From Terricaulis silvestris (GTDB lineage: Bacteria; Pseudomonadota; Alphaproteobacteria; Caulobacterales; Aquidulcibacteraceae), in the NCBI RefSeq assembly GCF_009792355.1, contig NZ_CP047045.1, positions 558,001-622,000 of the forward strand: a DNA stretch of 64,000 bases. Direction: 5' to 3'. Below the pieces are notes generated by a model. That model did not search any database. It had not been told where the DNA came from and was given only the letters and a program-made list of their open reading frames with translations. The translations under genes were made by a program, and so were the position numbers. How positions within the stretch are numbered: position 1 is the first letter of the stretch; the number at the start of each line of letters is the position of its first letter. This document shows positions 1-64,000 of the stretch, one piece after another.

Positions 1-1061
1 TGGTTGTTCGGCGTGCGCGCGCTGTCGAAGCGCATTGGATTTGCGAACACGGCTTCGTCACGATTGGCCGAGACGATCCACACCACGACCCAATCGCCCT
101 CTTTAATCTTCTGGCCGCCAATGACCATGTCTTCTGTCGCCGTTCGCAGCGTGTGCGTCAGCGGCGAAGCCCAACGCACACCTTCCTCCGCCGCGGCCTT
201 CACTGCCGCCGGATCGTGACGTCGCTCTCGCAGGGCGCGCCATTGCGCCGGATCGCGCATCATTTCGAGTAACGCAGCGGATAGAGCCGCGCGCGTCGTT
301 TCATGGCCGGCCGCGAAGAACATGAGGCCATTGAAGCCAAGCTTGTCCGGCGACAGTGGTTCGCCGTCGATCTCGGTGCGGGCGAGGGCGCTCAGCAGAT
401 CGTTGCCATTGCCGCCGCGGCGCTCCAACGCAAGCTTGGCGCAATATTGGACAAGGTTGATCGTGCCCGCTTGGCTGGTCTCCAGCGGCGTCCCCACGCT
501 CCATTCCGGGTCTTCCGGCGCAGCGCTCATGTTGTTCCAGCGATAGAGATCGTCCCAGTCAGACTCCGGCAAATCCATCATGGCGCTAATGACGGCGAGC
601 GGTAGGCGGCCGGCTATGTCCACCGTGAAGTCGCACTCGCCACGCGGCAGCACGTCGCTGAGGATTTTCTTGGCGCAGTCGCGGATCAGTTGTTCGAGTT
701 CAGCGATGCCGCCGACAGTGAAGCGCTCGTTAAAGACCCGACGCATCGTCATGTGCGGCTCACCGTCCATGACCGACAGGTTGGCGCCCGAACGGATGAG
801 CCGCATGAACTCGCTCTTCTCAATATCGTCCATCTCGGCATTTTGTGGCAGCGAGGCGCCGTAGCGCTGGATTGAGAACGCCTTGTTATCGTTCATGAAG
901 ACGTGCATCGCGTCGGCGTGCTTGGTCAGAGACCAAAAGCCACGCGAGAGGCCGCCCTCCGTCCAACGAACGGGCTCTTCTTTTCGCCACTTGGCCAGGA
1001 TGGCCATCGGATCGCCGGATGCGAAGAAGGCGGGCGAAGTGATTTTGACGTCGTCAGACAC
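1..1061 (-). CDS. Cytochrome P450 (3' end outside window)
   Basis: Haem monooxygenase, soluble bacterial class. 353 codons are visible from a GTG start at 1061, which is preceded by an AGGGAGG ribosome site seven bases upstream. Seen: the I-helix oxygen-binding motif AAGHETTR at residues 250-257 and the K-helix ExxR as EGVR at 293-296. The C-terminal haem-cysteine loop lies beyond the left edge, so activity cannot be confirmed here. The early DGEPHMTMRR (99-108) matches the DxPxHxxxR stretch of bacterial CYPs. Substrate unknown. A second, unrelated P450 lies at 52681-53940. Confidence 0.93.
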   Translation of the reverse strand, partial: MSDDVKITSPAFFASGDPMAILAKWRKEEPVRWTEGGLSRGFWSLTKHADAMHVFMNDNKAFSIQRYGASLPQNAEMDDIEKSEFMRLIRSGANLSVMDGEPHMTMRRVFNERFTVGGIAELEQLIRDCAKKILSDVLPRGECDFTVDIAGRLPLAVISAMMDLPESDWDDLYRWNNMSAAPEDPEWSVGTPLETSQAGTINLVQYCAKLALERRGGNGNDLLSALARTEIDGEPLSPDKLGFNGLMFFAAGHETTRAALSAALLEMMRDPAQWRALRERRHDPAAVKAAAEEGVRWASPLTHTLRTATEDMVIGGQKIKEGDWVVVWIVSANRDEAVFANPMRFDSARTPNN

Positions 1062-2108
1062 GCTGCGCCTCCCTTGGCGCCGCGCAGGTCACCCGCTTGG
1101 ACGCCGTCCGCCCGGCGGTTCTCTCGGCGCCGGTGCAGGCGTGAGTGTCCGCTGACTAGTGGCAACGGCAACGAAGAAATGGTCATGCCGGAATGAGGTG
1201 TGTTCCGGCGGCATTCCTCCTGGTCCGGCGATGCTCGGACGCCCGGCTATTCGGGCCGCTTTGGGTGGATCAGGCTCAACGTTGTCCTTCCCGGACCACT
1301 ATTCCGTTCAGCCACGGACAACATTGAGCGTTCGACGCCTTGTTTTCGAGGGCTTTGGGACCGGCGGACGTCTGGATATGTGGCGCGGGAGCGGCAAGGG
1401 CTCATTGCTGGGGAAGCTGATCAAGCTGGCGGCACGAGGCTCCGGATTTCGCCGTGATCTACGCTGCGCGCGATGCGGCGGTGGTCGCGGACCTCGTGTG
1501 CGCATCGTGGGCGAACGCGTAAAGCGTTGGCGCGCCACTTGCCGGCGTTGCGCGCCGTCGTCGATCCATGCGTGCCGCCCCGGGGAAGAGCTTGGCGTAT
1601 AGGCGCTCTTTGCTTTTTCAGGGATAGTGAGGGTTCCGACATCGAGGTCAGAATCGGGCGCGCATAAGGAATCGCTCCATTTTCGCTCTCTGCCTCGCAC
1701 ATTCGCTCCAAGGGAAATGAGCGGAAACAGCAAGCGTGAACATGCCGTGGCGAATTTGCCGTCGGTGCGACATGACTAGTTGTCGGAGTGACGAACGCCA
1801 GCCATCGCGCGCGTTCGTCGAGCGCGGCGACGTGCTTGGGAATAAATACTGAAGGTGTGCTTGACGGTATCGCTTGAAAGCGCACTAGCCCAGCGAGCGA
1901 CAGCGATAAGTGGCGCGGGGTCGATAGACAATCGAGTGGGAATAGTTGGCTGAACGTCCGCTTTCAGGCGGTACTTCTCGAATGTCTCTTCCTGGGATGA
2001 AGCGGCGGATGAATGCGTATCGTGTCGCTCGTAACTTTGCGTCGGAAGAGCAGGGATTGGCCCAAAGCGCGGGCGAACCAATCCCCCGACCGATCCTAGT
2101 ACGCCGGT
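1062..2108. other. About 1 kb without a recognisable gene
   Basis: Reading frames exist on both strands, as expected at this GC content, but none shows a start with ribosome site plus a recognisable family. The stretch contains an inverted repeat at 1274-1329 and an AACGTCCGCTTTC motif near 1953-1965 that recurs near 40060. It may be an eroded gene or a regulatory/recombined spacer. Confidence 0.5.
1274..1329. repeat. Imperfect 14-bp inverted repeat
   Basis: GCTCAACGTTGTCC at 1274-1287 is matched in inverse orientation by GGACAACATTGAGC at 1316-1329, 13 of 14 positions, with a 28-base gap. It lies in non-coding DNA; it could be a large operator, a stem-loop or the scar of a mobile element. 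No transposase is nearby. Confidence 0.5.
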
Positions 2109-2462
2109 TTAGGCCTTCGTCTCGTGTAGCGGCTCGAAGCCGCCGAAAATCATCCGTCGCATGTCGAAAGGCATTTCGGCCGGGTTCATGCGCGGATCGG
2201 CGCGCAACTTCATGCTCGCCGCCTCGGCCGTCGCCTTGTCGGGCCAGATCATCCACGAAAAGACGACGGTTTCGTCCGGCTCTGCCTTCACGGCTTTTTT
2301 GAAATCGGTCGTTGTGCCGTCGGGTACGTCCACGCCCCACGCGTCCATGGTCGATAGAGCGCCGCTCTCTTTGTAGATGGCGGAGATCAGTTTTATCGCC
2401 TTGAGATAGGCTTCCTTGTTGCTGGTTTTCACCGGGATCACTGCACCCTGGACGTAGGCCAT
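2109..2462 (-). CDS. DUF1428 family protein (YbaA-like)
   Basis: 117-residue soluble protein matching the DUF1428/YbaA family (alpha-beta barrel ferredoxin-like fold; biochemical role not established). It begins MAYVQGAVIPVKTSNKEAY and carries the typical WGVDVPDGTTTDF and MIWPDKATAEAA segments and the terminal FDMRRMIFGGFEPL. Length is normal for the family. The ATG at 2462 has a GAAGGA site upstream. It stands alone, with non-coding DNA on both sides. Confidence 0.9.
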   Translation of the reverse strand: MAYVQGAVIPVKTSNKEAYLKAIKLISAIYKESGALSTMDAWGVDVPDGTTTDFKKAVKAEPDETVVFSWMIWPDKATAEAASMKLRADPRMNPAEMPFDMRRMIFGGFEPLHETKA

Positions 2463-2859
2463 TGCTGTTCCTTCTCATGCATGGTTGTGGACGCGCCATT
2501 ATCCGTCATCTGTCCTCTCGAGTCATTGCGCCGTCGACGTTGTCAGTGACTGGCGGACAGTCCGGGGCTGTTATCGAGTGGACCGCCGGGCAGCGCGACG
2601 CCCAATCACGCCACTTGCTCCGTATTCGACCGCGGCCCGAGCAGGGCAAGGTCGAGATGAAGAGGGACGCTCCGCGCCCCGACACCTTCCGTCGGCCATC
2701 GCGCGCGAGCACGATGGCACTTGACCGCCCATCAGCGATCGAACCCCCCAGGCGGAGACGCGGCGACTGCAGCGTGCGCTAGCCACGAGAGGCGCGGCCG
2801 CCGACAGGCGCCGACGCCTTAGGAGGCGGGCATTGGCGTCACTCCGGCGTGGCGCCGCG
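2463..2859. other. 397-bp intergenic stretch, nothing recognised
   Basis: Lies between the DUF1428 gene and the end of the MarR gene. No supported coding region, RNA gene or strong hairpin was seen. It must hold the promoter of the leftward DUF1428 gene. Confidence 0.4.
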
Positions 2860-3267
2860 CTAGACCATGCGCTCAAGAAGGCTCTTGAGGTCGCGCCGCT
2901 GAGCGGCACTCAGGCGGCCGAGACACGGCTCAAACGCCTCCGCGAGCAGCTTCATCCCCTGGCGCACGCACGCGCGCCCCGAAGGCGTCAGCTTCAATCG
3001 ATGCCTTCTTAAATCCCCGGCATCGATCTCGCGGCGCAAAAAGCCCGAAGCTTCCAAGCGCTTCACATACAAGGTGACGGTGGCCTTGGGCATATTCAAA
3101 GCTTCGGCCAGCTCGGCCGGATAGGGGTGAGCGTCGATCTCTGCCAGGACGAACAATTCCTTGGTTTCGATCCCAAGGCGCTCGATACCCGGCGACGCCG
3201 CGGCGATCGCCGACATCAGCAGGCGATAATTCAGTCCCCAAATTTCTGCCGCGTCAATTTTCGCCAT
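2860..3267 (-). CDS. MarR-family transcriptional regulator
   Basis: 135-residue winged-helix regulator. The wHTH core is at about residues 50-105: YPAELAEALNMPKATVTLYV is the recognition region and REIDAGDLRRHRLKLTPSG the beta-wing. MarR proteins bind as dimers and are usually released by phenolic or electrophilic ligands or by oxidation. It is divergent from the aldo-keto reductase at 3354, which it probably represses. The start at 3267 has an AAGGGG site upstream. No cysteine sensor is obvious in the HTH. Ligand unknown. Confidence 0.9.
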   Translation of the reverse strand: MAKIDAAEIWGLNYRLLMSAIAAASPGIERLGIETKELFVLAEIDAHPYPAELAEALNMPKATVTLYVKRLEASGFLRREIDAGDLRRHRLKLTPSGRACVRQGMKLLAEAFEPCLGRLSAAQRRDLKSLLERMV

Positions 3268-3353
3268 CGCCCCTTGCGGCCTCGCTCGCTCATTCCAAGT
3301 TAATACAGAACTGAACTATCGCAAAATTGCACAAAAGTCATGGAGTGGATAGC
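3268..3353. promoter_or_regulatory. Divergent MarR/AKR promoter region with candidate operator
   Basis: The 86-bp gap between two divergent starts is locally AT-rich. It contains AGTT-N7-AACT (3298-3312) followed at once by another AACT, a plausible MarR dimer site overlapping both promoters. This is inferred from position and symmetry only. Confidence 0.35.
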
Positions 3354-4439
3354 ATGGCGCTTGATCATTACATCACCCTGGGCCGTTCCGGCCTGCGCGT
3401 CAGCCCATTTTGCCTGGGCGCGATGACCTTCGGCGAGGATCTCGGCTGGGGTTCCTCGGTCGAAGAATCGCAACAGATCATCGATCGCTATGTCGAACTT
3501 GGCGGCAATTTCATCGACACCGCCAATTTCTACACCAAGAGCCACTCGGAAAAGATCATCGGCGACCATATTGGGCGCCACAAGGCGCGCCGTGACCGGC
3601 TGGTGATCGCGACCAAGTTCAGCGGCAATCTCTATCCCGGCGATCCCAATGGCGGCGGCTCGGGCCGCAAGGCCGTCGTCAACGCGGCCGAGAATTCACT
3701 GCGGCGATTGCAGACAGACTATATCGATCTCTATTGGCTGCACATCTGGGATGAGAATACACCCATTGATGAGACCATGGCCGCGCTCGACGATCTCGTG
3801 CGCGCCGGCAAGGTCCGCTACATCGGTGTCTCCGACACCCCCGCCTGGAAGATCGCGCAAGCCAATACGATGGCGCAGTTCCGGAACTGGTCGGCCTTCG
3901 TGGCGCTGCAGATCGAATACTCGTTGCTCGAACGCAGCGTCGAGCAGGAACTCGTCCCTCTGGCGCTCGAATTTGGGCTGGGCGTCACGCCCTGGTCGCC
4001 GCTGAAGAGCGGGGCGCTCAGCGGCAAGTACACACGCGCCAATGCTGGGCAGATGAAAGGTGATCGCGGCGTTTTCCTTGAGGGTTCTCTGAACGAGCAG
4101 ACCTATGCGGTCATCGACCAGCTCGAAATCATCGCCAAGGCCCACGACACTTCGGTCGCCGCCGTCTCGCTCGCCTGGCTCTCAACCAAACCCGGCGTCG
4201 CTTCGCCGATCATCGGTGCGCGTCGCCTCTCCCAGCTTGAGGACAATATCAAAGCGCTCGACATCAAACTCACGGCCGACGAAATGGCAAAGCTCGACAT
4301 GCTGACCCAGCCCAAGCTCGGCTTCCCCCAGAGTATGCTGCCGATGGCGCCGGCGATCCTCAATGGCGGCGCGAGCGTCAACGGCGTCTCCGCACCGGTA
4401 TCCGGATTCGTCATGCAGCAAGGCGACAAACCTTACTAA
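3354..4439 (+). CDS. Aldo/keto reductase, AKR family
   Basis: NADPH-dependent carbonyl reductase, 361 residues. The catalytic tetrad is visible: Asp and Tyr in FIDTANFYTKSHSEKIIG, Lys in LVIATKFSG and His in YIDLYWLHIWDE. The C-terminal cofactor segment PIIGARRLSQLEDNIKAL is typical. The reading frame extends upstream to a TTG at 3327, but the ATG at 3354 with GGAG eight bases before it begins exactly at the family start (MALDHYITLGRSGLRVSP) and is preferred. It is divergent from and probably repressed by the MarR regulator. Substrate unknown; detoxification of aldehydes or quinones is an inference. Confidence 0.93.
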   Translation: MALDHYITLGRSGLRVSPFCLGAMTFGEDLGWGSSVEESQQIIDRYVELGGNFIDTANFYTKSHSEKIIGDHIGRHKARRDRLVIATKFSGNLYPGDPNGGGSGRKAVVNAAENSLRRLQTDYIDLYWLHIWDENTPIDETMAALDDLVRAGKVRYIGVSDTPAWKIAQANTMAQFRNWSAFVALQIEYSLLERSVEQELVPLALEFGLGVTPWSPLKSGALSGKYTRANAGQMKGDRGVFLEGSLNEQTYAVIDQLEIIAKAHDTSVAAVSLAWLSTKPGVASPIIGARRLSQLEDNIKALDIKLTADEMAKLDMLTQPKLGFPQSMLPMAPAILNGGASVNGVSAPVSGFVMQQGDKPY

Positions 4440-4602
4440 AAACGGCGGCTCGTCTCGAGCTTGCCGAAGCGCTTGATGGCGGTCTCGCTCGCGGTGTGGT
4501 GCGGCCGGTTTTGCTTCAGCCTTCGGAGCTTTCCCGCTAGGCGACGCCTTGAATTGAACGTCCGCCTACAAGCACCATTTCGTTCGAACAGGAGGCGCTC
4601 CC

Positions 4603-5340
4603 ATGACGGGCATAGATGGCAAAGTGATCGTGATAACCGGCGCCAGCAGCGGCATCGGCCGCGCGGCTGCGCTATTGCTGGCGGGTCAAGGGGCGAAGGT
4701 CGTGCTCGGCGCGCGAGGCGGCGATGAATTGGAGGCTGTGGCGCGCGAAGTTCGTGACGCAGGAGGTAGTGCCCTTCATCGGCGCACCGACGTGTCGAAG
4801 CGACAAGACATGGCAGCGCTTGTCGCCGTGGCGACCGATTCCCATGGCAAGCTTGATGTGCTGATCAGCAACGCCGGGATCGGTCCCATCTCGATGCTCG
4901 CAGAATTGCGCGTCGAGGATTGGGAGGCGATGGTTGACGTCAACATCAACGGGTTGTTGTACGGTATCGCCGCCGCTTTGCCCATTTTTCGCCGGCAAGG
5001 CTCTGGGCATTTCGTCAATACGATCTCGACCGCGGGCATCCAGATGAGCCCGACCATGGCGATTTATGCCGCAACTAAGAACGCCGTGCGCACAATAAGC
5101 GAGGGACTGCGCCTCGAATCCGACGGCAAGTATCGCGTGACCGGCATCTCGCCGGGATTCGTCGGAACCCGTTTTGCCGAATCCATGACGGACGCGGGGG
5201 TCAAAGCAGAAATCCAGAAGCGCATGGATGAAATCGCGTTGGCGCCTGAAGCGATTGCCCGCGCGATGGCGTTTGCGATCCAGCAGCCGGACGATGTGGA
5301 CGTCGGCGACATTGTCGTTCGGCCCACCGTGCAGAATTGA
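4603..5340 (+). CDS. Short-chain dehydrogenase/reductase (classical SDR)
   Basis: 245-residue classical SDR. Rossmann motif TGASSGIG at residues 12-19, structural NAG in VLISNAGIG, catalytic Ser in STAGIQMSP and YAATK as the YxxxK motif, then the PGFVGT loop. The best relatives are NADP-dependent YdfG-like reductases of unknown substrate. Start ATG 4603 follows a strong AGGAGG. It lies 163 bp after the aldo/keto reductase in the same direction and may share its transcript. It ends 36 bp from a convergent SnoaL gene, with a shared hairpin between. Confidence 0.92.
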   Translation: MTGIDGKVIVITGASSGIGRAAALLLAGQGAKVVLGARGGDELEAVAREVRDAGGSALHRRTDVSKRQDMAALVAVATDSHGKLDVLISNAGIGPISMLAELRVEDWEAMVDVNINGLLYGIAAALPIFRRQGSGHFVNTISTAGIQMSPTMAIYAATKNAVRTISEGLRLESDGKYRVTGISPGFVGTRFAESMTDAGVKAEIQKRMDEIALAPEAIARAMAFAIQQPDDVDVGDIVVRPTVQN

Positions 5341-5373
5341 GCGCGGGGCGAGGTCTATTGGCTCGCCGCGCCG
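5341..5373. terminator. Bidirectional terminator-like hairpin
   Basis: GGCGAG (5347-5352) pairs with CTCGCC (5362-5367), and the stem extends outward through GC-rich sequence with one bulge. It sits between two convergent genes, which is where a shared terminator is expected. A clear T-run is absent. Confidence 0.5.
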
Positions 5374-5376
5374 CGC

Positions 5377-5796
5377 TCATTTGCTGATCTGTTCCACCGC
5401 AGCCATCCAGTTCTCGACGTGATACGCGGTTGCAAGCTTGCCGTTCTTTACCGTGAACAGATCGATCGAAATGGTCTTGAAGCTCTTGCCCGTGGGTTTG
5501 GCGCCGTAGAGGTCGCGCATCGGCGTGCCACTCGCCTCGCCGCGCACAACGATCTTGTCGTCAACGGTCTGGATCTCCTCAATGGTCCAACGCAGATCCG
5601 GTATGACCGCTCCGATGCCTTTGAACACCTCGGCCAGCTGATCGCGCGTCAGCCAGTCTTGGTTGGTTGAATATGATTTGTAGTCGGGATTGGCTGCTTC
5701 TGCCAACAACGCCGCTACGTCTTTGTCCGCGGGCCTGTTCAGCGCTTCATAGAGAGGGGCAACGATCCTTCGTGCTTCATCGACAGTCATGCCCAT
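5377..5796 (-). CDS. SnoaL-like / ester-cyclase family protein
   Basis: 139-residue single-domain protein of the SnoaL-like polyketide cyclase superfamily (NTF2 fold). Family features: N-terminal helix EARRIVAPLYEALNRPADKD, central IPDLRWTIEEIQTVDDKIVV, GTPMRDLYGAKPTGKSF and the closing strand FTVKNGKLATAYHVENW. Most such proteins are isomerases, cyclases or hydratases, or are uncharacterised. No signal peptide. The start at 5796 has AGAGGA eight bases upstream. It lies 39 bp downstream of the alpha/beta hydrolase at 5836 and is probably co-transcribed with it. Confidence 0.88.
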   Translation of the reverse strand: MGMTVDEARRIVAPLYEALNRPADKDVAALLAEAANPDYKSYSTNQDWLTRDQLAEVFKGIGAVIPDLRWTIEEIQTVDDKIVVRGEASGTPMRDLYGAKPTGKSFKTISIDLFTVKNGKLATAYHVENWMAAVEQISK

Positions 5797-5835
5797 AGGC
5801 GGCTTCCTCTTAAGTTCGTTGAATTTGCTTGGAGA

Positions 5836-6684
5836 TCACGTCCGGCCGCTCTGCGAGCGATAGGCGCCGTTCATCCAGACCGCGATCTCACCTGTGTAGC
5901 CGTCAGCGGCTTCTTCCCAAGCGCGGTGTTGGGCGTCGAGAAGCACGTAGTGGTTGCGAGGCAGTCGTTCGGCAAGGAATTGGCCGTTCGCTGCAGGTAC
6001 AATTGGGTCGTCTTTGCCGGCGATGATCAAGATCGGGGTGTCGATGCTTGAGAGCAGCGGCTCAAGCTTCGGAAGGTCGGGAATGTAATTTCGCACATAC
6101 TGCACGGCGTCTTCGAAACGCCGGCCCGCGGATGCCTTTCGGAAGTCTTCGATGATTGGCGCCGGCGTGAGTTCTGAAGCGTGCTTCAGATAGTCGCCCA
6201 CTGCCTCGGCGCCGTCGACGGTGGCAAAGGCGCCCGTCGGTGAATGGATCAAATCGTAGAGCACGCCCGCGGCCATCTCGGCGCGCAGGGCGCCCGATCC
6301 CAGAGCGATGCTCTCGAACAAGTCGCCCTTTTCGGCGGCGGCGAACAAAATCGCGAGCGCTCCGACATCGGGCGTGATCGCGTGCGCTCGGTTCACTTTG
6401 AAGTGGCTAAGCAGCTTGATGACGAAGTCGCCCATAGCCTTCGGGGCCATCACGTCGGGCCTGCTCTGCGAGAGCCCGAAGCCCGGCAAATCGACCGCGA
6501 TCAGAGGGTGCGTCTGGCGCAGCCGTGGAATGACATGACGAAACGCATAGATGCTCTCGGGCCAAGGCGCTGTGAGCAGGATGGGAACGCCATTAGCGGC
6601 GCCGCTTCGCGCGTGGCGGATGACGAGGCCGTCAATTTCCGTCGTGGAGACGGCGCCTATATCGGGAAGTGCATCGACGGTCAT
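5836..6684 (-). CDS. Alpha/beta hydrolase with Asp at the nucleophile elbow
   Basis: 282-residue alpha/beta-fold hydrolase. The usual GxSxG is replaced by HAITPDVGALA, placing Asp at the nucleophile position as in epoxide hydrolases and haloalkane dehalogenases. The oxyanion region is PILLTAPWPESIYAFR rather than a clear HGxP. The late acid segment is IIAGKDDPIVP and the base is probably His in LDAQHRAWEE. Haloalkane dehalogenase- or epoxide hydrolase-like chemistry is therefore possible but unproven. It is divergent from a classical Ser hydrolase at 6799 across two palindromic operators and heads an operon with the SnoaL gene. Confidence 0.85.
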   Translation of the reverse strand: MTVDALPDIGAVSTTEIDGLVIRHARSGAANGVPILLTAPWPESIYAFRHVIPRLRQTHPLIAVDLPGFGLSQSRPDVMAPKAMGDFVIKLLSHFKVNRAHAITPDVGALAILFAAAEKGDLFESIALGSGALRAEMAAGVLYDLIHSPTGAFATVDGAEAVGDYLKHASELTPAPIIEDFRKASAGRRFEDAVQYVRNYIPDLPKLEPLLSSIDTPILIIAGKDDPIVPAANGQFLAERLPRNHYVLLDAQHRAWEEAADGYTGEIAVWMNGAYRSQSGRT

Positions 6685-6707
6685 GGGCAGCGTCCGATCT
6701 CGTTGAC

Positions 6708-6746
6708 TATGATGTGCGTCATAGGCTAAGTATGATGCGCATCATA
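6708..6746. promoter_or_regulatory. Two tandem 16-bp palindromic operators
   Basis: TATGATGCGCATCATA (6731-6746) is a perfect palindrome, and TATGATGTGCGTCATA (6708-6723) is a near copy with perfect outer arms. Their centres are 23 bp apart, about two helical turns. They lie between divergent hydrolase genes. The TetR gene at 7723, downstream of one of them, is the most likely regulator to bind here; that assignment is an inference. Confidence 0.75.
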
Positions 6747-6798
6747 GTCAAGACGAGCGATTGCGAACGCATCCAATCCAACGTGAGAGGAGGAGCCG

Positions 6799-7632
6799 GT
6801 GACGCGCAAGCTAGAGGATGCCCCAACCGAATTCGTGCAGGCTGACGGCATCGACTTCGCCTATCGGCGCCTGGGCCGCAGCGACGGCGCGCCGCTCGTG
6901 TTGTTGCAGCACTTCACAGGAACGATGGATTCCTGGGATCCGCTGGTGGTGAACACGCTTGCCGAAACGAGACCTGTAATCGTCTTCGACAATCCTGGCG
7001 TCGGACGATCAAGTGGGGCCACGCCCAACAACGTTGCGGACATGACGGAAGCCGCAAGGCAGTTCGTGCAAGCGTTGGGGTTCGCACAGGTCGATCTTCT
7101 GGGCTTCTCCTTGGGCGGTTTCATCGCGCAATCGCTTGCCGCGAAGTATCCCGGCCTGGTGCGCCGGCTTGTGCTCGCTGGCACCGCCCCTCAAGGAGGG
7201 GAAGAGCATTTGCTGGCGGTCCTCCAAGAGGCGTTCTCACACAAAGAAGCGATCGATGTGCGCCTACCGCTTTTCTTCACCTCATCAGAAACGAGCCAGG
7301 CAGCGGGCTTGGCGTTCATCCAGCGTACGCGCGTGCGCACCGAGGACCGCGACCCGGAGAGCACCGAAGCCGTTAGCCGATCGCACACGCAAGCCCTGAT
7401 CGGCTGGTGCGCGGAAAAGGATCCGAGCAACACGGTCTTGAGCGCCATCACACAGCCGGCGCTCGTTGTGTCCGGCAGCAGCGATACGATGCTGCCGTGC
7501 GCCAACGCCTACTTCATGTTTCAGAACCTGAAGAACGCGACGCTCATTCTTTATCCCGACGCCGGACACGGGGCGATCTTCCAATATCCGGAGACATTCG
7601 CCCGTCACGCGCAATGGTTCTTGGACGCTTGA
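6799..7632 (+). CDS. Alpha/beta hydrolase (Ser nucleophile)
   Basis: 277-residue alpha/beta hydrolase. Oxyanion region LLQHFTGTMDSWDP, DNPGVGRSSG turn, nucleophile elbow LLGFSLGGFIAQ, acid in VVSGSSDTMLP and His in YPDAGHGAIFQYP: a complete Ser-Asp-His set. The close pattern DNPGVGRSSG is shared with many peroxidase/lactonase-like hydrolases of unknown substrate. GTG start at 6799 after GAGAGGAGG. It is followed after 90 bp by a TetR regulator in the same direction and controlled from the operators at 6708-6746. Confidence 0.92.
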   Translation: MTRKLEDAPTEFVQADGIDFAYRRLGRSDGAPLVLLQHFTGTMDSWDPLVVNTLAETRPVIVFDNPGVGRSSGATPNNVADMTEAARQFVQALGFAQVDLLGFSLGGFIAQSLAAKYPGLVRRLVLAGTAPQGGEEHLLAVLQEAFSHKEAIDVRLPLFFTSSETSQAAGLAFIQRTRVRTEDRDPESTEAVSRSHTQALIGWCAEKDPSNTVLSAITQPALVVSGSSDTMLPCANAYFMFQNLKNATLILYPDAGHGAIFQYPETFARHAQWFLDA

Positions 7633-7722
7633 CCTAACGGTGGCCCACCGCTGGACCAACAATGCGACGGCCGGTAGCTTGGCGTTTGCGCAACACCGCA
7701 GCTCGCGGTCAGTGCGCGCGGT

Positions 7723-8292
7723 GTGCAAGAAGTGGCAAGCGACGTCCGGCAACGCATGATCGAGGAGGCGATGGGGCTCATTGCGCGCAAGGGCGTGCAG
7801 GGAACCTCGTTTTCGGAAGTGTTGGAGGCGGCCGGCGCTCCCCGGGGCTCGCTCTATCACCATTTTCCGGGCGGCAAGGATGAACTCGTCCTCGCAGCGA
7901 TGGATGAGGCAAGCCGGCTTGCTTTGGGTGCGATTGAGAGAGCTCGTGGTCAGCCAGCCGACAAGGTCGCGGAGAGTTTCATCTCGTTCTGGCGCACTGT
8001 GCTTACGCGCTCCGGGCTTGAGGCGGGATGCGCGCTTCTGGCGGTGACGCTTGGCGCAGACACAGCGGCCCAGCGCGAGCGGGCGGGAGAACTCTTCAAG
8101 CGCTTTCGCAAGGTGCTGCGCGAGATGCTTGTCGAAGGCGGCGTGCCTGCCGATCGCGCGGAGGGACTTGCAGCGGGGCTCCTTTCGGCCTGCGAAGGCG
8201 CTGTGGCCGTGGCGCGCGCGGAAGCGTCGATCAAGCCGTTCAATTTGGTCGCCGCTGAGCAAGTGCGCGCAATAAGGGCGGCCATGAGGTGA
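7723..8292 (+). CDS. TetR/AcrR-family regulator (YxaF/LmrA-like)
   Basis: 189-residue repressor. The N-terminal HTH (about 10-60) reads RQRMIEEAMGLIARKGVQG, FSEVLEAAGAPRGSLYHHF, then PGGKDELVLAAMDEA. The C-terminal ligand domain with GCALLAVTLGAD resembles the YxaF/LmrA group. GTG at 7723 is taken as start; an internal ATG at 7756 is possible. It lies in an operon with the hydrolase at 6799 and probably autoregulates through the tandem palindromes. Ligand unknown. Confidence 0.88.
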   Translation: MQEVASDVRQRMIEEAMGLIARKGVQGTSFSEVLEAAGAPRGSLYHHFPGGKDELVLAAMDEASRLALGAIERARGQPADKVAESFISFWRTVLTRSGLEAGCALLAVTLGADTAAQRERAGELFKRFRKVLREMLVEGGVPADRAEGLAAGLLSACEGAVAVARAEASIKPFNLVAAEQVRAIRAAMR

Positions 8293-8329
8293 GTCGCCGC
8301 GTCCGGCCGGTTCGGCCACTTGCTGATGC

Positions 8330-8350
8330 GGTCTCCGGCCAGCTGAGACC
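8330..8350. terminator. Hairpin between convergent genes
   Basis: GGTCTC (8330-8335) and GAGACC (8345-8350) form a perfect 6-bp stem with a 9-base loop, between the ends of the TetR and LuxR genes. There is no T-run, so termination is inferred from position. Confidence 0.4.
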
Positions 8351-8368
8351 ATATCTCCACCGTGGCGA

Positions 8369-8737
8369 TTAGAGATGAATGACGCCGATGCGCGCCGCGT
8401 GTGCGACGACGTCGGTGCGGCCGGTCGCATCGAGCTTGTCGATGAGACGGCCGACATGAAACTTTACCGTGTGCGGTGAGATCCCGAGCCGTGCGGCAAT
8501 CTCCTTGTTTGACGCGCCTTCGGCCAGCAGCATCAGCACGTCGATCTCGCGCGCAGTGAAGATCTGGCCCGCAGCCGATGGCGGGGTGGCGATGATTGCT
8601 ACATCGGCAGCTTCGCCCGGCGAGGCGAGGCGAATGCCGGCGACGTTGGATAACAACCCCTCGAGGCGTTGGCGCATGGCCTCATCGCCAACAGCGATCT
8701 CGATGACGAGTGTGTCGGCGTCATGGTCCTCGCTCAA
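8369..8737 (-). CDS. LuxR-type HTH regulator lacking a receiver phosphorylation site
   Basis: 122 residues from a TTG at 8737. The C-terminal half is a LuxR/NarL HTH: FTAREIDVLMLLAEGASNKE, IAARLGISPHTVKFHVGRL, IDKLDATGRTDVV. The N-terminal 55 residues look like a shortened receiver-like alpha/beta segment (LVIEIAVGDEAMRQRLEGLL) with no phospho-acceptor Asp pocket. The TTG overlaps the stop of the upstream dead protease as TTGA (8734-8737), implying translational coupling. A longer in-frame reading from 8881 runs across the protease gene and is unlikely. It probably acts downstream of the protease-like partner. Confidence 0.85.
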   Translation of the reverse strand: MSEDHDADTLVIEIAVGDEAMRQRLEGLLSNVAGIRLASPGEAADVAIIATPPSAAGQIFTAREIDVLMLLAEGASNKEIAARLGISPHTVKFHVGRLIDKLDATGRTDVVAHAARIGVIHL

Positions 8738-9609
8738 GCGGCGGGCCTTTCTCCTACGGTCAGATTGACCGGGAGCTGCGCGCCGCCGCGACGCAGGCCT
8801 AGGACGATGGCCTGGCCGACGCTGTCGGCGCCCAAGCCGCGCAAGAGCGAGCCGATACTGGCGACGGGCTGGCCATCCCACGCTTCAATGATATCGCCTT
8901 GATGCACGCCTGCTCGCGCGCCGGGGCCGTCTGCATCCACATGGATGACGATCGCGCCGGTCTGTTGGGTCGCATCGAGCCGCACCGGCCGCAGTCCAAG
9001 GCCCAGATATCCCCGCGGCACCCGTCCCTTGGTTTCCAGAATGGGCGCAATGCGCGCAATGGTTTCCGCCGGAATGAGAAGGGTGCGCCGGCGCGGCCCG
9101 ATCGCCGCCATGCCGAGCGCTGCGCCTTCCGCATCGACGACAAGGCCGCCTTCGGCTTCACGCCGTATGGAAACGTCGAGTTCGAGGCGCGCATCAATTG
9201 CGCCGCCGCGCAAAGATCGCCACGCCGGGCCGCTGACGGCGATCATCCCAAGCGCCGGAAGCGCCGCGCCGTCGCGGGCGCCGATCGCCACAGCCAAGGC
9301 GCCCACGCGTGGGAGCTTCGCGGTAAAGCGAGTAGGCGCAGCGTTGCCGGTGTCCGTGCGCAACAGGGCGATGTTGGTTGAGGCGTCGCGCCCGACAAGA
9401 GTGGCGGGCTTAGCTACGCCATCGGCTGACTGCACTGATATGTCGCCTTCGCCCAAGCTCTCATCGGACGTGATAACAAGGCCGTCCTTCCACACAAACC
9501 CTGAACCACGTGTATGCTTGGAGTGAACGGAAACGACGGCAGCGCCGGCCTCGGCGACAAGCGTTGCCAGCACGTCTGAGAAAACGGAAAGTTGCAGCTG
9601 ATCGGCCAT
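8734..9609 (-). CDS. HtrA/S1C-like protein with degenerate catalytic triad, plus PDZ
   Basis: 291 residues: trypsin-like double barrel (about 20-190) and a C-terminal PDZ domain (YLGLGLRPVRLDA to ARAGVHQGDIIEAWDGQPVA). Compared with DegP-type proteases, the His position (TNNHV) reads ITSDES, the Asp position reads DASTNIALL and the GNSGG Ser reads REAEGGLVVD, so all three catalytic residues appear lost. No signal peptide from ATG 9609, so it is probably cytoplasmic. GGAG lies upstream of the ATG. The frame extends upstream to a TTG at 9768, but that part is not HtrA-like. It overlaps the LuxR gene and may be a ligand- or peptide-binding pseudoprotease. Confidence 0.85.
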   Translation of the reverse strand: MADQLQLSVFSDVLATLVAEAGAAVVSVHSKHTRGSGFVWKDGLVITSDESLGEGDISVQSADGVAKPATLVGRDASTNIALLRTDTGNAAPTRFTAKLPRVGALAVAIGARDGAALPALGMIAVSGPAWRSLRGGAIDARLELDVSIRREAEGGLVVDAEGAALGMAAIGPRRRTLLIPAETIARIAPILETKGRVPRGYLGLGLRPVRLDATQQTGAIVIHVDADGPGARAGVHQGDIIEAWDGQPVASIGSLLRGLGADSVGQAIVLGLRRGGAQLPVNLTVGERPAA

Positions 9610-9794
9610 AAGACAAAATCTCCAGATTGAGCCGCCAACCTGAAAGCGGGCCCACGAAAGCGCTACTGCCCAGATGGGTAGGATGCCCAAAGGCGCCATT
9701 GCCTTAGCTGCAAGAAGAGATGAACTTGACCAAAGCCACCGCGCATGCGCCGTGGCTGAAAAACGCAATTCTGCAGATCGTCGGAGGGCAAGCT

Positions 9795-10499
9795 ATGACG
9801 GCTAAGAAAGTCTGTGTTGTCGTTGGCGTCGGGCCCGGGAATGGCGCGGCTCTCGGCCGGCGCTTCGCCAAAGAAGGCTATGCGGTCGCTCTGCTGGCGC
9901 GGACAAGCGACACCAGCGGCCCGCTGGCGGCAAGCTTAGCCGATGCTCGCGCGTACAGTTGCGATGTGACGGATGCGACCTCTGTGGCGAGCGCCTTCGA
10001 TGCAATAGCGCGCGAGATGGGGCCGGTGCATACGCTTGTCTACAATGCGGGTTCCGGTGTGTTTGGCACTGTCGATGACATCGATCCCTCCGCGTTCGAG
10101 GGCGCCTTCCGCGTCAATGCGCTGGGCCTGTTGCTCGCGGCAAAGCAGGTGATAGCGTCTATGCGCGACAAAGGCGGTGGTAACATCGTGGTCGTTGGCG
10201 CCACCTCCTCGCGTCGCGGCGTTGCCCGTACTGCGGCGTTTGCGCCGGCCAAGGCGGCGCAGAAAAGTCTGGCTGAGTCGATGGCGCGCCATCTGTGGCC
10301 GCAGCGCATTCACGTTTGTCTGATCATTGTCGATGGCGTCGTCGATCTGCCTCGCACGCGCGCCATGATGAAGGACAAGCCAGATGACTTCTTCGTTGCG
10401 CCCGACGATCTGGCCGACACGGCGTTTCGTCTGACTGAGCAGCCTCGTTCGGCGTGGTCGTTCGAAGTCGAGGCCCGGCCTTTCAAGGAAAGCTGGTAG
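9795..10499 (+). CDS. SDR-like protein with Phe in place of catalytic Tyr
   Basis: 234-residue SDR-fold protein. The cofactor loop is VGPGNGAALGRRFA (glycine-rich but atypical), NAG is in LVYNAGSGVFG and a Ser is in VVGATSSRRG. The YxxxK position reads AAFAPAKAAQK, so the general-acid Tyr is Phe, as in the subgroup of SDR family NAD(P)-dependent proteins that start VVGVGPGNG. Whether it still reduces a substrate is unclear. ATG 9795 with GGAGGG upstream is preferred over an in-frame ATG at 9720. It is divergent from the dead-protease/LuxR pair and may be their target. Confidence 0.85.
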   Translation: MTAKKVCVVVGVGPGNGAALGRRFAKEGYAVALLARTSDTSGPLAASLADARAYSCDVTDATSVASAFDAIAREMGPVHTLVYNAGSGVFGTVDDIDPSAFEGAFRVNALGLLLAAKQVIASMRDKGGGNIVVVGATSSRRGVARTAAFAPAKAAQKSLAESMARHLWPQRIHVCLIIVDGVVDLPRTRAMMKDKPDDFFVAPDDLADTAFRLTEQPRSAWSFEVEARPFKESW

Positions 10500-10714
10500 G
10501 GCAGGGCGTGAGCGGCTGAAACCACCACGTATGTGCGCAGGCGAAGTTCGCACGGAGGATGCTCTGGCGAGAAGCAGATCAAGTATTGTCGCTACATCCT
10601 CCATTGAGCCGGCGCGAACAACGCTGCGCCTGGCAGCGTTTGCGGCAACAGCGCGATCAGGTTTAGTCGCGCCGCGGCCTCGCAGATGCTTCGAAAAATG
10701 TCGCAAGCCTTGTC

Positions 10715-11914
10715 CTAGTCGGTTGGACAGGGCGCGGCGTCGGGTGTGGTGGCGGGCGGCGTCGTAAGTTGCGCGCGAGCGATGGCGGCATGGAGATCGA
10801 GCCAAATGTGACTCTCTGATGCACAGCGGCGACCGTATTGGAACAATGCGCTCATCGACGACCGGTCGAAGCCGAGCGGACCAGCGTAGGGATATTCAGG
10901 AGGAATGGCGGTAAACCGAAGGTGCATACCGTTGCGGCGCGCGAAGGCGTCCGTTTCTTCCAGTGACGTGCGCGAGTAGTGCATCAACACGGTGGCGAAG
11001 GCGCGGCTGGCGATCGCGGAGGTGTTCATCGGCGTCGTGCGCGAGGTGAACGCAAGTTGGCCGTTGTCAATCACGTAGATGTTGGCGCCGTGAAGGATCG
11101 CGGGCGCCGCGCTCGTCGTTACGAGGTCTGGTGAGACGAAAAACGGCAGCGAGGCGCCGCCGTCGACGTGCATTTCGGCGAAGGCTCGCTCGCCGTCTTG
11201 GATTTCGATCATAACGGGTGGGAAGAGCCCGGGAATGCTGGCCGAAGCGAGCACCACCTCTCGAAACAATCGATGACCATTGGCGCCGCCTTGGGCGGCG
11301 ATCGCGCTCATGTTCCAGATCACCGTTTCTCCGCGATCGAGATCGGTCGTGGTGATAACCAAGAGGCGCCCCGTCTCCGATGCGCGGGCGACAGCATCGA
11401 TAATGTCGTCTGTCATAAAACGGTCGACCAGGTTGCGCAGGCGTCGACCATCGAAGATGCCGATGCGAAAGAGTGCGCCCAAGCCGATCGGGCGCGTCAG
11501 TTGACCAACGCCTTCCGAACCCTCGGCGAGAAGTTCGTCATGGTCGGATCCCAAAAACGCGATTGGCGCGATCAGCGCGCCGGTCGAGACGCCGGTGACG
11601 ATCTCAAATTGTGGCCGCGTATGCGCCTCGGTCATGCCGACGAGGACGCCCGCGCCGTATGTGCCGCCAGCGCCGCCGCCCGATATGGAAAGAACGTCGA
11701 ACGAGCCGTCAGTGACCGCTGCTGCCGCGCGTCCGCCCCAGGCGGAAACATACGCTTGGTAGGCGGCGCGGTTCATGGGATCGGCGCGAACCGGGGTATC
11801 GAAGCCGGGCAGCGTCGGAGATAACGCCGCCGTCGGAGCTTCTACGCGCGGTGCGGTCACGCACGACGCACCGAGCAGTGCAGGAAGCAAAGCGAAGAGA
11901 GAGCGGCGCCTCAT
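10715..11914 (-). CDS. Patatin-like phospholipase, predicted lipoprotein
   Basis: 399-residue patatin-domain esterase. The N-terminus LFALLPALLGASC is a lipobox, so lipid anchoring at the membrane is likely. The oxyanion loop SISGGGAGGTYGAG, nucleophile Ser in EIVTGVSTGALIAP and Asp in HVDGGASLPFF form the Ser-Asp dyad. Length about 400 is normal for bacterial secreted patatins. It cleaves acyl ester bonds of phospholipids or other lipids; the actual substrate is unknown. It lies 126 bp downstream of a SnoaL-like gene on the same strand. Confidence 0.92.
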   Translation of the reverse strand: MRRRSLFALLPALLGASCVTAPRVEAPTAALSPTLPGFDTPVRADPMNRAAYQAYVSAWGGRAAAAVTDGSFDVLSISGGGAGGTYGAGVLVGMTEAHTRPQFEIVTGVSTGALIAPIAFLGSDHDELLAEGSEGVGQLTRPIGLGALFRIGIFDGRRLRNLVDRFMTDDIIDAVARASETGRLLVITTTDLDRGETVIWNMSAIAAQGGANGHRLFREVVLASASIPGLFPPVMIEIQDGERAFAEMHVDGGASLPFFVSPDLVTTSAAPAILHGANIYVIDNGQLAFTSRTTPMNTSAIASRAFATVLMHYSRTSLEETDAFARRNGMHLRFTAIPPEYPYAGPLGFDRSSMSALFQYGRRCASESHIWLDLHAAIARAQLTTPPATTPDAAPCPTD

Positions 11915-12040
11915 GCGCCGCTGTCCTGGATGTTGTCGATCGTCACCATCGGTTCGCCGGCGAGAATTAGGCCGGACCTTGCGCTGGGATTAGTCCGGCT
12001 GAGAGGAACGCAGCGTCCCATTTGTGGAACGCTCTGCCAT

Positions 12041-12613
12041 TTAGCCACGGGCCCTGGCGACCGCCGAGGCAAAGTCGGGCGTTATTCCCATTTGAGCGTA
12101 GATGGTATTGACGAGGATGTAGCAGTCGAACCTCTCGATCTTGCCGTCGCGCAGATACCAGAAGTCGGCGCCCGGCGCGTCGATCCGCGCCCCCGTCGGT
12201 GGAACGATCCCGGCGGGCGTTTCGAGGGCCCTTGAGAAAGTGCCCTGAATCGAAAGTTCGATGGCGACGGTGTCGCCTGCCACATTCACCCGATGAAGCA
12301 CCCGATGAACATCGGGGAGGAAACGCGCGACGAGATGGAGGATGTCGCCGAGATGCTCGCCGCGAAACGTGTCGTTGCCTGCAGCGCTTGGCCCAATCCC
12401 CGCGTGGCCCAGATTGATCACGGCATCGTCGGCGAAAAGGGCGATGAAACCCGGTACATCAAAGACGTTCCCTTCCGCTGTCTGATAGGCACGCCGGACG
12501 ATCGCTTCGTTGTCGTGCGTTGCGGCCGGTTGCGCGCACGCGGCTGTGGCGATGAGAGGTGAGGTGAGCGCGGCGCCGACAAGTGCGCGTCGGTTCATCG
12601 GTTCATTCATCAC
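12041..12613 (-). CDS. Exported SnoaL/NTF2-like protein
   Basis: 190 residues. The N-terminus MNRRALVGAALTSPLIATAA is a signal peptide with a twin-Arg-like start and cleavage near ACAQP. The mature part is one SnoaL-like domain: IVRRAYQTAEGNVFDVPGFI, LFADDAVINLGHAG, TFRGEHLGDILHLVARFLPD, FWYLRDGKIERFDCY. Function unknown; such proteins are often putative isomerases or binding proteins. The ATG at 12613 or the internal ATG at 12598 could be used. It is 40 bp after the isochorismatase gene and probably in its operon. Confidence 0.85.
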   Translation of the reverse strand: MMNEPMNRRALVGAALTSPLIATAACAQPAATHDNEAIVRRAYQTAEGNVFDVPGFIALFADDAVINLGHAGIGPSAAGNDTFRGEHLGDILHLVARFLPDVHRVLHRVNVAGDTVAIELSIQGTFSRALETPAGIVPPTGARIDAPGADFWYLRDGKIERFDCYILVNTIYAQMGITPDFASAVARARG

Positions 12614-12653
12614 ACACTCCTCCGCAGTCGCGTTGATTGCCGATCGCCCCGCG

Positions 12654-13370
12654 TTATCTCCGCCGGGCGCGTGCGCGGAACATCGCGAGGAATTCCCGCG
12701 AGGTCATCGAACGCGCAACGAAGGGATAGAGGACGCCGACCATCTGTTGTGTGAGCGGCGGGCTCCCGGCCACCACCGCATCGGTCATGGCGTACATGCG
12801 ATAGCCAAGGTCAAAACCCGCCAGCAAGGTCGCATAGACGCACATGTCCGCCGTAAAGCCCGCGACGGCGACATTGTGGATGCCGCGCGACTTCAGAAAG
12901 AAGTCGAGGGGATTGCTGCCGAAGCCCGACATCGTTTTGCGGTCAGGAAAGACTACATCGCTGTCGTGGCGGATGGGCGCGTAGAGCTGTGCGCCTACGC
13001 TGCTGGATTTGAAGGCCTGCCACTGGACGGCGTTGCGATGAAATGTGGCGCCGTTGCCCATGTCCACTTCACGGTAGTCATCGGTGTAACCTTCCGTGAC
13101 GTGGATCACCTGGATCCCCCGCTCGCGGGCGCCGTTTACCAGAGCGAGCGAATTTTCGATCATGTGCGTGGCGCGGAACTGCTCGGCGAATGCCGCGTAG
13201 CCAGAACCTTCCGGTGACGCAAAGTTGTTCTGGAAATCGACCATGACCACGGCGGCCTCACCGGGCGTCAAGCTCTCGTCGACTGTCTGCGCCTCGCTGG
13301 ATGATGCAAGGCCCATCGCCGTGATGGAGGCGAGGCCGGCCGGAACAACGGCACGGCGGGTTATCGACAT
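12654..13370 (-). CDS. Exported isochorismatase-family cysteine hydrolase
   Basis: 238 residues from ATG 13370 (AAGGAG upstream; a longer frame from 13478 is not used). MSITRRAVVPAGLASITAMG is a Tat-type signal peptide. Catalytic residues of the family are visible: Asp in AVVMVDFQNNF, Lys in FPDRKTMSGFG and the nucleophile Cys in VAGFTADMCVYAT. These enzymes hydrolyse amides, vinyl ethers or nicotinamide-like compounds; here a periplasmic location is predicted. It is the first gene of a likely unit with the SnoaL gene and the patatin. Confidence 0.9.
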   Translation of the reverse strand: MSITRRAVVPAGLASITAMGLASSSEAQTVDESLTPGEAAVVMVDFQNNFASPEGSGYAAFAEQFRATHMIENSLALVNGARERGIQVIHVTEGYTDDYREVDMGNGATFHRNAVQWQAFKSSSVGAQLYAPIRHDSDVVFPDRKTMSGFGSNPLDFFLKSRGIHNVAVAGFTADMCVYATLLAGFDLGYRMYAMTDAVVAGSPPLTQQMVGVLYPFVARSMTSREFLAMFRARARRR

Positions 13371-13489
13371 CGCGAACTCCTTGGTTTCCGGCGACCTCGC
13401 CGTGATCTCAACTAGGGCTTTGCGCGCCTGCGTTTGCGCCTGCGGGCCGGGCTCAACCAGATTGCTTTCGCGCGCCACGGGGCAACGAG

Positions 13490-13520
13490 TCTTTCCCGCA
13501 ATTGCTGAAGTTTTGACCGC
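13490..13520 (-). repeat. 31-bp dispersed repeat, copy A
   Basis: Read on the minus strand it starts GCGGTCAAAAC and ends GCGGGAAAGA. It matches copies at 14622, 25753 and 27203. On the opposite strand it can encode FPAIAEVLTA. It lies between genes. Confidence 0.7.
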
Positions 13521-13616
13521 TTTCGCGCGCAGCGCGCTACTTTGATCCCAGCCCCTGCTGCGCGTGTTGTCTTGGGGTCATCGGTTTGTTCGTCGATGAC
13601 GCGAACGCCCTCGAGA

Positions 13617-13680
13617 ACCGTCTTCTGCACAGAGTGCATGGCGTCACCGACACGATTGCCGCTGCGATGACGATCAAGTC
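13617..13680 (-). pseudogene. Remnant of an MFS transporter C-terminus
   Basis: About 64 bp closely resemble the 3' end of the MFS gene at 14788-14850: minus-strand GTCATCGCAGC, GTGTCGGTGA and GTGCAGAAGACGGT are shared. The remnant reads LIVIAAAIVSV, then after a frameshift MHSVQKTV, against YIVIAATLVSV and YFVQKTV in the intact gene. Both lie downstream of a copy of the 31-bp repeat on the plus strand, so a module of repeat plus MFS tail seems to have been duplicated and decayed. Confidence 0.6.
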
Positions 13681-13685
13681 GGGCT

Positions 13686-14558
13686 CTACGCACTCTTCAG
13701 AAATGCGTCCCAATCCAGCGCCGTCACCCAGGACTCAAAGGTTTGAAACGTGACATCGGGAAACTCGCGGCGGAGCGAGGCGCGATCCACAGTAAAGCCG
13801 ATGCGGTCAAACCATTCGTACATCTTGGCAGCATCCTCGCCCATGCCTTTACGGATGACATCGAGCGGAACCTGATAGTAGGTGAAGGTGCGCCCGGCGA
13901 CACGCGAGAGAATATCGACGACGTCATTTCCCGTAAGCTCGTCGCCCGCTAGGTCAAAGCGCTTGCCTGTGAAGCGACCGGCGTCCTCGAGAACACGAAC
14001 AGCGACCGCCCCGATGTCCGCGACGGCGATTTGTGCGAGCGCCCTCGTCGGCGGGAGCGCCGACGCGTACGTCCCTTGAGCGAGCTGCTCCTTACCGAAG
14101 GTGAGATTGTCCATAAAGTAGACCGGCGCGAGGATCGTTGCGCGCGCGCCGATCTCGGCAATGTGCTTTTCGACTTCGTACTTGCTGTCAAAGTGCGGAA
14201 CGCCCGTCTGTTGGTTGGCGGAGCCGACGGAATTGAAGACAAGATGCACGTCTGCCGCCTTTGCGGCGTCTGCGGCGGCGATGCCTTGTCGTGTCTCGGC
14301 GTCAGCGCCTCCTCCGAACGGCGTCGTCACGGCGAAGAGAGACGTCGCGCCTTCAAGCGCATTCTTGATCGCCGCCTCGTCGTCGAGCGACGCTGCAACG
14401 AGCGTCGCCCCGGCATCCGCGAGCGCCTTCGCGCGGCTTGAGCTGGGATCACGGGTCACCGCGCGGACTTTGTGGCCTCGCCCGAGGAGGTCCCGCGCGA
14501 CGGCGCCACCTTGATTGCCGGTGGACCCCATGACGACGACGGTGAGCTCATGCCCCAT
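13686..14558 (-). CDS. NmrA-like NAD(P)-binding protein
   Basis: 290 residues from ATG 14558 (AAGGAA upstream). An atypical SDR of the NmrA/HSCARG type: TVVVMGSTGNQGGAVARDLL is the GxxGxxG dinucleotide site, AVTRDP follows beta2, and LVFNSVGSANQQTGVPHFDS and YEVEKHI replace the classical YxxxK. The C-terminal part (LSRVAGRTFTYYQVPLDVIR) is family-typical. Relatives are redox sensors or quinone/isoflavone-type reductases. It lies between the two duplicated repeat/MFS-tail segments. Substrate unknown. Confidence 0.9.
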   Translation of the reverse strand: MGHELTVVVMGSTGNQGGAVARDLLGRGHKVRAVTRDPSSSRAKALADAGATLVAASLDDEAAIKNALEGATSLFAVTTPFGGGADAETRQGIAAADAAKAADVHLVFNSVGSANQQTGVPHFDSKYEVEKHIAEIGARATILAPVYFMDNLTFGKEQLAQGTYASALPPTRALAQIAVADIGAVAVRVLEDAGRFTGKRFDLAGDELTGNDVVDILSRVAGRTFTYYQVPLDVIRKGMGEDAAKMYEWFDRIGFTVDRASLRREFPDVTFQTFESWVTALDWDAFLKSA

Positions 14559-14621
14559 CTTCTGGTTCCTTTCCGCAACGGTCGCTGAGGCCAACAAATT
14601 TCTCGCGCGAAGGGCCACGAG

Positions 14622-14652
14622 TCTTTCCCGCGATTGCTATTGTTTTGACCGC
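14622..14652 (-). repeat. 31-bp dispersed repeat, copy B
   Basis: Minus strand: starts GCGGTCAAAAC and ends CGCGGGAAAGA. Its flank GACTCGT (just outside) is also shared with copy A. On the plus strand it reads FPAIAIVLTAF, followed by hydrophobic codons in shifting frames, as if a membrane-protein gene had decayed here. Confidence 0.7.
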
Positions 14653-14750
14653 TTTTTGGACGAACGCCTCTCAGCAGGCTCGTTGGCCTCGTCGTGTTCG
14701 CCTTCATTCATGGAATGCTGCCGACGATGCTGGGACATGCCATTGCGTCG

Positions 14751-16022
14751 TCAGGCAGCTTCCGCCACAGCTCCTGCCTGCAGTGTCACCGTCTTCTGCA
14801 CAAAATACATCGCGATCACCGACACGAGTGTCGCTGCGATGACAATGTAGCCAAGCCAATCGAAGCGTATCAGCGAGCCGTCCGGGTTCTGCGCGATGAT
14901 CGCCGCCGCGAGGACCGAGGCAAGCCCGCCCGAGAGCTGCTGTAGTGACGCGGTAACGGCGTTGAAGGAACCGCGCTGGCCTTCATCGGGGAGGGCGGAC
15001 ATCAGCGCCTGCGACGGGATCATGAACGAGAAGAGACCAACGAACATGAGTACGTTGACGACGATCACGGTGGCGAGCGAGACATGCCCGAGGTTTGTGT
15101 AGATCACCACCATGATGCTCGAGACAACGGCGCCGAAGACGAAGGTCGGGTACTTGCCGAGCTTGTCACTCACGACGCCGACAATAGGTCCGGTGACGAT
15201 GCCGAAGAGTCCCGCGACCAGATAGATGATTGGCAGCTGCGCCATGTCGATACCCAGATTGCGCACGATGTAAGCGCTGCCGAAGGGCATCAGCATGTAG
15301 CCGCCGGTCGCCAAAAGCGTTGTCACCGCGAAGGCTAGCCGGTAGCGCGGCTGTCGCACGGTTGCGATCAGATGCCGGAATGGGCTCTCACCACGTTGCA
15401 GGCGCAGGTGAGCATTGACGGGCTCCATCGCGACGACGATGCCGGTGATCGCGAGGACCGACAGGGCGACAATCGCTAGGAAGGAGGCATGCCAGCTCCA
15501 GTGATTAGTGAGGTAGAGACCGACCGGAATGCCGAGAACCTGGCTGGCGGCGAAGGCGGTCTGAACAAACCCCATGGCGCGGCCGCGCATCTGCAGCGGA
15601 AATCTGTCGGTGATCACGGCGAGCACGACCGAGCCGATAACGCCGCTGAAGAGCCCCGTCACGATCCGCCCGACGAGTAGCACCTCGTAGCTCGCCGCCA
15701 TTGCGCACAGCACCGTGCCGAGGGCGAAACCCACATAGAGGAAGAGCAGTAGGCGCTTGCGATCAAAGCGATCGGCAAAGCCGGCGGCAAGAATACCGGA
15801 AATGCCCGCACTAAACGCATAGGCAGAGACCGCGACGCCAAATTGTCCCGCCGATATGTGGAGCGAGGGCATCAGGATGGCGCCGAGCGGCGACATGATC
15901 GTGAAGTCGAGGATGATCGTAAACTGCGTGAGCGCCAAGAGCACGATCAAGAGCGATTGGTAGCCCGAAAAGCGCTCACTCTTTTGGGGGACGACCAGAG
16001 TCGCCAAGGTTTGGTCCGTCAT
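14751..16022 (-). CDS. MFS transporter (DHA1-like)
   Basis: 423 residues with about 12 hydrophobic segments. The first is LIVLLALTQFTIILDFTIMS, followed by the motif-A-like GFADRFDRKRLL after TM2 and RIVTGLFSGVIGSVVLAVIT at TM4. The second half contains TGPIVGVVSDKLGKYP, the motif-A copy. The length fits DHA1 drug/sugar exporters such as AraJ/YdhP types. Substrate unknown; in this context efflux of a toxic metabolite is plausible. It is 15 bp after the SnoaL gene at 16038 and is the last gene of the pirin-SnoaL-OsmC-SnoaL-MFS run. Confidence 0.92.
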   Translation of the reverse strand: MTDQTLATLVVPQKSERFSGYQSLLIVLLALTQFTIILDFTIMSPLGAILMPSLHISAGQFGVAVSAYAFSAGISGILAAGFADRFDRKRLLLFLYVGFALGTVLCAMAASYEVLLVGRIVTGLFSGVIGSVVLAVITDRFPLQMRGRAMGFVQTAFAASQVLGIPVGLYLTNHWSWHASFLAIVALSVLAITGIVVAMEPVNAHLRLQRGESPFRHLIATVRQPRYRLAFAVTTLLATGGYMLMPFGSAYIVRNLGIDMAQLPIIYLVAGLFGIVTGPIVGVVSDKLGKYPTFVFGAVVSSIMVVIYTNLGHVSLATVIVVNVLMFVGLFSFMIPSQALMSALPDEGQRGSFNAVTASLQQLSGGLASVLAAAIIAQNPDGSLIRFDWLGYIVIAATLVSVIAMYFVQKTVTLQAGAVAEAA

Positions 16023-16037
16023 GTGTGAAAGCTTCTT

Positions 16038-16493
16038 CTAAAGCGTCCGTTCCTCGATCCAATCGACGTAGAGAAGGCGTTCGGCGAAGAGCCACGCGCC
16101 GCCGATCTTGGCGAAAGTGTCGTGATAGCGGAGGGTGGCGATCATCATGCGCCGCTGATCGCCATCGACGGTGAGGTGATGGGCGAGGCAATAGCCGCCG
16201 CCCGTCGCCTCGTTCGGGTTGAGCGAAAAGATCGTGTACTGGCCCATGAAGTGAAACGTCGCGGCATACTTGTTCAAGTCCGCAAAGACGGGGGCGAGCG
16301 CCTCGCGCGAGGTCAGTTCCTGCGTGGGTGTCGCATTCTTGGCGTCCATGAAGACGACGAAATGCGTGTCCGGCGTGAAGAGCGCCATCTGCGCTTGAGC
16401 ATCGCGACGGTCGGCGCAATAGGCGTACCGGTCCACGACATCGCGGATCGCGACGCGATCGGCGGCTTCGGCTTGAGATATTGATGCCTGCAT
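16038..16493 (-). CDS. SnoaL-like (SnoaL_4) protein
   Basis: 151 residues, single SnoaL_4-type NTF2 domain. The starting helix ADRVAIRDVVDRYAYCADRR is characteristic of this group, followed by ALFTPDTHFVVFMDAK, the core FHFMGQYTIFSL and the closing RYHDTFAKIGGAWLFAERLL. Relatives include dehydratases and ring-hydroxylating beta-subunit-like folds. It is cytoplasmic and sits between OsmC (28 bp) and MFS (15 bp), so co-transcription is likely. Confidence 0.9.
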   Translation of the reverse strand: MQASISQAEAADRVAIRDVVDRYAYCADRRDAQAQMALFTPDTHFVVFMDAKNATPTQELTSREALAPVFADLNKYAATFHFMGQYTIFSLNPNEATGGGYCLAHHLTVDGDQRRMMIATLRYHDTFAKIGGAWLFAERLLYVDWIEERTL

Positions 16494-16521
16494 CGTTGTG
16501 CCTTTCGTCGGTGCGCGCGCT

Positions 16522-16956
16522 TCAACTCGCTGCTTGACCGCTGGCGGCCTCGGCTGAGAGCTTCAGCTGGGTGTTGATTGCGAGACCCTGTTTCAGCACT
16601 AGCGTGACCGGTGTTTTCTCGGCAATTTCCGCAAGCCGCGCCCGCTGCGGCTCGTTCAGCGGACCCTCGACCACAACGGTGCGCCGTATCTCGTCGCCAT
16701 CGCCGCCTTTGAGATATCGAAGATGGGCGCGCACGCCGGCGAGCGGCCATTGCTTGCGTTCGGCGTACATCTTGAGCGTCACCACCGTGCAGGCGGCGAG
16801 GGCTGATAGCAGGAGCGCAAAAGGCTCAGGGCCAGCATCTTGGCCGCCATTGACGACGCTTTCGTCGGCCGTGAGTTCGTGGCGCCCGGTCTTGATCGCG
16901 ACGGGATAGTGACCTTCGCGAATTTCGGCGTCGGCGCTGGTGATGATCGTTTTCAT
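16522..16956 (-). CDS. OsmC-family peroxiredoxin-like protein
   Basis: 144 residues from ATG 16956. OsmC/Ohr-like fold: GPEPFALLLSALAACTVVTL contains the conserved C-terminal-domain Cys (about residue 56), with MYAERKQWPLAGVRAHLRY after it and the terminal strand TLVLKQGLAINTQLKLS. The more N-terminal peroxidatic Cys of Ohr is not seen, so this belongs with the single-Cys OsmC-like group. Its reading frame is open upstream into the broken SnoaL gene, but the domain starts at 16956. Role in peroxide or thiol stress is inferred from the family. Confidence 0.88.
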   Translation of the reverse strand: MKTIITSADAEIREGHYPVAIKTGRHELTADESVVNGGQDAGPEPFALLLSALAACTVVTLKMYAERKQWPLAGVRAHLRYLKGGDGDEIRRTVVVEGPLNEPQRARLAEIAEKTPVTLVLKQGLAINTQLKLSAEAASGQAAS

Positions 16957-16963
16957 GTGCGCG

Positions 16964-17403
16964 TCACCAATGTTCACGCGCGCGGCGCCAGTGAAAGCGC
17001 GCCGTGTCTTGGCTCGTGTAATCTGGATCGAGATAGATATACATGCGCCGGACGAGACCGTTGCTGGCGAACTCGAAAACACTGCAGAAGCGTCCGCCGG
17101 GCGTCTCGCCGCCATTCCACGTGCGGCCTTCGCCATCTTTGCCGAAGGTCGTGCCCTCGACCACGACCGTCCGGCCGCTTTCGAGGTAAGTGAGCTGATC
17201 ACGATGATGTGTCGACGTGTAGCCGGCGCCGTATAGCCCCGTTGCGAAATCGCGAAATTCGGAAGACCGTGACCGACGCCGAACTTCGGAAAGAAGAATT
17301 CGAGATCGTCCGTGAAGAGTTCCTCGGGCAAGCGTCCGCCGTCGAGTTCGCGGAAATACGTTTTCGCGGCTTCGATCTGGCGTGAGGGAGCTGAGCTTGT
17401 CAT
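16964..17403 (-). pseudogene. Frameshifted SnoaL/NTF2-like gene
   Basis: The first part (from ATG 17403) reads AAKTYFRELDGGRLPEELF and DDLEFFFPKFGVGHG; near 17262-17268 the family continues in the next frame as EFRDFATGLYGAGYTSTHHR, YLESGRTVVVEGTTFGKDG and GRFCSVFEFASNGLVRRMYI, ending at 16964. One indel therefore splits the gene. ATGA overlap with the pirin stop (17400-17403) shows it was an operon member. A sequencing error cannot be excluded. Confidence 0.75.
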
Positions 17404-18278
17404 GTGCGCGCCCCTGCATTGGGCGCGCCGAGCACGCCTTGATTGTGCAGACGCTGTCCGATGACAGCGATGTTGTGTTCGCCTTGGCGGAGCGCTTCGG
17501 CGTTGGTGTGCACTGAGTAGTACCCCGTCACGAGGTCATACGGGTGCTTGACCGCTGCGCCGAGAATGAAGCCCACATCGGTAAGGGCCTCGAATTCGAC
17601 CGCCTCGCCGCCTTCAGCGAACACGACCGCTTCGCCCGCGGAGATCTCCAAGGGCGCGCGTACGACGCCGCTGTGAACTGCAATCCAAAGCACGTCTTGG
17701 CCAGCCGGCGGCGTGAAGCGCCAGCGTTCGCCGACTTTCAGGCGGACATCGAGATAGGTCATGTCGCCGGGCGCGCGCAGGATGCTTTGGACGCCGTCAT
17801 ACTCACCAGCAATGACGCGCGCGGGTCCTGCGTTCTGAAATTCCGAAGCCGCCAGATATTGGCTGTCGGTTTCCGCCAGTTCGAGTTCAGGGGGCAACGC
17901 CACCCAGAGCTGATAGCCTTTGACCCATTCTTCGCCTTTGGCGCCGCCGGTGTGCCAAACGCCGCCGCTAGCGCGCATCCATTCGACGCCACCAGTTTCG
18001 ATTACGCCTTCGCGGTCGGTCGTTTCTTTGTAGGTCAGCTGACCCGACAGAAGGAGCGTCAAGGTCGCGATGCCGGAATGCGGGTGAAAGCCGAACTTTG
18101 GTGCGTTCTTCGGGTCACCCTCGAAGAAGTCGAGGAAGACGAACGGTTTGATGCGCTCACCCGTGCCGTGGGGACTGACGAGCCGCGTGACTGGACCGTG
18201 CTCGTGTCCGCGCGTGCGCAGCGCAATGGCGCGGGAGGGTTCTGTGCGCAGTGGCGCGGACACGGCAGCGGCAGTCAT
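17400..18278 (-). CDS. Pirin-family bicupin
   Basis: 292 residues from ATG 18278, trimmed from a longer frame. Pirin signature: KPFVFLDFFEGDPKNA, metal ligands in FGFHPHSGIATLTLLLSG and, further on, ASGGVWHTGGAKGEEW; the second cupin contains VLWIAVHSGVVRAPLEIS. Pirins are iron cupins; several act as quercetin 2,3-dioxygenases or redox-responsive co-regulators. This is the first gene of a five-gene leftward run (pirin, broken SnoaL, OsmC, SnoaL, MFS), overlapping its neighbour by four bases. Confidence 0.92.
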   Translation of the reverse strand: MTAAAVSAPLRTEPSRAIALRTRGHEHGPVTRLVSPHGTGERIKPFVFLDFFEGDPKNAPKFGFHPHSGIATLTLLLSGQLTYKETTDREGVIETGGVEWMRASGGVWHTGGAKGEEWVKGYQLWVALPPELELAETDSQYLAASEFQNAGPARVIAGEYDGVQSILRAPGDMTYLDVRLKVGERWRFTPPAGQDVLWIAVHSGVVRAPLEISAGEAVVFAEGGEAVEFEALTDVGFILGAAVKHPYDLVTGYYSVHTNAEALRQGEHNIAVIGQRLHNQGVLGAPNAGART

Positions 18279-18397
18279 GGCGTTTCCCTTTCCTCGTTGG
18301 CTACGAAGGGAAGGTAGGGCGGCGCCGCGCAGCACATCAGCCGGATAATCTCGATGCTACCCATCGCTCCGGGAGATGGCCCACGCGGCGACCGCCA

Positions 18398-19015
18398 TCA
18401 GGCGCTTTGGGCCGCCGCGAGTTTCTGAACCTCGCCCAGATACCAGGTGAGCGTAGGCCGGGCTTTCTCAGCGAGGGGCGAGGCCCAATCGAGGAAGAGC
18501 TCGCACGCGAGCGCCAAGGACGTGTTGGCGATGGCGCCGGCCGCGATCATGCGATCGATGGCGGTGCGGTGCGCGATCTGGGAAGTTCCGCCGACTGCAT
18601 CGACGACGAACATCGCTTCGTATCCGTCCTTCATCGATTCCAGCACCGGGAAGGCGAGGCAGATTTCCGTCCAGAGCGCCGCATAGATCAGGCGTTTCTT
18701 CCCTGTCTTCTGCACCGCCTGATGAAACGCCTTGTCGCGCCAGGCATTCATCGACGTGCGGTCGATCGGTTTCAAGTCAGGCAGCTCCGCCAGAATGCTG
18801 GGGCGGGTCGGGCCGTTCACGCCAATGTTGACGCCAACCGTACTCAAGACGATCGGAATATCGAACACCTTCGCAAGGCGGATCAGAAATCTGACGTTCA
18901 ACTCGATGAGCGGGTCGGGGACCTCCGAGCGCACGCTTTCGAACATCTCTTTCTGGTAGTCGATCAGCACGAGCGCGACATCGTCGCGCGTCCAAACCGT
19001 TGTCGGTGCTCGCAT
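18398..19015 (-). CDS. Isochorismatase-family hydrolase (YcaC-like)
   Basis: 205 residues, cytoplasmic. Catalytic Asp in ALVLIDYQKEMF and Cys in IYAALWTEICLAFPV, in the arrangement of YcaC-type hydrolases. The middle reads PIVLSTVGVNIGVNGPT and PIDRTSMNAW, as in that group, and the C-terminal half (VVDAVGGTSQIAHRTAIDRM) is typical. Substrate unknown. It is preceded by an AKR gene on the same strand 97 bp upstream and followed by non-coding DNA before the pirin start. Confidence 0.9.
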   Translation of the reverse strand: MRAPTTVWTRDDVALVLIDYQKEMFESVRSEVPDPLIELNVRFLIRLAKVFDIPIVLSTVGVNIGVNGPTRPSILAELPDLKPIDRTSMNAWRDKAFHQAVQKTGKKRLIYAALWTEICLAFPVLESMKDGYEAMFVVDAVGGTSQIAHRTAIDRMIAAGAIANTSLALACELFLDWASPLAEKARPTLTWYLGEVQKLAAAQSA

Positions 19016-19112
19016 CGGGGGTTCCTTGTCCGTGGGGCCCCATTCCGTGAGGCGCTATCGGATCATGGCCTTCGGCGGCGAGCAAAGTAGTCACCGATAT
19101 TGAAACTCACTG

Positions 19113-19985
19113 TCACGCTGATGGAACGATGGCGTCGAGTTCAGCAATGACATCGGGCGACAATCGCAGCGACGCGGCGGCGATGTTTTCGTCGAGATGC
19201 GCGAGCGAGGACGTGCCTGGGATCGGCAGAATGTTCGGTGAGCGCTGTAGCAGCCAAGCAATCGCCACTTGCATGGGCGTTGCCCCGATGCGCGTTGCGA
19301 TGCGCGACAGCGTCGCCGACTTGATTTTCGAGAATCCGCCGAGGGGAAAGTAGGCGACGTAGGCGATCTTCTCGCGCGCCAGCGCTTTCACGAGCGCATC
19401 GTCTGTCCGGTCAGCGAGATTGTAGAGGTTTTGAACCCCGACGATCTTCGCGATCGTACGTCCTTCGCTGACTTGCGCTGGGGTGACATTGCTGAGGCCA
19501 ATATGACGAATGAGACCTTGCGCCTGCAATTCGGCAAGCACCGTCAGAGGCTCCTCGACCGATCCCTCGCGCGGCGCAGAATTCCCATACATACTGCGGA
19601 AATTGACGACTTCGAGCACATTGAGGGCGAGGTTGCGGAGGTTGTCGTGAACTGCCGCAATGAGCTCCGATCGCGAGGTTGCAGCATGCACCGAGCCCGT
19701 GGGCCTGCGCTTTGCGCCGACCTTCGTGACAATCACCAGATCGCGTGGATAGGGATGGAGCGCTTCGCGAATGAGTTGGTTCGTCACATGCGGCCCATAG
19801 AAATCGGCGGTGTCAATATGATTGACGCCGCGCGCGATCGCTTCTCGCAATACGGCAAGCGCTACGGCTTTGTTCGCCGGCGGTCCGAATACGCCAGGTC
19901 CGGTCAGCTGCATAGCGCCGTAACCGAGCCGGTTGACCATATTGTCGCCGAGCATGAAGGTTCCAGCGGCATCGACATCGACCAT
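19113..19985 (-). CDS. Aldo/keto reductase (YdbC-like)
   Basis: 290 residues. DTADFYGP provides Asp and Tyr and LVIVTKVGAKR the Lys, but the expected catalytic His position reads LEVVNFRSMYG, so Asn replaces His, as is known for the YdbC-type AKRs. NADP-binding end: LPIPGTSSLAHLDENIAAA. YdbC reduces pyridoxal-like aldehydes; the substrate here is unknown. Start ATG 19985 has AAGGG nine bases upstream. It is divergent from the LysR gene at 20101 and probably controlled by it. Confidence 0.9.
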   Translation of the reverse strand: MVDVDAAGTFMLGDNMVNRLGYGAMQLTGPGVFGPPANKAVALAVLREAIARGVNHIDTADFYGPHVTNQLIREALHPYPRDLVIVTKVGAKRRPTGSVHAATSRSELIAAVHDNLRNLALNVLEVVNFRSMYGNSAPREGSVEEPLTVLAELQAQGLIRHIGLSNVTPAQVSEGRTIAKIVGVQNLYNLADRTDDALVKALAREKIAYVAYFPLGGFSKIKSATLSRIATRIGATPMQVAIAWLLQRSPNILPIPGTSSLAHLDENIAAASLRLSPDVIAELDAIVPSA

Positions 19986-20100
19986 CGTCGTTAGCCCTTC
20001 GAGAGAAACTTGTCTGGGTAATGTGGGCCGCGCGCACCGTTACGAGAACCTCGGTTTTTTCGCTGCTTCCCATCGGCAATGGCGATGGTACCCTTAGTCC

Positions 20101-21036
20101 ATGCTTGATGGCGTCTCCCTCGACCAGTTGCGCACCTTCATCGCCGCCGTCGATGAAGGGAGTTTCTCTGCCGCCTCGCGTAAACTGCTGCGCGCGCAAT
20201 CGGCGATCAGCGATACGATCAGCAACCTTGAAGACCAGATCGGCGTCACGCTGTTCGATCGATCCGGACGCTACCCCAAGCTGACGCCGGAGGGGGTCGT
20301 GCTGCTGGCAGACGCGCGCAACATCATCAACGGAGTTGATCTTCTCAAGGCGCGCGCCAAGGGCATGACTCAGGGGCTCGAACCTGAGCTCTCCGTCGTG
20401 GTCGATGTGTTTTATCCGATCGATGCGATTACACAGGTCGCGAAAGAGTTTCGCGAACACTATCCGGGCGTCGCGCTGCGCATCTACGCGGAGGCCTTGG
20501 GCGCTGCGATGCAGCCCGTGCTCGACGGACGTTGCAGTGTCGGCATCGTGGGTTCTCTGCCGTCTATTCCCGACACGCTCACCAATGAGGGCCTTTGCAG
20601 CATCTATTTCTTGATGGTCGCCGCACAGGACCATCCGCTGGCCGCGCACAAAGGTAAAATTCCGCGTGAGATCCTTGCTAAGCACACGCAGATCGTCCTC
20701 ACGGATCGCTCGGAGCTTTCGGAAGGGCGCGAAATGGGCGTCATGGCGCCCTCGACCTGGCGTCTCGCTGATCTCTTCGCGAAGCATCATTTCCTGCTGA
20801 GCGGCCTCGGCTGGGGAGGCATGCCCTTGCATACGGTGCAGGATGATTTGGACGAGCGCCGGCTCGTTGTGCTGGACATCGAGGACGTTCCCGCCGGCGG
20901 TATGCCCTTGGCGATGTCGGCAGTGTGGCGAACGAACTCACCGCCAGGCCCAGCAGGCCGCTGGTTCATCGAGCGTCTCAAGGAAATTCCCGTCACGACT
21001 GCGAAGCCGCGCAGGAGAGCGCGCCGCGCGCACTAA
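20101..21036 (+). CDS. LysR-family transcriptional regulator
   Basis: 311 residues. N-terminal winged HTH: LDQLRTFIAAVDEGSFSAAS, RKLLRAQSAISDTISNLEDQ, GVTLFDRSGRYPKLTPEG. The substrate-binding domain follows (about 90-295). Its effector is unknown. It is divergent from the YdbC-like AKR (115-bp gap) and followed 83 bp later by a second AKR in the same direction, so it sits between two likely targets. Confidence 0.93.
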   Translation: MLDGVSLDQLRTFIAAVDEGSFSAASRKLLRAQSAISDTISNLEDQIGVTLFDRSGRYPKLTPEGVVLLADARNIINGVDLLKARAKGMTQGLEPELSVVVDVFYPIDAITQVAKEFREHYPGVALRIYAEALGAAMQPVLDGRCSVGIVGSLPSIPDTLTNEGLCSIYFLMVAAQDHPLAAHKGKIPREILAKHTQIVLTDRSELSEGREMGVMAPSTWRLADLFAKHHFLLSGLGWGGMPLHTVQDDLDERRLVVLDIEDVPAGGMPLAMSAVWRTNSPPGPAGRWFIERLKEIPVTTAKPRRRARRAH

Positions 21037-21119
21037 GAGCGAGCTATCGCTCCTGCCGATGGCAGCGTTCGGGAAAACCGACCTGGGCGCAGCATCGTTG
21101 CTCAAGCACACTAGAGCGC

Positions 21120-21980
21120 ATGAACAGCAATCCTCATCCGAACCGCGATGTAGCGAGCGCAGTCTTGCCGGTGCAGGGCGCACACATACCCGCACTCGGC
21201 TTCGGCACTTACGGCATGAACGGTCCGCACCTGCGCAATGTGCTCGTCGCCGCGCTGGGTCATGGCTTTCGCCACATTGATACCGCGCAAATGTACGGCA
21301 ACGAGGCCGAGGTCGGCGCCGCTATCCGGGATGCCGGGGTTTCTCGTTCGGAGATATTCATCACCACGAAAGTCTGGGTGGCGAATTACGGGGCAGCGCA
21401 GTTTGCGCCGTCCGTCGACCAGAGTCTGCGGAAGCTCAAGACCGACTACATTGACCTGTTGCTAGTCCATTGGCCGCGCGGCGGTGCGCCCATTGCCGCA
21501 CAGATCGAAGGACTGAATAGAGCCGTCGAACAAGGCAAGGCCCGCCACATTGGGGTCAGCAACTACAACGCCGAGATGCTTCGGACCGCGGTGAAGATGT
21601 CACCCCGTCATCTCGTCACCAACCAGGTCGAATACCATCCCTTTCTCGACCAAACCGCGCTGCTGCGGCAGATCGCTGCGTCGGACGCCAGTTTGATGGC
21701 CTATTGCGGCATGGCCGTCGGCCGTGTGTTCGGATCGGAGATACTCAGGGACATCGCAGCAAAGCATGAGCGCAGCGTGGCGCAGGTCGTTCTGCGCTGG
21801 CTCATTCAGCAGCCCCGCGTCGTGGCGCTATCGCGCACTGAAAAGATTGAGCGTATCGCTGGCAACGCGGCTGTCTTCGACTTTGCGCTGAGCGAGGCCG
21901 AGATGGCGGCGATTACGGCATTGCGCGCGCCGGACAGTCGCATTGTTGACCCCGGCCATTTGGCGCCCGCCTGGGATTAA
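21120..21980 (+). CDS. Aldo/keto reductase (2,5-diketogluconate reductase-like)
   Basis: 286 residues from ATG 21120; the frame is open further upstream into the LysR gene but the domain begins here. Complete tetrad: GFRHIDTAQMYGNEAEVG (Asp, Tyr), IFITTKVWV (Lys), DLLLVHWPRGG (His). Belongs to the AKR5/DkgB-type monomeric NADPH carbonyl reductases, with GVSNYNAEML and QVEYHPFLDQ blocks. No strong ribosome site is visible. It follows the LysR gene and is likely part of the same transcript. Confidence 0.92.
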   Translation: MNSNPHPNRDVASAVLPVQGAHIPALGFGTYGMNGPHLRNVLVAALGHGFRHIDTAQMYGNEAEVGAAIRDAGVSRSEIFITTKVWVANYGAAQFAPSVDQSLRKLKTDYIDLLLVHWPRGGAPIAAQIEGLNRAVEQGKARHIGVSNYNAEMLRTAVKMSPRHLVTNQVEYHPFLDQTALLRQIAASDASLMAYCGMAVGRVFGSEILRDIAAKHERSVAQVVLRWLIQQPRVVALSRTEKIERIAGNAAVFDFALSEAEMAAITALRAPDSRIVDPGHLAPAWD

Positions 21981-22170
21981 CCGCATTTCCGTTCGTTTCG
22001 CATCGTGCAGCGCCGTAAGGCGCCGCGTGCATGTTGGCTATGTCCGCATGACGACCCATCGCGGGCGGCGATAGTTCGGATCGGAATTATGCTTCTACTC
22101 GGAAAAGGGTCGGAACCCGACACTCTCCATTGACGGCGGCGATGGTCTGCCGAGGCAAATGGAGGCTTCG

Positions 22171-22797
22171 ATGAAACTGCTTCATCTCGATTCAAGTATT
22201 ACTGGCGACCAATCAGTGAGCCGCATTCTTTCGGCTGAGATTGTCGCGGCGCAGATTGCTCTGCACCCCGGCATCGAGGTTACATATCACGACCTCGCAA
22301 TTGAAGCGCCGCTGCACCTGTCGCCGGCGCACATGGCGGCGTTCCAAGGCGCACCGGTCGAAAGCGAGGCTCTTGCGAACAATCTGGCGCTCGGCACGCA
22401 ATTCATGGAAGAGCTGTTCATGGCGGACGTGCTCGTCATCGGTGCGCCAATGTACAACCACACCGTTCCGACCCAGCTCAAGGCTTGGATCGATCGTATC
22501 GCGGTCGCGGGCCGGACGTTCCGTTACACGGAGAAGGGCCCTGTTGGTTTGCTTCCGCCCGGTAAGAAGGTTTTCATCGCCGCGAGCACGGGCGGCATCT
22601 ATTCCGGCGACAGTCCCGCCAAGGCGTTCGAACACAGTGAGACCTATTTGCGTGGCGTCCTGGCGCTGATCGGCCTCACCGATGTAACGACCATTCGCGC
22701 CGAAGGCATCGGCATGGGCCCCGAAGCGCGAGTGCGCGCCATCGAGAGCGCTCGCCGCACGATCGCCGAACTCAATCCGCTGCAAAGAGCTGCCTAA
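22171..22797 (+). CDS. azoR: FMN-dependent NADH azoreductase
   Basis: 208 residues, flavodoxin-like AzoR fold: MKLLHLDSSITGDQSVSR binds the FMN phosphate, VLVIGAPMYNHTVPTQLKAW the flavin ring and FIAASTGGIYSG the isoalloxazine loop. AzoR reduces quinones and azo compounds by two-electron transfer. ATG 22171 is preferred over ATG 22159 because ATGGAGG lies just before it. It is convergent with a LysR gene with which it shares a terminator. The symbol is by family similarity. Confidence 0.9.
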   Translation: MKLLHLDSSITGDQSVSRILSAEIVAAQIALHPGIEVTYHDLAIEAPLHLSPAHMAAFQGAPVESEALANNLALGTQFMEELFMADVLVIGAPMYNHTVPTQLKAWIDRIAVAGRTFRYTEKGPVGLLPPGKKVFIAASTGGIYSGDSPAKAFEHSETYLRGVLALIGLTDVTTIRAEGIGMGPEARVRAIESARRTIAELNPLQRAA

Positions 22798-22813
22798 GCT
22801 TGGCGCTTCTGTT

Positions 22814-22845
22814 GGGCGTCGGGCGCTTGTTAGCGCCTGACGCCC
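22814..22845. terminator. Strong bidirectional hairpin
   Basis: GGGCGTCGGGCGCT (22814-22827) pairs with AGCGCCTGACGCCC (22832-22845), 13 of 14 pairs and a 4-base loop. It terminates azoR and includes the TAA stop of the convergent LysR gene in its loop side, so it can serve both genes. Confidence 0.8.
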
Positions 22846-23795
22846 TTACGCACCGGGGAGCGTCGACGCTTGCTCTGTCGCGGGATTGCTGCGGTCATAG
22901 GGTCATGTGAGAGCTTGGCGATGAGATAGTCGCCGAGGACTTCGACTCGTTTGGGGATCGGACCCTCTGGCGGCGTGATCCAGTAGACAGCGCCCAGAGG
23001 TATTGACCAATCCGGCAGCAGCCGCTCGAGCAGCTTGGTCTCAAGCGCCTCACGAAGGAAAAATTCTGGCAAGATGCCAACGCCGGCGCCCCCAACTAAA
23101 GCCGGCATCATTGCGTCGCCATTGTTCACGCGCAGCGGGCCCGAGGGGCGAACGCTGGCTGATTTTTTTCCCTTGGTGAAGCGCCAGACTTCGCTCGTCA
23201 TCGCGTAGCTGTAGCTGATGCAACGATGCTGGGCGAGGTGGAGGGGGTGGGTCGGGCGTTCATGTTCCTTCAAATAGGCGGGCGAGGCGACAAGGTAGCG
23301 CGGCATTTCACAAAGCTGGCGAACCACAACTGAGGCGCCAGGATGAACCGCAATGCGGATAGCAGCGTCAAAGCCTTCCCCGATCAGATCGACCTGCGCG
23401 TCATTCAAGTGCAGATCGATCGAAATGTCGGGGAAGGCCCTTAGAAACTCAGGCAGCAACGGCGCGATGTAAGACACGCCAAACGACAGCGGTGCGGCGA
23501 GGCGCACCGCGCCGCGTGGGCTCCTCGTTTCAGCGCTGGTGATGCTCTCGGCTGCTTCCCCGTCCGCAAGAATTTGCGTGGCTCGCCCAACCAGCTGTCG
23601 ACCCGCATCGGTCAATGCGAAGCGGCGCGCCGTGCGCACGATCAATCGCGCGCCGAGACGCTGCTCTAGCCTTGCGATCGCCTTGGACACAGTTGCTTTG
23701 GAGAGCCGCAGGTCTGTCGCGGCGGCTGCGAACGATCGAAACTCTGCCACCTTCGCGAAAATGGCGAGCGCCTCAAGGTCGGGAAGTTTAGCCAT
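22830..23795 (-). CDS. LysR-family transcriptional regulator
   Basis: 321 residues. HTH: LEALAIFAKVAEFRSFAAAA, DLRLSKATVSKAIARLEQRL, ARLIVRTARRFALTDAG. The effector domain has PLSFGVSYIAPLLPEFLRAF and NDAQVDLIGEGFDAAIRIAV, the pattern of the CrgA/DmlR-like group that often controls neighbouring reductases. A basic tail (RQSKRRRSPVRKGVRR) is unusual. Divergent from the AraC gene at 23935 and convergent with azoR. Confidence 0.92.
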   Translation of the reverse strand: MAKLPDLEALAIFAKVAEFRSFAAAATDLRLSKATVSKAIARLEQRLGARLIVRTARRFALTDAGRQLVGRATQILADGEAAESITSAETRSPRGAVRLAAPLSFGVSYIAPLLPEFLRAFPDISIDLHLNDAQVDLIGEGFDAAIRIAVHPGASVVVRQLCEMPRYLVASPAYLKEHERPTHPLHLAQHRCISYSYAMTSEVWRFTKGKKSASVRPSGPLRVNNGDAMMPALVGGAGVGILPEFFLREALETKLLERLLPDWSIPLGAVYWITPPEGPIPKRVEVLGDYLIAKLSHDPMTAAIPRQSKRRRSPVRKGVRR

Positions 23796-23934
23796 GGCGT
23801 CAGTTTTCGAAACCGTGTGTTTCGATAGTTTCTATTTCTACCCTAGACGCCTGTCTATAAGATTGGGTAGTCCGCTGCGCCTCCGCGTTTTGCGAGCTCA
23901 TCGGGGTGGGGGGAGTCGAGCGCAGGAGACTTCC
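23796..23934. promoter_or_regulatory. Divergent LysR/AraC promoter region
   Basis: Next to the LysR start lies the perfect palindrome TTTCGAAA (23805-23812), and a second TTTCGA half follows at 23820-23825. The paired TTTCGA elements are a plausible operator. The region is AT-richer than its surroundings. Confidence 0.4.
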
Positions 23935-24831
23935 GTGGTTCTGCAGACCCAGGGACTTAGAAAGTACCCGTCAACATCAGAGGTGCTTGCCTCATCCGCA
24001 GGCCTTGGCTGGTCGAAATTCTCCGCGGAACTTCGATCGCACGTGGCCTGCGAGATCCCGGATATCTTACCGCACGCCGTGGAGATTTGCCTTGTCGTTG
24101 CAGGCAACGACAACAGCATGGTGCGGCGAACAGGACTGGGACCTGCCGAAGAGGCGGCGCCAAGAGACGGCGGGATCTGGTTGAGCCCAGCGGGGATCGG
24201 CAAGGGCATCTCGATAACCGCGCCGATTCCGGCGACGATGCATTTGTATTTGCCCGCGGCGTTGTTCGATGGGCTGAACGAGGACTTCAATCTCCCGCTC
24301 AACCCGGCACAATCGATACGTTATGCCGCTGGAATGCGCGACGAGGTCATTGAGACGGTCGGACAGTCTATCCTTTCTGAGCTTGGCAACGAGACGGCCT
24401 CTGGCCGCATGTACGTTGAAACAGCGGCGGTAACGCTAGCGGCCAGATTGCTGCAAAAATACTGCGATGGCGGGGCGTGCGCACCGATCGACGTCGCATC
24501 ACTTCGCGCTGATCACAGCCGGCTGCGGCGCGTGTTGGACTACATATCGGACAATCTGGAAGAGAAAATCACGTTGGAGCAACTGGCCCACGTCGCCAGG
24601 CTCAGCGTATTTCACTTTGGCCGCATGTTCACCCGCACGATCGGTGTGTCACCCAGTCGCTATGTCAGCCGCATGCGTCTGGAACAGGCGATGGCGGAGC
24701 TTGCAATTGGCAAGTTGCCGCTCGCAGAGATTGCGCTCAAGGCCGGTTTCTCGTCGCAGGCCAGCTTCACCCGCGCGTTTCATCGCGCTACCGGCGTGAC
24801 GCCCGGCGAATATCGAACCCGCAGGCGTTAG
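23935..24831 (+). CDS. AraC/XylS-family transcriptional regulator
   Basis: 298 residues from GTG 23935, which has AGGAGA seven bases upstream; the open frame runs further back but antisense to LysR. The C-terminal double HTH (about 200-298) reads LRRVLDYISDNLEEKITLEQ, LAHVARLSVFHFGRMFTRTI, GVSPSRYVSRMRLEQAM, and IALKAGFSSQASFTRAFHRA with TGVTPGEYR. The N-terminal half is a ligand domain without a clear match. It is divergent from the LysR gene and upstream of a pirin gene that may be its target. Confidence 0.9.
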   Translation: MVLQTQGLRKYPSTSEVLASSAGLGWSKFSAELRSHVACEIPDILPHAVEICLVVAGNDNSMVRRTGLGPAEEAAPRDGGIWLSPAGIGKGISITAPIPATMHLYLPAALFDGLNEDFNLPLNPAQSIRYAAGMRDEVIETVGQSILSELGNETASGRMYVETAAVTLAARLLQKYCDGGACAPIDVASLRADHSRLRRVLDYISDNLEEKITLEQLAHVARLSVFHFGRMFTRTIGVSPSRYVSRMRLEQAMAELAIGKLPLAEIALKAGFSSQASFTRAFHRATGVTPGEYRTRRR

Positions 24832-24984
24832 GTCGCGCCGCGCGCGGCCGTTCGCCGATGCTGCAACAGCAAGCGCGGGCTAAACATGCGCAAACCCGGA
24901 CAAGACGCTGCGCGCTCGCGAATGATCTAACATGAGCTTCTGCGCATAGCCGGGGATGCCCGCGCGGTTAGTTGCGAGGCGCCG

Positions 24985-25746
24985 ATGATCGAGCGCAGAC
25001 CCTTCGCCGAACTTCCGAGCGAGGATTTTGGCTGGCTGAAGGTCAGACGTCATCTCTCGGCAGATGCGAACGAAGCCGCACCCGGCAAATCCTGGGGAGC
25101 GCTCCGCGTTTGGAGCGATCACGAGTTCGCGCCGAATGGGGGTTTTCCGCTGCACGCGCATGCCAACGTGGAAATCGTAACCTACGTGCGCGAGGGCGCG
25201 CTTACCCACAGAGACAGTCTCGGCAACGAAGGTAGGATTGAAGCGGGAAGCATACAGGTGCTGAGCGCTGGAACCGGTCTGCGCCATACCGAGTACAATC
25301 TCGAACACGGCTCATTGCGACTTTTCCAGATCTGCATCTCACCGGCGTCGCAGGGCGGCGCCCCCGCATGGGGCACGCAACCATGTCCCGTCGCCGAGCG
25401 GGGCGGCGGCTTTGTAGCGGTGGCGAGCGGCTGTGGTAGCGACATCGAGGCGCTCCCCATCCGTGCGCGTGCCAGGGTTCTGAACGTCAAACTCAAAGCC
25501 GGGGAGTCAGCGGAATACCCGCTTCTTGATCCTGGGCTCGCCTATCTGGTGCCCTCATCAGGCGCAGTCGAAGTCAATGGCACAAGGATCGATGCGCGCG
25601 ACGGCGCCGCAATTCGAGACGTCACGGTTGTGAGAGTTACAGCACTTGAGGATGCGGACGTGGTCATGGTCGATCTCCCGCGCGACATAGGCCCAGGCCG
25701 CCCCATAGCGACGCGGCCCGACGCTACGAATCCCGGCATGCGCTAA
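24985..25746 (+). CDS. Pirin-like bicupin (YhaK-type)
   Basis: 253 residues. First cupin metal site: GGFPLHAHANVEIVTYVREG with GSIQVLSAGTGLRHTEYN; the second cupin (SGAVEVNGTRIDARDGAAIR) lacks a clear metal set. YhaK-type pirins are redox-sensitive, some with quercetinase activity. It is distinct from the longer pirin at 17400. It lies 153 bp after the AraC gene in the same direction, then comes non-coding DNA with repeat copy C and a wrbA remnant. Confidence 0.9.
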   Translation: MIERRPFAELPSEDFGWLKVRRHLSADANEAAPGKSWGALRVWSDHEFAPNGGFPLHAHANVEIVTYVREGALTHRDSLGNEGRIEAGSIQVLSAGTGLRHTEYNLEHGSLRLFQICISPASQGGAPAWGTQPCPVAERGGGFVAVASGCGSDIEALPIRARARVLNVKLKAGESAEYPLLDPGLAYLVPSSGAVEVNGTRIDARDGAAIRDVTVVRVTALEDADVVMVDLPRDIGPGRPIATRPDATNPGMR

Positions 25747-25752
25747 GCAACA

Positions 25753-25783
25753 GCGGTCAAAACAACCGCAAGCGCGGGAAAGA
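25753..25783 (+). repeat. 31-bp dispersed repeat, copy C
   Basis: Starts GCGGTCAAAAC, ends GCGCGGGAAAGA. It begins just after the pirin stop. On the minus strand it reads YIFPALAVVLTAVA then a stop. Nearest to copy D (27203), with which similarity extends a few bases on both sides (CAACA before, AGATA after). Confidence 0.7.
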
Positions 25784-25824
25784 TATAAAACTCACGCCGT
25801 GGTCGGTTCTCGAGCAAGCCGCCG

Positions 25825-25950
25825 ATGTCGAAAGTGCTAGTTCTCTACTATTCCGCTCAGGGGCACATCGAGACGACGGCGCACGCCGTTGCGGAGCGCG
25901 CGCGCGAGCGCCGCAAGATCGCCGAGACGGCCAACACGCTCCACGGCTAG
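25825..25950 (+). pseudogene. wrbA: Miniature wrbA: N- and C-termini joined by an in-frame deletion
   Basis: 41 codons, ATG to TAG, uninterrupted. The first part, MSKVLVLYYSAQGHIETTAH followed by AVAERARE, is the N-terminus of the NAD(P)H:quinone oxidoreductase WrbA (FMN-binding loop YYSAxGHIE). It then jumps to RRKIAETANTLHG, the usual WrbA C-terminus. About 155 of the usual ~200 residues, including the rest of the FMN site, are missing. It lies between the pirin and an alpha/beta hydrolase. It is either a deletion remnant or an expressed micro-protein; no strong ribosome site is visible. Confidence 0.8.
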
Positions 25951-26006
25951 CGTCAGGGGTAAGCCCCGGATCGTTCGTGGCGCCTTATCAGGAGAGGAAG
26001 TCAAAA

Positions 26007-26954
26007 ATGCAGTCCGCGCGAACGCCTGATCACGTAGTCATCCATCCTCTCGATTCCGCAGATGCGCCGATTGCCGCTTACGCGCGTGAGGCGACGAAGG
26101 CCGCCAAGGGCGCAAAGCTCGGCGCCGAAGCGCGGGGGCAATACGATGCATTTCTCAGCACAGTTTCGCCGCCCGAAGGCGTGACCTTCGAGGATGGCGC
26201 CGTCGGCGGCGTGCGCGGCGTCTGGGCGCGTCCAACGAACGCGCCCGCTGATGAGACGATGCTTTATCTGCATGGCGGGTGGTTCACCCTGGGCAGCGCC
26301 CAAGCCTATCGCTTACTGGTCGGGCAGATCGCGACACGCGCGGGTGTCAGCGCTTTCATTCCCGATTATCGGCTTGCGCCCGAGCATCCGTTTCCTGCGG
26401 CGGTGGAAGATGTCCTCTCGTGCTTTCGCGCTCTCGGCGCGCAGGGCATGCGCCGCATCGTGCTCGCCGGCGATTCGGCGGGGGGCAATCTCACGCTTGC
26501 GGTCGCCGCGCGCGTAGCCAAGGAGAAGAACGGCGCCGACGCTAAGCTCGTGGCGGCTGTAGCGTTTTCGCCGGTCACAGATCTTACGCTGTCGGGTGCA
26601 AGCTACGAGACGCGAGCCGAAGCAGATCCCCTGTTCACGCGTGCGCAGGTCGCCGATCTCGTCAAATCGTATCTGGGCGGTTCTGATCCGAAGAACCCAA
26701 TGGCGTCGCCGTTGCAGGCCGATTTGTCGGGCTTGCCGCCGCTCAGAATTCATGTCGGCGATGACGAAGTGCTGCTAGACGACGCCCTTCGTTTCGGAGC
26801 GCGCGCGGCCGCGGCCGGTGTCGATGCGCGCGTCGATGTGTGGATGGGGCTAGGTCACGGCTTCATCTTAAACGTCGGCAAGCTGCGCGCGGCGAATGCG
26901 TCGCTGGACGCCGCCGGCGCCTTCATCGCCGAGAAACGACGTGGCGGTGCCTGA
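26007..26954 (+). CDS. Alpha/beta hydrolase, HSL family
   Basis: 315 residues from ATG 26007 with AGGAGAGGAAG upstream; GTG 25977 is the longer option. HSL-family esterase/lipase: oxyanion HGG in MLYLHGGWFTLGS, DYRLAPEHPFPAA, nucleophile VLAGDSAGGNLTL, acid in HVGDDEVLLDD and His in WMGLGHGFIL. Probably cytoplasmic, acting on short acyl esters; its substrate is unknown. It is flanked by gene remnants (wrbA, old yellow enzyme). Confidence 0.92.
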   Translation: MQSARTPDHVVIHPLDSADAPIAAYAREATKAAKGAKLGAEARGQYDAFLSTVSPPEGVTFEDGAVGGVRGVWARPTNAPADETMLYLHGGWFTLGSAQAYRLLVGQIATRAGVSAFIPDYRLAPEHPFPAAVEDVLSCFRALGAQGMRRIVLAGDSAGGNLTLAVAARVAKEKNGADAKLVAAVAFSPVTDLTLSGASYETRAEADPLFTRAQVADLVKSYLGGSDPKNPMASPLQADLSGLPPLRIHVGDDEVLLDDALRFGARAAAAGVDARVDVWMGLGHGFILNVGKLRAANASLDAAGAFIAEKRRGGA

Positions 26955-26976
26955 TCGGGAACTCGGGGACTTTGCC

Positions 26977-27100
26977 ATGACGACGCAGGTGTTTTCTCGA
27001 TCCAAGTCGGCCGCTATCGTTTGCCCAATCGCTTGGTATGGCGCCGATGACGCGAAGCCGCGCCAAGCCGGCTGGAACGCCCGGGGATTTGTCGGGGGAA
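26977..27100 (+). pseudogene. Old-yellow-enzyme (alkene reductase) 5' remnant
   Basis: From ATG 26977 the family N-terminus can be read across two single-base frameshifts: MTTQVFS, then SIQVGRYRLPNRLV (from about 26997), then MAPMTRSRAKPAGTPG (from about 27038). These match the OYE/NemA start (IxLGxxxLPNRIVMAPMTRxRA). The rest of the roughly 360-residue FMN enzyme is absent. The remainder of the gap to 27380 holds repeat copy D and nothing else recognised. Confidence 0.75.
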
Positions 27101-27202
27101 TGCCGCGACGCCGGTCGCCAAGGCGCCGCTCGACAAACCTAAATCGGGGCGCGCGGGCGCGCGGTTTCGGGGTTTCACGTCAAGAGCGTCGCGCCAGCAA
27201 CA

Positions 27203-27233
27203 CCGGTCAAAACAAGCGCAAGCGCGGGAAAGA
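27203..27233 (+). repeat. 31-bp dispersed repeat, copy D
   Basis: Reads CCGGTCAAAACAAG then CGCAAGCGCGGGAAAGA. The minus strand gives AFIFPALALVLTGVAGATLL followed by T and a stop, a hydrophobic C-terminal-like segment. Position: in the 426-bp gap between the HSL hydrolase and the aldehyde dehydrogenase. Confidence 0.7.
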
Positions 27234-27380
27234 TAAATGCCGCGCGTCGTGGTGGGTTGCCCGCTTCAACAGATCGGTCCGCTCGGAAGCGCGCGGGTGA
27301 GCACCGTCGTACTCGGCAGTACTCATCGAAAATGAGCGCGCAGGCCGATCGCCGATCCTCAAGTTGCGAGGAGACCAGTG

Positions 27381-28853
27381 ATGCCCAGCGCCGCCGATGA
27401 GACCAAGGAGTATCGCTACTTCGCCGGCGGTGAATGGCGGACGGCTGAGAGCGGCGAGCTCTTTGAGGTCTATCGCCCGTTTGATCGCAGCGTCTTCGCG
27501 CGCGTCGCGGCCGGCGGCCGTGAAGAGGCAAAGATTGCCGTCGCAGCCGCGGCTAAAGCGTTTCCTGCGTGGTCGGCGACGACGCCTGGAGAACGTGCGC
27601 GGCTTTTCTTCAAAGCCGTGGAAATCGTCAAACGCCGCCGCGAAGAAATTGCAAAAGTCCTGGCGACGGAAACTGGGAGCACGCTGTCATTCGCCACGTT
27701 TCAACAGGATCTGGTTGCAGCCACGATAGAGCAGGCGGCGGGCTGGATGTATCTGCCCAAGGGCGAAGTGCTGGAGACCAACACGCCTGGGCTCCATTCG
27801 ATTGGCGTGCGCCGTCCGCTTGGCGTGGTTGCGTGCTTTACGCCATGGAACGGCGCCAACATCCTGTCGTGGCGCGCGCTGATTTCACCGGTCGCAGCGG
27901 GCAACACAGTCGTCGTTAAGCCGTCTGAATTCGCACCCATCTCCGCAGGACTTATGTTGGCGGAAATCTGCGAGGAAGCCGGTTTTCCCAAAGGTGTTGT
28001 CAACGTCGTCACGCATGCGCCGGGAGCCGCAGGCGAGATCGCCGATGTGTTCTTCGAGAGCGACGAGGTGCGCGTGATCAACCTGATCGGCGGCGTCAAG
28101 ACGGCGAAGCTCTTAGCCAAGCGCGCCGGCGAAACCTTGAAGCGCACAACCATGGAGCTTGGCGGGTTCAACCCGCTGATCATCCTCGATGATGTCGATA
28201 TGGATTATGCCGTGCGCACCGCAACCTTCGGATCATTTTTCCATCAAGGCCAAATCTGCCTCAACACGCGGCGGATTATCGTCCAACGCAAGATCGCCGA
28301 CGAATTCCTTACGAAGTTCGTCGCGCGGACCAAGACGCTGCCGTCCGGCGACCCGCAAAACCCAAAGACGATTATTGGGCCGCTAATCACCCCCGCCGCG
28401 GTCAAGATGGTCGACGATCGGGTCAAGGAAGCCGTGGCCAAGGGCGCAAAACTACTGACTGGCGGCACATACGAAGGACAAGTCTATCAACCGACGATCC
28501 TGACCGAGGTGCCGCTCGACGTCTCGTTGGCAAGAGAGGAGACATTCGGGCCGGCGGTCATCGTTGAGGTGGTCGACACCGACGAGCAGGCCATCGCATC
28601 GGCGAACCGCACCTTGTATGGGCTGACCTCTTCAATCCTCGCAGGCGACACCTATCGCGCCTTCGAGATGGCCCCAAAGATTTTGGCGGGCATCGTCAAC
28701 GTCAATTCGCCGACCGTGAACGACGAAATTCACGCGCCGATGGGCGGAGTGCGCGACAGCGGGTGGGGTCGCACTGGCCCTCAGAGCTTGCACGAGTTTC
28801 AGGACCTCATCTGGATCAACGCCCACAGCGGAAAGCGGCAGTACCCGTTCTGA
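27381..28853 (+). CDS. NAD(P)-dependent aldehyde dehydrogenase
   Basis: 490 residues from ATG 27381 (a GTG three bases earlier is possible; AGGAG upstream). ALDH superfamily with full active site: Asn in FTPWNGANILSWR, Glu in TTMELGGFNPLIIL, Cys in FFHQGQICLNTRR, and the C-terminal GGVRDSGWGRTG. The overall pattern resembles benzaldehyde/vanillin or salicylaldehyde-type dehydrogenases. First gene of an operon with the GMC oxidoreductase (42-bp gap) and the amidohydrolase (10-bp gap): alcohol to aldehyde to acid, then possibly decarboxylation. Confidence 0.94.
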   Translation: MPSAADETKEYRYFAGGEWRTAESGELFEVYRPFDRSVFARVAAGGREEAKIAVAAAAKAFPAWSATTPGERARLFFKAVEIVKRRREEIAKVLATETGSTLSFATFQQDLVAATIEQAAGWMYLPKGEVLETNTPGLHSIGVRRPLGVVACFTPWNGANILSWRALISPVAAGNTVVVKPSEFAPISAGLMLAEICEEAGFPKGVVNVVTHAPGAAGEIADVFFESDEVRVINLIGGVKTAKLLAKRAGETLKRTTMELGGFNPLIILDDVDMDYAVRTATFGSFFHQGQICLNTRRIIVQRKIADEFLTKFVARTKTLPSGDPQNPKTIIGPLITPAAVKMVDDRVKEAVAKGAKLLTGGTYEGQVYQPTILTEVPLDVSLAREETFGPAVIVEVVDTDEQAIASANRTLYGLTSSILAGDTYRAFEMAPKILAGIVNVNSPTVNDEIHAPMGGVRDSGWGRTGPQSLHEFQDLIWINAHSGKRQYPF

Positions 28854-28895
28854 GAGCAGCGCGACGCAATTCCACCGATTGAGCGAGAGGTCCAA

Positions 28896-30491
28896 ATGTC
28901 CACTGCCGCCGCACCAGGCCAGAATGTTATCGATGCACTGCGCAAGCAGATCAATGACGTCTACGACTACATTGTCGTTGGCTCGGGGTCGGCGGGATCC
29001 GTCGTCGCCGGTGAATTGTCAAAGACAGGCGCCGAGGTCCTCATCATCGAAGCGGGCGGGCTCGACAACGCGCCTACGATCGCCAATCCCAGCATCTGGT
29101 TCTACAACATTGCTGGCGACTTCGATTGGCATTTGCCGATCGCGCCGGTGCCCCAGCTAAACAACCGAAACTTCAATATGGCGCTCGGCCACGGCGTGGG
29201 CGGGGGAAGTTCGATCAACGCCATGGTGTGGACGCGCGGAATGGAGCGCGACTACGAAAACTGGGTCAAGGGCGGCGCCAAAGGCTGGTCATTCAAGGAC
29301 GTTCTGGCGACCTTCAAGGCGCAGGAAGATTGGGAAGGCGGCGCCAATGAGTGGCGCGGCGCAGGCGGCCCGGTGCATATACGCCGCCCGCACACGCCGC
29401 ATCCGACCGCCCCCATCTTCCTCGACGCGGCGCGGCAGATGGGATTTGCGATCCACGACGACGCGAATGGCCCGATGCGCGAAGGCGGCGGCTACATCAA
29501 CATGAACATCGACGCGGAAGGCGCGCGCGTCAGTGCAGCGCGCGCCTTCCTATATCCCAATCTCGATCGGCCTAACCTGACGCTGCTCGTGAATTCGCGG
29601 GTGACGCAGGTCTTGTTCAAGGGAGACCGCGCGCGCGGGGTCGCCGTCGTGTCGGGCGAGCTCTCTCGCACCATCGAGGCGCGGCGAGAGATTATCCTCT
29701 CGGGAGGCACCGTCCACACACCCAAGCTACTGATGCAGTCAGGTGTTGGCGATGCAGCGGCGCTCAAGAAACTCGGCATAAAGAGCGTGACCAATCTCCG
29801 CGGCGTCGGCAAAAATCTGCAAGATCACGTTCTGCTCTCGGGCGTGGTCTATCAATACAAGGGCGCGATGCCCGATCGGCCTGCAGATAGCGACGGGGTC
29901 GAAGCCGAAGTCAATTTCTCAAGCGGCGTCGACAATCATCCAACCGACATCAATTTGGTGCTTGAGCAATTTCCAATCGCCACGCCCGAAGCCGCCCAGC
30001 GCTTCGGCCCGCCGCCGGAGAAGGACGCCTTCACCATTGCACCGGCGCTCATCCAGCCCACTAGCCGCGGCGAAATCAGCCTCACCTCCGCAGATTGGCG
30101 CGCCGCGCCGAGGATTTTTGGCAACCATCTCGGCACCGATCGCGACCTCGCGGCGATCGTACGCGCCATTGAAGCGGCTCGAGAATTGGTGTCGCAGAAG
30201 GCGTTCGACGCCATCCGTGCGGCCGAACTCATTCCTGGTCCCGCAGCAACGCAACAAGACTTGATCGATCTCGCGCGCACCGGTTCGGCGAGCTTCGGTC
30301 ACGCGGTCGGCACCTGCAAGATTGGCGCTGACCGTGACGCGGTGGTCGATAGCAAACTGTGCGTGCACGGCATTCGTGGGCTTAGGGTCGCGGACGCATC
30401 GGTGATGCCGTCGATCATCTCGGGTCCAACGATGTGCCCATCGATCATGATTGGCGGTCGCGCGGCCGAATTTATCAAAGCATCGAAGTGA
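28896..30491 (+). CDS. GMC-family FAD oxidoreductase (choline/alcohol dehydrogenase-like)
   Basis: 531 residues. FAD-binding YDYIVVGSGSAGSVVAGELS, the GMC signature GHGVGGGSSINAMVW, second signature ILSGGTVHTPKLLMQSGVG, NLQDHVLLSG, and catalytic His in TGSASFGHAVGTCKIG with the closing SIISGPTMCPSIMIGGRAAE. Oxidises primary alcohols with FAD; no secretion signal. It would supply the aldehyde to the dehydrogenase upstream. The actual alcohol is unknown; an aryl alcohol is a guess from the neighbours. Confidence 0.94.
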   Translation: MSTAAAPGQNVIDALRKQINDVYDYIVVGSGSAGSVVAGELSKTGAEVLIIEAGGLDNAPTIANPSIWFYNIAGDFDWHLPIAPVPQLNNRNFNMALGHGVGGGSSINAMVWTRGMERDYENWVKGGAKGWSFKDVLATFKAQEDWEGGANEWRGAGGPVHIRRPHTPHPTAPIFLDAARQMGFAIHDDANGPMREGGGYINMNIDAEGARVSAARAFLYPNLDRPNLTLLVNSRVTQVLFKGDRARGVAVVSGELSRTIEARREIILSGGTVHTPKLLMQSGVGDAAALKKLGIKSVTNLRGVGKNLQDHVLLSGVVYQYKGAMPDRPADSDGVEAEVNFSSGVDNHPTDINLVLEQFPIATPEAAQRFGPPPEKDAFTIAPALIQPTSRGEISLTSADWRAAPRIFGNHLGTDRDLAAIVRAIEAARELVSQKAFDAIRAAELIPGPAATQQDLIDLARTGSASFGHAVGTCKIGADRDAVVDSKLCVHGIRGLRVADASVMPSIISGPTMCPSIMIGGRAAEFIKASK

Positions 30492-30501
30492 GGCGTGCGT
30501 C

Positions 30502-31473
30502 ATGAGCTTCACCCTCGACGTTCATCATCACATCCTGCCGGAATTCTTCTGGCGCGCCACCAACGAAGGCGACAATCCGGTCGGCGGACTGGCGCCACCG
30601 CCATGGTCGAAGGAAGCGGCGATCTCCTATCTCGACGATGCGGGCACACAGACTGCTATCACCTCGATCAGTACGCCCGGCGTCCATATGGGCGATGACG
30701 CGGCGGCCCGCGATCTTGCCCGGCGCTGCAATGAGTTCACGGCCAAACTCATCCACGAGCGGCCCGATCGCTTCGGCGGCTACGCGGCCTTGCCGCTTCC
30801 TGACGTCGACGGCTCCTTGCGCGAACTTGAACACGCTCTTGATGTGCTCAAACTCGACGGTGTCGTGCTTTTCTCCAACGCGCGGGGAGTCTATCTCGGC
30901 GACAAGAGATTCGCGTCGGTCTTTGCCGAACTTGAACGGCGCAAAGCCGTCGCATTCGTGCACCCCACGATGTCACCCGACCCGAGCGCCCATAGCCTTG
31001 GGCTCCCCGACACGTTGATCGATTTTACCGCTGACACGACGCGCGCGATTGCTCAGCTTCACTACGGCAACACTTTCGCGCGTACGCCGAACGTCAAATA
31101 CATCTTCTCACATGCGGGCGGCACGACACCTTACCTCGCCACGCGGTTCGCCATTGTCGATGAGATGAATTTCATCCCCGGCGGCGAAGAGCGCGGCACG
31201 GCCGCCGAGATGTTCAAGCGGCTCTATTGGGACACAGCGCTCTCATGGCACGCGCCCAACATGCAGATGCTGAAATCGCTAGTCGGCGTCGATCGCATCG
31301 TCTTTGGATCAGACTTCCCTTACCTTCGGCGCGATCTCGCCGTGAAGTGTCGCGGCGAAATTGAGAAGCACCCGGTATTCAGCGCCGATGAGAGCGCGGC
31401 CGTGCTCCGCGGGAATGCCCTAAAGCTTTTCCCGCGCTTCGCCGAACTTGCGGTGCGGAGGGGCCATGCCTGA
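30502..31473 (+). CDS. Amidohydrolase-2 family (ACMSD-like decarboxylase)
   Basis: 323 residues from ATG 30502, ten bases after the GMC stop. Amidohydrolase_2 metal sites: LDVHHHILPEFF, AFVHPTMSP, YIFSHAGGTTPYLA and VFGSDFPYLRRDLA. This pattern is that of non-oxidative decarboxylases (aminocarboxymuconate semialdehyde, 6-methylsalicylate, gamma-resorcylate types) and related hydrolases. In the operon it could decarboxylate the aromatic acid made by the dehydrogenase. Which acid is not known. Confidence 0.9.
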   Translation: MSFTLDVHHHILPEFFWRATNEGDNPVGGLAPPPWSKEAAISYLDDAGTQTAITSISTPGVHMGDDAAARDLARRCNEFTAKLIHERPDRFGGYAALPLPDVDGSLRELEHALDVLKLDGVVLFSNARGVYLGDKRFASVFAELERRKAVAFVHPTMSPDPSAHSLGLPDTLIDFTADTTRAIAQLHYGNTFARTPNVKYIFSHAGGTTPYLATRFAIVDEMNFIPGGEERGTAAEMFKRLYWDTALSWHAPNMQMLKSLVGVDRIVFGSDFPYLRRDLAVKCRGEIEKHPVFSADESAAVLRGNALKLFPRFAELAVRRGHA

Positions 31474-31519
31474 GGCCCGATATCAACATCGTCTGTATGC
31501 CCGCCGGACAGCACGCCTT

Positions 31520-31918
31520 TCAGGCGCCGCCAACGCGCCGGGCATCAAGGCTGTAGCGTCCCGCGCCAAAGGCCATCAATTGGAAGAAGCCACCAGTGAC
31601 GGCCATGTTTTTCATGAAGTGGAAGAGCTGGTTCGGATCGCTGATGTTGCGATGGTAATAGTAGGCAGTGACCACAGCGAATACGGAGAGCAGCACCGCG
31701 AGCGCACGCGTCTGCCATCCCAAGATCAGCAGCAAGCCGCCGCCAACCTCGATTGCGGCCGCAATCCATATCGAGATCGCGGGCGCCGGTATGCCGAGAG
31801 AGTCCATGTAGGCCACGGTGGCAGCCGGTGCGAGGATCTTGCCGGTCCCGCTCACGAGAATGAGCGAAGTCATCAGGATGCGCCCGATCAGGGCCAGCAA
31901 GTCAGCATTCTTGGACAT
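31520..31918 (-). CDS. DoxX-family membrane protein
   Basis: 132 residues from ATG 31918 (AAAGGGA upstream). Four hydrophobic segments: LLALIGRILMTSLILVSG, WIAAAIEVGGGLLLILGW, RALAVLLSVFAVVTAYYY and NMAVTGGFFQLMAFGAG. The RNISDPNQLFHFMKNMAVTG stretch is the DoxX hallmark. DoxX-type proteins affect membrane redox or sulfur metabolism; the role is unclear. Divergent from a LysR gene, a very common pairing, and convergent with the amidohydrolase gene. Confidence 0.92.
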   Translation of the reverse strand: MSKNADLLALIGRILMTSLILVSGTGKILAPAATVAYMDSLGIPAPAISIWIAAAIEVGGGLLLILGWQTRALAVLLSVFAVVTAYYYHRNISDPNQLFHFMKNMAVTGGFFQLMAFGAGRYSLDARRVGGA

Positions 31919-31962
31919 GGAGATTCCCTTTGGACCATTCGGTATCGGGCGACGTCGCGCCT

Positions 31963-31986
31963 GAGTAGTCATCAATGAGGATACTC
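31963..31986. promoter_or_regulatory. Candidate LysR operator
   Basis: GAGTA (31963-31967) and TACTC (31982-31986) form an inverted repeat with a 14-base gap in the 76-bp region between divergent doxX and LysR genes. The position fits an autoregulatory LysR site; evidence is symmetry and place only. Confidence 0.4.
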
Positions 31987-31994
31987 ACCGTCCC

Positions 31995-32951
31995 ATGAGA
32001 AGAACGATCGTAGATACGGACCTCAACGATTATCTCTATTTCGCGGAGGCTGTTGCGCATGGCGGTTTCGCCGCCGCGAGCCGCGCGCTCGGCGTGCCAA
32101 AATCGAAATTGAGCCGGCGTATCGCGGGTCTTGAAGCGAGGCTCGGTGTCCGCCTAATTGAGCGGTCCACGCGCAAATTTCGGGTGACCGAACTCGGCTG
32201 CGACTTCTATCAACGTTGCCGGACTATTCGCGAACTGGCCGAGGACGCGGAAGCTGTGCTGGCCGCGACGCGAACGGATCCGCATGGTGAGCTTTGCCTT
32301 AGCTGTCCGACGGGTCTCCTGGAGATCGTCGTGCCGACGTTGCCACAATTCTTGATCCAGTTTCCGAAGGTAAGGTTGAAGATGTTGGCGACAGATCGCC
32401 AGGTGGATCTGATCGAGGAGGGAGTTGATGTCGCGATCCGCGTTCGCGCCAATCTGGACGACAGCGCAGCCCTTACGATGCGAAAGCTCGGCATTTCGCG
32501 AAAGATACTAGTCGCCGATCGACAACTCGCCGCAACGCTCGATAGCGACATCGCCAAGCTCGAAGGGGCATGCACACTCGCGACCAGCGAAGAGCCTAGC
32601 GAAAGCGAGTGGACGTTGATTGGCAAACACGGCGCCGTGGTCAAGATCAGGCACGAACCGCGCATGCGGTGCTCGGATTTCTCCGCGGTGCGGGAGGCGG
32701 CCACGCGGGGTTTAGGTATTGCGCTGCTACCGGACCATTCGTGTCGAGACTATCTTGAGCAAGGCAAGCTCGTGCGCGTGTATCCCGAATGGCGTGGTCC
32801 AGACGGCTTCGTACATCTCGTCTTCACCACCCGACGCGGGTTGCCGATCGCGTCGCGGGCCCTGATCGATCATCTTGTCTCGGCATTTCGTCCCGAACTC
32901 TTGTCGCCATCGATTGAGTCGGATGTCCCGCGAGCGCGCAGAACGCAATAG
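31995..32951 (+). CDS. LysR-family transcriptional regulator
   Basis: 318 residues. HTH: LNDYLYFAEAVAHGGFAAAS, RALGVPKSKLSRRIAGLEAR, GVRLIERSTRKFRVTELG. Effector domain with CPTGLLEIVVPTLPQFLIQF and DRQVDLIEEGVDVAIRVRA, as in DmlR/CrgA-like regulators. It is divergent from doxX, which it most probably controls. The C-terminal tail SIESDVPRARRTQ is not conserved in the family. Confidence 0.93.
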   Translation: MRRTIVDTDLNDYLYFAEAVAHGGFAAASRALGVPKSKLSRRIAGLEARLGVRLIERSTRKFRVTELGCDFYQRCRTIRELAEDAEAVLAATRTDPHGELCLSCPTGLLEIVVPTLPQFLIQFPKVRLKMLATDRQVDLIEEGVDVAIRVRANLDDSAALTMRKLGISRKILVADRQLAATLDSDIAKLEGACTLATSEEPSESEWTLIGKHGAVVKIRHEPRMRCSDFSAVREAATRGLGIALLPDHSCRDYLEQGKLVRVYPEWRGPDGFVHLVFTTRRGLPIASRALIDHLVSAFRPELLSPSIESDVPRARRTQ

Positions 32952-33050
32952 TGTACGGTTGCTACCCTGTCCCTTTCGAGAACTCCTGCTTACAGCTTGC
33001 GACCATCTCGACGATGAATCCGTACTGGTCGCCAACGCAAACCCGAGGAC

Positions 33051-33890
33051 TCAGTTGCGATTGAGCCCCATCTCTCGGCTCTGCAGTTTGATTTTCCAGC
33101 GTGACTCCATCGACAGAATGTCGTCGAGGCTTGCTGCTGTTCCGGCCGTTTCCAGAATCGAAATGCGATAATCACTCGGATCGCGGTTCTTTAAGCCCAC
33201 GTTGCCGCCGTGACCTGAGCGCGCATATTCGAGCCAACGACCCAGAAAGCCATCGGCGCCGTAGGCGGATCCGACGTAGTGCTCATTCGTGCGTGAGCAT
33301 GAGAGCAAATAGACGCCGCAATGCGAGGCGAGTTTGCTCGCCCACGCAGGCGGAAGCGCTTCGACTTGGCTCAGAGAGCACATGAACTCCAACAACCCCG
33401 GAAACACCGGCTCCTCACCCGTGCGCCTGAGTTCGATCACCGATTTGTCTTGAGCCTTGGCTTGCTGCACCCATTGGCGCAGCCCGTCGCCCCAATCGAT
33501 GTAGAGTAGACCCGCAAAGGCCTTCAGCGCCTCAAGCCGCTCAAGCGGAAAAACATTGTCGATGCCGGCGGCAACGACGTTTCCCGAAAGCGGCGAGGTC
33601 CAATCCGTGACGCCTGAAACGGGTGCGCTCGCCCGGTAAAGGCCAACGAACAGCGTATCGCCTGCGGGCGTCCCCACGAAACTCGCCCACAGCGGGCGAT
33701 TGAAGCGAACGCGACCGGTGCGGCGTTGACGGCTTTGGTAATCCTCGAAAGCCGTGAGATTTGTGCGCCAGAGATCATAGATGGAGCGTCCCGGCCGCGT
33801 GCGCGCATCCTGGTGACGAAGCAGCAGCGTCTGTTTGGGATCAACGCCCGCGTCGCGCAGCAGCACATTGAACGTCAGCATGGCTGGCAC
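33051..33890 (-). CDS. GIY-YIG nuclease with a long N-terminal domain
   Basis: 279 residues. The C-terminal third (about 190-279) is a GIY-YIG domain: HCGVYLLSCSRTNEHYVGSA supplies GVY and YVG, GRWLEYARSGHGGN the Arg, and SMESRWKIKLQ with GLNRN the metal-binding Glu and end motif. The N-terminal 180 residues (LTFNVLLRDAGVDPKQ, RHQDARTRPGRSIYDLWR, ASFVGTPAGDTLFVGLYRA) are a conserved but unnamed domain. Stand-alone GIY-YIG proteins include restriction enzymes and repair or mobile nucleases. It is divergent from a controller-type XRE regulator; no methyltransferase is nearby. Confidence 0.88.
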   Translation of the reverse strand: MPAMLTFNVLLRDAGVDPKQTLLLRHQDARTRPGRSIYDLWRTNLTAFEDYQSRQRRTGRVRFNRPLWASFVGTPAGDTLFVGLYRASAPVSGVTDWTSPLSGNVVAAGIDNVFPLERLEALKAFAGLLYIDWGDGLRQWVQQAKAQDKSVIELRRTGEEPVFPGLLEFMCSLSQVEALPPAWASKLASHCGVYLLSCSRTNEHYVGSAYGADGFLGRWLEYARSGHGGNVGLKNRDPSDYRISILETAGTAASLDDILSMESRWKIKLQSREMGLNRN

Positions 33891-33995
33891 GCCAATGGCG
33901 CGCTGCGCGCATAGGTCTTTTCGCGTTGTAGACGATCAGTCACATGCATAAGCGGCAGCAACGCTCCGCAACGACCGCCAGTCAAGCCGAATGTT

Positions 33996-34019
33996 ACTCA
34001 TAGTCTGTAGCCTGATAGG
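33996..34019. promoter_or_regulatory. C-box-like tandem operator
   Basis: ACTCATAGT (33996-34004) and CCTGATAGG (34011-34019) share CTnATAG and inner symmetry, with centres 15 bp apart, 25 bp before the XRE start. This resembles the paired symmetric boxes bound by restriction-modification controller (C) proteins. The match is by recalled pattern, not by search. Confidence 0.5.
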
Positions 34020-34043
34020 CGACATTGGCGCGCTTTCCCGGCC

Positions 34044-34247
34044 ATGGACGTGCGCCGTCGCCTGGCACGAAATCTGGTTCGCTTGCGGCACGATCGTGGC
34101 CTCTCGCAAGAGGAGCTGGCTGCCGAAAGCGAGCTTCATCGCACTTACATATCCGGGCTCGAAACTGGCGGACGCAACCCCACCGTCCTTGTGCTGGAGC
34201 GACTGGCCAAAGCGCTCAAGACGACGCCGAGCAAGCTGTTGGAATAG
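34044..34247 (+). CDS. XRE-family regulator, C-protein-like
   Basis: 67-residue single HTH: VRRRLARNLVRLRHDRGLSQ, EELAAESELHRTYISGLETG, GRNPTVLVLERLAKALKTTP, ending SKLLE. Such small all-helical XRE proteins include the controllers of restriction-modification operons. A C-box-like tandem site lies just upstream, so autoregulation is likely. It faces away from the GIY-YIG nuclease across 153 bp. A truncated relative lies at 36580-36750 (same TYISG, RNPT and ERLAKALKTT blocks). Confidence 0.9.
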   Translation: MDVRRRLARNLVRLRHDRGLSQEELAAESELHRTYISGLETGGRNPTVLVLERLAKALKTTPSKLLE

Positions 34248-34467
34248 ACGACGGGAGCATCGCGCGCGCTTGGCTCGGCCTCGCGCTTGAATTCAGCAGC
34301 TTCCAGTGGTCAGGAGTTTGGTCGCTGCCGAAATTTTCCAATAAGAGCGATGCATGAGTAAGTGGAAACAGCATTTTGGGAATTGGCAATCGGGGCAGGG
34401 CGTGGCCCGGAGCGGACTTTCAGGTGCGGTTCGAGATTAGCGCGAAAGCGTCGTCATCGACGTTTTC

Positions 34468-34737
34468 TTAAGGAGCCATTTCGCGTCCGGCGGGTGACGC
34501 CACCACCGACATCGGCGCGTCGAACTCATAGACCAATCCTGCTGCGTCGAATGCGATCTTTGGCTTGGCCTCAAAGTCCTTGGCGACGGCTTTTTCCAAT
34601 ACGGTTCGTCCAAACCCGACCCGATCCTGTGAGACGAGCGGTGGTCCATTGCGTTCTTGCCAGCGAAACACAAATCGCGCCGCGCTACCGACCCCGTCCA
34701 CGTGCCATTGGACGGAGACGCCGAGACAGAAAGCGCG
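34468..34737 (-). pseudogene. C-terminal fragment of an HWE/HisKA_2 histidine kinase
   Basis: The minus-strand frame reads RFVFRWQERNGPPLVSQDR and VGFGRTVLEKAVAKDFEAK, then IAFDAAGLVYEFDAPM: the end of the ATPase domain of HWE kinases (WxExGGPPV, RRGFGxxLIE). Upstream, ALSVSAS and SVQWHV can be read in two different frames, so the fragment is frameshifted and lacks the H-box and sensor. The rest of the 34248-34773 gap shows nothing else. Confidence 0.6.
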
Positions 34738-34773
34738 CCTGCGAGAGTTCCAGCAGGCGTAAGCGGCTAGGTC

Positions 34774-36264
34774 TCAGCGGCGGTCGGACGCTGAGCCTAC
34801 TATCGCGTCGCCGGTGCGCAGGGCGAGTGCGATGATTGTAAGACCGGTGTTTAGCGCGCCAGCCGAAGGTAGGACCGATGCATCGGCGACGTACAATCCT
34901 TGGACGCCGTGGACAGCGCCAGCCGGATCGACGACGGAGGTCCTCTCGTCGCGCCCCATCACAGCGCCGCCGGTCTCATGCCAGAACGCCACGGATCCCG
35001 GCGCGCGGATCACCGGATAACCCGCTCTCTGAAATGCCTGCTCGGTGAGTGTGCGGAGTTTCGCGTAAGTTTTTGCCTGGTGGCGCGGCGTGGTGTAGGC
35101 GGCGATCCTATCGCCGTCGAACGCCCAGCCCGTGCCTTCGTCCGGCGTGGCCTCAGTCATGTGGACGACGGTTAGGCTGTGCTCTGCGATTGCCTTGACG
35201 ATCGGCTGCTTCAGCTTGTGTGTCATCCGCCACATCGGCACTTGGCCTGAGACCTGCGCGACACCCAGAGGGTAGGGCCAGCCTGGCGCGCCTTCGTACC
35301 AGAGGTTGATAGCGAACGTCTTGGTATGGCGGGGGCCGAGGCGCTTCAGACTGATCAGGGGAAATAGCGTGCCTGCCGAATGCCCTCCCACCCGCAAACC
35401 GAGCTGACGGGTATTGTTGCCAATCCCTTCGCGATGCTGGTCAGTCCGCGAGCGCCGCAGCAGGAGCGCCGAATTCGGCGTTCCGGCCGCCACAATGACT
35501 GCGTCGGCCAGCACCCGATGCTGCTGTCCATTGCGTGTCAGCAGAACACCCTCAGCGCGTTTGCCGTCGGAGGTCAGCAGAATGCGCTGGCATTCGGTCA
35601 AGGTCATCAGCTCGACGAGGCCGGTTGCCATCGCTGGTCGCAAGGCGGCGGTCTCGGCATCCATTTTTGCATCGCGCCGGCAGATGTGCGCATCGCATGC
35701 AGCGCACATCACGCAAGCTCCATTTGGGCCCAGATCGAGGCCGCGGGGAATCGGGGCGGAAGAAATGCCCTTGGCGCTTAGGTTTGCGATTACCTTTGCA
35801 ACAGCCGGATCATGCGAAAGCGGCGGATGCGGATAAGGCGCAGCGCGGCGCGGCTCGCTGGGGTCGCCATCGGAGGATCCATGCACACGATAGAGCGCCT
35901 CGCCCTCGGCATAGTAGGGTTCGAGGACGTCATAGCCGAACGGCCACGCTGGCGAGACGCCGTTCTCGAGTTGCCTTTCGTGAAAGTCGCTTTCTCGATT
36001 CCGATAGAGGGCCGCTCCGTAAAATTTTGTTCGGCCGCCGACATATGAAATGTCGTCTGCAGGGGCGAGCAGATCATAGAGATAGTCGTTGTCGTGCGTG
36101 CCTGGCTTTGGGCGAAACCAGTCGCCGCGTTCGACTACCAGCACCCGCCGTCCCGCCCGTGCGAGGCGCAAGGCCAGGGTCGATCCACCAAGGCCGCTGC
36201 CCACGATCACCGCATCGTAAGAGCTTGCGGGCTTTTCGACACTGGTCCCGACATGCATGCCCAC
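34774..36264 (-). CDS. GMC-family oxidoreductase with a four-cysteine cluster
   Basis: 496 residues, FAD-dependent. DAVIVGSGLGGSTLALRLAR (17-36) binds ADP, VIVAAGTPNSALLLRRS is the second GMC motif, FWHETGGAVMGRD provides the catalytic His and VADASVLPSAGALNTGLTII the C-terminal signature. Residues 184-195 (GACVMCAACDAHIC) carry four cysteines at 184, 187, 190 and 195, as in the cholesterol-oxidase-like and fatty-alcohol-oxidase-like GMC branches. No close functional partner is adjacent: its neighbours are a kinase fragment and a truncated XRE gene, so it may be cargo in a rearranged segment. Confidence 0.9.
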   Translation of the reverse strand: MGMHVGTSVEKPASSYDAVIVGSGLGGSTLALRLARAGRRVLVVERGDWFRPKPGTHDNDYLYDLLAPADDISYVGGRTKFYGAALYRNRESDFHERQLENGVSPAWPFGYDVLEPYYAEGEALYRVHGSSDGDPSEPRRAAPYPHPPLSHDPAVAKVIANLSAKGISSAPIPRGLDLGPNGACVMCAACDAHICRRDAKMDAETAALRPAMATGLVELMTLTECQRILLTSDGKRAEGVLLTRNGQQHRVLADAVIVAAGTPNSALLLRRSRTDQHREGIGNNTRQLGLRVGGHSAGTLFPLISLKRLGPRHTKTFAINLWYEGAPGWPYPLGVAQVSGQVPMWRMTHKLKQPIVKAIAEHSLTVVHMTEATPDEGTGWAFDGDRIAAYTTPRHQAKTYAKLRTLTEQAFQRAGYPVIRAPGSVAFWHETGGAVMGRDERTSVVDPAGAVHGVQGLYVADASVLPSAGALNTGLTIIALALRTGDAIVGSASDRR

Positions 36265-36579
36265 CAGCTACCCCCCACCCACGGCGCGACGAAGCCCACG
36301 GCGGACCATTGCGCATACAGTTGCGCAATGGTCCGCCGGAAAGTGGGCGCGGGTTTTAGAGCTCATGTATAGCGACGATTTCTGAAGACCGAGAGTATCC
36401 CCAACGCTAGGCCAAATCCGCGCGCGATGTGTGTCGCGGAATCAATGAGCGCTGGACTTCTAGGCAGCACAGCGGCCGGAATGATAAAAACGCCATAAGC
36501 CCGATGAATTGCGGCCTTGGCCGTAACGATCTGGGTATCTCGGCTTCTGGCGAGAAGACCACATCTTTCGGACGCGTAA
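36265..36579. other. 315-bp stretch without a supported gene
   Basis: It contains AATGGTCCGC repeated inversely near 36304 and 36326 (GCGGACCATT then AATGGTCCGC), which flank TGCGCATACAGTTGCGC, a possible stem. One minus-strand frame looks hydrophobic but has no start or family match. Confidence 0.35.
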
Positions 36580-36750
36580 AAAGAACGGCGGGCCGCGCGC
36601 GGCTGGTCGCAAGAGGATTTGGCCGCGGCGTCGGGACTTGATCGGACCTACATTTCCGGCAATGAGCGGAAAGTCCGCAATCCGACGATCGAAATCGTTG
36701 AACGGTTGGCCAAGGCGCTGAAGACGACCGCCAGCGCATTGTTGGAGTAA
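36580..36750 (+). pseudogene. XRE-family regulator, 5'-truncated
   Basis: Immediately after an in-frame TAA the frame reads RGWSQEDLAAASGLDRTYIS then GNERKVRNPTIEIV, ERLAKALKTTASALLE and a stop. This is helices 2-5 of an XRE/C-protein-like HTH, close in pattern to the intact gene at 34044. The first helix and start codon are missing. It ends 19 bp before the terminase fragment. Confidence 0.75.
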
Positions 36751-36769
36751 CGCGCCGGGCGTCTACGCC

Positions 36770-37498
36770 TCAAAACATCCCCACGGTCGTTCCAGATTGC
36801 GCGACGTTGCCGACCTGACGCACACGATAGCGCGTGTCATCGCAGGCATGATCTTCAGCGTTCTTATTTGGCCGATCTAAATCGCTGTCGTCGCGCGCCA
36901 TGGTCGGCACCGTGCGCAGGAAGCCGTCCTTGCAAAGCTCCGTGACGAACAAGCCTGGAAATTCACGCGGGCGGCCATCCTTGTTGGGATGGGCTTGCTT
37001 CATCATCTTGCGCATCATTTCGCACCCGCCCACGACCGAACCGTCGCGCTTGTCGGCGGGGATCCATTGGACGCCAGGGTAGGTGTTATCTCCGATGCGC
37101 ACCGGCCGACTCATGTCTTGGGCGATGGAAACGCCATTCTCAAAGTTGAAGATGGCGCTATCGGCTGGGCCCATGCGCACGACGTCATAAATATTCCAGT
37201 CCAGTTCACGCTCGACGATGCCGCGGGCAATGTCGACCGCGAGCATGCGCTTGCCCTGGTTGGGCTGGCCGGTCCAACCATACCATTCCTGCATGCGGAA
37301 GAGATCGCCCTTCACGGTGGAGCGCCATTTGCCGTTGATCTTCGCATCCGAGCCATCGGACTCGGCCCACCAGGCGACGCTAAAAGGCGCTGACGAACCC
37401 CAGTCGAACGAACGATTGATGCGCCACGATTTCGGCGGCTGAAACGCCGGCACAATGTTGTGGCGCCGATCCCAAACGTCATCGAACAGCCCGCCGGC
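36770..37498 (-). pseudogene. Phage terminase large subunit, 3' fragment
   Basis: About 243 codons of the C-terminal nuclease domain: GLFDDVWDRRHNIVPAFQPP, SWRINRSFDWGSSAPFSVAW (first acidic residue of the RNase-H-like site), GKRMLAVDIARGIVERELDW, IYDVVRMGPADSAIFNFENG and SVVGGCEMMRKMMKQAHPNK. The ATPase half is missing: upstream of about 37500 the frame is antisense to a metallo-beta-lactamase-fold gene. It is the only clear phage gene in the window, a prophage scar. Confidence 0.8.
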
Positions 37499-37501
37499 GA
37501 C

Positions 37502-38086
37502 CACATCCCAATCGCCATCGCGGCGTCGGCGACGGTCGAGGCGATCAAGGCGAGCGTTGACAGCAAGCTTGCCATCTGGGGACTGCAACTCAAGGAGCAT
37601 GGACCGCAAACTCTTGCTGACATCGTGATGCCCGAGTCCTATGACGCAGCGACACTTACGGTCGATGGCGAAGCCATTGAGATTGTGGACGCGAACGGCA
37701 TGCCCAACCGCCGTTACCTGTGGTCGCCGACTTTGCGGGCGGTCTTTGGCGGCGTGCTGATCTTCTCGGGAGTCCACGTTTGGACCGCTGACACAAAGGG
37801 CGCAGAACAACGCGCCGCGTGGCGCTCCAATCTCGACGCGATCGCGGCCCGGGCGCCCGACGTCGTCGTGCCGGGCCACATGGCCACTACTGCGAAGCCC
37901 GACGCCTCCGCAATCGCACACACAAAGGCGTGGCTCGCGGCCTTCGAGCAAGAACTACCGAAAGCAAAAGACGCTGCAGCCCTGATCGATGCAATCAAGG
38001 CGCGCTATCCCGATGCCGATATGGGGATCGCCATCGATATCGGGGCAAAGGTCGCGAAGGGCGAAATGGCCTGGGGTAAACCGTAG
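37502..38086 (+). pseudogene. MBL-fold metallohydrolase, 5'-truncated
   Basis: About 194 codons: ATVEAIKASVDSKLAIWGLQ, MPESYDAATLTVDGEAIEIV, FGGVLIFSGVHVWTADTKGA and DVVVPGHMATTAKPD (C-terminal metal His), ending IGAKVAKGEMAWGKP. The N-terminal half with the HxHxDH zinc motif is absent; the sequence switches to the terminase fragment at about 37500. The family includes SoxH-like and Vmh/quorum-quenching-like MBL proteins. The apparent ATG at 37460 is antisense terminase, so no authentic start remains. Confidence 0.8.
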
Positions 38087-38503
38087 GCGTCAAAACCAGC
38101 TCAACACCGAAACGAACGAAGAAGTCGCACTGGCGAGCCTGCACCGTGAAACTGAACATGCGATGAGGCGGCCCACGGTTGCTTCCGGCGATGTCGCCGG
38201 AGGAGGAAATTGTCGAACGTCTGTTTTGCGACGTATCTGAGCCGACGACTGCTGTTGGGATCAAGCGGCAGGGAAGGCCGCTTCGATCCATTCGTAAGAA
38301 CGGCGGATCGGCCAGGATTGGCTTGAAGCTGACACTGAGTGTATTTGAAGCGCACCGGGAGGGCGCTTCAAGCCGAGCGTTCGTTGAAGACCCTCTGGCG
38401 ATTGTCGCAAGTGCCAGATACCGTCCGCCTTGGCGCGGCTAAATCATGCATCTCACGTTGGGCGATCGCGCGACCACTTCGTTTGGGGACATCGGACGAC
38501 GTT
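38087..38503. promoter_or_regulatory. Leader region of the TIR-TPR gene with competing hairpins
   Basis: 417 bp without a supported gene. At 38320-38374 the 3' arm GCGCTTCAAGCC can pair either with GGCTTGAAGC (38320-38329, 10 bp, using GCTTCAAGCC at 38365-38374) or with TTGAAGCGC (38345-38353, 9 bp, 9-base loop, using GCGCTTCAA at 38363-38371). The two stems exclude each other, an attenuator-like layout about 130 bases before the TIR start. Open frames here have no family match. Confidence 0.45.
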
Positions 38504-40006
38504 ATGGTGGACGTATTCATCTCTTATCGCCGGACGCAGCGGGCCAAGGTGGAGCCGATCAAGCAGAGACTTGAGGCGTTAGGTCTCGAAGTATTCTTCG
38601 ATATTCAGAGCATCGACGGCGGTGCCGACTTTTCCAATACGATCAACGACAACCTCCGCGGCTCAAAGGTTGTCCTCGCTTGCTGGTCCGGGCTCTATTT
38701 TGAGCGTCGTCCTCCACCCGATTGGTGCAAATCCGAGTGCGACTTCGGGCTCAAAGAGGACAAGTTGATTCCAGTAGTCATTGAGCCCTTCGACGTTGCA
38801 GCGCAGCCAGTAGAATTTCACCGAACGCATTACTTCGACCTCAGCGATTGGGCAGGCGAGCAAGAACACGAGGGATGGCGGCGAACGCTGCGAGAACTGT
38901 CGCGCCGTCTTGATCGTGAGCTTCTTCACCAAGTGAAGAATGATCCGCAAGACGCGGCGTTTTTTCTCGATCGAGGCAATGCTCACCTTGAACAAGAGGA
39001 ATACGAAGCGGCCGTTGCAGACTACACTGAAGCCGTCCGGCTCAATCCGGATGATGAATGGGCATCCTATAATCGCGGGCGCGCCCATGCTGGCATGGAG
39101 GACCATGCTCGCGCCATCGAGGATTTCAACGACGCCATACGGATCAATCCTGATGCTGAGTGGACGCTGTACAATCGCGGGCTCTCTCATTTGAGCTTAG
39201 AGAACTATGCTCGCGCCATTGATGACCTCAACGAGTGTGTACGGCTCAACCCAGAAATCGCCGAGGAGGCAGAGACCGCATTAGTGGCGGCTTTTCTCGG
39301 CAGCGGTGATGCCCATCTCGAGCAAAGGGAGTACGAAGCCGCCGTTGCGGACTACACAGAAGCAATTCGGCTCAGTCCGCACGACGAATGGGCGTTCTAC
39401 GATCGCGGGCGTGCCTATGCCGGCTTGGAGGATTTTGCGCGCGCCATAGCGGAATTCAACGAGGCCACTCGGCTCAAACCGGAAATGGCGACATGGGTCG
39501 ACGCGGAGATTGCGACGGCTTTAATTGGTCGCGGCGACGCTTATCGTGAGCAAGAAGAATATGCAGCAGCCGTTGCGGACTACAGCGAGGCCATCCGGCT
39601 CAGTCCCGACGAGGCGTGGGCCTTCATCGGTCGCGGTGACTCTCGTCTTGAGCAAGAGCAGTATGCGTCCGCCATTGCGGACTACACTGAAGCCATCCGG
39701 CTCTGTCCCGACGAGGAGTGGGCCTTCATCGGCCGCGGCGACGCTTATCTTGAGCAAGAAGAATATGCAGCAGCCGTTGCGGACTACAGCGAGGCCATCC
39801 GGCTCAGTCCCGACGAGGCGTGGGCCTTCATCGGTCGCGGCAAGGCTTATCTTGAGCAAGGGGATTACCGTCCCGCCAAATCAGACTTTGAAGCGGCGGC
39901 GCGACACAGTCCGTCAGTGGCGTTGGAGTTTAAGGAGGAGTTCGAGAGGGCCTTCATGGGAGCAGCGGCCCGGATGAGCGTCCCAATGACGAAAAGTTCG
40001 ACGTAG
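38504..40006 (+). CDS. TIR-domain protein with nine TPR repeats
   Basis: 500 residues from ATG 38504, which starts exactly at the TIR fold. TIR (1-130): VDVFISYRRTQ box 1, GLEVFFDIQSIDGG, and PDWCKSECDFGLKED with the likely NADase Glu at residue 78, then LIPVVIEPFDV. Then nine TPR units of 34 residues (AHLEQEEYEAAVADYTEAVR pattern), two with short insertions. TIR-TPR proteins are known or suspected NAD-cleaving immune effectors; the TPR array would sense a partner or invader protein. Soluble, no TM. It is preceded by a hairpin leader and convergent with an unknown membrane protein. Function as antiphage defence is an inference. Confidence 0.9.
   Translation: MVDVFISYRRTQRAKVEPIKQRLEALGLEVFFDIQSIDGGADFSNTINDNLRGSKVVLACWSGLYFERRPPPDWCKSECDFGLKEDKLIPVVIEPFDVAAQPVEFHRTHYFDLSDWAGEQEHEGWRRTLRELSRRLDRELLHQVKNDPQDAAFFLDRGNAHLEQEEYEAAVADYTEAVRLNPDDEWASYNRGRAHAGMEDHARAIEDFNDAIRINPDAEWTLYNRGLSHLSLENYARAIDDLNECVRLNPEIAEEAETALVAAFLGSGDAHLEQREYEAAVADYTEAIRLSPHDEWAFYDRGRAYAGLEDFARAIAEFNEATRLKPEMATWVDAEIATALIGRGDAYREQEEYAAAVADYSEAIRLSPDEAWAFIGRGDSRLEQEQYASAIADYTEAIRLCPDEEWAFIGRGDAYLEQEEYAAAVADYSEAIRLSPDEAWAFIGRGKAYLEQGDYRPAKSDFEAAARHSPSVALEFKEEFERAFMGAAARMSVPMTKSST
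39530..39840 (+). repeat. Recent duplication inside the TPR array
   Basis: A segment of about 107 bp at 39530-39636 recurs at 39734-39840 with essentially one base change (CGTGAG versus CTTGAG). The offset is 204 bp, exactly two TPR units. The unit between them (39637-39733) is more divergent. Confidence 0.85.
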
Positions 40007-40163
40007 ACTTGACGATGTTATGTGTCGGCGAGTTTTCGCCTGTCATCGCAAGCTGGGCCAACGTCCGCTTTCCGGCAGCAGGTTGTCGTTCGGCGCGAAC
40101 GTCGGCTTCTGTGATTGAACGGCTGCCGCGATTTCTCTCGGTGAGGGGCCACTGAACTGGTCA

Positions 40164-40823
40164 TCAGCTTTTGCAGTGCGTCGCGTCGCGTCGCGTCGGC
40201 GTCGAAGCGTGCCACCGTAACAGGCGAACCTCTACCTGAACTGCATTGCCCGGCCGCGGCATGTGCGTGATCACATTGAACGCTCGGTCCTTCATCAACA
40301 ACGACTGCAGCTCGGGCCAGCCGCCAGGTATCCATGGGATCGGCGGCATGGGCGTCGCTTGCGCCTCGATCCGACACCAGACCTCGTCTCGCCCCAACGC
40401 GTCCCATCGGAGAGTAACGTATGAACCCCAATCCCCCTGCGTGACTTTGAAAGGGATGGGCTTGCCGTTGTCTTCCGCCCTCACCGTCGTAGTGAAGATG
40501 ACCTTGTCGTTGAACGTGTAGGTGCGATCGCGCCAATTTCCGTCACGCTTCTCCTCCGTCAGCGCCTTCGTCCACGCGGACACGGCATCCCAAACTGCGA
40601 TTACGGCAACACCGATCAACGGTGCAGCCAGCACCACGGTCCAATCCGCTCCGGTCATATTCGCGCTCACTGCGGCGGTGACGCACGCGATGACAATTCC
40701 CCGAAGGATCAACCTCGGGAAATCTTGCCAGAAAAGCGTCCAAGCGCGCTCACGGCGTGCCCGGAATTTGATCCGCCAAAGTGGTTGCTCAGTGCCGCTT
40801 ACGCCCGCCATGCCAACGCACAT
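40164..40823 (-). CDS. Membrane protein of unknown function
   Basis: 219 residues, no family recognised. Basic N-terminal stretch (IKFRARRERAWTLFWQDF), then two hydrophobic segments, LILRGIVIACVTAAVSAN and VVLAAPLIGVAVIAVW, then a soluble C-terminal part of about 130 residues (TFNDKVIFTTTVRAEDNGKP, WDALGRDEVWCRIEAQ, RAFNVITHMPRPGNAVQVEV) that looks like a beta-rich domain. It ends 157 bp from the end of the convergent TIR-TPR gene. ATG 40823 is used; ATG 40811 is equally possible. The 2-TM plus cytoplasmic-domain layout resembles YcxB-like proteins, but this is only a guess. Confidence 0.65.
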   Translation of the reverse strand: MCVGMAGVSGTEQPLWRIKFRARRERAWTLFWQDFPRLILRGIVIACVTAAVSANMTGADWTVVLAAPLIGVAVIAVWDAVSAWTKALTEEKRDGNWRDRTYTFNDKVIFTTTVRAEDNGKPIPFKVTQGDWGSYVTLRWDALGRDEVWCRIEAQATPMPPIPWIPGGWPELQSLLMKDRAFNVITHMPRPGNAVQVEVRLLRWHASTPTRRDATHCKS

Positions 40824-41026
40824 AGCACAACGCAGCGGCGGAGGTGCGGACGCTCAGGCTTTGCTCTTCAGCGGCTTCCGTACCGGCGGCACGCGACATC
40901 ACGACTCGCGACTATGAGTCGGCGAATTTCGGACGTCGGACGTCCGCTAAGCGGCAGAGTAGGGCGCATGTCCGCTTATGGGATTTAGCTGACACGGCGT
41001 CAGCATGGTTTCTCAAACCTCTCCCA

Positions 41027-42367
41027 TCACCGCCGGAATTGAGCGGGTCTCAGAGCGTAGCGCTGCAGTTTGTCGTAGAGCGTCTTCCTGGGTATGCGCA
41101 TTTCGTCGAGCACGGCTGCGATGTCGCCGTGGTGGCGCTTCAGAGCATCACGCAGGAGTTCGGCTTCAAACCGCTGCAACCGTTCTGGTAGGGCAAGGGC
41201 GTCGTCGCCGTTCGATTGGGCGTCGCGCTCAAGACCCAGCGCCACGCGCTCTGCGTAGTGCGCAAGCTCTCGGATATTGCCGGGCCAACTCTCTTCGAGG
41301 AGTTTCCGGCGAATGCCGTCATTGATCGTCAAAGCCTCGGCCCCGTGGCGCTGAGCGGCCTGACGCAGGAAATGCGCGAACAGAAGCGGAATGTCCTCGC
41401 GCCGCTCCCGCAAGGGCGGCACCCTCAGGCGGACAACGTTAAGTCGGTAATAGAGATCTTCGCGAAAGACGCCCGCTTTGACAGCTTCAGCGAGATCGAC
41501 CTTCGAAGAGGCCATGATGCGAAGATCAAGCACGCGCGGCTCGCGCGCCCCGATCGGCTGGATCTCGCGTTCTTCGAGAACACGCAGGATTTTGACTTGC
41601 GCGTTCATCGGCATGCTCTCGACTTCGTCGAGAAAGAGCGAGCCATTGTGCGCGCGTTCGATGAAGCCGATGTGATGGCGATGGGCGCCGGCAAACGCGC
41701 CGGCTTCGTGACCGAACAATTCGCTTTCGATCATGGTTTCCGGAAGCGCCCCGCAATTCACGGCGATGAAGGGCGACAGACGCCGCCGCCCGGTATTGTG
41801 CAGCGCGCGCGCCACGGCTTCTTTCCCGACGCCAGTTTCGCCTTCGATCAAGACATCCATGCGGGCGGGCGCGATCTGGGCGATGGTGGCGCGGAGCGCG
41901 GTAATGGCGCGCGATGAGCCGACCAACGGCAATTCGTGCGCGCCTTCAGCGGCGATGGCGACAAGCTGTCGGTTTTCGAGCACGAGGCCGCGTTTTTCCA
42001 GCGCGCGATGGAGGGTCTCGAACAGACGTTCGAACGGAAATGGCTTGGCTACGAAATCGTAGGCGCCTTCGCGCATGGCGGCGACGGCGTCTGCGATGTC
42101 GCCATGGCCCGTGATCATGATCACCGGTAATGTGGGATCGAGTTGCTGTAGGCGCATCAAAATTTGGCGCCCATCAATGCCCGGCATGCGCAAATCCGTC
42201 ACGATGACGCCAGCGAAATCGCCGCCGATCGCCTTCAAGGCCGTTTCGCCGGAAGCGAAGGCGATGGTTTCGAAGCCCTCGAGGTCGAGGCGTTCGACAA
42301 GCGCTGCGCGATAGTCGGCATCATCTTCGATCAGGATGACCGTATTGGGTTTCTCGAAACCGATCAT
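41027..42367 (-). CDS. dctD: NtrC-family response regulator DctD
   Basis: 446 residues: receiver domain (1-120; phospho-acceptor Asp 58 in VIVTDLRMPG, Lys in VAKPF), sigma-54 AAA+ domain (Walker A GETGVGKE at 176-183; the sigma-54 loop reads GAFAGA at 223-228 instead of GAFTGA) and a Fis-type HTH (DIAAVLDEMRIPRKTLYDKL). It should activate dctA with sigma-54 on signal from DctB. Its start overlaps the dctB stop as ATGA (42364-42367). The Thr-to-Ala change in the loop is unusual and may alter sigma-54 contact. Confidence 0.92.
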   Translation of the reverse strand: MIGFEKPNTVILIEDDADYRAALVERLDLEGFETIAFASGETALKAIGGDFAGVIVTDLRMPGIDGRQILMRLQQLDPTLPVIMITGHGDIADAVAAMREGAYDFVAKPFPFERLFETLHRALEKRGLVLENRQLVAIAAEGAHELPLVGSSRAITALRATIAQIAPARMDVLIEGETGVGKEAVARALHNTGRRRLSPFIAVNCGALPETMIESELFGHEAGAFAGAHRHHIGFIERAHNGSLFLDEVESMPMNAQVKILRVLEEREIQPIGAREPRVLDLRIMASSKVDLAEAVKAGVFREDLYYRLNVVRLRVPPLRERREDIPLLFAHFLRQAAQRHGAEALTINDGIRRKLLEESWPGNIRELAHYAERVALGLERDAQSNGDDALALPERLQRFEAELLRDALKRHHGDIAAVLDEMRIPRKTLYDKLQRYALRPAQFRR

Positions 42368-44211
42368 GGCACATTCAGCACGACGGCGAACGTGGCGCCG
42401 TTTTCGGAGGGCAGGAGGTCGAGCTCACCGCCGAACGAGGCGACGATGTCGCGGCAAATGACGAGCCCGAGGCCGAGGCCCGCGGGGCGCGTCGTCGTGA
42501 ACGGTGTGAACAGGCGTTCGCGGATTGAGGGCGAAACGCCTGGCCCATTATCTCTCACCAGCAGTGTGATGCGATCCTCGGCGCGGAACGCCGTGAGCCG
42601 GATCAGCGGCGCGTCGGCGTCTTGAACGGCGTCATGAGCGTTCTGGACAAGGTTGACGATGACCTGTTCAAGGCGGAAGCGATCGGCGACCACGATCATG
42701 TCGCGGGAGACCTCGCGTTCGACACTGACGCTGCCGTCGCGCAAACGGCCCTGCAACAGCAGGAGGGCGCCGTCGATGGCGTCATTTAAACCGACCGGAC
42801 CGAGGCTTGCTTCACTCTTTCGAGCAAACTGACGCAGCTCTTGCGTGATGGCGCCGATCCGCTGCGTGAGGCTCTCGATGCGCGCAATGCTTGCTTTGGC
42901 GTCTTCTGGTTGTCGGCGTTCGAGATAAGCATGCGCTGTTTCGGCGTGGGTTTGAATCGCTGCGACAGGTTGGTTGATCTCGTGTGCAACGCCAGCGGCG
43001 ATCTGGCCGAGTGTCGCGAGCTTGCTCGATTGCACGAGTTCATCGCGAAGCAGCTCGCGCGCGGCCTCGGCGCGCTCGCGCTCTTCGATCTGACGATTGA
43101 GCGCCAAGTTGCTGTCACGCAATTCGTGGGTGCGCTCATCGATGCGGCGTTCGAGTTCGAGACGGGCGTCTTCCTCGGCGCGCGCCCGGTTGGCTGCTTG
43201 CTGATGGCGTCGCAGCAGGATGCCGGCGATGCCCGCGATGATCGTGACGATGAGCACCGCCATCACGCGCGCCGCCGCAACGCCATTGTCGATCGCCGCG
43301 CCTGCGGGCGTGAGGAGATGGAGTGTCCATCCAGGCGCGGCGGTGCCGGTCTGGGTATGCATCCATTGTTGCGCCGGACCTTCGACGGCGACGGTGACGA
43401 GTTGGGGCGCGTTGCGTTGCGGCGGCGCGAACGGCAGCGGCTGCAGTGCTTCGGCGCCGAGGGTTTGGTCGGTCAGCGTGAGGCGGCGGCGTGCTTCGTT
43501 GAGCGGCGCCGTCGTGCGGAAGCGCCAATCGGGTACACTGGTGACAAGGACGACACCGCCTGGATCGACGACGTAAGCGCGCTCGTCGCCTTCGCGCCAT
43601 TCGGCCTCGAGCGTATCGAACTCGACCTTGACGACGACAACGCCGAGCGGACGACCGCCCGCGCTGTCGACGCGCCGCGCGAGATAGAGTCCGGGCCTTC
43701 CGCTCACCGTGCCGAGCGCGAAGAATTCCGCAGCGCCCGTGCGCATGGCGTTCTGGAAATAGGGGCGAAAGCTGTAATTGGCGCCGACGAAGCTGGTGGG
43801 GAGGCGCCAGTTGCTTGCAGCGCGCGTAAGGCCGTCGGCATCGAGTACATAGATGACTGCAGCGCGTGTCCCGGCGGCCAGTCCCTCAAGCTTGTCGTTC
43901 AACTGAGCGACAAGCGCGTGGGAAGGGGCGACGAGCAGATGCGCGACGTCTGGATCGTCGACCAGCACGACCGGCAGCGATTGATGCTTCTCCAGTTCGC
44001 TGCGCAACACCGCTGCGTGTAGCGCTGCGGCCGTCTCTGCTTTGCGCGCTAGGTCGGACTCGAGATCGCGGCGCACGGCTTCGCCGACCGCCCAGCCGGC
44101 GAGCAACGTGGCGGCGATCCCGCACGCCAACAGGATCGCCCAAACGCGGCGTTCGGGCGTCAGTCGAGCCGGCATGAAGCGCGAGAGATCCATGCGAGGA
44201 GTGTGCGACAT
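42364..44211 (-). CDS. dctB: Sensor histidine kinase DctB
   Basis: 615 residues from ATG 44211 (ATG 44193 also possible). N-terminal TM (VWAILLACGIAATLLAGWAV), periplasmic double-PAS sensor with the C4-dicarboxylate kinase pattern YSFRPYFQNAMRTGAAEFFA and SGRPGLYLARRV, second TM (VMAVLIVTIIAGIAGILL), coiled coil, H-box LGQIAAGVAHEINQPVAAIQ, N-box VIVNLVQNAHDA and G-boxes LVRDNGPGVS and GLGLGLVICRDIV. It senses succinate, fumarate or malate and phosphorylates DctD, with which it overlaps by four bases. Divergent from dctA. Confidence 0.92.
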   Translation of the reverse strand: MSHTPRMDLSRFMPARLTPERRVWAILLACGIAATLLAGWAVGEAVRRDLESDLARKAETAAALHAAVLRSELEKHQSLPVVLVDDPDVAHLLVAPSHALVAQLNDKLEGLAAGTRAAVIYVLDADGLTRAASNWRLPTSFVGANYSFRPYFQNAMRTGAAEFFALGTVSGRPGLYLARRVDSAGGRPLGVVVVKVEFDTLEAEWREGDERAYVVDPGGVVLVTSVPDWRFRTTAPLNEARRRLTLTDQTLGAEALQPLPFAPPQRNAPQLVTVAVEGPAQQWMHTQTGTAAPGWTLHLLTPAGAAIDNGVAAARVMAVLIVTIIAGIAGILLRRHQQAANRARAEEDARLELERRIDERTHELRDSNLALNRQIEERERAEAARELLRDELVQSSKLATLGQIAAGVAHEINQPVAAIQTHAETAHAYLERRQPEDAKASIARIESLTQRIGAITQELRQFARKSEASLGPVGLNDAIDGALLLLQGRLRDGSVSVEREVSRDMIVVADRFRLEQVIVNLVQNAHDAVQDADAPLIRLTAFRAEDRITLLVRDNGPGVSPSIRERLFTPFTTTRPAGLGLGLVICRDIVASFGGELDLLPSENGATFAVVLNVP

Positions 44212-44234
44212 TCCGCCCGAACCGCATAGTGGCA

Positions 44235-44252
44235 TGAGCGAAAATCCGCACA
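44235..44252. promoter_or_regulatory. Candidate DctD upstream site
   Basis: TGAGCGAAAATCCGCACA is an imperfect 18-bp palindrome in the dctB-dctA divergent gap. A further TGCGGA follows at 44263. Place and symmetry suggest a DctD-binding site; a matching sigma-54 promoter (GG-N10-GC) was not found. Confidence 0.3.
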
Positions 44253-44401
44253 AACTCTCCGCCTGCGGACCGACAGAACCGACATAATCATTGTTAAATC
44301 AACTATCTAACTGCAGCCGGAGAGAGTGCTTCCGGGTGCGATCAAGGTGCCCTTACCTTGGTCTCATAAGAGCACGGAAAACCGCGCCCGAGGAAACGCG
44401 A

Positions 44402-44418
44402 GCGTCCGAAAAGGACGC
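44402..44418 (+). promoter_or_regulatory. Hairpin just before the dctA ribosome site
   Basis: GCGTCC (44402-44407), loop GAAAA, GGACGC (44413-44418): a perfect 6-bp stem with a stable GNRA-like loop, four bases before GGGGAGGG of the dctA ribosome site. It could influence translation or mRNA stability. Confidence 0.45.
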
Positions 44419-44433
44419 GATGGGGAGGGAAGA

Positions 44434-45789
44434 GTGGGCGCCACTTTGTCCAAAGCTGAGCCTGCGGCGAAGCGCTCGAGCAACGGGCATCTCTACCTGC
44501 AGGTGTTGCTAGCGATCGCGATTGGCGGCGCCATCGGCCATTACTGGCCGAGCGTTGGCGAGAGCCTGAAGCCCTTGGGCGACGGCTTCATCAAACTCGT
44601 CAAGATGGTCATCGCGCCGGTGATTTTTTTGACGATCGTCACGGGCATCGCGGGGATGCGCGATCTCGCCCGCGTCGGACGCGTCGCCGGCAAGGCCTTC
44701 CTCTATTTCCTCGTCTTCTCGACGCTGGCGCTGATCGTCGGCCTCGTCGTCGCCAATGTGGTCCAGCCTGGCAACGGGCTCCACATCGATCCGGCGACCC
44801 TCGATCCCGGCGCGGTCGCGCAATACGCCGAGGCCGCGCACGAAACCACGATCGTCGGTTTTCTGCTCGGCGTCATTCCCGACACGCTGTTCGGCGCCTT
44901 CACCAGCGGCAGCATCCTCCAGGTGCTCCTGGTCTCGGTGCTGTTCGGCAGCGCGCTCGCGCTGATCGGCGATCGGGGCAAGCCGCTAGTGGATTTGCTC
45001 GAAACCGTATCGCAGGCGATGTTCAAGCTTGTCGCAATCGTGATGCGCTTTGCGCCGATTGGGGCGCTCGGCGCCTTCGCCTTCACCATCGGCGCCTTCG
45101 GGCTCGGCGCGGTCGTCAATCTCGCCGCGCTGATTGGAACGTTCTACCTCACGTCCTTCATCTTCGTGATCGGCGTGTTGGGCATCGTCGCCGCGGTGAT
45201 GGGCTTCAACATCTTCAAGCTCATTAATTATCTGCGCGCTGAGCTCCTGCTCGTTCTGGGCACCTCAAGTTCGGAAGCGGCGCTCCCCAGCCTGCTCGAC
45301 AAGCTCGAACGCGCGGGCGCCTCGAAATCCGTCGTCGGTCTGGTGGCGCCAACGGGCTACTCCTTCAATCTCGACGGCACCAACATCTACATGACAATGG
45401 CCACGCTCTTTATCGCGCAGGCGCTCGACATCCATCTGTCGCTCGAAGAACAAATCCTGCTGCTCCTCGTCGCCATGCTGAGCTCGAAGGGCGCGGCCGG
45501 CATCACCGGATCGGGCTTCATCACGCTCGCGGCGACGCTCGCCGTCGTGCCGAGCGTGCCGGTCGCCGGCATGGCGCTCATTCTGGGCATCGATCGCTTC
45601 ATGAGCGAATGCCGCGCACTGACGAACTTCATCGGCAACGCCGTCGCCACACTTGTGGTCGCGCGCTGGGAGAATGCGCTCGATCGCGACGCGTTGCGCC
45701 TTGCGTTGAACGGCGCCCCAAGGCCGCTCGCCGCGGCGGCGGATCCGGAGCGCGGGCCGGGCGACGACCTCGTGCTTGCAGACGATTGA
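44434..45789 (+). CDS. dctA: C4-dicarboxylate/H+ symporter DctA
   Basis: 451 residues from GTG 44434 (GGAGGG upstream). Dicarboxylate/amino acid:cation symporter family: [38 protein letters not shown], hairpin-1 motif [18 protein letters not shown], the NMDGT-type [13 protein letters not shown], and hairpin-2 [20 protein letters not shown]. Imports succinate, fumarate and malate. Expected to be activated by DctBD from the divergent gap. It is followed after 28 bp by a TonB-dependent receptor, an unusual partner for DctA. Confidence 0.95.
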
Positions 45790-45817
45790 ACAAGAAAAGA
45801 CGTAAGGGGAGGATACT

Positions 45818-48800
45818 ATGAGCCGGACAAAGACGCCGCTTCTGATCACAACGGCCACCGCGCTCTTTGCGGCGGGCGCGAGCCTCGCGGCTGCGCAGGA
45901 GCCGCCGGCTCAGGCGCCGACTACGGCGGAGGCGGACACTGAAGACCCCATCGTGGTCGTCGGCACGCGCATTCAAGGCGCGAGAACGACCGACGCGCTG
46001 CCGGTCGTGGTCTTGAGCGAAGATCGGATTGCAGCAACGGGCGCGACCAGCGGCGACGATCTGTTGCGTTCAATCCCGCAAATGGGCGATGTGCTGTTCG
46101 AGGCGGCCAATAATCCGCAAACCTCCAATTCCGCACGCGGCGATGTGAACTCGGTCAACCTTCGCTCGCTGGGCGTCGGCAATACGCTGGTGCTTTTGAA
46201 CGGCCGGCGCATGGTCCAGCACCCGACGAGCCAAGGCACGTCCGACACCGGCACTGTGCCGGTGCAAAGCTTCAACTCCAACGCCATCCCGGTGTCTGGT
46301 CTCGATCGCGTCGAAGTGCTGCTCGATGGCGCGGCAGCGCTCTACGGGTCGGACGCCGTTGCGGGCGTCGTCAACACGGTGCTGCGCAACGACTTCGACG
46401 GTTTGGGAGCGAGTGCGCGGTATGGTGGCGCCGAAGGGACGGAGCTTCGCGAGTTCGACGCCGACATCTACGCAGGCCACACCTTCGGCAACGGCTCGAT
46501 CTCGTTCTTTCTAAACTATTCCGATCGCACCGAACTCAACGCCGCCGACCAGGATTTCACGGCGAGCGACGACATGCGCCCCTTCTTTTCGCAATATCCG
46601 GGATACGAAACGTCGAACGTTCCCGATGGTCGCTCGTCGAACGCGCCCTGGGCGCAGCTCGCGGTGCCAGCCACGACCACGGCTTTGCGCCCACGTTCGA
46701 ACGGCGTTGTCGTGACAACTGCGGCCGGCGCCTTTCACGTGCAACCGGAGAGCTTCGGTTGCGTTGGCGCCGATCTGGGTGACCTCTGCCTCGTGAGCGG
46801 CACCGTCGCATTCAGCGGCGTTAATCGCGAGATGCGCTACGACACGCGCCACGAAACGACCGTGCGTCCAGCAGTCGAGCGCTTCAACATGTACTTGACC
46901 GGTGAGTTCGAACTCACGCCCGATCTCACCTTCTTCAGCGAGATCGGCTATTACGAAGCCGAAAGCCGCGCGATGCAGCCGCCCGTGGTGAATCTGAACG
47001 CGATCTGGATTCCGGCCAGCAATTACTGGAATCCGTTCGGGCCGATCACCTTCACAGACGGGTCGGCAAACCCAAATCGCTTGCCCAATTTGACCAACGT
47101 GCCGGCGGCAGGCTTGCCGGTCCGATTGACCAATTATCGCTTCGTCGACACCGGCTTCCAGGAGGTCGTCGTCCACAACTACCAATCTCGCTTGCTGGCC
47201 GGTCTGCGCGGTGAAGTCGGCGGCTTCGACTGGGAATCTGCGCTTTTGTATGCCGAGGCCGAGGCCGAAGACACCTCGCCCAACATCAACATGACTGCGC
47301 TCCAGGCTCAGCTCGCACTGTCGACGCCGGACGCCTACAACCCGTTCAGCGGTGGTTGCGTCGCAACGACGAGTTTCGGCGATTGTTCGCCTTCGTCGCA
47401 AGCTGCCATCGACGCGATCAGCTTCGACCTTCGACGCGTTTCGCGCTCGAGTCTGGCAATGGCCGACCTCCGCTTCTCAAGGAACGATTTATTCAGCCTG
47501 CCGGGCGGCAATATCGGCGTAGCGATCGGCGGCGAAATTCGCGAGGAACGGCAAAGTGACGACCGCGATGCCAATCTCGACGGCACTAACACCTTCGTCG
47601 ACATGGTGACCGGCGAGACCAATCTAAGCAACGTCGCCGCCGTCAGCCCCAATCCGGATACGAAGGGCAGCCGAACCATCACGGCCGCCTATGTTGAATT
47701 TGCAGTACCGATCGTTTCGCCGGACATGAACATCCCGTTGGTCCATGCGCTCGATCTGCAGATCGCTGGACGCGTCGAGGACTATTCGGACTTCGGGTCA
47801 GTCGCCAAACCGAAGTTCGCGCTGGCGTGGGACGTGTTCGACGGCCTTCGCTTCCGCGGCTCTTACTCCGAGGGCTTCCGCGCGCCGAATCTGGAACAGG
47901 TCAACGCCACACAATACTCGCGCCTCGCGACCGGCACGGATTTCTATCGCTGCGAAGCCGATCTGCGCGCCGGTCGTATCGCGACGATGACCGCGTGCAC
48001 GCGAAGCGGCAACAGCTCACTCCTGATCGCCGGCAACCCCGATCTCGATCCGGAAGAGAGCACCAACCAATCGTATGGCATCGTCTTCCAGCCGCGCTTC
48101 ATCCCTGAAGGGCTCGGCGATTTTACCTTCACGATCGACCGTTGGAAGATCGAGCAGGAAGATATCGTCGGTCTCTTGGGAGCGCCGACCGCGCTCGCGC
48201 TCGACTATCTCAACCGCGTCGAGGGCGGATCGAATCCCAATGTCGTGCGCGAAGCGCCGGACGCCGACGATGTCGCCATATTCGCTGGCACGGGTCTCGA
48301 TCCGGTCGGCGAAGTTGTGTCGATCAGCGACCGCTTCATCAATCTGCTGCCGCAGACGGTGGAAGGGATCGATTTTGGCTTCAACTGGGACTTGCGGCGC
48401 ACCCCGTTGGGCAGCTTCAGCGTCGAACTGAATGCATCGCAACTGATCGAGTTCTCGCGCGAGCCTGGGGCGATCGTCGATGGCCTCTACGCCGCTCGCG
48501 ATGCGGGCACGATCGATGCATTGACGCCCTTGCCGGATTCCAGAGAACTCATCGCGCAAAATGGACGCCCTGAGTGGCGCGCGTTTGGCGCCTTGACCTG
48601 GCGAACCGGTCCTTGGCGCGTCGGCCTTTCCGCGAACTATGTAAGCGAGATCGAGCAGCCCGCGCTGTTGAGTTCAACCGGCGAACCATGGGTCGTCGAT
48701 GAACAGCTCATATACAATGCGTACGGGCAGTACGAGTTCGACAACGTCGCGTTGGGCTCTGACGCGCGCGTGCGACTGGGTGTTCGGGATTTGACCGATG

Positions 48801-48892
48801 AAGGCCCGCCGTTGGCGGATGGCGGTTACCTCGGTGCGGTGCACCGTCCCTATGGCCGCTATTGGTATTTCGACGTAAGCACGAAGTTCTAG
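45818..48892 (+). CDS. TonB-dependent outer-membrane receptor
   Basis: 1024 residues. Signal peptide (LLITTATALFAAGASLAAAQ), TonB-box-like DPIVVVGTRI, plug domain (DDLLRSIPQ, LRSLGVGNTLVLLNGRRM, VEVLLDGAAALYGSDAVAGV), then a 22-strand barrel ending GRYWYFDVSTKF with the terminal Phe. It belongs to the large-loop receptors of alpha- and gammaproteobacteria that import organic substrates rather than only siderophores. Strong AGGGGAGG before ATG. The 28-bp gap after dctA and the 30-bp gap before a secreted hydrolase suggest one operon and an organic-acid ester as substrate (inference). Confidence 0.93.
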   Translation: MSRTKTPLLITTATALFAAGASLAAAQEPPAQAPTTAEADTEDPIVVVGTRIQGARTTDALPVVVLSEDRIAATGATSGDDLLRSIPQMGDVLFEAANNPQTSNSARGDVNSVNLRSLGVGNTLVLLNGRRMVQHPTSQGTSDTGTVPVQSFNSNAIPVSGLDRVEVLLDGAAALYGSDAVAGVVNTVLRNDFDGLGASARYGGAEGTELREFDADIYAGHTFGNGSISFFLNYSDRTELNAADQDFTASDDMRPFFSQYPGYETSNVPDGRSSNAPWAQLAVPATTTALRPRSNGVVVTTAAGAFHVQPESFGCVGADLGDLCLVSGTVAFSGVNREMRYDTRHETTVRPAVERFNMYLTGEFELTPDLTFFSEIGYYEAESRAMQPPVVNLNAIWIPASNYWNPFGPITFTDGSANPNRLPNLTNVPAAGLPVRLTNYRFVDTGFQEVVVHNYQSRLLAGLRGEVGGFDWESALLYAEAEAEDTSPNINMTALQAQLALSTPDAYNPFSGGCVATTSFGDCSPSSQAAIDAISFDLRRVSRSSLAMADLRFSRNDLFSLPGGNIGVAIGGEIREERQSDDRDANLDGTNTFVDMVTGETNLSNVAAVSPNPDTKGSRTITAAYVEFAVPIVSPDMNIPLVHALDLQIAGRVEDYSDFGSVAKPKFALAWDVFDGLRFRGSYSEGFRAPNLEQVNATQYSRLATGTDFYRCEADLRAGRIATMTACTRSGNSSLLIAGNPDLDPEESTNQSYGIVFQPRFIPEGLGDFTFTIDRWKIEQEDIVGLLGAPTALALDYLNRVEGGSNPNVVREAPDADDVAIFAGTGLDPVGEVVSISDRFINLLPQTVEGIDFGFNWDLRRTPLGSFSVELNASQLIEFSREPGAIVDGLYAARDAGTIDALTPLPDSRELIAQNGRPEWRAFGALTWRTGPWRVGLSANYVSEIEQPALLSSTGEPWVVDEQLIYNAYGQYEFDNVALGSDARVRLGVRDLTDEGPPLADGGYLGAVHRPYGRYWYFDVSTKF

Positions 48893-48922
48893 CTGAGTGT
48901 GAGCGACTTGGAGCGAGGGCGG

Positions 48923-50236
48923 ATGACGCGTTGGTGGCTGACGGCGCTACTGATTGCGATGTTCGCCCTCGTCAATCTCGCGCCACCTGCTGGCGCGGAG
49001 ATTGGCGAAGGACCGAACGCAGCGACTTGTCCTCGATTTCTGCCGCGGGGCGCGCGGTGCTGGTCAGGCCGATCCGAGTTAGGCGGCTATTATTGGATCG
49101 CCACGCCGGCCGATTGGAATGGCGTCCTTGTGGTCCACGCCCATGGCGGGCCGCGTTCGGGGCAGCCGGCGCCCGACGATCCGCTGGAGGATATGGAGCG
49201 CTTTTCCAGCACGGTGCGTGAGGGCTTCGCCTGGGCAGGCTCGACCTATCGGCGCGGCGGCTATGGCGTGCGCATGGCGGCGGAGGACACGGACGATCTT
49301 CGCCGCATCTTCTGGGAGCGGTTCGGCCGTCCGCAACGCACGCTGCTGCACGGCCAGTCCTGGGGCGGCAACGTGGCGGCGAAAGCCGCCGAACTCTATG
49401 CACGCGATGCCGAGGGCGACACAGTCTGGGACGGCGTCATCATCACCAGCGGCGTGCTGGCCGGCGGCACGCGCGCCTATGAATTCCGCGCCGATTTGCG
49501 TGCGGTTTATCAGTATTACTGCCGCAACCACCCGCGCGCGGACGAACCGCAGTATCCGCTATGGCGCGGTTTGCCTGACGGCTCGACGATGACGCGCGAC
49601 GACCTTGCGGCGCGCGTGCGGGAATGCGCTGGCGTCGGCGCGCGCTCGCGGACCGCGATGCAGCGACGAAATCTTGCAGATATCCTCGCGGTCACCGGCG
49701 TCACGGAGGACGAGCTTGTGCCGCATCTGGCATGGGCGACTTTTGTGTTTCGGGACATGATTGGACGGCGCTTGGACGGGCGCAATCCGTTCGACAATAG
49801 CCAGGTCCATTATGCAGGCGCTCACGACGACGAAGCTCTCAATCGTGGCGTTGAGCGGTTCACGGCTGACCCCGAAGCTTTGGCGCAGCTTGGCTACGAC
49901 GCCGATCTCTCCGGGCTCATCGCTGTTCCGACGATCACCATTCACGCCAAATTCGATCCCACAGCGTTTGTGTCTCACGAAGCCGCCTATCGTGACGCGG
50001 TCGCGCGTGCGGGCCGTTCGCATCTGTTGCTGCAGATGTTCACCAACGAACGCGAACACTCGCGATTGAGCAGCGCGGAATATGTGAGCGGTCTGACCGC
50101 GCTCATGCGCTGGCTCGACCAAGGCCAACGCCCGACGCAAGTGGAAGTAGCGGAACTCTGCGCAAGCGCCGCGCGGCGCCACCGGGTGCGCTGCTACTTC
50201 GATCTCGGCTTCACGCCGCCCGCCTTACGACGATAG
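48923..50236 (+). CDS. Secreted alpha/beta hydrolase
   Basis: 437 residues from ATG 48923 (GTG 48899 also possible). Signal peptide WWLTALLIAMFALVNLAPPA. Alpha/beta fold: VLVVHAHGGPRSG, nucleophile elbow LLHGQSWGGNVAAK, acid near IHAKFDPTAFVSHEA, His in NEREHSRLSS. Two C-terminal cysteines (CASAARRHRVRCYFDLG) may form a disulfide, fitting export. Esterase or peptidase activity is likely but the substrate is not known. It is the last gene after dctA and the receptor. Confidence 0.88.
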   Translation: MTRWWLTALLIAMFALVNLAPPAGAEIGEGPNAATCPRFLPRGARCWSGRSELGGYYWIATPADWNGVLVVHAHGGPRSGQPAPDDPLEDMERFSSTVREGFAWAGSTYRRGGYGVRMAAEDTDDLRRIFWERFGRPQRTLLHGQSWGGNVAAKAAELYARDAEGDTVWDGVIITSGVLAGGTRAYEFRADLRAVYQYYCRNHPRADEPQYPLWRGLPDGSTMTRDDLAARVRECAGVGARSRTAMQRRNLADILAVTGVTEDELVPHLAWATFVFRDMIGRRLDGRNPFDNSQVHYAGAHDDEALNRGVERFTADPEALAQLGYDADLSGLIAVPTITIHAKFDPTAFVSHEAAYRDAVARAGRSHLLLQMFTNEREHSRLSSAEYVSGLTALMRWLDQGQRPTQVEVAELCASAARRHRVRCYFDLGFTPPALRR

Positions 50237-50441
50237 CTCCGCTTGCGGCGATGAAGTTGGCGTCAGGCGCGCTGAATGCGGCGGACAGTCAAAACATTGA
50301 TAAGTAGTCGCGAGAGCCGAGCGGCCGGGACCCGCCGCCATCGGTAAGCATCAGAAAAATGGAGAGAAATAGAGAAATGGCCATCGGCCATCGCGTGGAG
50401 CCTCGCAATCAGGAGGTCCGTTATCGCGCATGCAGTTGCGG

Positions 50442-50447
50442 TATAAT
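50442..50447 (+). promoter_or_regulatory. -10 element of the TonB receptor promoter
   Basis: TATAAT, a perfect sigma-70 -10 hexamer in an AT-rich stretch (GCGGTATAATAAAACAG), 66 bases before the receptor start. No good -35 hexamer is evident, so activation may be needed. Confidence 0.5.
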
Positions 50448-50512
50448 AAAACAGTGATAAATAACTTTCCTGGGCGCGAACCCATAAAAACAGGCCGCAT
50501 CGGGGAGGGAAT

Positions 50513-52657
50513 ATGTCGGGGAAATCCGCATTGCTCGTAGCGAGCGCGGTCTGCGCGGCCACGGCCACGGCCTTGGCCGTCGTGGCGACGCCAGCCGCCG
50601 CCCAAGAAACCGAAGCGAATGGAACGACGATTGACTCGGGCGAAGTGATCGTCACCGCCCAGCGGCGCGAGGAACGCCTGCAGGATGTGCCGATTTCGGT
50701 GACAGCGCTCAGCGCGGCGCAGCTTGAATCGCGCGGTGTAACGAGCACGAGCGATCTCACCACGGTGGCCCCGGGCCTGACGATGAGCGAAACGTCGAGT
50801 TTCGTGCAGCCCTTCATTCGCGGCGTGGGGTCTTTGACGACCAGCGTCGGCGATCAAGGCAGCGTCGCTACGTACGTCGACGGCGTCTACATGCCGCTCG
50901 TGCAAACGGGTTTGTACGATCTGGCCAATGTCGCCAGCGTGGAAGTGCTCAAGGGGCCGCAAGGCACGCTGTTCGGCCGCAATACAAGCGGCGGCGCGAT
51001 CCTCATTACAACGCGGCGTCCTGAGGACGAGTTCAGCGGACACTTCGACGCCAGCTATGGTAACTACGACGACGCGAATTTGCGCGGCTACGTCACCGGG
51101 CCAATCGCCAATGGCGTGTCAGCCTCGCTCGCGGGCTCCTACGGTTCGCACGAAGGTTGGATCGACGATCGCTTTTATGACCGCACCGTCGGCGAGGCCG
51201 AGCGCTACAGCGCACGGGCCACAGTGCTGATCGAACCCAACGATCGGCTTTCGGTGACGTTGAACGCTCACTATCTCTACGCTGACGACGCTAATGGTGT
51301 TCTCAACAGTCCAGTCGGCGGCTATGCGGGGTTCACGCCCGGAGATCTTTTACCGGACGGGCCTTATCAATTCGTCGGCGATCTCACGCCCACGCAGACG
51401 AGCCGTCAGGCTGGCGGTTCGGTGCGTGTCGCTTACCACTTCGATGCTGTTGACCTGATTTCGCTGACTGCGGCTCAGGACTTGAAGACGGTAGTGGTAT
51501 TCGACAATGATTCGACGCCCGATCAAATTATCGAGTTGCGGGATACAGAAACGGGCGATCTCTTCAGCCAGGAATTCCAGCTCCAATCGAACGGCAGCGG
51601 GCAGTTCCGCTGGATGGTCGGCGCATTCTACTACAATCAGGATTCGCACTACGCGCCCCTGGATGTCTTTATCGCGCCGGCGACGGCACTGCACATCACC
51701 GCCGATCACGGCGATGAGGCCCATGCGATATTTGCCGACGGCACCTACACGATGGGTCCGTTCGAATTGACGGCGGGCCTGCGTTACAATCACGAGACCA
51801 AGGACGTCACCGCGATCCTCAACGGTTTCACAATCATCGACGGCGCCACGGAAACCTGGGAATCTGTCACGCCGCGCGTGGTTTTGGCCTACAAGCCAAC
51901 CGACGGGCTGATGTTCTATGCGAGCTATTCGCAAGGCTTCAAGAGCGGCGCCTACAATGTCAGCGGTCTCTCGCCCGTTCCCGTGGATCCGGAAGAAGTC
52001 GACGCGTACGAACTCGGCGTGAAGTGGCGCGTGAGCCCAGATCTAACCATCGACGCTGCGGCGTATTTCTACCAAACCTCGAACCTGCAAGTGCAAGCGA
52101 TCGACCCGATCACTGGTCTCCAGCTGCTCGACAACGCGGCTGAAAGCGAATCTTCCGGGTTCGATGTCGACGTGAGCTGGCGCCCGACGGACGCGCTCCA
52201 CATCCAATTCGGCGCATCCTATCTCAACGCCGAATACACAAGCTTTCCCAACGCGTCTGTATATGAGCCGGCAGGCGGCCCGGGAGACGGCTTCACGCTC
52301 GTCTCGCGCGATGTCACCGGCAATCAGCTCGTGCGCTCGCCAGATTGGACTTTAAGCCTCGCCGCCGAATACGACATTGCGCTGGCGAGCGGCGGACGCA
52401 TCACGCCGTCGATCAACATTTTCAATACGGCGTCGTTCTATTGGGATTTCAACAACCGCGCGCGATCGGAAGCCTACACAATGGTCAACGCGCAGGTGGC
52501 TTGGCATCTGCCCGGCGACCAAGTCTCGCTCTCCCTTTGGGGACGCAACCTGACGGATGAAGAGATCTATCGCTCAAACCTCACCACATCGATCGCCGAA
52601 CAGGTCGTGTGGGCCGAGCCCTTAACCTACGGGGTTCGACTGGGTTACGATTTCTAG
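50513..52657 (+). CDS. TonB-dependent receptor, catabolic type
   Basis: 714 residues. Signal peptide ending in ATPAAAQE; TonB-box region GEVIVTAQRREERLQDVPIS, typical of sphingomonad/caulobacter catabolic receptors; plug with SVEVLKGPQGTLFGRNTSGG; barrel ending WAEPLTYGVRLGYDF. Likely imports a hydrophobic or organic substrate of the downstream pathway. ATG follows a GGGGAGGG site. The P450 gene starts 23 bp after its stop, so both are probably one operon. Confidence 0.93.
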   Translation: MSGKSALLVASAVCAATATALAVVATPAAAQETEANGTTIDSGEVIVTAQRREERLQDVPISVTALSAAQLESRGVTSTSDLTTVAPGLTMSETSSFVQPFIRGVGSLTTSVGDQGSVATYVDGVYMPLVQTGLYDLANVASVEVLKGPQGTLFGRNTSGGAILITTRRPEDEFSGHFDASYGNYDDANLRGYVTGPIANGVSASLAGSYGSHEGWIDDRFYDRTVGEAERYSARATVLIEPNDRLSVTLNAHYLYADDANGVLNSPVGGYAGFTPGDLLPDGPYQFVGDLTPTQTSRQAGGSVRVAYHFDAVDLISLTAAQDLKTVVVFDNDSTPDQIIELRDTETGDLFSQEFQLQSNGSGQFRWMVGAFYYNQDSHYAPLDVFIAPATALHITADHGDEAHAIFADGTYTMGPFELTAGLRYNHETKDVTAILNGFTIIDGATETWESVTPRVVLAYKPTDGLMFYASYSQGFKSGAYNVSGLSPVPVDPEEVDAYELGVKWRVSPDLTIDAAAYFYQTSNLQVQAIDPITGLQLLDNAAESESSGFDVDVSWRPTDALHIQFGASYLNAEYTSFPNASVYEPAGGPGDGFTLVSRDVTGNQLVRSPDWTLSLAAEYDIALASGGRITPSINIFNTASFYWDFNNRARSEAYTMVNAQVAWHLPGDQVSLSLWGRNLTDEEIYRSNLTTSIAEQVVWAEPLTYGVRLGYDF

Positions 52658-52680
52658 CCATGCGAAAGGAAGCGAGCACG

Positions 52681-53940
52681 ATGGACGACAAAACGGCACA
52701 CCGTGACCTGGATCATCACAGTGCCGAGTTCGCGCGCGATCATCGCGAAATCTATCGCGATGCACGCGCGCGCTGTCCGGTTTTGCACAGCGACGCGCAT
52801 GGCGGCTTCCACGTGCTGACCCGTTTTGCCGATGTACGCGCGGCGCTGCGCAACAGCGCGGCGCTGTCGGCTGGGCGTTTCCGCGACGAAGAGGGGAATC
52901 TGCAGGGCGGCGTTGCCATTCCACCCAACGGCATGCGGATCGGCATCATCGAGATGGATCCCCCTGAAGGAACGGCGCTGCGCGCGCTGCTTCGGCCTTG
53001 GTTCAGCAGGTCCGCCGTGGAGGCCCGCACCGACCGGATTGCCGAGCTGGCGCGATGGGTGATCGATGGTGTCATTGCGCACGGCCGTTGTGATGCGGTC
53101 ACCGACATCGCGATGCCGATGCCGTTGTTGTTGGTCATGGATATCTTGGGGCTGCCGCTTGATCGCGCGCTGAACTATGGGTCGGCCGTGCTCGAAGCCG
53201 TTGCCAAGAAGCCGGGCTCGCTGAAAGGCATGCACTGGCTGGTCGCCGACCTGAACGACACCATTGAGCGCGGCGGCTATCATGGGGCGGGTTTGGTCGC
53301 CGCCTTGTTGCGCGCGGAAATTGATGGCGAGCGGCTCCCTCGCGACCTTGTCGTTGAACTTGTTATGATGCTGCTGTTCGGTGGTGGTGACACGACCATC
53401 TCCGCGATCTGCAGCTTGATGCTCCATCTCAGCCGCAATCCCGCCGATCGCGCAGGGCTCATCGAAGATGAATCGCTGTTGCCACGCGCCATCGAGGAGA
53501 TCCTACGTCTGCATTCTCCCAGCACCGGCGTCGCGCGCACGGTGGTGGAGCCTGTCGAAATTGCCGGCGTAGCGTTCTCGCCGGGCGATCGCGTCATCTG
53601 CGCCGTCAATTCCGCGAACCTCGATGAGGCGACCTTCAAGGATGCGGACCGTTTCGATCTCAACCGCCCGTCAAATCCGCATCTCTCGTTCGGAAGCGGA
53701 CTGCACGCGTGCCTCGGGCAAAACCTCGCCCGCGCCGACATCCGCGTGCTGATGACGGAAATCCTCCGGCGGATGCCTGATTTCGAAATCGATCTCGACG
53801 CGGTAGAGCCCTACGGGAGCATTCCCATGGTGTACGGATTCAACGCGATGCCGATGCGGTTTTCGTCTGGCAAGCCAAGCGCACCGACGCGGCCCGCCGA
53901 GCCCGTGCTCACCACGCCCCGATTCGTTCCGGCGGACTAG
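52681..53940 (+). CDS. Cytochrome P450
   Basis: 419 residues from ATG 52681 (AGGAAG eight bases upstream; ATG 52660 is the alternative). Complete bacterial CYP: I-helix LLFGGGDTTISAI, ExxR in IEEILRLHSP, PERF-like DADRFDLNRPSN and haem loop LSFGSGLHACLGQNLARADI with the ligand Cys. Soluble, needs a ferredoxin and reductase not found here. In the cluster it probably hydroxylates the imported substrate. It differs clearly from the P450 at the left edge. Confidence 0.94.
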   Translation: MDDKTAHRDLDHHSAEFARDHREIYRDARARCPVLHSDAHGGFHVLTRFADVRAALRNSAALSAGRFRDEEGNLQGGVAIPPNGMRIGIIEMDPPEGTALRALLRPWFSRSAVEARTDRIAELARWVIDGVIAHGRCDAVTDIAMPMPLLLVMDILGLPLDRALNYGSAVLEAVAKKPGSLKGMHWLVADLNDTIERGGYHGAGLVAALLRAEIDGERLPRDLVVELVMMLLFGGGDTTISAICSLMLHLSRNPADRAGLIEDESLLPRAIEEILRLHSPSTGVARTVVEPVEIAGVAFSPGDRVICAVNSANLDEATFKDADRFDLNRPSNPHLSFGSGLHACLGQNLARADIRVLMTEILRRMPDFEIDLDAVEPYGSIPMVYGFNAMPMRFSSGKPSAPTRPAEPVLTTPRFVPAD

Positions 53941-53970
53941 TCGCGCTTCAACGCCGTTAGTCAGCGAAGG

Positions 53971-54669
53971 CTAAGTTTTACCGCGCGCGTGGCGCTTGGC
54001 GCGCGCTGGCCCTGCAGGATTCTCGATCGGGGCGGGGGGCACAACGGGAGCGTTCTGGCCCTCCGTCGCGTCGTATTCCTTGATCAACGCCTCGACGGCC
54101 GCTTGCGCCACGATCTCGAAGCTCCGCGACGTGGAGAAGGCGCGGTTTTCCCCGACATGGAATAGGAAGGAGTGTTGCTGCTTCCAGTCGTCCTGCTGAT
54201 CAGTCTCCACCGCCGACTGGTAGCTGGCAAAGCCCAGCGCGACGGCTTCGAGGCTTTCCAGCAGCGGCATGATCACTCTCGGCGGAACGCCCTGGATGGC
54301 CATCAGACCTGCCGCTTCGTTGTGCTCACCCATGCCGATCCGTAAGGGGTGGCGCCGGGTTAGGATCGGAATCAGATTGGGATGCTTGCGAAGGGCGCTC
54401 CAATACTCGACGGCGGTGTTCGTGAGCCACTCGCGCCAATCCTTGTGCGTCGTTTTCGGCGCACGAATGCCATCCAAGGCAAGTTCGCACGCGCCGATCA
54501 GGATCGCGTCCTTGTCCTCGAAGTGGTGATAGAGCGAAAAGCCGCTCACGTTCAGCTCGTCGCCGAGCCGGCGGATGCTCAAGGCCTCCAGCCCTTCCTC
54601 GTCGATGATCCGCAGTGCCGCTTCGAGCGTCTTGCGCCGGTTGAACAGGGGTTTCTTGGGCCGTCCCAT
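53971..54669 (-). CDS. TetR-family regulator
   Basis: 232 residues from ATG 54669, where the conserved start MGRPKKPLFNRRKTLEAALR lies. HTH: IIDEEGLEALSIRRLGDELN, VSGFSLYHHFEDKDAILIGA. The C-terminal domain has the TetR_C pattern (LRKHPNLIPILTRRHPLRIG). A basic, Pro/Ala-rich tail follows. It is divergent from the acyl-CoA ligase and convergent with the P450, placing it in the centre of the cluster it probably represses; an acyl-CoA or the substrate itself would be the natural ligand (inference). Confidence 0.9.
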   Translation of the reverse strand: MGRPKKPLFNRRKTLEAALRIIDEEGLEALSIRRLGDELNVSGFSLYHHFEDKDAILIGACELALDGIRAPKTTHKDWREWLTNTAVEYWSALRKHPNLIPILTRRHPLRIGMGEHNEAAGLMAIQGVPPRVIMPLLESLEAVALGFASYQSAVETDQQDDWKQQHSFLFHVGENRAFSTSRSFEIVAQAAVEALIKEYDATEGQNAPVVPPAPIENPAGPARAKRHARGKT

Positions 54670-54783
54670 GTGTGTTCGCTTTTCGCCCCGGTCGCGACGT
54701 TCGGATGAAACGGCGTCAGGTTTTGTTAGATTTAGTCGATCCGGCGCCCGCGGAGAAGCTGAATGCTTGCGCGATAAATCAAT

Positions 54784-54800
54784 CACCGTTAAGTTAATGG
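54784..54800. promoter_or_regulatory. Shared cluster operator, site 1
   Basis: CACCGTTAAGTTAATGG in the gap between the TetR gene and the acyl-CoA ligase. Its reverse complement, CCATTAACTTAACGGTG, aligns with sites at 57417 and 61839 (core TTAACTTAAC / TTTAARCTTAA). Confidence 0.5.
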
Positions 54801-54837
54801 GCGCACGACACTAATTGTTCGCCCGTGGGGAGGTTGC

Positions 54838-56388
54838 ATGGGCCAGACGTCGCCTAAATCGTTCGCCGTCGACTGGCCCGATCATTACGCCCGGACCCAG
54901 CCCTCGAAGGTCGCCCTGCAGAATCTCGAGACCGGCGAGACGCGAACGTGGAAGCAACTCGACGCGCAAACAGCACGGATCGCCAACGTCCTGCAGCATG
55001 AACTCCGCCTGCCGGTTGGCGCGCGTGTCGCCATGCTGATGAATAACGACCTGCGGCACTACGAAATTCAGTTTGCGTGCGCACGGACGGGCCTGGCGCT
55101 GGCGCCGCTCAATCTTCGGCTGACGTGTTCGGAACTCGTGTCGCTGTGCGGTGATTTGCGGCCCGACTTGCTGGTCGCCGACAAGACATGGCTGAAGCTC
55201 GCTTCCGAAGTTGCGCTGGAAGCGTCGATTCCACGACTCGTGTCGCTCGCCGATCTTGAGCAGATGGCGGAGCGGAGCGTTCCGACGCCCGCGCCGCATG
55301 ATCTGGATGGGGACGCGCCATTCCTCATCCTCTACACGTCAGGCTCAACGGGAAAACCGAAGGCCGCAATCATCACGCTGAACGGCGTGATCTGGCAGGG
55401 GATCAATCAGGCGCAGTTCGGCGCAATCGGCGACAACGCCGCGCACGTCTTCAATCCGATGCCGTTGTTTCACGCCGGCGGCCTCAACGTGTTCTGCAAT
55501 CCCGCTCTCTATTTCGGCGGCAAGGTGACGACGCAGGCGCGCTTTGATCCCGACGAAGCCGTGCGTTTCATCGGCGACCCGGCCAACGGTGTCACGCATA
55601 TCGGCCTGCCGGCGGTCATGTATCAGATGATGGCCGATAGCCCGTCGTTTGCGAAAGCGGACTTTTCCGCCTTCCGCAAATTGCTGTTCGCTGGTTCGCA
55701 ATTGCCCGACAGGTTGCGGGAAACCTACGCCGCAAAGGGCGTGAATTTCCTCATTCAGTACGGTGGCACCGAGACGGGGCCGACCATCACGTCGCTCGAC
55801 ACCAGCCGGCTCGACAAAGTGCGCGAGGGTTCGTGCGGGCAGAAGGTGATGAACATCCACATCCGGCTTGTCGATGCGGCCGGGCGCGACGTGCAACGTG
55901 GCGAGCCCGGCGAGGTTTGCGTCAAGGGGCCGGCCGTCATTCAGCGCTATCTCGATCGGGATCCGGCGCTTGATTTCGTCGACGGCTGGTTCCGCACCGG
56001 CGACGTCGCGCGTGAAGACGACGAAGGCTTCTTCTACATCGTCGATCGCATCAAGGAGATGTACAAATCTGGCGGCGAAAACGTGTATCCCGCCGAAGTG
56101 GAACGTGTGCTGATGCGCCATCCAGGCGTCGCGGACGTGGCCGTTGTCGGCGTCGGCGACGACAAGTGGGGCGAAGTCGGTCTCGCGGTGATCGTCGCCA
56201 TGCCTGGCCATACAGTAACGTTGGAATCGTTGCGCACGGCGTGCGAGGGCCACCTCGCGCGCTACAAACATCCGCATCATCTTCGCGTCATCGAGGAGAT
56301 GCCGCGCACAGGCATCGGCAAGATCGCCAAGCCGCAGCTGCGCGCTCTGTTTGCGAGCCGTCAATTAGACGGATCAGCCGTTGGCTGA
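54838..56388 (+). CDS. Acyl-CoA ligase (AMP-binding)
   Basis: 516 residues, ANL superfamily. P-loop LILYTSGSTGKPKAAI, substrate/ATP motif FLIQYGGTETGPTI, hinge WFRTGDVAREDDEGFFYIVD, RIKEMYKSGGENVYPAEVE and the C-terminal catalytic Lys in PRTGIGKIAKPQLR. Activates a carboxylic acid to its CoA thioester with ATP. The family pattern is that of fatty-acyl or 4-coumarate-type ligases. ATG follows GGGGAGG. First gene of the rightward group ligase-QOR-phosphotransferase-ACAD-hydrolase. Confidence 0.94.
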   Translation: MGQTSPKSFAVDWPDHYARTQPSKVALQNLETGETRTWKQLDAQTARIANVLQHELRLPVGARVAMLMNNDLRHYEIQFACARTGLALAPLNLRLTCSELVSLCGDLRPDLLVADKTWLKLASEVALEASIPRLVSLADLEQMAERSVPTPAPHDLDGDAPFLILYTSGSTGKPKAAIITLNGVIWQGINQAQFGAIGDNAAHVFNPMPLFHAGGLNVFCNPALYFGGKVTTQARFDPDEAVRFIGDPANGVTHIGLPAVMYQMMADSPSFAKADFSAFRKLLFAGSQLPDRLRETYAAKGVNFLIQYGGTETGPTITSLDTSRLDKVREGSCGQKVMNIHIRLVDAAGRDVQRGEPGEVCVKGPAVIQRYLDRDPALDFVDGWFRTGDVAREDDEGFFYIVDRIKEMYKSGGENVYPAEVERVLMRHPGVADVAVVGVGDDKWGEVGLAVIVAMPGHTVTLESLRTACEGHLARYKHPHHLRVIEEMPRTGIGKIAKPQLRALFASRQLDGSAVG

Positions 56389-56425
56389 CTCAAAGCCGCA
56401 CGCGTCATCGCGACAGGGATCGACC

Positions 56426-57403
56426 ATGCGCGCCGTGATCGCAAGAGAACTAGGCCCACCGGACGCCCTCGCAATCGAAGACGTGCCCATCCCGCAACCG
56501 GCTAAAGGGGAGATACGCATTGCGGTGCGTGCCGCGTGCGTTGGCTTCGTGGATGCGCTTATTACTGCCGGACGCTATCAGCTGAAGCCCGACGTTCCGT
56601 TCATACCTGGATTTGAGTTCGCCGGCGTCGTGGACGCAGTTGGACATGGCGTCGCTTCGGATATCATTGGCGCGCGCGTATGCGCGACGGCTATTGGCGG
56701 AGGGTTTTCCGAGTTTGCAGTCGCTGCGGCGAGTTCCGCGTCGATTATTCCTACAGCAATGAGCTTCGAGGACGCAGCTGTGTTTCGAAGCGGACACGGC
56801 ACCGCTTACTACGCTCTGGTGCAGCGCGGCCGCCTCGCGCCAGGCGAGATCGTACTCGTACTCGGCGCTGGCGGCGCCGTTGGCCTCGCTGCAGTCCAAG
56901 TGGCAAAGGCGCTCGGCGCGTATGTTGTCGCGTCAGCATCGTCGGCGGCGAAGCGAGAGATGGCGCGGCAAGCGCTGGCGGATGCCGTGGTGGATAGCGC
57001 GGCGGACGACTGGCGTGCACAAGTGAAATCGCTCACCGGCGGACGCAGCGCGGACATTATCTTGGATCCGGTCGGCGGCGACGCGACCGAGCAGGCGTTT
57101 CGGTCGCTGGCGTGGAATGGCCGGCATCTCGTGATCGGATTCGCGCAAGGTGACATTCCGCGGCTTCCGACCAATCTCGCACTCGTGAAGGGCGCCGCTC
57201 TCGTTGGCGTGGACGGCCGTCAGTTCGAGGCGCGCGAGCCGGCTACAGCCGCCGACAACATGACGCGGCTGTTTGTGCTCTTTGAGCATGGCGCCGTCCG
57301 TCCGCAGATCGGAGCCAAGTACGCGCTCGCGGATTTCCGCGCCGCCCTTTTCGCAGCGACCGACCGGTCTCAGACCGGCCGCATCGTCCTAGTGACCGCC
57401 TAG
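56426..57403 (+). CDS. NADPH:quinone oxidoreductase family (zinc-free MDR)
   Basis: 325 residues from ATG 56426 (ACAGGGA upstream; a TTG at 56381 is less likely). MDR superfamily, QOR branch: PGFEFAGVVDAVGHGV, cofactor motif VLVLGAGGAVGLAAVQVAKA and VASASSAAKREMA, GGRSADIILDPVGGDATEQA. No structural or catalytic zinc cysteines. Reduces quinones or enoyl/alkenal double bonds; in this operon an enoyl-CoA or enal reductase role is possible. Followed by a 101-bp gap with its own promoter. Confidence 0.92.
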   Translation: MRAVIARELGPPDALAIEDVPIPQPAKGEIRIAVRAACVGFVDALITAGRYQLKPDVPFIPGFEFAGVVDAVGHGVASDIIGARVCATAIGGGFSEFAVAAASSASIIPTAMSFEDAAVFRSGHGTAYYALVQRGRLAPGEIVLVLGAGGAVGLAAVQVAKALGAYVVASASSAAKREMARQALADAVVDSAADDWRAQVKSLTGGRSADIILDPVGGDATEQAFRSLAWNGRHLVIGFAQGDIPRLPTNLALVKGAALVGVDGRQFEAREPATAADNMTRLFVLFEHGAVRPQIGAKYALADFRAALFAATDRSQTGRIVLVTA

Positions 57404-57416
57404 AACCTGCTGTCGC

Positions 57417-57463
57417 GTTTAAACTTAACGATGTTGCATTGTTCGCCAGAGATCACCTATGAT
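57417..57463 (+). promoter_or_regulatory. Promoter with shared cluster operator, site 2
   Basis: TTTAAACTTAACGATGTTGC (57418-57437) is the operator-like site. TTGCAT (57434-57439) and TATGAT (57458-57463) with an 18-base spacer form a sigma-70-like promoter. The site overlaps the -35 element, as expected for repression. It resembles site 3 over about 20 bases. Confidence 0.5.
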
Positions 57464-57504
57464 CATTGATGCTTGTCGGAGCGTGGGTGATTTGCGGAGA
57501 GGAC

Positions 57505-58551
57505 GTGGATCAGACCTGGAAAGACCTCGTCAATGCCGAACGCCTGCAGGCGTGGTTGGATAGCGAAGGCCTGGGCGACGGACCGCTGGAAAATCTGCGC
57601 CCGCTCGGTGGCGGCACGCAGAACATCTTGGTGAGCTTCGAACGCTCGGGGCAGGCGTACGTGTTGCGCCGGCCGCCGTTGCATCCCAACAGCGATGGCA
57701 CCGAGACGATGAAGCGAGAGGCGCGCATCCTCGAGGCGTTGGCGCAGGAGGATGTCCCGCATCCGCGGTTTGTCGCGACATGTTCTGACACGAGTGTCTT
57801 GGGTGCGGCGTTTGTTATCACGCGGCGCGTCGATGGCTTCAACGCCACCGAAGGTCTGCCGCCCTTGCATCGCGCCGATCCAGCAATCCGCAGGCGCATG
57901 GGTCTTGCGATGGTCGATGGTCTCGTCGCGCTGGGCCGCGTCGATCACGTGACGGTTGGCTTGGCTGATGTGGGCCGCGTCGAAGGATTTCTAGAGCGGC
58001 AAGTGGGGCGGTGGCGCCGCGTACTCGACTCTTACATCGCATACGAGTCGTGGCCCGGTGTTGAGGGCTTGCCAGGCGTCGACGCCGTTGCGGCGTGGCT
58101 TGAGCAGCATCGCCCCTTGAGTTTCGCGCCAGGCATCATGCACGGGGACTTTCACCTCGCGAACGTGATGTTCCAGCCGGATGGACCAGAACTGGCTGCG
58201 ATCGTCGACTGGGAGATGGCCACGATCGGCGATCCTCTTATCGACCTCGGCTGGCTATTGGCGACTTGGCCGGATCGGTCCGGCGCGGCCCACACCGGCC
58301 CAACGGTTGCGCCATGGGATGGTTTTCCAAGCGGCGACGAACTCGTCGCCCGTTATGCGGAAACCAGTACGCGCAGTGTCGCGGACATCGACTGGTATCG
58401 CGTCCTGGCCTGTTACAAGCTCGGCATCCTGCTCGAAGGCACGTTCGCGCGCTCTTGCGCCGGCAAGGCCTCCAAGGACATCGGACAAACGCTTCACGAC
58501 AACGCCGTGCGCTTGCTCGCGCGCGCAAATTCTCTCGTCGAGTCGGGATAG
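57505..58551 (+). CDS. APH-type phosphotransferase (ACAD10/11 or LvaA-like kinase)
   Basis: 348 residues from GTG 57505 (GGAGAGG upstream; earlier starts at 57466/57469 are possible). Aminoglycoside-phosphotransferase fold: nucleotide region LGGGTQNILVSFERSGQAYV, catalytic loop FAPGIMHGDFHLANVMFQ (Asp and Asn) and metal loop AAIVDWEMATIGDPLIDLGW. This family pairs with acyl-CoA dehydrogenases; in mammals the two are fused in ACAD10/11, where the kinase phosphorylates 4-hydroxyacyl-CoA, and Pseudomonas LvaA does this in levulinate catabolism. A dehydrogenase follows 56 bp later, so the same role is likely. Confidence 0.92.
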   Translation: MDQTWKDLVNAERLQAWLDSEGLGDGPLENLRPLGGGTQNILVSFERSGQAYVLRRPPLHPNSDGTETMKREARILEALAQEDVPHPRFVATCSDTSVLGAAFVITRRVDGFNATEGLPPLHRADPAIRRRMGLAMVDGLVALGRVDHVTVGLADVGRVEGFLERQVGRWRRVLDSYIAYESWPGVEGLPGVDAVAAWLEQHRPLSFAPGIMHGDFHLANVMFQPDGPELAAIVDWEMATIGDPLIDLGWLLATWPDRSGAAHTGPTVAPWDGFPSGDELVARYAETSTRSVADIDWYRVLACYKLGILLEGTFARSCAGKASKDIGQTLHDNAVRLLARANSLVESG

Positions 58552-58607
58552 CTCATCCAGTCACTCCATCGCGCAAGGCGCGCTGGGAAAATTAGAGGCG
58601 CACCAGA

Positions 58608-59885
58608 ATGGCATGGGATTTCGAAACCGAGCCGGAGTTTCAGGAGAAGCTCGATTGGGTGAGCGCGTTCGTCACCGTTGAGGTCGAGCCGTTGGATCTC
58701 GTTTTGGGATCGGCGTATGACGTCGGCAATCCCGACTTCGTGCGCCTCGTGCGTCCGCTGCAAGCGGAAGTGAAGGCGCAGGGTTTGTGGGCGTGCCATC
58801 TCGGGCCCGAACTCGGCGGCGCCGGCTACGGGCAGGTCAAGCTCGGCCTTCTCAATGAGATTCTCGGGCGCTCGAGATTTGCGCCAACAGTATTTGGCGC
58901 GCAGGCGCCTGATACGGGCAACGCAGAAATCCTCGCGCATTACGGCACGCCTGAGCAGAAGCGGCGTTTTCTAGAGCCGCTTCTCGCAAACGAAATCGTA
59001 TCATGCTTCTCGATGACTGAACCGCAGGGCGGTGCCGATCCGCTTGTCTTCACGACGTCGGCCCGTCTCGATGGCGACGCGTGGGTGTTGAACGGAGAAA
59101 AGTGGTTCTCATCGAACGCACACCTGGCCGCGTTCTTGATCGTCATGGCGGTGACCGAGCCGGATCACCCCGATCCCTATCGGCGCATGTCGATGCTGAT
59201 CGTGCCGTCCGACACGCCCGGCATCGAGATCATTCGCACCGTTGGTTACGCCGGCGAGGCGAGCTCGGGGCATTCCTATATTCGGTACAATGACGTTCGG
59301 GTGCCGGCCGACCACATCCTAGGCGGGCGAGGGGATGCGTTTGTCGTAGCGCAAACGCGTCTCGGCGGCGGCCGCATTCATCATGCCATGCGCACGATCG
59401 GCGAAGCGCGGAAGGCGTTCGATTTGACTTGCGAGCGGGTACTGTCGCGTTTCACCCAAGGCTCGACGCTCGCGGAGAAGCAATTGGTCCAGGAGAAGAT
59501 CGCCGATTGCTGGATCGAGCTTGAGCAGTTTCGCCTTCTTGTGATGAGGACCGCGTGGCTCATCGACAAGCATAAGGACTACCGAAAAGTACGCCGCGAC
59601 ATCGCCGCGGTGAAGGCGGCCATGCCCAAGGTGCTGCATGACATCGCCGCGAGGGCTTTGCATCTGCATGGATCGATCGGCATGTCAGATGAGATGCCAT
59701 TCATGGCGATGATCGCCAATTCCTTCCTGGTAGGATTGGCGGACGGGCCGACGGAAGTTCACAAGATCACTGTCGCGCGGCAGACGCTGCGCAAGTACGA
59801 GCCGACTGACAGGCTGTTTCCCAGCTACCACTTGCCGACAGCGCGTGCGCGCGCCCGCGAAAAGTTTGGGCTGGCTTCGGAATAA
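58608..59885 (+). CDS. Acyl-CoA dehydrogenase (ACAD10/11 type)
   Basis: 425 residues, FAD enzyme. CFSMTEPQGGADPLVFTTSA is the FAD/substrate signature, WFSSNAHLAAFLIVMAVTEP and GRIHHAMRTIGEARKAFDLT follow, and the C-terminal active-site segment is FLVGLADGPTEVHKITVARQ. There Asp stands where medium-chain ACADs have Glu in YEGT; ADGPxEVH is the pattern of ACAD10/11-like enzymes. With the kinase upstream it would remove the phosphate of a phosphorylated 4-hydroxyacyl-CoA to give an enoyl-CoA (inference). ATG after a 56-bp gap without a strong ribosome site. Confidence 0.93.
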   Translation: MAWDFETEPEFQEKLDWVSAFVTVEVEPLDLVLGSAYDVGNPDFVRLVRPLQAEVKAQGLWACHLGPELGGAGYGQVKLGLLNEILGRSRFAPTVFGAQAPDTGNAEILAHYGTPEQKRRFLEPLLANEIVSCFSMTEPQGGADPLVFTTSARLDGDAWVLNGEKWFSSNAHLAAFLIVMAVTEPDHPDPYRRMSMLIVPSDTPGIEIIRTVGYAGEASSGHSYIRYNDVRVPADHILGGRGDAFVVAQTRLGGGRIHHAMRTIGEARKAFDLTCERVLSRFTQGSTLAEKQLVQEKIADCWIELEQFRLLVMRTAWLIDKHKDYRKVRRDIAAVKAAMPKVLHDIAARALHLHGSIGMSDEMPFMAMIANSFLVGLADGPTEVHKITVARQTLRKYEPTDRLFPSYHLPTARARAREKFGLASE

Positions 59886-59900
59886 AGGTGGAGACCTAAA

Positions 59901-60653
59901 ATGGCGCCTGCTCCTGGCATTAATCGGATCGTCCTCGTACATGGCGCCGCTCACGGCGCATGGTGCTGGGAAGTGTTGACGCCAATTCTCATGTCGTACG
60001 GACACGAGGTGCAGACGTTGGATTTGCCGGGCCTGGGCGATGATGCGACGCCGCCGGCGAACGTTCATCTCGCGGATTATGTTGAGCGTATCGTGGGCAT
60101 CTTGAAGAGCCGCGATGCGCCCGCACTTTTGCTCGGACACTCGATGGGCGGCGTGCCGGTTTCGCAAGCGGCGGAGAATGCTCGCGAGCATGTCGCCAGA
60201 GTCGTTTATCTCACCGCCGTCTCGCCGCAGAGCGGCGACTCGATGGGGAGTTTACCCTTGATGGAGCACCCGCAATCCGCGTCGCGCGCGCTGCGGCCGA
60301 GTTCGATCGAGGGCGCTGTCGAATTTGATCCGGCTATGGCCGAAGAAGTTTTCTACAATCGCTGCACGCCCGACATCGTTCGCCGCGCCACGGCTCGGCT
60401 AAGACCCCAAGCGGCGGCGCCGATTAGAGAGCCTGTCGTCCTCTCGCACGACCGATATGGACGGATCCCTAAGTCGTATATCGTTTGCACCGATGACCAG
60501 GCATTTCCGGTTTCGGCGCAGCATTGGATTTGCGACCGCTCATCAATTCAACGAAAGCGCTCGATCGACTCCGATCATTCACCATTCTTCTCGGCGCCGC
60601 ACGAGCTCGCCAAGATCATTCATGAGGAGGCGAGCGCTGGCGATGACGCGTAG
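59901..60653 (+). CDS. Alpha/beta hydrolase (MES/hydroxynitrile-lyase-like)
   Basis: 250 residues. IVLVHGAAHGAWCWEVLTPI is the oxyanion motif, LLLGHSMGGVPVSQAAE the nucleophile elbow, IVCTDDQAFP the acid region and SIDSDHSPFFSAPHELAKII the His. This is the compact plant methylesterase/hydroxynitrile lyase-like group, found in bacteria as esterases of unknown substrate. It starts 15 bp after the dehydrogenase stop (AAGGTGGAG upstream), so it is the last gene of that operon. It could open a lactone or ester intermediate. Confidence 0.9.
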   Translation: MAPAPGINRIVLVHGAAHGAWCWEVLTPILMSYGHEVQTLDLPGLGDDATPPANVHLADYVERIVGILKSRDAPALLLGHSMGGVPVSQAAENAREHVARVVYLTAVSPQSGDSMGSLPLMEHPQSASRALRPSSIEGAVEFDPAMAEEVFYNRCTPDIVRRATARLRPQAAAPIREPVVLSHDRYGRIPKSYIVCTDDQAFPVSAQHWICDRSSIQRKRSIDSDHSPFFSAPHELAKIIHEEASAGDDA

Positions 60654-60655
60654 TC

Positions 60656-61738
60656 TTACGCGCTGACCCTTGCGACTGCCGGCGCCGACGACGGCAGCTT
60701 CGGAATAACTTCCTCGCCGAGCAGCCGAACCATGTCGACAAATTCCTCGCGTGGCACACCGCCCATGTCCATCTTGATGAGATTGACGTCAGCGCCGACG
60801 GTGGTGGCGACTTTGCTCAGGCGTTCCGCGAACTCCGCGGGGCCGCCGACGATGGCGGGGCCGTCAGTGGTCAGGAAATCATAATCGAACGTAGCCGTCA
60901 GATAGGGCGGGGGATCCGGGTTCACGCTCTTGATGATAGCGGTGTTGAAGGCGTGATAGGCGCGATAACGCGGCTCGTAACGCGCTCGCGCTTTTGCCGC
61001 GGTGGCGCCGACCCAACCGTGCCAGCATGCGCCGACTTGCGCTTTGTGCTTATGGCCCGCTTCGGCAAAGGCCTCGCGATAGACGTCCGCCATCGGTGCG
61101 AACTTACCGGGCTTTCCGAATGCGCTGGGTAGCATGAGATTTAATCCCAGCCGGCCCGCGAGTTTTGCCGTCTCCGGCGAGCTGCCGCCGCCGACCCAGA
61201 TCGGCGTGTCTTGTTGGACGGGTGTGGGTTGAAGCTTTTGTCCTTTGAGCGGTGCGCGGAATTTTCCAGCCCAGTGCACTGGCTTTCCAGGCCAGAGCTC
61301 GCACGCCAACTCGATCGACTCTGAGAAGAGCGCATAGGAATCATCGATGGACTGACCAAACAGGGCGTAGGTGTCGACGAAGAAATTTCCACGCCCGACA
61401 ACGAGATCGACGCGACCGCCGGAGATGACATCTACCGTGGCGTAGTCCTCCGCCATGCGGAGCGGGTCGAGATTGGCTGCCAACGCCACCGAGCTTCCGA
61501 CGCGCAACTTTGTCGTGCGCGCCGCTATCGCACTCATGAGGATAGGCGGCGCCGAGAAGGTGTAATCGATGCCGTGGTGCTCGCCGATATAGATCCCGTG
61601 CAGCCCCAACGTGTCCCCGACTTCGGCCGCCTCAATCATCATACGGTAGCGCTCAGGTGCGGAGAACGGGCGGCCAGTGATGGGATCATCGACGATGTCC
61701 CCCAGCGACATAAGGCTTACCTTCACGAACCGCTCCAC
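60656..61738 (-). CDS. LLM-class flavin-dependent oxidoreductase
   Basis: 360 residues, luciferase-like TIM barrel. Seen: GLHGIYIGEHHGIDYTFSAP, VGSSVALAANLDPLRMAEDY, DVISGGRVDLVVGRGNFFVD and TPIWVGGGSSPETAKLAGRL. Uses FMN (or F420) with a separate reductase; substrates range from aldehydes to ketones. Convergent with the hydrolase gene with only two bases between stop codons. Its promoter carries site 3, so it probably shares the cluster regulator. Confidence 0.92.
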   Translation of the reverse strand: MERFVKVSLMSLGDIVDDPITGRPFSAPERYRMMIEAAEVGDTLGLHGIYIGEHHGIDYTFSAPPILMSAIAARTTKLRVGSSVALAANLDPLRMAEDYATVDVISGGRVDLVVGRGNFFVDTYALFGQSIDDSYALFSESIELACELWPGKPVHWAGKFRAPLKGQKLQPTPVQQDTPIWVGGGSSPETAKLAGRLGLNLMLPSAFGKPGKFAPMADVYREAFAEAGHKHKAQVGACWHGWVGATAAKARARYEPRYRAYHAFNTAIIKSVNPDPPPYLTATFDYDFLTTDGPAIVGGPAEFAERLSKVATTVGADVNLIKMDMGGVPREEFVDMVRLLGEEVIPKLPSSAPAVARVSA

Positions 61739-61815
61739 CTTGCGACCTGGCTTTCACCTTACGGTGTTGGGTTTATGTGCGCAAGGGCAGGCCGGGCCAG
61801 ACAAAAAAGACTTCA

Positions 61816-61857
61816 ATTATACAGCAAAACAGCGGTGATTTAAGCTTAAACAATGTT
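61816..61857 (-). promoter_or_regulatory. Promoter with shared cluster operator, site 3
   Basis: For the leftward LLM gene: -10 TATAAT on the minus strand (61816-61821) with an extended TGCTG before it. The perfect palindrome TTTAAGCTTAAA (61839-61850) covers the -35 position. On the plus strand it continues as CAATGTT (61851-61857), as site 2 continues as CGATGTT. Confidence 0.6.
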
Positions 61858-61897
61858 AAATTGATGGAGCGATGCTCCTCCCGAGCGCTGACCGATA

Positions 61898-61929
61898 CGC
61901 GCGGCCGCCCAGGCTAGGGCGGCCGCGCG
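61898..61929 (-). terminator. Strong hairpin terminator
   Basis: CGCGCGGCCGCCC (61898-61910), loop AGGCTA, GGGCGGCCGCGCG (61917-61929): a perfect 13-bp GC stem, just after the stop of the leftward SDR gene at 61935. The plus strand has TTGTTT after it; the minus strand has no T-run. Confidence 0.75.
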
Positions 61930-61934
61930 TTGTT

Positions 61935-62882
61935 TCAGAACCGCTCGCCAACTATCTCCTCGCTCTTGGTCCACAACGCTTTCGCGTGTTCGCCATCGAG
62001 CGCGTAGGAGCGCACGCCGCTGCGGACTTCGTCGCCGGCGTCGGTGACATCGGCGACGTGGCAATCCTCGCAGAAGCGTGCCGCCACATCCTCCGCGGGA
62101 GCGACCACGCCGGCCCACACGCTCGTCGCTGCGCCCTGTGGGATCGTCTTGAGCTCGAACGCCGGTTCGCCGCGCGCTTGCGCTTGGACGTTGAGCTGCG
62201 TCACAATGGATTGAAGCGCACCTGGCGCCATGTGACGCGCGAGTTCGGTCTCGATGCCGCCCGGATGCACCGCAGTCGCACGCACGCCGCGCGCTTGGTG
62301 GCGACGATCGAACTCTACTGCGAATAGGACGTTTGCGGTCTTCGAACGCCCGTAAGCGCCAAAGTCAGTGTATTCGGTGCGCTCGAAGTTCGGATCGTCC
62401 AGGTTCACGTCCGAATAGCGATGCCCGGACGACGACAGGTTCACCAGCCGCGATCCCGGCGCGAACAGCGGCGCGATGCGGTTGATGAAGACGAAATGGC
62501 CGAGGTGGTTTGTGCCGAACTGCGTTTCGAAACCATCCTCGGTCAGGGTCCGCGTCGGAATCGCCATTACGCCGGCGTTGGCGATGACCAGATCGAACTT
62601 TTGGCCGTCGGCGTTGAGCTTGTCCGCGGCGGCTCGCACGCTCTTGAGCGAGGCGAGGTCCATCTCGATCAGCTCGATGCCGGGGATATGCGCCGTGGCG
62701 CTCCTCGCCTTTTCGAGATTGCGCGCCGTACCGATGACGCTTGCGCCGTGCGCGGCAAGGGTGCGTGCCGTCTCGACGCCGAGACCCGCGGAAACACCGG
62801 TGACGAGGACTCGCTTGCCTGTGATATCGACGCCTTCAAGCACGTCGTCGGTTGTGGACTTCGCTCCAAATGTCTTGGCCAC
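61935..62882 (-). CDS. SDR, retinol-dehydrogenase-like
   Basis: 315 residues from GTG 62882 with AAGGAG eight bases upstream. RVLVTGVSAGLGVETARTLA is the cofactor motif, DLVIANAGVMAIP the NAG motif, VNLSSSGHRYSDVNLDDPNF the Ser region and FGAYGRSKTANVLFAVEFDR the YxxxK, then VHPGGIETEL. The long insert is that of the WW-oxidoreductase/RDH-like SDRs. Substrate unknown. Divergent from an AraC regulator (162-bp gap), a frequent pairing. Confidence 0.92.
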   Translation of the reverse strand: MAKTFGAKSTTDDVLEGVDITGKRVLVTGVSAGLGVETARTLAAHGASVIGTARNLEKARSATAHIPGIELIEMDLASLKSVRAAADKLNADGQKFDLVIANAGVMAIPTRTLTEDGFETQFGTNHLGHFVFINRIAPLFAPGSRLVNLSSSGHRYSDVNLDDPNFERTEYTDFGAYGRSKTANVLFAVEFDRRHQARGVRATAVHPGGIETELARHMAPGALQSIVTQLNVQAQARGEPAFELKTIPQGAATSVWAGVVAPAEDVAARFCEDCHVADVTDAGDEVRSGVRSYALDGEHAKALWTKSEEIVGERF

Positions 62883-63044
62883 GGGAGGGCTCCTTTGAGG
62901 GTCGGGCGAAGCCGGAAGGGTTCGCCGCACGCCTTGCCTAAATGGCGCCCCAGGCGACCACGAGGGTACCTGATCAATGCGAATCCTTGCCTATTCCTCT
63001 CAAGAGTACGCGTCCACGCCTTGCCGGGGTCTCCGCGCTGGCCG

Positions 63045-63947
63045 ATGTTCAACGCTATGCAAGGGCACCTCGAAAATCTGCTCGCGTTAGCCTCCCGCCA
63101 CGCTGATGGCGCCGTTGAGGCCGCGATCCCTGGCATCGCTATCACCGTCGCGCGCCAGAAGACTCAGCCCACGGTCGGTATGTTCCAGCCGCGCTTCTGT
63201 CTGGTGCTGCAGGGCGCGAAGGAGGTGACGATCGGCGATCGGTGCATGCGCTACGATCCGACCAGGTATTTCATCGCATCTTTGGAGGTGCCCGCCACCG
63301 GCTGTATCATCGAGGCAGACGCGAACCATCCGTATGTCGGCCTCAGCATGGTGCTTGATCCGGAGGCGTTGGCAGCGCTTCTAGTCGAGACACCGGCTTC
63401 GACCGACGGTGATAAAGCAAGCTTCGCGGTGAGTCCGGTGACGGCGCAATTGTTGGACCCGTGCGTGCGGCTGATGGCCTTACTCGACACGCCTCGCGAC
63501 ATTCCTGTGCTCGCGCCGATGCTAAAGCGCGAAATCCTCTATCGCTTGCTGCAAGGTCCGCAAGGCGGCGCTCTTCGCCAAATTGCAAACGCCGACGGCC
63601 GCTTGGGGCAAGTGCGCCGCGCCATCGCTTGGATCCGCGAGCACTTCGATCAAAACCTGCGCGTCGAAACGCTTGCCGCGGTCGCCGGGATGAGCACAGC
63701 GTCTTTTCATCGTCACTTCAAGGCGGCCACTGCGATGAGTCCGTTGCAGTACCAAAAAAGTATACGCCTTCAACAGGCGCGCCTCATGCTAGCGACCAAG
63801 CGGGATGCGGCGCGCGTTGGTTATGCCGTTGGCTACGAGAGCGCATCCCAATTCAGCCGCGAGTATGCGCGTCAATTCGGCCTACCACCCGCGCGCGACG
63901 CCTTGCGCCTCCTCAGCGGTGCGGCCACCGCAGATGCGAGCGCCTGA
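63045..63947 (+). CDS. AraC-family regulator (AraC_N type)
   Basis: 300 residues from ATG 63045 (ATG 63057 also possible; the frame is open far upstream but antisense to the SDR gene). N-terminal AraC_N domain: FQPRFCLVLQGAKEVTIGDR, YFIASLEVPATGCIIEAD. C-terminal double HTH: IAWIREHFDQNLRVETLAAV, AGMSTASFHRHFKAATAMSP, LQYQKSIRLQQARLML, and VGYAVGYESASQFSREYARQ. Regulators of this type control the adjacent dehydrogenase. Ligand unknown. Confidence 0.92.
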   Translation: MFNAMQGHLENLLALASRHADGAVEAAIPGIAITVARQKTQPTVGMFQPRFCLVLQGAKEVTIGDRCMRYDPTRYFIASLEVPATGCIIEADANHPYVGLSMVLDPEALAALLVETPASTDGDKASFAVSPVTAQLLDPCVRLMALLDTPRDIPVLAPMLKREILYRLLQGPQGGALRQIANADGRLGQVRRAIAWIREHFDQNLRVETLAAVAGMSTASFHRHFKAATAMSPLQYQKSIRLQQARLMLATKRDAARVGYAVGYESASQFSREYARQFGLPPARDALRLLSGAATADASA

Positions 63948-64000
63948 GGCCCTCGTCTCTAGATTTTTTCCCAGGGATGCGAAAAGCCGACATCGGTGAA

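Follow-up and report, generated by a model that had tools for sequence, protein, structure and literature searches.

A candidate single-gene TIR-TPR immune protein beside a decayed phage-derived element in Terricaulis silvestris

SpbK of Bacillus subtilis ICEBs1 is described as a single-gene TIR NADase triggered by the YonE portal (PMC12847820), and DSR2 as having an N-terminal NAD+-consuming domain followed by middle and C-terminal domains that bind a phage protein (PMC11087589). TIR-NB-ARC-TPR proteins occur in plants and bacteria and carry the TIR domain N-terminally and the TPRs C-terminally (PMC9806590, PMC9153377). The locus compared with these systems here lies in the window, a 64,000-nt stretch of the Terricaulis silvestris genome (NZ_CP047045.1, 558,001-622,000, forward strand) in which all coordinates are given, and comprises the following features:

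33051..33890, minus strand: UzuA of the Uzume anti-phage system (PADLOC PDLC03973, E=1e-74), context only
34044..34247, plus strand: HTH regulator divergent from UzuA (HTH_3, E=9.5e-15), context
36580..36750, plus strand: truncated second HTH copy, a remnant (reading frame; DNA match to congener G003), context
36770..37520, minus strand: terminase large-subunit gene, 3' half only (751 bp matching L064:8066-8816 at 91.3%), context
37460..38086, plus strand: truncated Vmh-type MBL-fold gene (NF040580, E=5.6e-50), context
38504..40006, plus strand: TIR-TPR gene (ATG start, 500 aa, likely gene), candidate single-gene sensor-effector
38504..38947, plus strand: TIR domain with W74 and E78, plus linker (TIR_2, E=1.6e-21)
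38948..39913, plus strand: the nine TPRs, grouped as repeats 1-3, 4-5 and 6-9 (repeat analysis)
40164..40823, minus strand: ORF of 219 aa, two hydrophobic segments, considered to lie outside the unit (relatives searches, codon score)

The open frame spans 38339-40006 (GTG start), the likely TIR-TPR gene within it being 38504-40006, and the GC content of the gene is 0.576 versus 0.618 for the window, a value undercut in just 1 of 124 segments of 1503 bp. The fusion of a TIR domain to nine TPRs, as given in the preliminary description, is confirmed by Pfam matches and repeat spacing. Residues 4-126 match TIR_2 (PF13676) at 77.5 bits, above the curated cut-off of 28, and TPR_1 is matched at E=1.3e-62, with nine 34-residue repeats at residues 149-470, the third and the fifth each followed by an 8-residue spacer (the DNA of repeats 6 and 8 is 88% identical). 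The position of the proposed NADase glutamate, E78, also stands: it is the Glu of a W-x3-E motif and the same residue in 15/15 rows of the TIR alignment. The best solved-structure match by sequence for the domain is SARM1 (E=3e-5), with whose Trp and Glu W74 and E78 align, E78 falling on the Glu of DWVHKE. No membrane segment was found in the 500 aa; a promoter scan found none, and a terminator scan found 5 versus 2.8 expected.

Upstream, the genes point to an accessory neighbourhood. UzuA is full-length and belongs to Uzume (residues 4-279 cover positions 2-278 of the 278 in PDLC03973), lies 4.6 kb from the TIR-TPR gene beside remnants of a phage-derived element, and has a second copy elsewhere in the genome. 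By our own estimate, any one gene would be found at such a distance from one of the 16 TIR genes with a chance of ~4.5%, rising to ~9% for two UzuA copies, which counts against the immune-effector reading. The prophage scar described at 36.8-37.5 kb is real: it is the terminase 3' half (36770-37520), which shares 91.3% identity with a section of a longer gene that the genome carries at another site and whose translation matches 516 phage records, each at <60% identity. The MBL-fold gene covers only positions 106-286 of 286 in NF040580, at 170 bits (below the cut-off of 430), and because this truncated gene sits between, the TIR-TPR gene is described as beside the decayed element and is not placed inside it, a further point against that reading. 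A tRNA-Tyr at 46894-46992 was rejected as an island boundary since it lies inside a 1024-codon frame, one that, judged by eye, looks like a TonB receptor. UzuA, the truncated MBL-fold gene and the 15 other TIR proteins of the genome had been overlooked in the preliminary description.

Known defence systems were sought with PADLOC among 28 proteins of the window (20.1-58.6 kb). The TIR-TPR protein itself gave weak, partial matches only (best 8.7e-8). Thoeris was rejected, the ThsB model matching only partially (1.2e-5) and no ThsA model being found (E<=1e-5) among the 28 proteins, as was CBASS or Pycsar with a TIR effector, no cyclase model being found at the same threshold in this set. SPARTA does not fit either, as the C-terminus is TPR and not APAZ and no pAgo model was matched among the 28 proteins; nor does a TIR-NLR or Avs (STAND) type, since the TIR-TPR protein is without an NTPase family (Pfam, E<=0.01).

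The reading preferred here, in which confidence and doubt are evenly balanced, is that the gene encodes an accessory single-gene candidate TIR NADase with a putative TPR sensor and a mode of action resembling that of SpbK or DSR2. The protein would be a soluble, one-component immune effector whose N-terminal TIR domain, predicted to cleave NAD+ or make cyclic ADPR, would be kept inactive while the cell is at rest. The C-terminal TPR solenoid would bind a trigger, probably a protein from a phage or another foreign source, upon which the proteins would cluster and the TIR domains pair to form the active site. The active TIR domains would then consume NAD+ and the infected cell would stop, as in abortive infection. 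Across the accessory TIR clade the enzyme would be kept and the C-terminal half mostly changed, and the convergent membrane ORF would lie outside the system. The earlier claim that the locus is an immune unit is thus retained in part: the accessory TIR, conserved Glu, repeat array, nearby UzuA and element remnant, and one clade member in a defence island favour it, whereas the membrane partner is unsupported and the general argument from TIR content is weakened.

That general argument suffers from the abundance of TIR proteins in this genome (16, that is, the TIR-TPR protein and 15 others), and a TIR domain alone therefore means little. A TIR-DUF805 protein has matches in 28/30 genus genomes, the TIR part of the genome's own TIR-TM-TPR protein (L040) has matches in 18/30, and TIR, DUF805 and TPR modules are found variously combined, all of which would suit a signalling or scaffold TIR of ordinary physiology, its TPRs binding a cellular partner and its TIR acting as an adaptor or as the maker of a stress-control messenger. 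The widely kept TIR proteins of the genus, which have the same Glu, look like housekeeping proteins, and near-consensus TPRs without a TIR are common in the genus, which counts against an immune effector. The notion that any bacterial TIR is immune was accordingly rejected as general support, TIR-DUF805 being so widely kept, and it is weakened again because 6/8 clade neighbourhoods examined are without a recognised, assignable defence gene. A role in ordinary physiology is nevertheless less likely than not for this protein: its TIR lies outside the widely kept TIR clades, no orthologue was found in the genomes searched, and the gene has low GC and an accessory neighbourhood. PADLOC was run on every called gene of 100 aa or more (104/104) at the genome's 14 other TIR loci; among the best 25 of 35 families are a pAgo, models of UvrD-type helicases and PDC-M53B, the pAgo probably being a partner of the TIR protein at L048:4493-6016.

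No second TIR-TPR protein was found among 59 other family genomes (E<=1e-25; at most 25 candidates scored per genome) or in 48 loci from a pattern scan of the species genomes, a scan that misses some TIRs because it consisted of two short peptide patterns only. A class-wide full-length search likewise gave none, which is weak evidence of absence since only 4 candidates were scored per genome. TIR relatives were found neither in viral contigs nor in phages, and a plasmid search with the TIR domain gave two weak matches, both in Paraburkholderia. Among the matches listed from the open-access PMC literature there was no experimental report of an NTPase-free bacterial TIR-TPR protein. The exact fusion being confined to this one genome among those searched, nothing indicates that selection acts on it, which counts against the immune-effector reading. 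A fusion found once only in the genomes searched, with truncated genes adjoining it and tandem TPR copies that look recent, could be a recent fusion or passenger gene, functionless or nearly so, that stayed behind next to the remnants of the element; this is unlikely given that the 500-codon frame is intact with a positive codon score, the active-site residues are kept and the TPR spacing is regular.

The 219-aa ORF does correspond to the convergent two-TM protein of no recognised family noted in the preliminary description, having two hydrophobic segments, no match in Pfam, NCBIfam or PADLOC and one in PHROG no better than chance (E=0.089). Its codon score (0.014 per codon) falls in a range shared by shadow ORFs and weak genes, so that the ORF is perhaps not a real gene. 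The suggestion that it might belong to the unit was to be judged by conserved neighbours of TIR-TPR homologues, and no relative of it was found outside its own locus: none in 60 related genomes (including those of eight TIR relatives), none in 384 class genomes (a set overlapping the 60), and none in plasmids, viral contigs or the other fetched loci. A two-gene unit with this ORF as membrane partner or effector, for which its two hydrophobic segments and its adjacency to the TIR-TPR gene (157 bp apart) could be cited, is therefore unsupported and, given also the convergent orientation and weak coding signal, very improbable, so that the ORF is probably not a partner.

In the tree, the TIR domain belongs to a clade with 11 members (support 100/99) that holds together in all 200 bootstrap trees and stands apart from the widely kept TIRs. 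The C-termini of this clade are TPR in one member, FGE-sulfatase in three (L066, L068 and L027) and without a common known domain in the rest. Not every member changes its C-terminus, as the 11th, L125 (genome G451), resembles L013 throughout, the two, from different genera, sharing one architecture (48% along nearly their full length). The association of relatives with defence islands was found in part: a recognised defence gene occurs in only 2/8 neighbourhoods examined, those of L067 and of the UzuA locus itself. L067 lies near an integrase, AbiTii and a second TIR protein, as well as SPARSA-type genes (L067:10439-12298 and 12295-13725) assigned from position because the match tables name the first alignment member alone; alignments A3, A5, A6 and A7 are of unrelated proteins, pooled for scanning many at once. 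PADLOC covered 19/21 called genes at L067, L063 and L059 (best 25 of 40 families) and 63/90 called non-TIR genes at seven other relatives (L065, L068, L070, L058, L060, L062 and L061), where the models matched at 1e-20 were those of NtrC-like, DnaG-like and FtsH-like proteins, with mad2 matched once; we read all of these as housekeeping genes. Tentatively, and with doubt outweighing belief, the clade may be an undescribed family of NTPase-free single-gene candidate immune proteins in Alphaproteobacteria that keeps a TIR chassis and exchanges the C-terminal sensor (TPR array, FGE/C-lectin-type, others), with TIR-TPR a recent in-lineage fusion whose repeats are still turning over.

If the preferred reading of a single-gene sensor-enzyme is true, bacterial TIR immunity would gain a compact NTPase-free layout, and a clade with different sensors on one TIR would allow trigger specificity to be tested directly. 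Some of the TIR proteins of this genus are conserved in almost every one of its genomes, which makes TIR content by itself a poor marker of defence there.

Compared with known proteins, the closest solved TIR by sequence, that of SARM1, has its Trp and Glu aligned with those of TIR-TPR and is likewise associated with helical repeats (ARM repeats), under whose regulation SARM1 stands. SARM1 is however an animal protein with the reverse domain order, regulated by NMN/NAD+ and without a known invader as regulator. TIR-NB-ARC-TPR proteins differ in their central nucleotide-binding domain, none being found in the TIR-TPR protein by Pfam. DSR2 resembles TIR-TPR in its N-terminal NAD+-consuming domain and in the binding of a phage protein by the domains that follow (both predicted in TIR-TPR), but is a larger protein with SIR2 in place of TIR. 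SpbK shares a one-gene TIR (a predicted NADase here), a separate helical sensing domain and a mobile element, which carries SpbK itself. The likeness is one of working only, as SpbK has its sensor (a 4-helix bundle) first and its TIR last, whereas TIR-TPR has the TIR first and nine TPRs after it; SpbK also has a known trigger, the YonE portal. The TIR-FGE proteins L066, L068 and L027 belong to the same clade and share the N-terminal TIR, with FGE-sulfatase in place of TPRs as their C-terminal half.

The features bearing on the TIR-TPR gene are listed by window position:

33051-33890, minus strand: UzuA, gene of the Uzume anti-phage system (PADLOC, full model, 1e-74)
34044-34247, plus strand: HTH gene, divergent from UzuA
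34774-36264: GMC oxidoreductase, after UzuA and the HTH gene
36580-36750, plus strand: truncated HTH gene, preceding the terminase remnant
36770-37520, minus strand: 3' half of a terminase gene, 91.3% over 751 bp to a longer copy in the same genome
37460-38086, plus strand: MBL-fold gene without its first third, 417 bp before the TIR-TPR gene
38504-40006, plus strand: TIR-TPR gene (500 aa), its ATG start within a longer GTG frame opening at 38339
40164-40823, minus strand: 219-aa ORF with two hydrophobic segments, 157 bp from the TIR-TPR stop

The preliminary description of a TIR domain with a plausible NADase glutamate fused to nine TPRs is borne out. Pfam assigns residues 4-126 to TIR_2 and the remainder to TPR families; there, nine repeats of 34 residues each run from residue 149 to 470, with spacers of 8 residues behind repeats 3 and 5. 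Among solved structures SARM1 comes closest by sequence (E=3e-5). In that alignment W74 pairs with the Trp, and E78 with the catalytic Glu, of its DWVHKE motif. No hydrophobic segment over the usual threshold was found in the protein. The array seems to have grown via repeated, in part recent, duplication: repeat 1 resembles repeat 4 (70% at the amino acid level) and repeat 2 resembles repeat 5 (64%), repeats 6 and 8 share 88% DNA identity, and a tandem array with a 102-bp unit occupies 39527-39860, inside repeats 6-9. The GC content of the gene is 0.576 (0.55 in its TIR part, 0.618 in the whole window), a value undercut by 1 of 124 windows of equal length, and its codon score is 0.098 per codon.

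The possibility that this gene forms a two-gene unit with the neighbouring 219-residue membrane protein is not supported, as that ORF is convergent, had no relatives outside its own genome in the sets searched and has a low codon score (0.014 per codon, a range in which shadow ORFs and weak genes both fall). It has no family match above chance level, is found in its own genome alone among both the 61 genomes and the 385 class genomes (overlapping sets), is absent from the plasmids and viral contigs searched, and among the fetched loci occurs only in its own. This ORF is no conserved partner of TIR-TPR and is possibly not a gene at all.

The full-length TIR-TPR protein is likewise matched solely in its own genome among 60 family genomes, the remaining family matches at E<=1e-25 being to TIR alone or TPR alone. 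A class search scoring just 4 candidates per genome gave matches at E<=1e-35 in 7 further genomes of 385, all TPR without TIR, and of 106 TIR-bearing frames (loci L011-L054 and L065-L112) that of TIR-TPR is the sole one also carrying this TPR type. TIR domains themselves are common: the window TIR query has a match in 41 of 61 genomes (own counted), and the own genome holds 17 TIR_2 matches, spread over 16 proteins whose C-termini differ widely. TIR-TPR is unlike the widely kept proteins among these, namely TIR-DUF805 (L041:5173-6111; 28 of 30 genus genomes have a match at E<=1e-40, and in 20 of 29 congeners a single match spans most or all of the protein at 56-67% identity) and the TIR-TM-TPR protein of L040, whose TIR part matches in 18 of 30 genus genomes, own counted. 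A second TIR gene adjoins TIR-DUF805 in many congeners; in the own genome the other member of the tandem pair (L041:4079-6111, C1:2673-2675 kb) is a TIR protein that by eye has a hydrophobic stretch. This pair, kept nearly genus-wide (match in 28 of 30 genomes), apparently represents a use of TIR domains outside defence; a literature search returned no paper containing both 'TIR domain' and 'DUF805'. In genome G028 (L114), DUF805 is fused to a TPR array with 47% identity to the window TPRs, and TIR, DUF805 and TPR are found in several combinations within the genus.

Phylogenetic analysis started from 99 TIR rows, with own-genome L045, L048, L049 and L053 below the length or score limits; 10 rows with long branches and 20 Sphingomonadales rows were then removed, which left 69. 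One set of 10 takes in the TIR-TPR domain: it has support 100/98, is recovered as a group in 100% of 200 bootstrap trees, is identical in the tree of all 99 rows (SH-aLRT 99) and grows to 11 (100/99) when L125 is added (70 rows). This clade comprises the window gene, L065, L011=L066, L012=L067, L013, L125, L014, L017, L027, L068 and L070. Trp-x3-Glu is present in all of the first 10 members, and L125 reads WVRIE. C-termini vary: TPR in the window gene, FGE-sulfatase in L066, L068 and L027, a Toprim_C_rpt match in L067, and no Pfam family over cut-off other than TIR in L065, L013, L014 and L017; L070 stops shortly past TIR, and the ORF behind it has no family match. The proteins of L013 and L125, which come from different genera, resemble each other along their whole length (48% over about 400 residues) and branch outside the other nine (98/82), a conserved branch next to variable ones; their architecture is TIR, a hydrophobic stretch (by eye) and a C-terminal part without Pfam family in L013. 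The genome's other TIR proteins whose C-termini look TPR-like by eye, L040 and L042, sit in a different clade; fusion of TIR with such repeats therefore seems to have occurred more than once.

Upstream, UzuA belongs to a system without known mechanism according to a review (PMC12926258, which cites Doron 2018 and Millman 2022). The family is patchy, with a match in 5 of 61 genomes (own counted), two of the five holding fragments only; the own genome has two copies. UzuA genes of the genus lie near ParB-methylase genes, some copies also with HTH, DUF5681 or terminase-like genes (identified partly by eye). A ParB-methylase gene lies at most about 2.5 kb from UzuA in the second own copy (L140, which also has a DUF5681 gene) and in G018 (L142); UzuA of G003 (L141) is adjoined by genes that by eye resemble these, plus a terminase-like gene without Pfam match, and a UzuA fragment in G011 (L143) adjoins DUF5681 and methylase genes. 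The presence of such genes near UzuA copies suggests that Uzume is carried on a phage-derived cassette. The window terminase scrap, whose longer copy is L064:8066-9637, matched 516 phage records, and 33.0-37.5 kb is read as a decayed phage-derived element with Uzume on it, the TIR-TPR gene lying just beyond its edge. Because the probability of one gene falling this close to one of 16 TIR genes by chance is estimated at 0.045, the nearness of UzuA is no more than suggestive. In 29 congeners nothing matches the NtrC-type regulator downstream of TIR-TPR at E<=1e-100, and therefore the downstream flank is variable too. Further on, a tRNA-Tyr called by ARAGORN at 46894-46992 is probably false; it sits within a long frame resembling a TonB receptor.

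Recognised defence genes occur in 2 of the 8 clade neighbourhoods examined (of 11, leaving out L027, L125 and L066, a 3.6-kb contig), some of them on short contigs (L059, 5.3 kb; L068, 9.3 kb). These two are the window, with UzuA, and L067 of G011, where the clade TIR member accompanies an integrase, a TIR-ParA protein, AbiTii and SPARSA-type genes assigned by position. The neighbourhood of L014 (L059) holds short genes, one with a by-eye counterpart in L067, and no assignable defence gene, and those of L065, L068, L070, L058=L013 and L062=L017 gave only matches read as housekeeping look-alikes. Outside the clade, L063 carries a CBASS cyclase and type I RM genes, and no defence gene was assigned in L060 or L061. 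Across the 14 other TIR loci of the own genome a single pAgo was seen, which probably works with the TIR protein of its locus. This pAgo is probably the second gene at L048:4493-7542, behind a TIR protein, and the two would make a likely SPARTA system; the own genome has a TIR-ParA protein as well (L049). An immune role for TIR-TPR by itself is plausible, at roughly even chances, and gains further backing from UzuA, from the decayed element and from the clade.

The protein is taken to be a soluble sensor-effector, in which the TPR solenoid would bind a trigger, clustering would unite the TIR domains, and the assembled domains would consume NAD+; each of these functional steps is inferred from analogous systems. 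One defining feature was tested for each of Thoeris, CBASS/Pycsar, SPARTA and the NTPase-bearing TIR-TPR group, and because each is lacking here, the window protein is not a member of these four. According to published accounts, enzymatic TIRs require the Glu and self-association, DSR2 carries a SIR2 NADase domain at its N-terminus and binds a tail-tube protein through its middle and C-terminal domains, and the helical N-terminal domain of SpbK binds the phage portal, leading to TIR assembly and NADase activity. SpbK would be the works-like model for TIR-TPR, with trigger binding driving TIR assembly.
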